26,095 bases of DNA from a virus. The notes under the pieces were generated by a model. It made no database searches and was not told the DNA's origin. It saw nothing but the letters and a program-made list of their open reading frames with translations. Below are positions 1-26,095 of the stretch, piece by piece. The position numbers were made by a program, and so were the translations under genes. Position 1 is the first letter of the stretch. Each line of letters begins with the position of its first letter. The stretch spans positions 1 through 26,095 of IMG/VR virus record IMGVR_UViG_3300020156_000074, one strand, 5' to 3'.

Positions 1-328
1 ACGACGGGATGCCGCCCGCGGCGTTCACGATCTCGATGCCGACCGACCACGCGTTGGCAGTGCCGGCATGGCTACAGCGCATGTCCGCGTCCACGTACTG
101 CACGATCTGCCCGCTCGGCTCGATCAGAAAGTGCACGGACAGGCCGCGATTGAGCAGAGTGCGGTGGACCTGCTTGCCGAGTCCTCTCCCGGCTGTCCAG
201 TGGTGGCAAACCGCGTGCGTGTCCTTTCGCGGCCTCAGGCCAGCAAAGGTCAGTCCGTGCTCGTGCCACGACGTGACCGGTGAGGCACACGGTACCTGCT
301 CGCCGCCGACTGTGATGGTGGAGGTCAC
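1..328 (-). CDS. N-acetylmuramoyl-L-alanine amidase endolysin, 3'-truncated by window edge
   Basis: The 109 visible codons read as the first part of an amidase_2/PGRP-fold lysin like T7 lysozyme, which cuts the amide bond between MurNAc and L-Ala in peptidoglycan. After about 40 residues comes AVCHHWTAGRG, whose His would be a zinc ligand. It is followed by LSVHFLIEPSGQIVQYVD, then CSHAGTAN and SVGIEIVN, the conserved core of this fold in the right order. The distal zinc ligand lies beyond base 1. The start is GTG (bases 328-326), overlapping the methyltransferase stop as GTGA, with AGGAGG four bases upstream. There is no obvious signal peptide, so export would need a holin. Family call is confident; completeness cannot be judged. 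Confidence 0.88.
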   Translation of the reverse strand, partial: MTSTITVGGEQVPCASPVTSWHEHGLTFAGLRPRKDTHAVCHHWTAGRGLGKQVHRTLLNRGLSVHFLIEPSGQIVQYVDADMRCSHAGTANAWSVGIEIVNAAGGIPS

Positions 329-1101
329 GCAGCCTCCTCTCCAGCCTTGCGGCCGTTGTCGTTGTCAGGAATCGAAATCAGTTTCGGTTCGGGTGGGAGC
401 ACGCGGAAGAGGCGCTCGACGCGGCCTTCCGACGCTTGACGCTTTTGCTGGCCGGACGTTTCCGGCCTGCGCCTCTCCATCTCCACGTGCGCAGGAACAG
501 GGCAGGAGAACTCCGTGACGAAAACACGCGTGCCGCGATCGGCCCATGCCTGACAGAAGCTCCAGAAACGGTCGTGATCGAACGCCGGGGCGCCACGGTA
601 TCTTTCCGTGCCTGCGTATGGAGGATCCGCAAAGACGCACTCTGGCGCTGGTGCTGTGTGCGGACACGCCTCGAAAAAAGACATCGCTGACAGCTCGCAT
701 GCAGAGATCGCTGGGAGGTCTCTCAACAGAGCCGCTCGCGTCTGTCGCGCCGGGTTCCAGTTCGGCTTCTTGTGGTGCCCGCGCGAGAAAGCGTGGAACC
801 ATCCGCCTCCGAAAGAACAGCCAAAGCCCGCGAACGCCTTGAGCGGGTTGTCGTCGTCGAGGCGCTTTGCGTTGCGCCACTCTTCCTCGCTGATCGAGTC
901 CGGCGGGTCCCATCCATCGCGCACAGCCTGGTACAGCGCGATCAGCGCCGGATTCGCGTCAGACACGAGCCCAGGCCCGTACTTCGCGAGCTGCACGGAC
1001 ACGCTCAGTCCGCCGCAGAACGGCTCCCACCAGTAGCCGCGTGGCGCGACGATGGCAGCGATCTCTTTCGCGAGACGCGACTTTCCGCCGAGGTACCGCA
1101 T
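325..1101 (-). CDS. D12-class DNA adenine-N6 methyltransferase (Dam-like)
   Basis: 258 residues. It transfers methyl from S-adenosylmethionine to adenine N6 in DNA. The order of motifs is that of the D12/Dam family: an N-terminal RYLGGKSRL segment (residues 2-10), motif I WWEPFCGG (24-31) for SAM binding, SDANPALIALY (48-57) as the second SAM-binding motif, and the catalytic FADPPYAGT (158-165) with DPPY. Length is close to Dam enzymes. Recognition sequence cannot be read from the protein; GATC is not avoided nearby (29-32, 104-107, 122-125). ATG overlaps the previous stop by one base (TAATG), and its own stop overlaps the endolysin GTG. A likely role is protection of phage DNA from host restriction. 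Its place inside a lysis cassette is unusual. Confidence 0.9.
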   Translation of the reverse strand: MRYLGGKSRLAKEIAAIVAPRGYWWEPFCGGLSVSVQLAKYGPGLVSDANPALIALYQAVRDGWDPPDSISEEEWRNAKRLDDDNPLKAFAGFGCSFGGGWFHAFSRGHHKKPNWNPARQTRAALLRDLPAISACELSAMSFFEACPHTAPAPECVFADPPYAGTERYRGAPAFDHDRFWSFCQAWADRGTRVFVTEFSCPVPAHVEMERRRPETSGQQKRQASEGRVERLFRVLPPEPKLISIPDNDNGRKAGEEAA

Positions 1102-1271
1102 TACGCCGCCTCCTCCCGCTCATCGTCCGCAGTCTCGTCAGGCCCGAATTCCCACGGCACCGCGAAGTTGGGCTCGCCCTCGCGGACACCGAAGTCGCCG
1201 CGCCAGTAGCCGCACAGGCGAGCTCCGAACGGGCCGATCTCGAGGGCGCATAGGTCGGGGGACTGCTTCAT
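1101..1271 (-). CDS. small acidic hypothetical protein (56 aa)
   Basis: 56 residues starting MKQSPDLCALEIGPFG and ending in an acidic, alanine-tipped tail (DETADDEREEAA). I do not recognise a family. There is no membrane segment. The middle GYWRGDFGVREGEPNF is aromatic and polar, so it is probably a small soluble protein. The start at 1271 is preferred over upstream in-frame starts because its ATG overlaps the stop of the membrane-protein gene as ATGA, matching the coupling seen at most junctions here. Its stop overlaps the methyltransferase ATG by one base. A role with the methyltransferase or lysis genes is only a guess from position. Confidence 0.65.
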   Translation of the reverse strand: MKQSPDLCALEIGPFGARLCGYWRGDFGVREGEPNFAVPWEFGPDETADDEREEAA

Positions 1272-1498
1272 GGCACCAGCCTCCCGACCCACTGCGAGAG
1301 CAGGCACGCGCCCCATCCAGCCGCCGCGACAGCCCACGTCCACAGCCAGAAACCGCCAGGGCTCACCATCATGTCGCGCCTCCAGACCCAGGCGCGCACA
1401 GCGTCGATGCGCGTTGGGATCGCCTCGTACCCCATGATCCGCAGCAGCGACGGCTGACCGCGCAGGTCGTGCACGGGGCACTCTTCGCGCTCGGTCAT
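1268..1498 (-). CDS. small membrane protein, holin candidate (76 aa)
   Basis: 76 residues. About 46 mostly polar residues are followed by one hydrophobic, tryptophan-rich span (FWLWTWAVAAAGWGACLL, about residues 50-67) and a short tail QWVGRLVP. One C-terminal membrane segment next to an amidase gene fits a small holin or other lysis-associated membrane protein, but no holin family signature is recognisable and the basic RAWVWRRD patch before the segment would keep the N-terminus inside. ATG overlaps the previous stop as ATGA, and its own stop overlaps the next gene likewise. It could also be a spanin-like or superinfection protein. Confidence in a real membrane protein is good, in holin low. 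Confidence 0.65.
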   Translation of the reverse strand: MTEREECPVHDLRGQPSLLRIMGYEAIPTRIDAVRAWVWRRDMMVSPGGFWLWTWAVAAAGWGACLLSQWVGRLVP

Positions 1499-1782
1499 TT
1501 GCGCTTGCCTCGCAGCGTGTCGTGCAGGTCGTTGCCGATCTCGAACGCTTCGCCGATCAGCTCAGCGGGCGAGTACGGCTTGGGTTGGTTCGCCCTCACG
1601 GCCTGCCTGTTCGCTCTGACCTTCCGCCAGAACGATGGGCTGACCACGGCCTTGATCACGGCGAACGCTTTGCGCGCCTTCTGTCCTCGACTGCTCATCT
1701 CCCGACCTCCCATGATCGCGACGGCCTGCTCGACCGACTCGCGCGAAACGTCCGCAAGCTCATCGCGCAGCGCCACGCTCAC
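1495..1782 (-). CDS. hypothetical basic protein (95 aa)
   Basis: 95 residues, GTG start overlapping the stop of the 52-residue gene upstream as GTGA. An N-terminal helical part (VSVALRDELADVSRESVEQ) is followed by a basic centre with SSRGQKARKAFAVIKAVV and WRKVRANRQAVRANQ, and a C-terminal half ending LHDTLRGKRK. The stretch KAFAVIKAVVSPSFW is moderately amphipathic, not a clear membrane span. No family recognised. It lies between two small membrane-protein genes in the lysis region and is translationally coupled to both. A nucleic-acid or membrane-surface role is possible given the charge, but nothing in the sequence decides it. Confidence 0.6.
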   Translation of the reverse strand: MSVALRDELADVSRESVEQAVAIMGGREMSSRGQKARKAFAVIKAVVSPSFWRKVRANRQAVRANQPKPYSPAELIGEAFEIGNDLHDTLRGKRK

Positions 1783-1937
1783 TCCGCCTTCGCGGGCAGG
1801 AGCGCATCGAGTCGCGCCGGCAGCGCCATCAGCGCAGCGCCGATCATGTCCAGCATGTGCGCGTACTCAGGGAACGCGCGCGCGGCTCCGACGAGAGCGC
1901 CGCCGAGAATGAACACCGCAATCTTTACGTGCTTCAT
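1779..1937 (-). CDS. small membrane or secreted protein (52 aa), lysis-region
   Basis: 52 residues: MKHVKIAVFILGGALVGAAR, then AFPEYAHMLDMIGAALMALPARLDALLPAKAE. A short basic N-terminus with a hydrophobic stretch at residues 4-19 could be a membrane anchor or signal sequence. A second, weaker hydrophobic helix (about residues 28-42) makes a two-helix pinholin-like hairpin possible. A strong ribosome site GGAGG sits five bases before the ATG, the best in this cluster, which suggests that it leads the lysis module. The stop overlaps the next gene's GTG. Holin, pinholin or small inner-membrane protein are all possible. Confidence 0.65.
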   Translation of the reverse strand: MKHVKIAVFILGGALVGAARAFPEYAHMLDMIGAALMALPARLDALLPAKAE

Positions 1938-1970
1938 ACAGCCTCCAATGCGCGTCTATCCGCGCCGAAA

Positions 1971-2741
1971 TCACGCAGCCACGCCGTAGCGGCCCGAGAT
2001 GTACGTCTCGACGGTCGACCGTTCGTCGGCCGTTAGGACGCGGTTCCAAAAGATGACTTCGGCGATCGCCATGATCGCGCCGCCGCCGATCGTTAGGGTG
2101 GCTTGCGGTGCGCCAGCGCCGAGTGCGGCAGCTGGAACGCCCGTCGACGCTGCAACCAAGTTGCTGTCTAGCCTGTACGCCGCGTCGGACCAACTGCCCA
2201 TCCAGAACCCGGCGCCATCGTCCGCGTACGCGCTCGCCACGTCGATCGCGTTGATCGGGTTCGCGGTGCCGTTGCCGACTGCCCAACGGACCGAGTTGCT
2301 CGACGACAACAGCGACACGAACACGCCGGCAGACGTGCTGGCTGTGCTCGAACTGTTGCGCGTGGAGAAGATGCGGCCAGTCGTTACCGAGCGCGGGACC
2401 CCGATCACGTAGTGGGTGTGTGGGCCGTGTAGAGCCGTCCAAACACTCGCTGCGTCGGCCGACACCAGTGCGTGAGTGGAGCTAGGGAAGTCCAGCACAG
2501 CCGTGCCGCGCAGCTCCGATGCGGACGCGACAGTCGGCTGATTTGCTCCGGTCGACTGCGAGACCACACGGCCCCCAATCGAGTCGGTCCATGTCATGGT
2601 GGCGCCAGTGACGACGCCGGTATCAGCACGCCAGCGGTTTGATGGAGTCGTGGATGGGATGGTGTCGACGAATGAGCTGGTTAGGCGCGCGCCTGCGCGG
2701 ATTACCCGGCGAATACCAGCGCCTCCAAAGCGGCGATTCAT
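1971..2741 (-). CDS. LamG/concanavalin A-like lectin domain tail protein
   Basis: 256 residues. After a basic N-terminus (about 30 residues) the protein reads as a single jelly-roll lectin domain. It has NRWRADTGVV, a WTDSIGG strand, GTAVLDFPSSTHAL, an FSTRNSS strand, and the typical closing helix-strand AEVIFWNRVLTADERSTVE plus YISGRYGV near the C-terminus. That ending is a hallmark of LamG/laminin-G-3-like domains in phage tail and surface proteins. It likely binds glycans on the host surface as part of the receptor-binding complex. ATG overlaps the stop of the beta-helix spike as ATGA. There is no obvious virion-anchoring domain, so it may attach to the adjacent spike. The 33 bases after its stop hold only the next ribosome site. 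Confidence 0.75.
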   Translation of the reverse strand: MNRRFGGAGIRRVIRAGARLTSSFVDTIPSTTPSNRWRADTGVVTGATMTWTDSIGGRVVSQSTGANQPTVASASELRGTAVLDFPSSTHALVSADAASVWTALHGPHTHYVIGVPRSVTTGRIFSTRNSSSTASTSAGVFVSLLSSSNSVRWAVGNGTANPINAIDVASAYADDGAGFWMGSWSDAAYRLDSNLVAASTGVPAAALGAGAPQATLTIGGGAIMAIAEVIFWNRVLTADERSTVETYISGRYGVAA

Positions 2742-4258
2742 GTCGCAGCCTCCCGTGTGATAGTGCCGGTCACGTCAGCGTCGTACGCCTCATCCATCAA
2801 ACGCGAGTCCCACGACACCGAAGCGCCCGCGGCGTGCTCGATGAGCCCCGCGAACCGCACGTTTCGATTCACAACCGGGTACTCAAAATCAGCCGGATTC
2901 TCGGTCACTCGGTACGGCTCAAAAGATCCGGCGTACTCAGAGCGGATCGTGGCTCGTACGTCCACCACGGCGGTCTGTTTGTTCGCCTGTAGAAATCGCT
3001 GCTCGACGAAGCGCTGTACGGAGCTCGAGAGGTCGAAGCGCGTCCCCATGATGAGAATGTCCTTGGTGCGGACGGCCTCGATCACAGTGTTACACCCGTC
3101 CGCATTCGCTACGCGGCCGCCGGTCAGGCGTAGCGAGCTGCCCGAGTGAAGCTTGAAAATGGCGTTGGTGTCGGAGTACGGGGCCGGCACTGTGGCGCGG
3201 TCCTTCGCTCCGAACACCGTGCAGTTGTCCAGCTCAAAGTCACAGTTGCCAGAGCCATAGAAAGCGCCTGCCATCTCGCCAAAAACACAATTGCGGAATG
3301 TCAGGACCGTGCTCTCTCCATGCACCGAGTACCCGCGCTGCTGGTACACGATCAGCCCGTCGTAGATCACGGTGCCGACGCCGGGGCCCCACTGGTAGAC
3401 GGCGGCAGCGCGCTGGCGATCCATCAGAATCTTCGAGAACCAGCAATACTGCAAATTGCGCGTCTTGATTCCGTACTGGCCCTCAATGAGCTTCATGTCA
3501 CGGATGGTCAGACTGCGAAGGTTCTGCGTGTCTCCCTCAAACCGCCAAATGTCCTTGCCTGTGTCCGTCTGCTCAATGACCGTTGCGGCGCCGTCACCGG
3601 CTATCGTCAGGTGGCAGGACGTGTCGCCGGACACGCTGATGGCCAGGGCGTCGCTGATCAGATACGGCCGTCCGATGCCAGGGAGCCGAACCGTTTGGTA
3701 GCAGCCGGATGCGCCGTTGCGAAGCGCCCACTCGAGCGCGCGCAGGATCGATGCCGTGTCGTCGGCGTCCGTGGTCTTTCGGAAGTCTGGCGCGATCACG
3801 TGGCGCTCTGCAGATACTAGGCGCTTCATGCGTCGGCCGGTGGCCGTAACACGCACCGTCCCGCCGTTGTCCGGCGTGTCAACGTCGTCTGGGTCGGCCA
3901 CCCAAAGGCCGCCGCCGCCTGATCCCACGGATTCGCTGCCCGCCTGCACGAAGGTCGTGGTTGCGTCGGCGACAGATTCCAGGTCCGTCGATAGTCCCGC
4001 CGCAACCGACTTGGGCGAAACATGCACCCATCTGCCGCGAGGCAGCGTCTGGTCACCAAGTATTTCTGCACCGTCGACGTCGGCCGCGGACCACTCGCGC
4101 CAAGCGAACGTTCCTCCACCGCCGTCTCCTGGGTTTGAGCCGCCTGTACAGGTGACGATGCAACCGTCATAGGCAACGTACGTTGCCAGGCGAGCCTTCG
4201 TGATTCCCAGGTACCCAGCCCCGCTGGGGATTTGCGGACGACCGTCGAACGGATTCAT
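2738..4258 (-). CDS. tailspike protein 2: shared anchor plus right-handed beta-helix
   Basis: 506 residues from the ATG at 4258, which overlaps the previous stop as ATGA and is preceded by AAAGGAACGT; an earlier in-frame start at 4279 is less likely. Residues 7-84 match the N-terminal anchor of the neighbouring spike gene (PQIPSGAG, YDGC, VTCTG, PGDG, WREWS, RGRW). A linker rich in Gly follows (GSGGGGLW). From about residue 150 to 420 short beta strands recur (HLTIAGDGAATVIEQ, SLTIRDMKL, LTFRNCVFG, FELDNCTVF, LRLTGGRV), the rung pattern of pectate-lyase-like beta-helices. Such spikes bind and often cleave capsular or O-antigen polysaccharide. Catalytic residues cannot be assigned without a structure. 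Confidence 0.82.
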   Translation of the reverse strand: MNPFDGRPQIPSGAGYLGITKARLATYVAYDGCIVTCTGGSNPGDGGGGTFAWREWSAADVDGAEILGDQTLPRGRWVHVSPKSVAAGLSTDLESVADATTTFVQAGSESVGSGGGGLWVADPDDVDTPDNGGTVRVTATGRRMKRLVSAERHVIAPDFRKTTDADDTASILRALEWALRNGASGCYQTVRLPGIGRPYLISDALAISVSGDTSCHLTIAGDGAATVIEQTDTGKDIWRFEGDTQNLRSLTIRDMKLIEGQYGIKTRNLQYCWFSKILMDRQRAAAVYQWGPGVGTVIYDGLIVYQQRGYSVHGESTVLTFRNCVFGEMAGAFYGSGNCDFELDNCTVFGAKDRATVPAPYSDTNAIFKLHSGSSLRLTGGRVANADGCNTVIEAVRTKDILIMGTRFDLSSSVQRFVEQRFLQANKQTAVVDVRATIRSEYAGSFEPYRVTENPADFEYPVVNRNVRFAGLIEHAAGASVSWDSRLMDEAYDADVTGTITREAAT

Positions 4259-5316
4259 ACGTTCCTTTCGATTCGCCACGCAAAATTGCGCTGCGTGCCG
4301 ACGCCTGGAGCGGTGTGGATCCGAAAGCTAAACGCCGTCGTCGTCTTGTCGTAGATCTCGATCACGAGCGCGGACATCGGATCAGCCGCGCCAGTGATGT
4401 GCGCCGGACTGAGCACGGGGATGTAGTTTGCGTCAGGCTCGGTCCAGCCGAACGTTACGGTCGCTGTCGTGGCGGCGTCGAGGATTCCGACAACGCTGCC
4501 GCGCCTGCCCATGACGCCATTCGGCCCGATTGTGAGCTTTTGCAGGTTGTTGTTGCGGACGTCGACGAGGAGCCCCGTGGTCACGCCGGACGAGTCGATA
4601 AAAAGGCCTTTTGCGGCCGTTCCCGCGCCTGCAATGTCAAGCGAGATGCACGATGCGTTTGCGTCGCTGACGGCGGGCTTGTTGTGCGTGACCTTGATTG
4701 TGCCGCGTCCAGCCTCGTAGCCAGTGACGCCCAAGGATGAGTCCTGAGTGTTCGTGCTCTCGACCAGTACGCAATTGGCTGTCGCGGTCGTGCCGGTGTG
4801 GCTGAACTTGGCGCAGAAGCTTGTGCCCGTCGTCTCGCCGTAGATGCACGGTTGAGAAAACGTCGCATTGTTTGCGCGCACCGAAAACAAGCGGCCGGTT
4901 GGCGCGGCATGGGCGCTGTAGATGATGACGCCTGCGCCCGGATTGTCCGTGTTGTTGAGGTTGATTGCGCCGCCGACGCTCGAGCTGGACGAGGTGGTAC
5001 CGGTTTGCGTGATGGCGATCGCCGCCGACGTCGAGTCGTTGGTCAGGCTAAACGCGTCCGGCACGGGAGGCGTGATGCGCAGCCATCGCCCACGCGACAG
5101 CGCTGGATTACCCAGTACGTCCTCGCCATCCACGGTTGCGACTGACCATTCGCGCCAGGTGAACGTCCCGCCGTCCCCATCCCCCGGATCAAGGGCACCG
5201 GTGCACGTGACTACGCACCCGTCGTACGAGACGAAGGATGCGAGCCTTGCCGTGGTCAGCCCAAGATCACCGGCCCCGCTAGGGATCTGCGGGTGTCCCT
5301 CGAAGGGTCCAGGCAT
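4255..5316 (-). CDS. tailspike/tail fibre protein 1: shared anchor plus Ser/Thr-rich beta shaft
   Basis: 353 residues. Residues 8-85 are about two-thirds identical by eye to the anchor of the next gene (PQIPSGAGDLGL, YDGC, VTCTG, PGDG, TWREWS, SRGRW). The remainder is beta-rich and Ser/Thr/Gly-rich (SAAIAITQTGTTSSSSSVGG), with strands of a trimeric fibre shaft, and ends in a compact domain with VTFGWTEPDANYIPVLSP, YDKTTTAFSFRIHTAPG and FAWRIERNV. That ending looks like a fibre head or receptor-binding tip. The start is one base after the stop of the 141-residue gene (TGA, C, ATG). No clear hydrolase motif is seen, so this may be a binding fibre while its partner is the enzymatic spike. Confidence 0.78.
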   Translation of the reverse strand: MPGPFEGHPQIPSGAGDLGLTTARLASFVSYDGCVVTCTGALDPGDGDGGTFTWREWSVATVDGEDVLGNPALSRGRWLRITPPVPDAFSLTNDSTSAAIAITQTGTTSSSSSVGGAINLNNTDNPGAGVIIYSAHAAPTGRLFSVRANNATFSQPCIYGETTGTSFCAKFSHTGTTATANCVLVESTNTQDSSLGVTGYEAGRGTIKVTHNKPAVSDANASCISLDIAGAGTAAKGLFIDSSGVTTGLLVDVRNNNLQKLTIGPNGVMGRRGSVVGILDAATTATVTFGWTEPDANYIPVLSPAHITGAADPMSALVIEIYDKTTTAFSFRIHTAPGVGTQRNFAWRIERNV

Positions 5317-5317
5317 G

Positions 5318-5743
5318 TCACTTCACCGAATCTGTTGCTCGGCCAGAAAGGCTCGCCTCAAAGGTGCCAGTGGCTGCGCTGGAGATGAACACGAGCGCGT
5401 AGGCGTTGACGGGACACATGATGTGCTCGGGAATCCCGTCCATCAACCGCGGCGCCGCTGCTGCTGCGCCAGTGCCCATGGTTGAGGTCTGTCCATAGGA
5501 CAGCGTGGGCGCCGTGTCTCCGTCGAGGAGCCAAGCCCACTCGACGTTTGCTCCAGACGTCAGGAATCGCCAGTACCTACCGCGGCAACTCTTTGGGATC
5601 TGCGCTGACGTGGACCCGATTGCAGTGTGGCTGGTCGCGTTGGCGACGCGAAAGATCACGCCGCGCGAATGGGTTGTGTCTGCGGTGCTTCTGGCGCTTG
5701 GCCACTTCACGCACGCAGCGGCATCGAGATGGGCAGAACTCAT
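5318..5743 (-). CDS. small beta-rich virion protein (141 aa)
   Basis: 141 residues. The start at 5743 lies two bases after the stop of the largest ejection gene, with GGAG upstream; a longer open frame extends into that gene but is just its shadow. The sequence contains KSCRGRYWRFLTSGANVEWA, TLSYGQTSTMGTG, PRLMDGIPEHIMCPVNAYAL and FISSAATGTFEASLS. This arrangement (ring of short strands, then a PEHI..P strand and a final TG..E.SLS strand) is what I associate with small beta-sandwich phage virion proteins found beside fibres. It probably decorates the virion or adapts spikes to the tail. Family assignment is tentative. Confidence 0.65.
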   Translation of the reverse strand: MSSAHLDAAACVKWPSARSTADTTHSRGVIFRVANATSHTAIGSTSAQIPKSCRGRYWRFLTSGANVEWAWLLDGDTAPTLSYGQTSTMGTGAAAAAPRLMDGIPEHIMCPVNAYALVFISSAATGTFEASLSGRATDSVK

Positions 5744-5745
5744 GG

Positions 5746-8313
5746 TCACTCGCTCCGGGCTAGGATTCGGTCGGACGTGGACACGTGACCCGCTCCGCTG
5801 CGCGCGAGTTGTGTGGTGCTTCGTGATTGCGGCTGTTGTGCCTGCGCTTCCTTCGACTGCGCTGCGCCGCGTGCTGCCGCAGCCGCCTGCTGGAAGGCCG
5901 GCGAATCGAAGTCGCTCATTGGCTGCTCGAGGATGCGCCCAAGTTCGAGGCGCGTTCGGTAGCTCGGAGGCTTCTTCAAGTCCGCAAGCTGCGAACGGAC
6001 CTTGGCCCCGAAGCGAGACCACAAGCGCGGGTAAAGCGCCTTGAGCGTCTCGACGTCTTCCTTCGTGTGCTTGCCATCGGCGATGCGTTCCAGTGCAGAC
6101 TGCGGGGCCTGCGCTGCCTGTGCGTACCGCGCGAGCTGCAGCGCTGTGGCGCGCGCATGCTTGGGCACCTGGAGATGGCCGAACGGGCGCGATGGATCGA
6201 TGCTGCTGGGACCTGCCTTCTCCAGCAGAAAGTCGATGGTACGCTGCGTGTGCGCGTCGATGGCAGCGGCGTGCTCGGGCGACTCCGCGGCGAGCTCGGC
6301 GTTGCGCTCATGCAGCTTCCGGCGCTCCTCGCTTGTGCGATCTTGCAGGCGCATCAGGTGCTGGATGGCGCCTTCGTAGCTGGCCGGGTCACGAGTGTTC
6401 ATGACGACTCCGCCGATCGGAACGCTGTCACTGGCAACCTCAGCCGCTTTTGTGGCTCGCTGGAAGCCGCGCGTAACAGCGCCGATCATGCCCCCTGCAG
6501 CGCCCTCGATGAGTTCTTCCCCGCGCATGGCGCGCTGGCGAGCGCGAAAGATCGCCGTTGCCAGAACGCCCCGTCCACGCTCGCGGACAAACCGGTGAGC
6601 CTGGGACGTGGCGATGCCGGCCAGGAAGCCGACCGGTCCGCCCGTGGTGGCGCCAGCTCCGACGCCGGCAAGCGTGTCGGTGAGCGAGGTGGCGCGGTTG
6701 GCAAGCTGCGTCTGGACGGCTTCCTGAGCCTGGTCGCGGGCGAGTGCCAGATGCGCGTACTTGCGCTTGGCCTCTTTCAACTGCTTGACGAATTCTGGCT
6801 TGCCAGCTTGCTGCGCCGCTTCGTCGACTTTGTCCAGGAAGAAGCGATCGATGGCTCGGCGCACATCTCGCTTGGCGTCGAGTAGCTCATCCGGCGCGGT
6901 GCGACTCCACTTGAGACGAGCGTCGAGCGCCTTGCGGATGCCGTTGATCTCGCTGAAGGCGATCAGCTCTTCCTTGGCAGAGCCCATTAGACCGCTGTCA
7001 ACATTCGACCGTGAGCGCGTTGGAGAGAGCGTTTTTACGCGACCAATCTCATCCGTTTGATCGACGACTTCGCCCATGAGGCCGCCCCCGCTGTAGGCGG
7101 AAGGCTTTGGCTCTGGTACGCCCATTAGGCCGCTGCCAGCCATCGGGTCCACGCCCGAGCTGGCGCGTTGCGCGGTCATCACCGGCGCATCTGTCGGAGC
7201 CCTGAACCGCGTGATCCCCATGTCGTCCAAAGACGACTCGAGACGGCGCGCTAAGTCCTGCGTGCCAACCTTGTTCAGCGGGTCGATGACGCTCTTTTTG
7301 ATGACCTCTTGGAGGTCGCCGCGCTTTACTCCTTCGCCAAGCGCGTCAGCTTCCTGCACGAGCCGAGAGATGGTCTCGCCGATCTCGTCGGCCTTCGCCG
7401 TCGTTTGCGATAGGATTGACTCGGCATCCAAGGTCAAGTCGATCCCCTCCTCAAGGAGCGTCTTGCCCACCGCTTCGGCGCCGCCTTGCCGGTCGGCGAG
7501 CTTCATTGACTGCTTGCTCGTGCGCCCCACTGCAGCCTTGTAGGCGCTCTCGCCTGCCATCTTGTCGAGGTAGCCGCCAACGGAACTGCCCTCGCCCAAA
7601 GCACCAGAGAGGCGACGCGCGCCCTCCTTGAGACCGCTCCCGAGCAGCGACGCGCCGCCGGCCAGCGCTCCGCCGAGCAAGGCGCCCTCTCCAGCGGCGA
7701 GGGCGATCCGCTCCGCAGTGATGTCGCGGTCAGCCAAGAAGTCATCGTCAACGGCCTTGGCTGCGCCAAACGCTGCGCCTTCGACGGCCCCTAGACCAGC
7801 CCGGATGCTGGCCTTGCCGAGCGTCGTTGCGGCAGCCTGACCGAGACGAGCGGCGGCCTTGCCGGCTGCCCACTCTGCCCCGAGTCCGCCCGTGAGCACG
7901 CCTAGGCCGATGGCGCCGCCCATCTCGCCGATCGTGGAGATCGTGCTGTTCGCCTGCTGTCGACCGAGCATCCCGGCCTTCGCCTCTTGCTCTGCTGCGA
8001 CAGCCTGCGCGTCGCGGTCTACGCCAGACGAATCGCCGAAGCTAAGGTCAGCCAGCGCGTTTCCTAGACGCGTACCGAGATTCGCGCCCTTGGCCTGCAC
8101 GTAGTCGGACAGGCCCAACGTTGCGCCGCGCGCGACACCTTCGAGTCCGGCGCGGACGTTGTCGCCGCCGTGCTCAGCTTCAAGCGCGCGCGCCTGCATC
8201 GCTTCCGGCGTGGCGAGTTCGTATCCCTGTAGTTGGGCGTCAAGCGCCTGCTCTTCGGGGATCGTCACGAGCTGGCCACTCGGGTCGAATGCGTCGACGC
8301 GCTTATCGCTCAT
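5746..8313 (-). CDS. large internal virion / DNA-ejection protein (855 aa)
   Basis: 855 residues. ATG at 8313 overlaps the previous stop as ATGA; the frame is open further upstream, but that part is antisense-like shadow. The N-terminal part has Ala/Gly-rich hydrophobic segments (about 128-226: MGGAIGLGVLTGGLGAEWAA, ALLGGALAGGASLLGSG), a low-complexity linker (about 370-445) with three G-L-M-G motifs, helical middle (450-545), another glycine-rich hydrophobic segment (550-572), and a helical C-terminus rich in Gln/Ala. The position after two smaller ejection proteins matches P22 gp16/gp20 and T7 gp16. Such proteins leave the head at infection and form a conduit across the cell envelope. No transglycosylase motif is visible. 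Confidence 0.78.
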   Translation of the reverse strand: MSDKRVDAFDPSGQLVTIPEEQALDAQLQGYELATPEAMQARALEAEHGGDNVRAGLEGVARGATLGLSDYVQAKGANLGTRLGNALADLSFGDSSGVDRDAQAVAAEQEAKAGMLGRQQANSTISTIGEMGGAIGLGVLTGGLGAEWAAGKAAARLGQAAATTLGKASIRAGLGAVEGAAFGAAKAVDDDFLADRDITAERIALAAGEGALLGGALAGGASLLGSGLKEGARRLSGALGEGSSVGGYLDKMAGESAYKAAVGRTSKQSMKLADRQGGAEAVGKTLLEEGIDLTLDAESILSQTTAKADEIGETISRLVQEADALGEGVKRGDLQEVIKKSVIDPLNKVGTQDLARRLESSLDDMGITRFRAPTDAPVMTAQRASSGVDPMAGSGLMGVPEPKPSAYSGGGLMGEVVDQTDEIGRVKTLSPTRSRSNVDSGLMGSAKEELIAFSEINGIRKALDARLKWSRTAPDELLDAKRDVRRAIDRFFLDKVDEAAQQAGKPEFVKQLKEAKRKYAHLALARDQAQEAVQTQLANRATSLTDTLAGVGAGATTGGPVGFLAGIATSQAHRFVRERGRGVLATAIFRARQRAMRGEELIEGAAGGMIGAVTRGFQRATKAAEVASDSVPIGGVVMNTRDPASYEGAIQHLMRLQDRTSEERRKLHERNAELAAESPEHAAAIDAHTQRTIDFLLEKAGPSSIDPSRPFGHLQVPKHARATALQLARYAQAAQAPQSALERIADGKHTKEDVETLKALYPRLWSRFGAKVRSQLADLKKPPSYRTRLELGRILEQPMSDFDSPAFQQAAAAARGAAQSKEAQAQQPQSRSTTQLARSGAGHVSTSDRILARSE

Positions 8314-10067
8314 CCGCCGCCCTTTGGTTGAGCGTCGATCGTGGCAGGAAGTTTGCCGGCGTTCTTTCGGGCCGCGTACTCGTACAGCATTTTGCGCAGG
8401 CCCTCTTTCCGGATCTGCGGGTCGCCGCTGTCGATGCCCCATGCGGCGCGTTTTTTGTTCGCTTCGTCTTCCCCAATCGCCGCGCCAGACTCGTCGCGGA
8501 GCAGGATGTTCGCGATCGCGTTGACGCTGTTCGAGACCCTAATGTTCTCCTCCGGCATCACAGCGTCAGGAACCCACTGCGTTCCGCTGCGGACGCCGAA
8601 GTAGGGGATGTCCTTGTCGGCGCTTAGGTACGGGACCAGGTTGTCCACGTCCTTCTGAACTCCAGCCATCAGAGTCTCTGTCTTGACCTGCTGAGCAGAC
8701 TTATGGCCGCCGCCGTTCGCCGCCTCCGCGCGCAGCTTGTCGATGTCTGCGTATGCCTTCTCCACGCCAGCGTCGCCAGCCTTGACCTTGTTCAGGTACT
8801 CGATGCCGCCCGCCGGAAGCTGGCCAATTGCCGCTGCTCGCTCGAGCTCTGGCACTGTGAACTTCGAGTAATCCGGCCCATTGTCGGCGCGCGCCGCTGC
8901 CGCTGCAGCTGCCGCCTTCTGCTCTTGATACCGAGCCAGACCGGCCCGCTGCGCCTCTGCGCGGCGGCGCTCAAACCGATCGCTGTAGAAGCCGCCGAGA
9001 AGCGTCGACCGCTCTTGGTCGATCACCGCGATGGCCTCCTGAGCCTTGGCCTGAGCTTCCTTGCTTTCGCCGCGCTTAGCAACTTCCTCGAGACTCGACT
9101 TCCATTTGTCGAGCTCCATGACGCGTGCGAACTGGAGCGCCTCGCGATCGTCCTGGTAGCGCGCGCGCGACTGGGCCAGCGATGTCTGTTTCGCGGCCAT
9201 AGCCGTGCGGGTGTTATCGAGCGCCGCTTGTTGTCTCTGGAGGTCACGATTGATCGACTCGTTCACAATGTCGATCACGGGATTCTTGACGACCTGACCA
9301 AGCGCCGCCGACTGCATGGCAGAGCCGATGCCGCCGAGCAGCATCCCGATCAGCCCGGCGGCCCGCTGAGCTCCGGTGCGTCGGTCCTTTGGCTCGGCGT
9401 TCGCCTTCAGGAACTTCTGATCGTCGTCGATCTCGCGCTGCTGAACGGCTTCGGATTCGCGCTGCGCGGCCTCGATGGTTCGCAACTTGTTAGCGTGCTC
9501 GTCCTGAGCAGCTCCCATCTGGGCGAAAACGTCGGCCTCGGCTGAGGATGTCTCTGATTTCGCCTGCCCTTGCTCCTCGATCGCCAGCTTGCGCGACTCG
9601 GCTGCGATGTCGCCCTGTGTTTCGTAGGCGTTCGCCGCAGACTGAGCCGCGCTTGCATCAGCGGCCGATGCGCGCTGAATCTCCACGTATGGATTCGTCG
9701 GCCTGGGCTGAGGAGTCGCCGGACTCGGCTGAGGTTGCTGCTGCGTCGGACCAGGAGCCGCCAACGCCGGTTGAGTGTGGATGCGCGCGGCAATAGGCGC
9801 CGCCTGTACAGCCTGCCCAGTCGGAGCAACGGCCGGCGTCATCGGCTCGCTCTCCATCGACATAACCGTACTTGCAGGCACAGCAACGGGAGGAGCCGGC
9901 GTGACAGGAGCCGTGCGGATTGCGTCGTCCGCTGCAGCTTGCTGCGCCAGCATCGCATCCTGTTCGGCGATCGCGTTCTCCGCGTCCGAAAGACTCGGGT
10001 CGCCAGACATGACCGGCTGCCCGGCGTACATCGCAGCGGCGCGTCGCATCTGCTCAGGCGTGGCCAC
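8310..10067 (-). CDS. internal virion / DNA-ejection protein (585 aa)
   Basis: 585 residues, GTG start directly after the previous stop (TGAGTG) with GGAGGG six bases upstream, inside the Gly/Met-rich end of the preceding gene. Residues 55-125 are Pro/Ala/Gln-rich and probably disordered. Residues 130-225 are helical. A glycine-zipper hydrophobic stretch lies at 235-258 (AAGLIGMLLGGIGSAMQSAA). Long coiled-coil-like helices run 265-405, then a C-terminal domain follows with RVSNSVNAIANILLRDESGA and a final helix. A C-terminal region with a SGAA-type motif is common in podovirus ejection proteins. Role: part of the protein set ejected ahead of DNA to cross the cell envelope. Confidence 0.75.
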   Translation of the reverse strand: MATPEQMRRAAAMYAGQPVMSGDPSLSDAENAIAEQDAMLAQQAAADDAIRTAPVTPAPPVAVPASTVMSMESEPMTPAVAPTGQAVQAAPIAARIHTQPALAAPGPTQQQPQPSPATPQPRPTNPYVEIQRASAADASAAQSAANAYETQGDIAAESRKLAIEEQGQAKSETSSAEADVFAQMGAAQDEHANKLRTIEAAQRESEAVQQREIDDDQKFLKANAEPKDRRTGAQRAAGLIGMLLGGIGSAMQSAALGQVVKNPVIDIVNESINRDLQRQQAALDNTRTAMAAKQTSLAQSRARYQDDREALQFARVMELDKWKSSLEEVAKRGESKEAQAKAQEAIAVIDQERSTLLGGFYSDRFERRRAEAQRAGLARYQEQKAAAAAAAARADNGPDYSKFTVPELERAAAIGQLPAGGIEYLNKVKAGDAGVEKAYADIDKLRAEAANGGGHKSAQQVKTETLMAGVQKDVDNLVPYLSADKDIPYFGVRSGTQWVPDAVMPEENIRVSNSVNAIANILLRDESGAAIGEDEANKKRAAWGIDSGDPQIRKEGLRKMLYEYAARKNAGKLPATIDAQPKGGG

Positions 10068-10895
10068 TCACATCCCTCCGCCCATGCCGCCCATCATCCC
10101 ACCCACTGAGCCGATCATCGCGCCTGCGAACGCCGTGGACTGAGCGGCTTCGGCGGCCTTCATCTGCTGGTAGTATTGCTGCGCCTGAAGCTGCGCCTGG
10201 TCAGCTGTAAGACCGGCGTTCGTGTAGAGCTGCTGCTGGCCAAGCCCAAGCTGCCCGAGTCCGAGCGCGGCCTGGTTGCGAGCCTGGTAATCGGCCAACT
10301 GGAGCCCCGCAGCCTGCTGTCCCAGACCTGCGCCGAACTGCTGCTGCTGCTGACCGTACGCGAGCCTCTGAGCGCCGATTTGGCCTTGGTATTGAGCTGC
10401 GGCCATCTGCCGAGCGACGCGCTGCTGCTCTTCCTGAGCGCGCAAGGCGGCGAGTTGCTCGGAGTTCTGCAGCGCACTGGTAGCGCCGAACGCCTGCGCG
10501 TTGCGCATTGCCGCGGCCTGATTTCCGCCACGTGCGGACGCGGCCTGAGCCTGCATCTGACGGGCGTTCGCCGCAATGGCCGCGCGCTGCTGCGCTTCCG
10601 CAATGCTCGCCGTATTTGCGTTGGCAGCGCTGCTCATCGACGCCACGGAATTGCCCATCATTCCGATGCCGGCGTCGCGGCTCGCGCGGGAGTCGATGAC
10701 CGTCCCCTGCCCGTACCTGGCAGCTTCTCCAGCGATCTGAGTAGCCCCGGTCGCGCCGCCCATAGCGCCGGTTCCTCGCTGGAAGCTTCCTAGACCCATC
10801 TGGCGACCAGACTCGTACTCTGATCGCCGCTGGTCCAGCGCGCGCTCGGATCCTCCGAGGTAATCTCGCTCGGGCACGTAAAAGAGATTGCTCAT
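10068..10895 (-). CDS. Gln/Ala-rich internal virion / DNA-ejection protein (275 aa)
   Basis: 275 residues with extreme composition. A polar N-terminus (SNLFYVPERDYLGGSERALD) is followed by a long Ala/Gln/Met helical region (about 85-250) with QQQ runs and repeated LGLGQ units, and a glycine/methionine tail ending SVGGMMGGMGGGM. The ATG at 10895 has GGAGG seven bases upstream. As the first of three ejection-type genes after the nozzle gene it parallels P22 gp7/gp14 or T7 gp14, small helical proteins stored in the head and inserted into the outer membrane on infection. The glycine-rich C-terminus resembles a membrane-insertion segment. Sequence identity of such proteins is low, so the call rests on composition and order. 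Confidence 0.72.
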   Translation of the reverse strand: MSNLFYVPERDYLGGSERALDQRRSEYESGRQMGLGSFQRGTGAMGGATGATQIAGEAARYGQGTVIDSRASRDAGIGMMGNSVASMSSAANANTASIAEAQQRAAIAANARQMQAQAASARGGNQAAAMRNAQAFGATSALQNSEQLAALRAQEEQQRVARQMAAAQYQGQIGAQRLAYGQQQQQFGAGLGQQAAGLQLADYQARNQAALGLGQLGLGQQQLYTNAGLTADQAQLQAQQYYQQMKAAEAAQSTAFAGAMIGSVGGMMGGMGGGM

Positions 10896-10916
10896 GCCCG
10901 AACCTCCATACTCGAC

Positions 10917-10950
10917 GGTTTGCCGATGCCTTCATTTTGGCCGACAAACC
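10917..10950 (-). other. imperfect hairpin between nozzle and ejection genes
   Basis: In the 103-base gap between the nozzle stop and the ejection-protein ATG, the minus strand reads GGTTTGTCG, GCC, loop AAAATGAA, GGC, AT, CGGCAAACC. The outer nine bases pair with one G-U, the inner three pair perfectly, and a 2-base bulge separates them. No T-run follows on either strand, so it is not a classical intrinsic terminator. It ends 22 bases before the ATG of the ejection gene and could be an mRNA processing or stability element. Confidence 0.5.
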
Positions 10951-10998
10951 AACGGCGTTCTGAGCAGTTGTCAGAGCTTGATGTCTAGTTGCAGACAG

Positions 10999-13900
10999 TC
11001 AGCCCTTGTTGTTGGCGTTGGCAACGTTGCGCCTGCCACCAGGCTGCACGGCATACTCAATGCGGGCGACTGCTGGCGGATATCCGGCGACGTCGGATCC
11101 TGAATCAATCCACCCGCCCCACGGGCTTGATCCGAGCGACTGAATGATCAGCGTGAGCCGTAGCGCGCTGACTCTCTGAACGCTCGGTTGCATGACAACA
11201 AAGACAAAGTCGCCCTCTTCGCCAAGGTCAGTCAGCGTGTAGACCTGAGTGCCAATGTTGGTCGAGTCGTCGTAGTCGGCGTGCGCAGTGACGGTGAGGA
11301 GTTTCCCCGCTGGCTCGCCAGGGACACGAAACGGCAGCGTGATGCGCCGCAGCCGACCAAACCCTGCTACGTTTTCGAGCCGAATCCACGCAGACACTAC
11401 ACGGACCGCTTCGGCCGAAAGGTTGTGGTCGGTTTCATCCCCGCCTAGCTCGCGCCGCAGCTGCCATGGCCCCGATGATGGCTTGTGCGCGTACCAAACC
11501 CGGCCGTTTGCTACGCATGCGTCGCGCTGATTTTGGAGGCCGTCAGAGCTTGACTGCCCCCAGTTCGTCCACTTCTGCTCGAGCATGTGGAAGACGTAGA
11601 CGGATCCGATGGCGTGATCGATAACGCGTAGCTCACTGTGTTGGTCGTCGTAGACAGCGCGGATCATGGACGACTGTGTAACCGTGGGCATGAGCAGATC
11701 GATGGGCAGCCCAATGGGCTGCATGTCGAATCCAAACCCGAGCATTGAGATGCCTCGGCGGGCGCGAAAAGCTACGCCTGCCGGCGTCTTGCACACGCTG
11801 GTTGGACAGATCGTCTCAACCTCGTGCGGCAATCGCTGAGCCGGCGCAAAACTCCCCACGCCGTTCGCATTGGGCCCCTCACCTGGAATGACCCAGATGC
11901 CACGCTCGCCAAAAACAGCGGCCGTTCCGTTGACGTCGGCAACCGCCACTCCTTTATCTCCGATGACGAGCGAGCATGCAGTGTTCCACTCGACCGCGTA
12001 GCCGGGGACGAGCGGCTTCGAGTACCAGATGCGGCTGCGGTCCTCGGCGTCGATGCCCCAGACTCGGTCGCCGATGGTGGCCACGCTGATCATTGGCGGG
12101 GGCGGTTCGCTCCAAAGCTCCGATCCGGCAGATCCGTCAGAATAGAGCGCAGGGTGCTCAGGATCGCCTGGCTGAACCCCGCTGAACTTGAAGAACGGCT
12201 CTGGAGTGAACCCGTTGTCCGGCACGAGCTTTCGTCCGCTCGAGTTGTGAGCGAGATAGAACGTGCTGCCGCCGTCCTCGGTTGCGTACAGCTCGATGCC
12301 GTAGTTCGTGGTGTATTCGCTAAACCCTGTAGCGCCAAAACCCTGGTAAGCAGGCAGCGGCGGCGCAGGAACGTACGCGTCAATCTGTTTGTCAGTGACC
12401 GCCGGGACCGTGACGACGGCGCTTGGCGCGCTGCGATGGAGGCGCCCAGCCTGGTCGACGAACGTATAGAGCGCGCAGAGGCTGAGCGTGCCCGTCGTGG
12501 TAACGCCGCTGCCGCTGCCGTACTCGACGGTGAGCCGAGGGCGCCCGCGCGGCTGCGTCTCAATCGGCCACTGGCCATCGAAATCGAACAGTTCGCCAGA
12601 AGCCACCAGCGTTGCCCCACTGTGCTCAGTGCTCGAGAGAGGGAAGGCGTCGGTGGCGGCCCCGAACTGCACCTTGGCGACAAACGAAGCCTGAGGAAGC
12701 CTCGCGGCAACCATCGTCTGTGCCTTTGCCGGATCTGCCATGTGCGCCGTGTAGACAGCACGGTCGTACATGGTCAACGCGCTCATCTGCTGGATGACGG
12801 TGAACCCGGCCATGCGGTCATGGCCGAAGCGAGCAACTACATCAGGCGCAGCGTTGCTCGCAGGCCTAACGCGAACAAGCAGACCGCTCTGGCCGGTGGC
12901 ATACGACTGGTTGTCGTCGGTTCGCTCACCGACATCCGTCGCGACCGCGAAGTGCGGAAGATTGTCGATAGTTACGCCATGGGAGATCGCGTATACGCCG
13001 GTCAGAGTTTGCTGGTATGCCGCCGTCGGAGAGCTTGCGTAGCTGCGAACGTACGCGACTGAGTAGATTGGCGTGAAGCTGTTGGCGACAGTGCCGCCGA
13101 TGGCTGCCGCAACAACGTTCACGATGGCTGTCGCCGCGCGATTAGAGCCGTCTAAGCCATAGCCGATCGCTACTCCTGATAAGTTGTTGCTGGCTCCAAC
13201 CAGCAACACCTGCGCTGTGCCAGGCGAGCCGAATAGCTCCATGTACGCAACATTGGTGCTGTTGTCGACGCTCGCGACCATCGCGCCATCTATGCCGTTG
13301 TCGCAAATGGAGACGCCTGCAGATGCGCCGTGCGTGCCCGTGTGCGTTGCCAAGATCGTGGTCAAATCGCTGTACTGGCGACGAGTCACAACCAGATCGC
13401 CGCTCGCGTCGTCCTCGTATCCGAGATAGAAGCCTCCGCCAGTTACGCTCGTCGTCGATGACTCGCAGATTGCAAAGCTGGCATCGGGAAGAACGCCGCT
13501 CGCCATCACGATCGGGCTGCCGAACGTGCTTGTTGCTGTGTCGTAACGAATGCCGTTGATCGAGAACGGTAGAGCAGACCCACTCGTCCACGCAATCAGC
13601 ACCGCGTTTTGCGAAGCAATCTGGCACGCCTGCACAAAAACAAGACCGGACAGAGCCGTGACAGGCTGGGACGTCACCTTGACGAGTTCTCCAGTCGCAG
13701 CGTCGAACACGCGAATGACGAGGCTCGAAGCGGTCGAACTCACCACCACTGCGTGCGCTGTGACAATCTGCCCATTGATCGCCGCGCACGCCGTGCTGGT
13801 CAGACCGTAGCTATTGGCCGTCTCCTGCGTCTGCGCCGCCACCAGCCTGGACACTCGACAAGCAACAGGCCGCAGCGGCGGGTCAACATCTCCGGGAAGC

Positions 13901-14175
13901 TCGAGCGTCGTGCCTTGCAGCGAGCCGCAGCCTTGCGTTCGGCCGAGCGCGATCGGTCGGCCCTGGTTCGCGAACAGCGTGTCAATGATTTCATTGTCGG
14001 CGTCGAACGTGCCCGTGGTCGCGTGGTAGGTCGAGCGCTTCTCGAGGCGTCCGCTCTTGCGAAAGCGGAGGTTCAGCGCCGACGTGAGCGTGTTCGCGCT
14101 CTGCAGTTCGTCCGCCTGTTTGGTATCAAGTCCGCCGTTTAGCGGAATCTCGGCGTATTGCTTCTGCAGCGGCAT
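10999..14175 (-). CDS. tail nozzle / packaged-DNA stabilisation protein (1058 aa)
   Basis: 1058 residues, rich in short beta strands throughout. The opening LNGGLDTKQADELQSAN and NLRFRKSGRLEKRSTY is typical of the family that includes P22 gp10 and T7 gp12 (tubular protein B), where the first strands name an N-terminal domain that docks to the adaptor ring. Near the C-terminus, GERGIWVIPGEGPNANGVG (about 756-774) and GVAFRARRGISML (800-812) are the recurring nozzle motif. The protein forms the hexameric tail nozzle that closes the head after packaging and carries fibres. At 1058 residues it is longer than both models, with an extra beta-rich region (about 130-480). ATG overlaps the previous stop (TAATG). 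Confidence 0.82.
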   Translation of the reverse strand: MPLQKQYAEIPLNGGLDTKQADELQSANTLTSALNLRFRKSGRLEKRSTYHATTGTFDADNEIIDTLFANQGRPIALGRTQGCGSLQGTTLELPGDVDPPLRPVACRVSRLVAAQTQETANSYGLTSTACAAINGQIVTAHAVVVSSTASSLVIRVFDAATGELVKVTSQPVTALSGLVFVQACQIASQNAVLIAWTSGSALPFSINGIRYDTATSTFGSPIVMASGVLPDASFAICESSTTSVTGGGFYLGYEDDASGDLVVTRRQYSDLTTILATHTGTHGASAGVSICDNGIDGAMVASVDNSTNVAYMELFGSPGTAQVLLVGASNNLSGVAIGYGLDGSNRAATAIVNVVAAAIGGTVANSFTPIYSVAYVRSYASSPTAAYQQTLTGVYAISHGVTIDNLPHFAVATDVGERTDDNQSYATGQSGLLVRVRPASNAAPDVVARFGHDRMAGFTVIQQMSALTMYDRAVYTAHMADPAKAQTMVAARLPQASFVAKVQFGAATDAFPLSSTEHSGATLVASGELFDFDGQWPIETQPRGRPRLTVEYGSGSGVTTTGTLSLCALYTFVDQAGRLHRSAPSAVVTVPAVTDKQIDAYVPAPPLPAYQGFGATGFSEYTTNYGIELYATEDGGSTFYLAHNSSGRKLVPDNGFTPEPFFKFSGVQPGDPEHPALYSDGSAGSELWSEPPPPMISVATIGDRVWGIDAEDRSRIWYSKPLVPGYAVEWNTACSLVIGDKGVAVADVNGTAAVFGERGIWVIPGEGPNANGVGSFAPAQRLPHEVETICPTSVCKTPAGVAFRARRGISMLGFGFDMQPIGLPIDLLMPTVTQSSMIRAVYDDQHSELRVIDHAIGSVYVFHMLEQKWTNWGQSSSDGLQNQRDACVANGRVWYAHKPSSGPWQLRRELGGDETDHNLSAEAVRVVSAWIRLENVAGFGRLRRITLPFRVPGEPAGKLLTVTAHADYDDSTNIGTQVYTLTDLGEEGDFVFVVMQPSVQRVSALRLTLIIQSLGSSPWGGWIDSGSDVAGYPPAVARIEYAVQPGGRRNVANANNKG

Positions 14176-14525
14176 TAGAACACCAACGCGTCGAAGGCGC
14201 AGGCGAGGGCGGCCTCTCCGAGGCCAGTTGGCCGCACGCCGAAGTGAGTGGTCGATGTATGCGGCTCAGTCAACGCTGCGTCGCTTGGCAGAAGAACGCG
14301 GATGAAGACGTCGGTGCGCGACTGGCCGGCAATGATCACGCCCTTGTACGGACGGCGCAGACCGTGCCTGAAGAACGCGAAGTCGCCCGATCCGTCGAGC
14401 TCACAGCCGGTGACAAACACAGAGTCCAGGAGCAGGTGCGTCTCAAGGAAGAGCAGCAGATCCGCAACGTGCTCGGTCTTGACTGGCTGTCCGTACGCGG
14501 GGAGCTTGGTTTTTGGCGCTGGCAT
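14175..14525 (-). CDS. small head-tail structural protein (116 aa)
   Basis: 116 residues. An N-terminal helix (VKTEHVADLLLFLETHLL) precedes a beta-rich part with FAFFRHGLRRPYKGVIIAG, TDVFIRVLLPSD and HFGVRPTG. The segment H-G-L-R-R-P-x-K-G-V-I-I matches a pattern frequent in small podovirus structural proteins encoded between adaptor and nozzle, where it forms part of a compact beta-sandwich. ATG directly follows the adaptor stop (TGAATG), and its stop overlaps the nozzle ATG. It probably belongs to the head-tail interface or is a minor decoration protein. Exact family is uncertain. Confidence 0.65.
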   Translation of the reverse strand: MPAPKTKLPAYGQPVKTEHVADLLLFLETHLLLDSVFVTGCELDGSGDFAFFRHGLRRPYKGVIIAGQSRTDVFIRVLLPSDAALTEPHTSTTHFGVRPTGLGEAALACAFDALVF

Positions 14526-15221
14526 TCACCGCCTCGCAAACAGGCTACGCGGGTCGATGCTTTCTGAGCCGTCGCCCCACAGATCACGAACCGTGTGCAC
14601 CCCAACCCGGTCGCGCTGGGCCGCCTGCTGCTTGATCTCCGCAGCGGCGATGGAGCGCTCCTTCTCAAAGGAAGAGAACTCTAGATCCTCGCGCATTCGA
14701 ATGCGGATGCAGACGTCGTTGATCAGCCACTCCTCCCAGCCTGGCTGGGCGTCGATGCTGTCGGAGGTGGACGTTACGTAGATCCCGGTGTCGTAGTAAA
14801 TCGAGAGCGTGTACGCCTGGTTCGGCTTCGGGAAGACGAGCAGGTTGCTGCTCTGAATCTGGTAAGTCGGCGCCGCATCCCATGCGGTTGCGGTCTCGCT
14901 AGATGCGCGCCAATCATCGACGCCAGCGCGGCTCATCGGCACCACGTCGTTGCTGCCTCGGACCCACGCAATCTGGCGCAGGTCGCTAAAGTTGCCCGGC
15001 AGTGCGACTGTGTCACTGCTAGGCGTTGTCGTCAGCGTGGTCCGTGACGTGAAGTAGTCGCCGCCAAACTCACGGCGGATCATGGCGCTCAGCCTGCGAG
15101 CGCTGAACTTGACCAGACGGAGCATGGCGGCGTCGTTGACGTAAGTAGACGCGCCTGAGTTCGCGTCCACGCGGAAGCGAGCTTCCTCGATCACCTCAGA
15201 TACGAGAACGGACGCTCCCAC
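14526..15221 (-). CDS. head-tail adaptor protein
   Basis: 231 residues, GTG start at 15221 with GGGAGG five bases before it. An N-terminal helical part (VLVSEVIEEARFRVDA, then NDAAMLRLVKFSARRLSAMIR) is followed by a beta part (TTLTTTPSSDTVALPGNFSD, LRQIAWV, YQIQSSNLLVFPKPN, YTLSIYYDTG) and a helical C-terminus (WEEWLINDVCIRIRMREDLE, FEKERSIAAAEIKQQAAQRD). Helices, a beta insertion and a helical tail with WEEWLINDV...R.R.DL are characteristic of T7 gp11 / P22 gp4-type adaptors that bind below the portal ring and receive the nozzle. Gene order (capsid, adaptor, nozzle) supports it. The function is structural. Confidence 0.75.
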   Translation of the reverse strand: MGASVLVSEVIEEARFRVDANSGASTYVNDAAMLRLVKFSARRLSAMIRREFGGDYFTSRTTLTTTPSSDTVALPGNFSDLRQIAWVRGSNDVVPMSRAGVDDWRASSETATAWDAAPTYQIQSSNLLVFPKPNQAYTLSIYYDTGIYVTSTSDSIDAQPGWEEWLINDVCIRIRMREDLEFSSFEKERSIAAAEIKQQAAQRDRVGVHTVRDLWGDGSESIDPRSLFARR

Positions 15222-15233
15222 ATGGTCCTCCCG

Positions 15234-15434
15234 TCAGTAGCAGTCTTTGAGAGCGTCCAGAGCCTCGACGCCCGCCTCGACGTCTCCGGCTTTCATGGCG
15301 CTGAACAGAGCCTTTACGGCAGCTCGCTTGACCTCGATCATGTCGCCGCCATCGTCAACAGTCTCCTCCTCAGCGCTGCCCTTTTTGGGTTTCACGCCGA
15401 CGAGGATCCCGATGCCGCTTTTCGGCTCCTTCAC
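15234..15434 (-). CDS. small head-region protein (66 aa), unknown
   Basis: 66 residues, GTG start overlapping the previous stop as GTGA. A glycine/lysine-rich N-terminus (KEPKSGIGILVGVKPKKGSA), an acidic linker (EEETVDDGGDMIEVK), and one helix (RAAVKALFSAMKAGDVEAG, EALDALKDC) are seen. The helical half with ALFSAMKAGDVEAGVEAL is typical of small phage proteins lying between capsid and adaptor genes. No enzymatic motif. It may be a minor capsid or assembly factor. It lies twelve bases before the adaptor start. The short length and consistent coupling argue that it is real, but the function is unknown. Confidence 0.62.
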   Translation of the reverse strand: MKEPKSGIGILVGVKPKKGSAEEETVDDGGDMIEVKRAAVKALFSAMKAGDVEAGVEALDALKDCY

Positions 15435-15814
15435 GATGCGACCTGCATCAGCACCAGCACCTCAAGTTCGTCGACGGTGTCGGAGCCAGCGGGGCCGGTC
15501 GCTACGTCGGCAAACGCGACGCTCTTGTGAGAGACCGCAACCGTACCTGCGGCAGCGCTCGTGCTTTCGATGCGAGCGAAGTGATAGTGGGTCGTGTTGT
15601 TCTCGACGACCTGGATTAGCGCGACCAGGTTCCTGCACTTGCGCGCCACGTTGACTGTGTACGCGCCAGCGCCGGAGCGCGTCACGCTGGTGATGCCGCG
15701 CGCCTCAGTGAGCGTCTGCGTGGACGAGCTCGAAGGAGCCCACCGCACGTACGCCACCTCGTGATCAGGTCCGTAGACCTTGAGCAGCTTCTTTAGGTTC
15801 TTGATGTTCGCCAT
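15431..15814 (-). CDS. beta-rich head protein, decoration candidate (127 aa)
   Basis: 127 residues, ATG at 15814 with GGAGA six bases upstream. After a helical start (NIKNLKKLLKVYG) comes a beta-sandwich-like series: AYVRWAPSSSSTQT, GITSVTRSGAGAYTVNVARK, NLVALIQVVENN, YHFARIESTS, GTVAVSHKSVAF, and a final ELEVLVLMQVAS. The SVTRSGAGAYTVNV piece is a strand pattern typical of small phage capsid-decoration or fibre-knob proteins. It sits immediately downstream of the major capsid gene, the usual location for a decoration or cement protein. Alternative: minor tail protein. No catalytic residues recognised. Confidence 0.65.
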   Translation of the reverse strand: MANIKNLKKLLKVYGPDHEVAYVRWAPSSSSTQTLTEARGITSVTRSGAGAYTVNVARKCRNLVALIQVVENNTTHYHFARIESTSAAAGTVAVSHKSVAFADVATGPAGSDTVDELEVLVLMQVAS

Positions 15815-15845
15815 GGTGGATCTCCTTCGTTCAGACCGTCAGAGA

Positions 15846-17066
15846 TCAGCCAGCAGTGGGCAGGGCGATGCGCAGGAGCTTGCCGGGCGCCGTCGAGCCG
15901 AAGTTGTGGTCGATCACTCCCTGGATCTCGAAGGTGTCGCCCACACTGGAGCCGAGCTTCAGGAACTCGATCCCATCCGCGTCGTTGAGAGACGGGGCAT
16001 CGCCGTTCGTGCACCAGAGCCAGGCGCTCGGATCAATTCCGTACGCCACGTTTACGGGGCAATCGTTGTCGGGGATGATGTCGATCCCGCCGATGCTGAA
16101 TCCCTTGTATCCGATCTTGTACTCGTTGTCGGAGGTAATGAACTTCTGCCCCTCCTTGCTGACCTCGAGCGCCGCGATGTTGATCGGGTTGGTGTAGATG
16201 TACTTGATGTTCGCCTTGGTGCGCTGCACGCGCGCCATGGCCTTGATGTAGACGGTCTCCTGCGTCTCGTTCGCGCCGTCGTAGCGGATGCCGCCAAGAC
16301 GCTCGACGTCGGCCGAGCGATCCACGCCGAAGAACAAGGTGGAGCCGGGCGCGCTCGACGGGCACCACGAGCCGAGCCCCGAAGCAGCTGCGCCAAAGTC
16401 GCCCTGGACGAACAGGTAGTCGCCGTTCGCGATGCCAGAGATGCCAGACCAGTTGCCGTCGCCCGTAAGGACGCCGGTGTCGCGGTTGACGGCCGTGATG
16501 GTGATGAAGTCGCCCGAGTCGCGCAGCGAACCGCTCGTGCCATCGGTCGCCGATGCGCAGATCTTCATGCCGACCTCGAAGAAGAAAGTGTCTTCGGGGT
16601 TGGCGAGCGTGAGAGAGGTGGTGCTGATGGCCGTGGTCGCGTGGACCTGTGCGCGCGCGCCACCGAACGTGCCGTACTGTTCACGCGCCACGTTGTCGCC
16701 GAGGGTGGACAGCGAGCCATCCATCTCGTTCTTCATCAGATCCAAGAACATTTCGGCTGCGCCGCCGTTCATGGCCTGGCGCACGACGATGCCGTCCACC
16801 TTCGCAACCACGTAGTCGCTGACGGGCGTTACATCGAACGCGGTGTACTTGGAGGCGTACTCGTTCGTGCCCGCCGTGGTCAGCGAGTGCGAGCGCCCCT
16901 GGGGTTTGCCGTACTGGATCGGCAGATGGAAGTAGCGACCCTGCATCTTGCGATTGCGCCGGGTCATGCCGAGCAGAGAGTGCGACTTGAAGACGAGGTC
17001 GCGATCCTCGCCCTCCGTGTAGAGTTCCTTGAGCGCGGGCAGTACTGCAGTTCTGGAAAGAGACAT
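15846..17066 (-). CDS. major capsid protein
   Basis: 406 residues following a scaffold-like gene, with GAGGAC before the ATG. The N-terminal helical part (SLSRTAVLPALKELYTEG, FKSHSLLGMTRRNRK) leads to HLPIQYGKPQGRSHSLTTA, then SDYVVAKVDGIVVRQAMNG and FLDLMKNEMDGSLSTLGDNV, the spine-helix region of HK97-fold capsids of podoviruses. A beta-barrel-like insertion lies at about 140-230 (TSLTLANPEDTFFFEVG, FITITAVNRDTGVLTGDGN, NGDYLFVQGD). The C-terminal part has FSIGGIDIIPDND and ends with FGSTAPGKLLRIALP. It forms the icosahedral shell. Family recognition is by pattern and position; a named subfamily cannot be assigned without a search. Confidence 0.85.
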   Translation of the reverse strand: MSLSRTAVLPALKELYTEGEDRDLVFKSHSLLGMTRRNRKMQGRYFHLPIQYGKPQGRSHSLTTAGTNEYASKYTAFDVTPVSDYVVAKVDGIVVRQAMNGGAAEMFLDLMKNEMDGSLSTLGDNVAREQYGTFGGARAQVHATTAISTTSLTLANPEDTFFFEVGMKICASATDGTSGSLRDSGDFITITAVNRDTGVLTGDGNWSGISGIANGDYLFVQGDFGAAASGLGSWCPSSAPGSTLFFGVDRSADVERLGGIRYDGANETQETVYIKAMARVQRTKANIKYIYTNPINIAALEVSKEGQKFITSDNEYKIGYKGFSIGGIDIIPDNDCPVNVAYGIDPSAWLWCTNGDAPSLNDADGIEFLKLGSSVGDTFEIQGVIDHNFGSTAPGKLLRIALPTAG

Positions 17067-17084
17067 GAGGCGTCCTCGTTACTT

Positions 17085-18206
17085 TCAGCCCTCACCGCTG
17101 AGGATTCGCAACGCTGAACGCCGCTTCTCCTCCTTGGTCTTCGGGCGATCGATTGGCGTGGTCGGCGCCGACACCACGTCGGCACCGAGCGCGCGAGGAC
17201 CCTCACTGCTCTTCGGGGTCTGCCTGCTCTGATCCTTGCCGCCTGCGATGGCCGCTTGGATCGTCTCGCGAATCTTCGGGCTGCGCTTCAGCACCGCGGC
17301 CAACGCACGCGGGCTCTGGAGGAGCGTCTCCAGGTCAGATGAGGCGGCAGCGTCAAGCTTGGCCAGCTGTCCTTCGATGTCGTTGGTCTGCTCTTGGTAG
17401 CAGAGGTCCAACACCCTCTCGGCGGACCACGAAAGCGATGCGACCAGCGGGTGCTTTTCGGCAGCGGCCTGAATGCGTGCCTTGACGATCTCGAGATCGC
17501 GCGAGCGCGTCTCCTCGTACTGGCGCTTGAGCGCAGCTTCCTGCTCGGCCTTCTCTTTCGCCTCGAGCTTCGCCTGCATGTCGGCCAGTCGCCTCTCAAG
17601 CTCGCTGGACTTTTCGTCGACCTTGCGCGCGAGCTCATCCTCAGGCGTCGGCGCCTTGACTTCGCCAGCTAGGATCTTTTTGGTGTACTCGTCGTACGTG
17701 GTCTTGGCCGCCCTGAGTGCCTCTGCGGGGTCGGCCTCGATCTTGGCGAGTCGCGCGCGCAGCGCTTCCAGGTCGGCCTTGAGCGCGCCCTCCGTCGTGT
17801 CTCGATCGGCCAGCTGCTTCTTGAGCAAGAGCTTCTCGCCCTGCTCTTTCTGAATGTCCGCCAGTGCGCGAGCGAGGCGCGCCTCGTATTTGGCGTCGCT
17901 CTCTCCTGGGCGCTGTTCGGGCAGCTCTGCAGGCGTCGCTTCGGGCCCCGCAGCGAGCGGTGCCATCTCGGCAGGCTCCGGTGCAGGAGCGGGCTCGGCA
18001 GCGGGCGCGACGGGATCAGGCTTCTTGCCGCCACCGGTCAACACGCCGAGCGCGCGCGCCATGCGGTCAGACTGTGCAGTCGTGCGATGGCCAGCGTCGG
18101 ACGCGCCAGTGGGCAGCGCGCCGGTGTTCGACAGGTCGGGCGGCGAACCTTCTCCGGTCGGATCGGCTGACGGAGCGGGCGTTGCGCTGGCTGCTTGTAC
18201 GGTCAC
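17085..18206 (-). CDS. scaffold-like coiled-coil head assembly protein
   Basis: 373 residues, GTG start directly abutting the portal stop (TGAGTG). The N-terminal 100 residues are Pro/Ala/Gly-rich and low-complexity. Residues 105-160 and 190-250 are strongly charged coiled coils (RLARALADIQKEQGEKLLLK; KSSELERRLADMQAKLEAK). The C-terminus ends in a basic helix (RPKTKEEKRRSALRIL), where P22 and T7-type scaffolds bind the coat protein. Size, composition and position between portal and capsid all fit an internal scaffold that shapes the procapsid and is lost before DNA packaging. No protease motif is seen. Confidence 0.8.
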   Translation of the reverse strand: MTVQAASATPAPSADPTGEGSPPDLSNTGALPTGASDAGHRTTAQSDRMARALGVLTGGGKKPDPVAPAAEPAPAPEPAEMAPLAAGPEATPAELPEQRPGESDAKYEARLARALADIQKEQGEKLLLKKQLADRDTTEGALKADLEALRARLAKIEADPAEALRAAKTTYDEYTKKILAGEVKAPTPEDELARKVDEKSSELERRLADMQAKLEAKEKAEQEAALKRQYEETRSRDLEIVKARIQAAAEKHPLVASLSWSAERVLDLCYQEQTNDIEGQLAKLDAAASSDLETLLQSPRALAAVLKRSPKIRETIQAAIAGGKDQSRQTPKSSEGPRALGADVVSAPTTPIDRPKTKEEKRRSALRILSGEG

Positions 18207-20141
18207 TCAGTTGACTCCAGGCATTAGGGGCACGTTCGGTACAGGTGGCAGCGGCGGCTCACCTGGCGGCATCATCTCGGGCGGCATCGCCATCGCCGGA
18301 TCCATCGGGACTTCGGGCACAGGTGCCGGCTTAGGCGCGATGCGAGCGATCTCGTCGGAGAGCGATTTCATGTAGTCGCGCAGGTTCTCGAGCACGTCAT
18401 CCGGCGCCTTCGAGTAGAGGCACTGGAGGTACGCCTTGCGCGCCGTATCGAGGCACAGGCTCAGGCCGTCAGCGGTCAAGATCGGGTCGATCTCGAAGCC
18501 GTTGCCGTCCATCACCTCCTCGACCTGCCAGCGCGAGTAGTCCACCTCGGCGAGCGCGTTGCTCGTCTCGGTGTCGAGGTCGGGCATGTCGAGGAGTTCG
18601 AGTGCGACCTGCTGCGTAATCATGCCGGCCTGAAGCAGGCCCATCACGTCGTCGCGCCGGCCTTTTGGGGTCGTGCTCAGCGAGGAGGTCGGGAAGATCT
18701 GCAAGCGCACGTCGTCGGGATCAACCTGGACGTCAGCCCATTTGACGCTGTTGATAAAGTCGCGTCGCCCGCGTCGGACCTGCGAGGTGACCGAGTAGCT
18801 CGGGTCCTCCTCGGTCGCGTCGTCGTTGAGCCGCGCGATGAGCTCGGCAACGTCGAGGTGCCAGCGCTCGTAGCGGCGCTGCGGGTGCACGTGGCGACGG
18901 CTCTGCACGTCGTCGGCGGCGCGAATGCCTACGGCGCTGTTCACGCCTTGGATGCGGTCTCCCTGTACCTGCTGCTCGCTCAGGCCCTCGTTGTTGAGGC
19001 ACTCCTCGCGAATGGCCGGGATGTCCGCACGCAGGTCAGGGAGCGTGCCGTCCCAGCGGAGCAGCTTCGGCTCTCCGCTCTCGGAGAACACCACCTGACC
19101 AGGCAAGTTCGTGATCTGGTCGGGGCCGAGTCCACTTGAGCGCGGAACGACCGTGACGCATTTTGAGTTCAGGTCCTGGCTGATCTCGTACTTCTTGATC
19201 AGCTTGTTGATGCGCCGCTGGCTCTCCTTGGTGCGCGCGACAAGCGATTGTCCGTACCAGCCCACCGGGAAGTCCGCGTACTTTAGGAACGCGAACGGAA
19301 ACTCTTGATGTTTGTACGGCTCGTCCACCAGCGTCGCATTCGAGACGCACAGCACGTGTCGCCCTAGTTTCGACGCTGGCAGCTCCTTGCCCTTGACTGG
19401 TCTGATGGCTGGGCCGAGGTGCCACGACTCGGCGACGAGCACGGAGTCAGCCGCGGACTCGCGCGTCAGAAAGAAGTCGTCGCGGTCGTCGATGTCGACA
19501 CCGGAAGCGTTCTCGATCTTGTCGGCGAACCTGGGATATAGCTCCTTGAGACGCTCGCGGTTCACCGGGTAGACGCGGTACAGGTTGCGCGGCTTGCCGT
19601 GGATCGCCTCGTTGTGGTCGACGAGGATCTCGTTGCTCAGCACGCGGTCCAGGCACACCCGGCGCGTTTCCGGGTGCAGATAGCCGAACACGCCGGCTAC
19701 GTCGCAAATGGCTGCGTCGCGGAAGATCTTCGGTCCGAGCTCGTCGATGCGGAGGTGGCGCATCTGTCCGCTCAGGGCCAGCGTCCGCTCCTTCGCACGG
19801 CGCTGCATGCTCCAATCGCCGGCCTGCGTCAGAGCTTGGAGCGTTGGCTTGGAGCTGGAGACGATACTCGCCGCCGTGTCCACGATGGACAGGCACAGCA
19901 TGTACCGGCTCTTCTCGCTGCCGCCATCGAGACGCGACTTTGCAGCTTCCATGGGCGTGCCGTACAGGCCGCGCCCAGCCGGATCGTCGTTCGACACGAT
20001 CCGCATGTGGAGCCGGTTCATCCGGCGGCGTTCCTTTTGATGCTTGCGCAGGAAGCCGGTCAGACTGAACACGGCGGCGTGAGTGTCCCGCTTGCTGGTC
20101 CACCACTTGCGCTCGGTCGCGTTCGGGGTCTGTGCGTCCAC
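18207..20141 (-). CDS. portal protein
   Basis: 644 residues. The GTG start at 20141 has GGAG five bases upstream; an ATG at 20160 is out of frame. Recognisable parts are RFADKI, EFPFAFLKYADFPVGWYGQS (about 280-299), then KESQRRINKLIKKYE (305-319), the stem/clip helix pattern of podovirus portals. Next are a nucleic-acid-facing helical region and VMGLLQAGMITQQVALELLD. The last 40 residues are Pro/Met-rich (PKPAPVPEVPMDP, MPPEMMPPGEPPLPP), a disordered barrel-end tail. The protein forms the dodecameric ring through which DNA is packaged by TerL and ejected. It lies directly before the scaffold gene, the usual order. It starts the second transcribed block after the reverse-oriented regulator. 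Confidence 0.85.
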   Translation of the reverse strand: MDAQTPNATERKWWTSKRDTHAAVFSLTGFLRKHQKERRRMNRLHMRIVSNDDPAGRGLYGTPMEAAKSRLDGGSEKSRYMLCLSIVDTAASIVSSSKPTLQALTQAGDWSMQRRAKERTLALSGQMRHLRIDELGPKIFRDAAICDVAGVFGYLHPETRRVCLDRVLSNEILVDHNEAIHGKPRNLYRVYPVNRERLKELYPRFADKIENASGVDIDDRDDFFLTRESAADSVLVAESWHLGPAIRPVKGKELPASKLGRHVLCVSNATLVDEPYKHQEFPFAFLKYADFPVGWYGQSLVARTKESQRRINKLIKKYEISQDLNSKCVTVVPRSSGLGPDQITNLPGQVVFSESGEPKLLRWDGTLPDLRADIPAIREECLNNEGLSEQQVQGDRIQGVNSAVGIRAADDVQSRRHVHPQRRYERWHLDVAELIARLNDDATEEDPSYSVTSQVRRGRRDFINSVKWADVQVDPDDVRLQIFPTSSLSTTPKGRRDDVMGLLQAGMITQQVALELLDMPDLDTETSNALAEVDYSRWQVEEVMDGNGFEIDPILTADGLSLCLDTARKAYLQCLYSKAPDDVLENLRDYMKSLSDEIARIAPKPAPVPEVPMDPAMAMPPEMMPPGEPPLPPVPNVPLMPGVN

Positions 20142-20253
20142 TCGGCTCCGGAGTTGTCATGGCACGCAGTCGGCAAACAGATCGCCCGCGGCCCAATACT
20201 CGGATGGTGGACTGTCCCTTTCATGCGTGCGCGTACAGTCATCAGGCGGCACA

Positions 20254-20307
20254 GCCTGTTTCCATGCACGTCAAGCACTTTCACGCCGCGCGCGCATGAA
20301 AACAGGC
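20254..20307. promoter_or_regulatory. inverted repeat in divergent gap, candidate operator
   Basis: GCCTGTTTCCATG at 20254-20266 and CATGAAAACAGGC at 20295-20307 are reverse complements except for one base (12 of 13). The arms are about 41 bases apart centre to centre, near four helical turns, so both would face the same side of the helix. They lie between the portal start (20141) and the HTH gene start (20323). They could be operator halves for the HTH protein, or a hairpin with a 28-base loop in RNA read from either strand. A TTGACG sits on the minus strand at 20274-20269, but no good -10 box follows. Confidence 0.5.
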
Positions 20308-20322
20308 GTAAGATGCTCAAGC

Positions 20323-20541
20323 ATGGGAACAGACCAAGGCGCCGTTCTGCTCAGGGTCTACATGGCCCGACACGACTTGTCCGTGAAAGAGCTAGCCGCG
20401 AAGATGGACCTCGACGTGATGACCATCACACGGTGGCGTCGCGGCAGGTCTAGGCCAGACGGCGACATGCGTGTGAAGCTCGAGCAGCTGACGGATGGGG
20501 AGATTCCGGCTAGCGCTTGGGTGCGCGACGAAGCTGCTTAG
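20323..20541 (+). CDS. Cro/XRE-family helix-turn-helix regulator (72 aa), opposite strand
   Basis: The only supported plus-strand gene. 72 residues: LLRVYMARHDLSVKELAAKM, then DLDVMTITRWRRGRSRPDGD, and LEQLTDGEIPASAWV. The S20-V-K-E-L-A-A-K to T34-I-T-R-W-R-R-G region is a clear helix-turn-helix, and the ending T-D-G-E-I-P-x-x-x-W is typical of small Cro-like repressors. The start at 20323 has no convincing ribosome site; an alternative ATG at 20296 would add nine residues and lie in the inverted repeat. A TAAGAT element at 20309-20314 might give a leaderless transcript. The stop overlaps the convergent 83-residue gene's stop (TTAG). It could autoregulate and affect portal-operon transcription. 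Confidence 0.72.
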   Translation: MGTDQGAVLLRVYMARHDLSVKELAAKMDLDVMTITRWRRGRSRPDGDMRVKLEQLTDGEIPASAWVRDEAA

Positions 20542-20789
20542 CCAGTTCCCGGGACGTACTCGGCACACTCCCGTTCGAACAGCTCCTCCTCAGTGAGCTT
20601 TCGCGGCTCGCGCGCTGGCAAAGGCAGCGTAGGCTCGGCGGGAGCGGTGAGCGGTGAATGCGTAGGCGGCGTCTCGCGGAAGCTGATGCTCACCACGCCA
20701 ACGGTTACGCGCGATGCGCCCGCGTCACGCATGCGGATGGCGAAAGCTTCTACCTCTTCGGCGGTCATGGTTGCAGGGTGCTTGTCCAT
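20538..20789 (-). CDS. small protein following TerL (83 aa)
   Basis: 83 residues, ATG overlapping the TerL stop by one base (TGATG). It begins DKHPATMTAEEVEAFAIRMR, then AGASRVTVGVVSISFRETPP, a Pro/Thr-rich linker, and an acidic end (EPRKLTEEELFERECAEYV). The pattern EEV..F...MR..GA..V.VG....F recurs in small phage proteins encoded between terminase and portal, but I cannot name a function. A helix plus a short strand pair and a disordered tail suggest an adaptor or assembly factor. Its stop codon lies inside the convergent stop of the plus-strand regulator gene, so the terminase block ends exactly here. Confidence 0.65.
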   Translation of the reverse strand: MDKHPATMTAEEVEAFAIRMRDAGASRVTVGVVSISFRETPPTHSPLTAPAEPTLPLPAREPRKLTEEELFERECAEYVPGTG

Positions 20790-22198
20790 CAGTACTCACT
20801 CCAATCGTCTTCGCTCTGCCGCATGGCAGCCTGAACTCGGTCGATGCGTTGTTGCTGGGCCAGGATGGCGGCCACGTCAGGCGGAGGCGGAGGCGGCGGG
20901 GCCAGTTCGTTCAGGAAGCCGAGGTGCGCCGTAAAGCCGTAGAGCGCCGAGTCGCTGGCGTCATTCTCGGCCTGCGGGTCTTCTTCTTCCTTGCGCTCGT
21001 CCTTCCAGGTGAGCGTGCCCCATTCGTCGATGAGCACGGCGCACCCCGGCTCGTAGACTTTCGCGCGCTCCGATCGCAGCTCGTCGTTGAGCGTCTGCAT
21101 GTGGCCACGCTTGCCCTGCTTATCGGCGTTGTGCATGAACATGCCGGCGCGGTCGCCGTAGCGGCGATTCCAGTTCGTGACGTAGACCTTTCCGAGGCCG
21201 CCAGCGTCGCCGACGATCTTGCTCGGCTTGTACTGGTCCACCAGACGCTTCGTGATGTCGGTGGCAGCGTCGGGCTCAAGCCCGGCTTCCTTCTGCGAGT
21301 GGATCGCGATGGCCGTGCGTGACTTGGGCGGCGTGTACCAAACCGTCCAGGCCGTGGCGTTGTTGATGCCGTAGTCGCAGCCGAGCGTGAACAGACCTGA
21401 ATAGTCGATGTCCAGCGCCTTGAGGCCGTCGCGCGCCTCGACGTAGGCATAGCAGGCCATGCCGGCGTCCTCGCACCACTCGGCCAGGATCTCGCGGCGG
21501 AAAGCCGGCGTCTCAAACGTCCACTTCTTGCGCTCGAGCAGCTCCCGAATGAACACCTCGGGATCGCGTGGAAACTTCGGGTTTTGCCTGACCGTCCAAT
21601 GCCAGCGCTCGAACCCGGGCGTCTTGCCGGTGCTGGTACGGAACCAGTAGCCGAACCGGCCGACACCGGGCGTGCCGTTCAGCACCAATGTGCCGTCAAG
21701 GTCGCCGAGCGCTGCTGTTAGCTTCTGATCAACGAGGTACTCCAGTCGCTTGGCGTAGGAGTGTGGCTCGTCAGCGATAAACAGACGCACGCGGTATCCG
21801 CACGCCTTCTCGACCTCCGGCATTTTGTCGAAGCCGAGCAGACGCACGTGGGCGCCGCGCCGAGTCTCGATGAGCCCCTGGTCCTCGCGCATCCGCCAGC
21901 CGAGCTCGTGTGTTTTGTTGATCTCCTTGAGCTCGCCCCACACGAGATCCTTGGCGACCGAGCGCGTCACCGCCGAGTACAGGCACCAGTCTTTCGGTCC
22001 GCTCTTCTCAGCTTCGACAGCCAGGTAGCTGGCGTCCATCGTCGTCTTGCCGCCGCGACGACCTGCCAGGATCGACTTCAGCTTGGCGGCCGACTCGATG
22101 ACACTGCGCTGTTGTGCGTGCAGGTTCGAGAGGATGGCGTTCCGCGTCGCAATCCGCCGCGCCAACTCCTCCGCTGCCGCACGCTGCGCAGGTGTCAT
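20789..22198 (-). CDS. terL: terminase large subunit (packaging ATPase and nuclease)
   Basis: 469 residues. It powers DNA translocation into the procapsid through the portal and cuts the concatemer. ATPase part: Walker A AGRRGGKT (45-52), Walker B LFIADEP with D143 and E144, and the coupling segment LVLNGTPG (171-178). Nuclease part (RNase H fold): TLGCDYGINNA with D275, SKIVGDAGG with D331, and ENDASDSALYGF with D413/D416 as the third acidic site. A seven-proline run (434-440) separates a C-terminal helix (AAILAQQQRIDRVQAAM), an unusual tail that could contact portal or the small subunit. ATG directly follows the preceding stop (TGAATG). Length fits the family. Confidence 0.95.
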   Translation of the reverse strand: MTPAQRAAAEELARRIATRNAILSNLHAQQRSVIESAAKLKSILAGRRGGKTTMDASYLAVEAEKSGPKDWCLYSAVTRSVAKDLVWGELKEINKTHELGWRMREDQGLIETRRGAHVRLLGFDKMPEVEKACGYRVRLFIADEPHSYAKRLEYLVDQKLTAALGDLDGTLVLNGTPGVGRFGYWFRTSTGKTPGFERWHWTVRQNPKFPRDPEVFIRELLERKKWTFETPAFRREILAEWCEDAGMACYAYVEARDGLKALDIDYSGLFTLGCDYGINNATAWTVWYTPPKSRTAIAIHSQKEAGLEPDAATDITKRLVDQYKPSKIVGDAGGLGKVYVTNWNRRYGDRAGMFMHNADKQGKRGHMQTLNDELRSERAKVYEPGCAVLIDEWGTLTWKDERKEEEDPQAENDASDSALYGFTAHLGFLNELAPPPPPPPDVAAILAQQQRIDRVQAAMRQSEDDWSEY

Positions 22199-22678
22199 TC
22201 AGCCTCGCGAGCCGATGCACGCGAACGCGCAACTTGTCGCGAACTTGCGTGCCCTCTTTTCGCCATCCTTGCCACGGCCGAACGTGCCGGCTTTGAGAAG
22301 AGCCAGGAACAGCTGCCAGTGAAAGCCATCAACCGTTTGCGAGCGCAGCACGGGCAGACCAAACGGCAGCTGACCTGGCACCGTCTCGTACGTCGTGACC
22401 GGCACGAGCATGGGCACGGAGCTGCCAGGCATCCAGCGCGTGGACATGCGCGTAGCACTGACGACGTCGTAGCGGCGGCGGACTTCGCGCTTGCCGTCGC
22501 GCTCGATCATGCGCTCGCGTAGCTGGCCCTCCTCGCAGGCTTTGGCAGCCTCGGGAAGGATGTGCTTGCGCGTGTAGTCCGCAAGGTCCATCCGGCCCAT
22601 TTGCACACTGGGTCCGGCGTTGTCGTTGGCGGGCTCGGGCGCGGTTGGCAGCTTGGCCTTGGTGACTGGGTCGCTCAC
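22199..22678 (-). CDS. hypothetical protein in packaging module (159 aa)
   Basis: 159 residues, GTG start overlapping the upstream stop as GTGA. N-terminal disordered part (KLPTAPEPANDNAGPS), then MDLADYTRKHILPEAAKACE, a charged helical section with RERMIERDGKREVRRRYD, and a C-terminal part with PGSSVPMLVPVTTYETVPGQ and FHWQLFLALLKAG plus a basic segment (FGRGKDGEKRARKF). No family recognised. It lies directly upstream of TerL and directly abuts it. It may be a packaging accessory, but nothing is diagnostic. No membrane segment or catalytic motif is evident. Confidence 0.65.
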   Translation of the reverse strand: MSDPVTKAKLPTAPEPANDNAGPSVQMGRMDLADYTRKHILPEAAKACEEGQLRERMIERDGKREVRRRYDVVSATRMSTRWMPGSSVPMLVPVTTYETVPGQLPFGLPVLRSQTVDGFHWQLFLALLKAGTFGRGKDGEKRARKFATSCAFACIGSRG

Positions 22679-23025
22679 TTCGCCCTCAGCGCCTCAAGCG
22701 CCGCCTTCGCCAGAGTCACCTTGTTGCGCAGGTCCACGATGGCGGGCTCCACGTCCTGAGCCGCCTGGCGCACGACAGAAGGCAGCGTGGGGCCGGTCCA
22801 GTTTGGACTGTGGCCGGCAACGCCGATGCCCTTGCGATGCGCCTTCCACGCCCCATCGACACGGCACACCTCAACCGGGGCCCATTCCAGCCTCGCTGGC
22901 CGGAACATCCCGAGCGGGCTTGCCGCTGCCTCGACCGCTGAAACGACGTGGTTGTAGTCGGCGATCAGCTCTCCGGCCTGCTTGTCCCAGGTCTCCAGCA
23001 TCGTCACGGCTTCTTGGAGCGTCAC
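22675..23025 (-). CDS. hypothetical protein (116 aa)
   Basis: 116 residues, GTG start overlapping the previous stop (GTGA), stop overlapping the next gene (GTGA). Begins with a helix (LQEAVTMLETWDKQAGELIA), then SAVEAAASPLGMFRPARLEWAPVEVCRVD, a WKAHRKGIGVAGH segment, WTGPTLPSVVR and a C-terminal helix (VDLRNKVTLAKAALEALRAK). Two helices around a polar centre suggest a small oligomeric helical protein. No recognised family. Its position between TerS and TerL makes a packaging or DNA-metabolism accessory role plausible, but nothing proves it. Confidence 0.62.
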   Translation of the reverse strand: MTLQEAVTMLETWDKQAGELIADYNHVVSAVEAAASPLGMFRPARLEWAPVEVCRVDGAWKAHRKGIGVAGHSPNWTGPTLPSVVRQAAQDVEPAIVDLRNKVTLAKAALEALRAK

Positions 23026-23255
23026 TTGGAACCCTTCCTGTCTGCAATCACGGGGGCATCCTCAGGCAGCGCGTTGTTCACGTTGGCCACGGCTGTCCAC
23101 ACCTCGCGAACCTTCCCCTTGAGCTTGCAGAAGCCGTGCTCGATCGCAACGTCGATGGCCGCAGCCTCGACGCCGCCGAAGCGCGGAAACATCTCGTCGT
23201 CCGCGCGGTGCGGCGACTTGACGGGCTTGTTGAACCTGAGCTCTTTGAATCTCAT
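23022..23255 (-). CDS. hypothetical protein (77 aa)
   Basis: 77 residues from the ATG at 23255, which overlaps the previous stop as ATGA and is preceded by GGAGA; the longer upstream frame is a shadow of the neighbouring gene. Sequence: RFKELRFNKPVKSPHRADDE, then FPRFGGVEAAAIDVAIEHGF and a lysine-rich stretch (KLKGKVREVWTAVANVNN), with an acidic/Pro-rich end. A basic N-terminus and a central helix suggest a small protein that may contact nucleic acid or partners. No family recognised. It lies between the GNAT-like gene and the 116-residue gene in the packaging block. Confidence 0.62.
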   Translation of the reverse strand: MRFKELRFNKPVKSPHRADDEMFPRFGGVEAAAIDVAIEHGFCKLKGKVREVWTAVANVNNALPEDAPVIADRKGSK

Positions 23256-23599
23256 CGCGTCTCCTCGCGCGAACTCATGAGCCCGCGCATTACCTGGTGG
23301 GCTCGCGCTGTCGACGGGTGCATGACCTCGCTCGGACGGCCTGCCCGGTCCCACAGAGCGCGCAGCACGCCCAGGTCGCGATACGCGCCCTTCACGTATG
23401 CGGCGCACGCCTTCCGGCCGACATGAGCCAGCCAGCCCAGCGCGATGCCATTGCGGGCTCGAGCCACAAGCACCACGCCGTCGCGCATGCACCGCTCGAT
23501 GTCTTTGCGGTCGTGGCGCGTGTTCAGCATCCAGTCCTTGAGCACCATGTTGCGCTCGTCGCTGCGCATCACGTCAATCTCGTAGTCGAGGATGGTCAC
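23252..23599 (-). CDS. GNAT-like small protein (115 aa)
   Basis: 115 residues, GTG start overlapping the TerS stop as GTGA. The middle reads GVVLVARARNGIALGWLAHV, then CAAYVKGAYRDLGVLRALWD. Two beta strands, a turn and R74-D-L-G77-V-L followed by a helix are the acetyl-CoA-binding motif A of the GNAT fold, though shorter than in full enzymes. The N-terminus has DERNMVLKDWMLNTRHDRKD. Short GNAT-like proteins are frequent in phage packaging and structural modules; whether they acetylate anything is unknown. If enzymatic, a target cannot be inferred. Confidence in the gene is high, in the fold moderate. Confidence 0.6.
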   Translation of the reverse strand: MTILDYEIDVMRSDERNMVLKDWMLNTRHDRKDIERCMRDGVVLVARARNGIALGWLAHVGRKACAAYVKGAYRDLGVLRALWDRAGRPSEVMHPSTARAHQVMRGLMSSREETR

Positions 23600-24084
23600 T
23601 GCTCGCCCTCGTCTCCGCTCGGCAGCTTCTTATCGCCAGTCACGATCGCCAGTAGCTCCGAGTCGGGCAGCTGAGCCACGAATGCGTGCTTGTGCTCGAC
23701 GGGGCCGCCCCCGGGACCAGAGACCTCAACCTTTTGCGCGAGGTCGCCGAACAGCTTCCGGTAGCGCTTTTCAAGCTTCCACTTGTGCCAGCTGGCCCAC
23801 GCGCTCGAGCCGCCCTCGGAAGAGGCGATGTCCTGCTCGGCCTTCTGTTCAGCTGCCCGCGCCTGCTCAAACAGCGCCGGCAGCACCTCGCGCTGGAAGG
23901 CAAGGCACGCCTCGTCCTCGCCTTCGAGCCAGCGGTAGTAGGTCTTCTCGTGCACACCGGCAGCGAAGGCCGCCTCGATCTGGAACCCGCCGCCGCGGAT
24001 GACCTCGGCCGCTCGCTGGCCGGCCGCCCGCATCTCATCCACAGAACGCGCGCGCGCGAGACTGGCGGTTGAGTCAACCGACAT
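23596..24084 (-). CDS. terminase small subunit candidate
   Basis: 162 residues. The N-terminal part (about 15-55) has a helix-turn-helix pattern: EMRAAGQRAAEVIRGG, FQIEAAFAAGVHEKTYYRWL. A helical middle (60-90) would mediate oligomerisation. Next, WASWHKWKLEKRYRKLFGD (97-115) and VEVSGPGGGPVE (119-130) form the C-terminal motif common to phage TerS-type proteins (W...LE.RY...F......V.V.GPGGGPV), where the tail contacts TerL. Function: recognises the packaging site and forms a ring. It starts inside the end of the previous gene (11-base overlap). Five genes separate it from TerL, which is unusual but not rare. Confidence 0.8.
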   Translation of the reverse strand: MSVDSTASLARARSVDEMRAAGQRAAEVIRGGGFQIEAAFAAGVHEKTYYRWLEGEDEACLAFQREVLPALFEQARAAEQKAEQDIASSEGGSSAWASWHKWKLEKRYRKLFGDLAQKVEVSGPGGGPVEHKHAFVAQLPDSELLAIVTGDKKLPSGDEGEQ

Positions 24085-24415
24085 TGCGCCGACCCTGCAG
24101 CAGCCTCCGCGGTCGCTCCGTGTGCACCCAGTCGCTCAGCCGGACGTCTACGTAGTGGAGCAGCGTCTCCCACACCACGTAGTCCTTGATCTGCACGATG
24201 ACCGGCAGCGTCCCACCGGGATAGCTCCGGCCCTTTATGGCCACATGCTCAACGGCGCCATCGCTCCAGCGCACGTCGATGCCGGTCTTCTCGAGCGGGT
24301 ACCACTGCGCCTCGCTGCCATCTGGCAATGCGAAGTACTGCCGGCCCCAGTCGTCTTTCAGAGTGAGCCGCACCCACTCCCGCGGATCCGTTGCGCTCAG
24401 CTTCACAGCGCTCAT
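24074..24415 (-). CDS. hypothetical protein upstream of TerS (113 aa)
   Basis: 113 residues, ATG at 24415, no strong ribosome site. Begins SAVKLSATDPREWVRLTLKD, then YFALPDGSEAQWYPLEKTG, DVRWSDGAVEHVAIKGRSY and VIVQIKDYVVWETLLHYVDV. A beta-rich segment with alternating aromatic and charged residues, ending in a basic tail (HTERPRRLLQGRRNV). No recognised family. It may be a small beta-barrel regulatory or DNA-contacting protein. Its tail overlaps TerS by 11 bases. The 45 bases before it (24416-24460) hold no recognised element. Confidence 0.62.
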   Translation of the reverse strand: MSAVKLSATDPREWVRLTLKDDWGRQYFALPDGSEAQWYPLEKTGIDVRWSDGAVEHVAIKGRSYPGGTLPVIVQIKDYVVWETLLHYVDVRLSDWVHTERPRRLLQGRRNVG

Positions 24416-24460
24416 GCTGTCTGTTTTAGATCATCACCGCCTATTGCGCGTTGTCGTTTG

Positions 24461-24640
24461 TCAGACAGCAGGCAGCGCCTTGATTGCGGCGAGCGCCGCT
24501 TTGACGTTCGACGTCGTCACGCTGAGTAGCTTGGCTATCTGGGCAGGCTTCATCCCAGCAGCGTCAAGCGCCAGAGCAGCGATCAGCATGGACTCGTCCA
24601 TCTCACCCACCAGATCGACCCGTCTGTAGCGATTACGCAC
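24461..24640 (-). CDS. small helix-turn-helix protein (59 aa)
   Basis: A 59-residue frame beginning with GTG two bases after the stop of the previous ORF. Sequence: RNRYRRVDLVGEMDESM, then LIAALALDAAGMKPAQIAKL and LSVTTSNVKAALAAIKAL. The second half is a helix-turn-helix resembling sigma-70 region 4 or small DNA-binding domains (AGMKPAQIAKLLSVTTSNVKAALA). An alternative ATG at 24601 would give 46 residues retaining the motif. It might be a transcription regulator or a DNA-site recognition subunit next to TerS. Too short for a confident family. Confidence 0.6.
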   Translation of the reverse strand: MRNRYRRVDLVGEMDESMLIAALALDAAGMKPAQIAKLLSVTTSNVKAALAAIKALPAV

Positions 24641-24642
24641 AG

Positions 24643-24771
24643 TTAGCTCGTGCTAAGCAACAACGCAGACCGGGCTCTCTCACAAACGCCACCGGATTGC
24701 AGTAGTTCCGCAATGTTAGGAGTGATCTCCCCGTATAGCGCAGCGGGGTCGCGCGCCGGCTCTCTGCTCAC
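24643..24771 (-). CDS. small ORF (42 aa), unknown
   Basis: 42 codons from a GTG at 24771, preceded by AAGGGAGAG about eleven bases upstream. Sequence: SREPARDPAALYGEITPNIA, ELLQSGGVCERARSALLLST. The second half is an amphipathic helix. No family. It fills the otherwise non-coding space between the zinc-ribbon gene and the HTH gene, lying 19 bases after the former and 2 bases before the latter, which fits the dense packing. Evidence is only spacing, start and ribosome site, so it may be spurious. Confidence 0.4.
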   Translation of the reverse strand: MSREPARDPAALYGEITPNIAELLQSGGVCERARSALLLSTS

Positions 24772-24790
24772 GTCTTTTCGATCTCTCCCT

Positions 24791-25369
24791 TCATCCCTGA
24801 GCGCCTGGATGGGGTCGCGCTTGGCGGGCCGGTTCCGGCATGAAGTCCGCGAGGCGCAGGGGCTCTGTCCACGTCTTGAGCGACTTGTCCCAGACCTGAC
24901 CGAGCACGTTCATCAGCGCTGGTGGAGGTTCCTTCGTCGCCGCTGTCGCGTCCGGGGCCGCGAGCGAGCGCCGCATGAAGCGCTCCCACTCGGCCTCCAG
25001 CGAGGCTTTCATCTCGGCGTCGAGGCGGGCGACGTCCTGCTTAGAGAGCTGCAACGTCCTCCCCTGCACCATCAGCGGCTCCTCGTACGGGTCGAGGTCG
25101 GGGATGGGCAGCGTGGTCGGCTGCACCTTTCTGCCATGCGCGTAGTCGCACTTGGCAACGTGCTGCTCAATGAGCGCTCGCCCGCCTCCATGCCAGGACT
25201 GCTCGAACCCGCAGAAGCACATGTAACGCGACCGCACCGCCTCGGCGCTCGTCAGCGTACTTGGATGCGGATTCGGAGCCGCCTTCGCCTCCGCAACCAT
25301 GCCGGCACAGTCAGGACAACTCTCCCCCTCATACGCCGCGTAGTGCCGCTCGCAGAATCGCTTGCCCAT
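24791..25369 (-). CDS. zinc-ribbon-containing hypothetical protein (192 aa)
   Basis: 192 residues from the ATG at 25369, two bases after the previous stop with GGAGA in front. The N-terminus has C6-x2-H9 and C18-x2-C21 (KRFCERHY, ESCPDC), a zinc-ribbon-like pair. A second metal-like set appears at C51-F-C53, H70 and C74 (MCFCGFEQSWH, EQHVAKC). The centre has PTTLPIPDLDPYEEPLMVQG and the C-terminal half is helical with QLSKQDVARLDAEMKASLEA and WERFMRR. No enzyme motif. A regulatory or DNA-binding protein is plausible. It lies upstream of the terminase block with other cysteine-rich genes. Confidence 0.68.
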   Translation of the reverse strand: MGKRFCERHYAAYEGESCPDCAGMVAEAKAAPNPHPSTLTSAEAVRSRYMCFCGFEQSWHGGGRALIEQHVAKCDYAHGRKVQPTTLPIPDLDPYEEPLMVQGRTLQLSKQDVARLDAEMKASLEAEWERFMRRSLAAPDATAATKEPPPALMNVLGQVWDKSLKTWTEPLRLADFMPEPARQARPHPGAQG

Positions 25370-25371
25370 GG

Positions 25372-25731
25372 TCAGGTCTCCTCGTCGTCCAGCGCTCTTC
25401 GCCATTCTGGCTGCATTCGATCGAGTAGCCCTTCGTAGGCAGCCCTGGTCTGAGCCATCCGATCCATGTTCGCGGTCCTGGCGTCGTGAGACATCCCGTT
25501 ATGGACCTCGCACGCCCTGCTCAGCCAGAACGAAGCGCAATCCACCGAGTCGGCGCGCATCCACCCCTCGCTTTCAGCAAGGAACGAGTGGCAGTGTTTG
25601 AGCATCACCTCGTCGCGATCCATCGCTCCTCCTCCACGCAACCCCATTGTATCAGCATCCGCGCTACAAAACCGGCACATCCTGCACGTCACCCACGTCC
25701 CGACGATGCAGGCGATGAGGATGGTGGTCAC
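25372..25731 (-). CDS. small protein with N-terminal membrane segment (119 aa)
   Basis: The GTG at 25731 overlaps the preceding stop as GTGA, the coupling pattern used across the window. This adds a hydrophobic segment (TTILIACIVGTWVTC, residues 2-16) and a cysteine pair before a soluble part with DEVMLKHCHSFLAESEGWMR, SFWLSRACEVHNGMSHD and a helical end (AAYEGLLDRMQPEWRRALDD). A second start, ATG at 25623, has the strongest ribosome site nearby (GGAGGAG, four bases before the codon) and would give an 83-residue soluble form. Which is used, or both, is unsettled. Family unknown. Confidence 0.55.
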   Translation of the reverse strand: MTTILIACIVGTWVTCRMCRFCSADADTMGLRGGGAMDRDEVMLKHCHSFLAESEGWMRADSVDCASFWLSRACEVHNGMSHDARTANMDRMAQTRAAYEGLLDRMQPEWRRALDDEET

Positions 25732-25952
25732 AGCTGCACCCAGCACACGCGGCACTTTGCGCACTCATCTTCCCTCTCGTCTGGAAAGCACAGCGCCCGG
25801 TTCCACGACAAGCGCGAGCAGCACCGCGGGCAGAATCCAGTCACGAACCACGGAGCGAACTGCATGGTCTCCTCTACGTACAGATGCACGACCGGGCCGT
25901 GGACATCGCGGGAGTCGTACTCGTAGCCGACGGTGTCGTCGCGCTCGCTCAC
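25728..25952 (-). CDS. cysteine-rich zinc-ribbon-like protein (74 aa)
   Basis: 74 residues from the GTG at 25952 (GTGA overlap with the upstream gene; strong GGAGGG sites in front). The N-terminus is acidic (SERDDTVGYEYDSRDVHGP) with a strand VVHLYVEETMQFAPWFV. The C-terminus has C41-x2-C44-C45, C55, and C64-x2-C67-x2-C70 (GFCPRCC, DECAKCRVC), a typical paired CxxC zinc ribbon. Probably a small zinc-binding protein with nucleic-acid or protein-binding role. The longer upstream frame is discounted because it would overlap the upstream gene. Confidence 0.65.
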   Translation of the reverse strand: MSERDDTVGYEYDSRDVHGPVVHLYVEETMQFAPWFVTGFCPRCCSRLSWNRALCFPDEREDECAKCRVCWVQL

Positions 25953-26095
25953 GTCCCCTCCCTCCCGCGCGCGTCGAACTTGGCGAGGGCGTGTTCCAGC
26001 TCCATCAGCTCTTCCTCGATGAACACCATCTTGCACGTGGTTGCCGCGCGAGATCTGGCGATCACCTCGTCGCGCGCGTCCAGCTCCGCCAGCAG
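25949..26095 (-). CDS. hypothetical coiled-coil protein, 5'-truncated
   Basis: The last 48 codons of a minus-strand gene that runs in from beyond the window. Visible residues include LLAELDARDEVIARSRAATT, then IEEELMELEHALAKFDARGR and EGT before TGA (25951-25949). The heptad-like spacing of Leu, Ile and charged residues suggests a coiled coil. The stop overlaps the next gene's GTG as GTGA, which supports that it is a real gene. Function cannot be told from this fragment. Confidence 0.6.
   Translation of the reverse strand: MLAELDARDEVIARSRAATTCKMVFIEEELMELEHALAKFDARGREGT

Follow-up and report, generated by a model that had tools for sequence, protein, structure and literature searches.

The window analysed here is the whole of the IMG/VR record IMGVR_UViG_3300020156_000074, a linear virus record of 26,095 bases with a GC content of 64%. 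With a single exception, its supported genes lie on the minus strand and form a leftward array. This array comprises, in order, small genes, terS (23596-24084), four small genes, the terminase large subunit gene terL (20789-22198, minus strand), an 83-residue ORF following terL (p83; 20538-20789, minus strand), the portal gene (18207-20141, minus strand), a scaffold-like gene and the gene of the major head protein, and continues past the latter with tail and internal proteins up to a DNA methyltransferase. Profile matches identify TerL (phrog_2, E 9.7e-21), the portal protein (phrog_156, E 4.4e-6) and the major head protein (phrog_14242); the portal gene carries a GGAG a few bases upstream of its GTG start. 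For p83 no Pfam, PHROG or NCBIfam family is found at a useful score. The methyltransferase-like gene (325-1101, minus strand; phrog_56, E 7e-24) follows the tail genes downstream, at the left end of the window. At 2738-5316 (minus strand) two adjacent proteins of 513 and 353 residues have a similar N-terminal region, PF.G.PQIPSGAG.LG.T.ARLA..V.YDGC.VTCTG, which may represent a duplicated anchor of tail spike or fibre proteins. Neither a replication nor a lysogeny module is seen in the 26-kb record and, since a replication module is absent from view, the record is probably part of a larger phage genome.

The exception is a 72-codon ORF on the plus strand (ATG 20323 to TAG 20541), located between p83 and the portal gene, convergent with the former and divergent from the latter. 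Its reverse orientation, reported in the initial annotation, is borne out by the gene map, as are the interlocked stops: the stop codons of the ORF and p83 overlap in TTAG (20538-20541). The description of the ORF as a helix-turn-helix (HTH) gene of 72 residues likewise holds. It is a coding gene, with a GC content by codon position of 0.66/0.45/0.74 and phage-like codon use. Its codon-usage score, from a model trained on large genes of the same phage, is 0.165 per codon, a value that is reached by 1 of 688 stop-free wrong-frame windows (0.15%) and lies inside the true-coding range, 15% of the true coding windows scoring the same or lower. The protein matches the Pfam families HTH_3 (28.1 bits, cut-off 23; E 2.1e-6) and HTH_26 (23.6 bits, cut-off 22). 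AlphaFold2, run on the single sequence, predicts a compact five-helix model with a mean pLDDT of 90.2 and a pTM of 0.76, although the five models span pLDDT values from 43 to 90, so that the predicted fold derives from one of them. The predicted helices comprise residues 5-17, 21-28, 32-40, 47-56 and 63-66, and the position of the first helix supports the start at 20323. Structure matches of the model obtained with Foldseek and VIA are all XRE regulators (CylR2, HigA, P22 c2 and TP901-1 CI), with Z-scores of about 9-10.6, and 9.2-9.3 for the P22 c2 repressor. The model thus shows a five-helix lambda-repressor-like fold, and profile and predicted fold together place the protein among the XRE/Cro-type DNA-binding proteins. 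A HigA-type antitoxin was considered and rejected: the HigA profile model scores 17.5 bits against a cut-off of 47.7, and p83, the neighbouring ORF, is convergent with the gene and matches no toxin family.

A divergent non-coding gap of 181 bp (20142-20322), larger than any other inside the array, separates the HTH and portal genes. It is not clearly, as had been claimed, the only gap above 110 bases: a stretch of 150 bp at 24641-24790 is empty unless a 42-residue ORF is accepted, and each end of the record has about 330 bp in which no gene is clear. The inverted repeat noted earlier in the shared gap is confirmed, with arms of 17 nt (20254-20270 and 20291-20307) that are 88% complementary and 20 nt apart. 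It is better described, however, as two of three copies of one motif of 12-14 bp, GCATG-N4-CAGRC. Site 1, GCATGGAAACAGGC (20254-20267, minus strand), is an exact match to the 14-bp form GCATGNNNNCAGRC; site 2, GCATGAAAACAGGC (20294-20307, plus strand), makes up the inverted repeat together with site 1; and site 3, GCATGGGAACAGAC (20321-20334, plus strand), spans the start codon of the HTH gene (ATG, 20323-20325). In the 12-bp form the sites read GCATGGAAACAG (20256-20267, minus strand), GCATGAAAACAG (20294-20305, plus strand) and GCATGGGAACAG (20321-20332, plus strand). Exact matches in the record to the 12-bp consensus GCATGRRAACAG are limited to these three sites, and the same three are the only exact matches to the 14-bp form. 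The sites are 40 and 27 bp apart. Positions 20212-20226 (GCATGAAAGGGACAG, minus strand) were considered as a fourth site and dropped for their misfit to the 14-bp form.

The 26 kb were scanned de novo for 12-mers of any sequence that occur in three non-overlapping copies within 120 bp, with at most one mismatch; the motif locus is the sole such place. Among 500 dinucleotide shuffles of the gap, one contains a triplet of this kind. The thresholds for both the triplet scan and the motif were chosen with the sites already known. A looser scan with up to two mismatches is non-discriminating, 25 of 259 windows containing three or more copies. Between the half-sites GCATG and GCCTG (CAGGC read on the other strand) there is a difference of one base, so that a dimer could recognise each site as a quasi-palindrome. 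This is no more than suggestive; the internal dyad is imperfect and comprises four of five bases in sites 1 and 2 and three of five in site 3. A repressor of the mycobacteriophage stoperator type, which has many asymmetric sites distributed over the genome, was rejected as a model, with the exact motif confined to the gap and scattered matches with one or two mismatches near chance level.

A search for sigma-70-like promoters yields none on either strand in 19900-21000 and none in the whole record, where their count is slightly below that in shuffles. Since the whole record is devoid of such matches, promoters of another type may be in use in the host, or the phage may have its own; the scans cover sigma-70-like promoters and Rho-independent ends. 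A possible -10 element, TAAGAT (20309-20314, plus strand), was missed by the scan and read from the sequence; it is weak. Together with the lack of a Shine-Dalgarno sequence before the ATG at 20323 it would suit a near-leaderless mRNA of the HTH gene, a suggestion that is itself weak. No terminator-like site is present at the interlocked stops where p83 and the HTH gene converge, or elsewhere in 19900-21000, and Rfam and tRNA scans return nothing.

On the minus strand, positions 20254-20307 fold into an almost unbroken stem, and an 84-nt stretch has a minimum free energy of -34.9 kcal/mol (z = -2.3; 4 of 200 shuffles are as good). The repeat might consequently act as RNA, as a long hairpin in the portal mRNA leader with a role in RNase III processing, stability or pausing, rather than as a set of operators. 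We regard this as very improbable, because it leaves the third motif copy, over the HTH start codon, unexplained, and because some 100 bases separate the end of the stem from the portal start, so that the ribosome site stays free. A terminator function is ruled against by the absence of a T-run after the stem.

The phage has no close relatives in the collections searched. TerL, the portal protein, the major capsid protein, TerS, p231, p1058, p585 and the HTH protein were compared with the INPHARED phages; TerL, the portal protein, the major capsid protein, p1058 and the HTH protein with IMG/VR; and TerL and the HTH protein with 84,980 prokaryote genomes and plasmids. These searches reveal only very distant TerL proteins and HTH proteins of 35-36% identity, where the single-protein scans of IMG/VR and the genomes use exact 8-residue words and miss diverged relatives. 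A tblastn search of 50,697 phage records gives no match for the portal protein, the major head protein, TerS or two of the large structural proteins, and the operator pair, used as a DNA pattern, has no match in IMG/VR. The best identities of TerL, 22-26%, are with pelagiphage and rhizobiophage TerLs.

The closest named relative of the HTH protein is a Cro-like protein of Microcystis phage Mae-JY02 (36% identity over 67 residues), the gene of which adjoins a divergent XRE repressor gene. A second relative, an IMG/VR phage protein of 35% identity, also has inverted repeats in its upstream gap. The Mae-JY02 arrangement raises the possibility that the HTH gene is a displaced part of a lysis-lysogeny system, encoding a Cro or an immunity repressor of a temperate phage with its partner gene outside the record, as does the 26-kb linear record itself, with neither a replication nor a lysogeny module in view. 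Nevertheless this seems quite unlikely. The partner of a phage Cro is a divergent CI-type repressor gene of the immunity region; the neighbours here are p83 and the portal gene, and no CI-type repressor, integrase or excisionase is seen in the record, which is probably a fragment, and the TerL search of the 84,980 prokaryote genomes, which detects close relatives only, gives no prophage relative.

The synteny of terL and portal was examined in 53 loci with a distant TerL (21-28% identity). The two genes are usually adjacent or nearly so, and where a portal gene was called the gap is at most 62 bp, with the exception of three loci (122, 1952 and 2028 bp). Reverse ORFs tested in two of these three gave no HTH match. 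Most junctions thus lack an insert, and a counterpart of the HTH gene was not found in the larger gaps, or among the reverse ORFs close to portal, that were scanned. An HTH insert between terL and portal is accordingly not general among the sequences compared and, because the two genes are usually adjacent there, not ancestral in the distant loci, which are too distant to date its origin.

The main rival explanation fits this pattern. It holds that the gene is a moron-like, self-contained and autoregulated HTH cassette with its own promoter, regulating only itself and perhaps acting on the host or on superinfecting phages, while the head genes are transcribed through it without being timed by it. 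A precedent is phage SPP1, where the small moron ORFs 3-5 lie between gp2, the terminase large subunit, and gp6, the portal protein (PMC6316719). Like the HTH gene these are accessory genes that interrupt the terminase-portal module; unlike it, they are not reported in that paper as a DNA-binding regulator with operators. The comparison of the gene with morons, made in the initial annotation, therefore stands as far as its orientation in an otherwise one-directional array and its absence from distant relatives are concerned, but the defining flanking promoter and terminator are not found: no terminator follows the gene, and the sigma-70-like scan recognises no promoter for it. Moreover, its GC content and codon use match those of the phage, and sites 1 and 2 are on the portal side, not tightly on the HTH promoter. 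We consider this rival possible but rather doubtful.

The reading that we prefer, at a probability of roughly one half, is that of a stand-alone Cro-type regulator that has its own candidate operator region and may also act on the head genes. The protein would bind the three motif sites as a dimer and would repress its own promoter, site 3 being positioned such that the bound protein would block transcription or early elongation of the HTH gene. On the portal side, a repressor on sites 1 and 2 would hold down or block leftward transcription into the portal and head genes. As no terminator lies where p83 and the HTH gene converge, strong late transcription from terS and terL would continue into the HTH gene in the antisense direction and lower its expression. 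The expected outcome is a temporal brake on early expression of the head genes that is overridden once late transcription is strong. In favour of this reading are the HTH_3 match, the predicted XRE fold, the coding statistics, the motif triplet confined to the gap, the terminator-free convergent stops and a similar layout in the Gordonia phages Ecliptus and ODay; against it count the post hoc motif thresholds, the imperfect dyad, the absence of a recognised promoter on either strand and the lack, in the collections searched, of a homologous phage that could show conservation of the gene or its sites.

The two parts of the preferred reading differ in strength. An operator that overlaps the start codon is the usual geometry of negative autoregulation in Cro/CI-type operators, and with three motif copies, one of them on the HTH start codon, autoregulation is well supported by the anatomy of the locus. 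Autorepression is thus the part that the sequence best supports, and control of the head genes appears less certain. The earlier proposal of a head-gene switch is plausible because the only candidate promoter region for portal contains sites 1 and 2; yet no leftward promoter is recognised there, and transcription from upstream may be the only source of portal mRNA. The other role suggested initially, the silencing of related phages, finds no specific support. A more far-reaching version, a late-stage switch at the terL-portal junction in which the Cro-like protein separates expression of the packaging enzymes from that of the portal and capsid, and antisense readthrough from the terminase genes turns the repressor off, is unlikely; if true, it would couple head building to terminase transcription.

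Three operator sites in a divergent gap with an autoregulatory geometry are the layout of Cro/CI-type operators. With the operator regions of P22, lambda and 434 the locus shares the XRE fold, the three related operator-like sites in a divergent gap and this geometry. It differs from them in the spacing of its sites, in lacking a partner repressor gene and in its flanks, where portal and p83 take the place of early or lysogeny genes. For the proposed function a parallel is provided by p4, a small phage DNA-binding protein that uses repeated sites in a shared promoter region to switch from early to late transcription (PMC3100819), where the sites in the present record are candidates only; p4 further differs from the HTH protein in its N-hook DNA-binding motif and its binding site, and it activates a late promoter.

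The closest anatomical parallels are the Gordonia phages Ecliptus and ODay, in which the reversed genes 16 and 17, the latter encoding an HTH protein, lie inside the structural operon, between the tail assembly chaperone and the tape measure gene and divergent from another HTH gene. As in the present record, a small reverse-strand HTH gene is embedded in a structural operon, convergent stops overlap by four bases (in Ecliptus in CTAG, at the end of the gene 17 cassette), and the divergent gap contains a repeat or, in the same cassette of ODay, a palindrome. In the Ecliptus gap between the HTH genes 17 and 18 (L087, 8812-8901), TGCACGTATGCAA occurs twice, the second copy lying over the start codon of gene 17, as site 3 does over that of the HTH gene; these copies are likely operators of a switch embedded in the structural operon, as predicted from the sequence. 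The Gordonia cassettes differ in their site, which is not terL-portal, in the extra gene 16, in the second HTH gene as divergent neighbour and in the motif; no functional test of them was found in the literature searched. Small reversed HTH cassettes in structural operons are thus already known, and the terL-portal site and the present operator set are new instances: the placement of the HTH gene is unusual, the type of switch familiar.

The usual assumption for phages is that the head genes are transcribed together in a single late block. If the preferred reading is true, a repressor whose operators separate terminase from portal would mean that packaging enzymes and shell proteins can be timed separately, and the locus would be a compact unit of 400 bp in which repression and antisense transcription can be set against each other. 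From the similar anatomy of the Gordonia phages, embedded cassettes of this kind seem to recur. Elsewhere in the array, the 150-bp stretch at 24641-24790 precedes a 59-residue ORF upstream of terS (24461-24640, minus strand) that is HTH/sigma-region-4-like, with Pfam (E 0.0014) and phrog_3910 (E 0.0055) matches both below the cut-offs, and which is possibly a second regulator.
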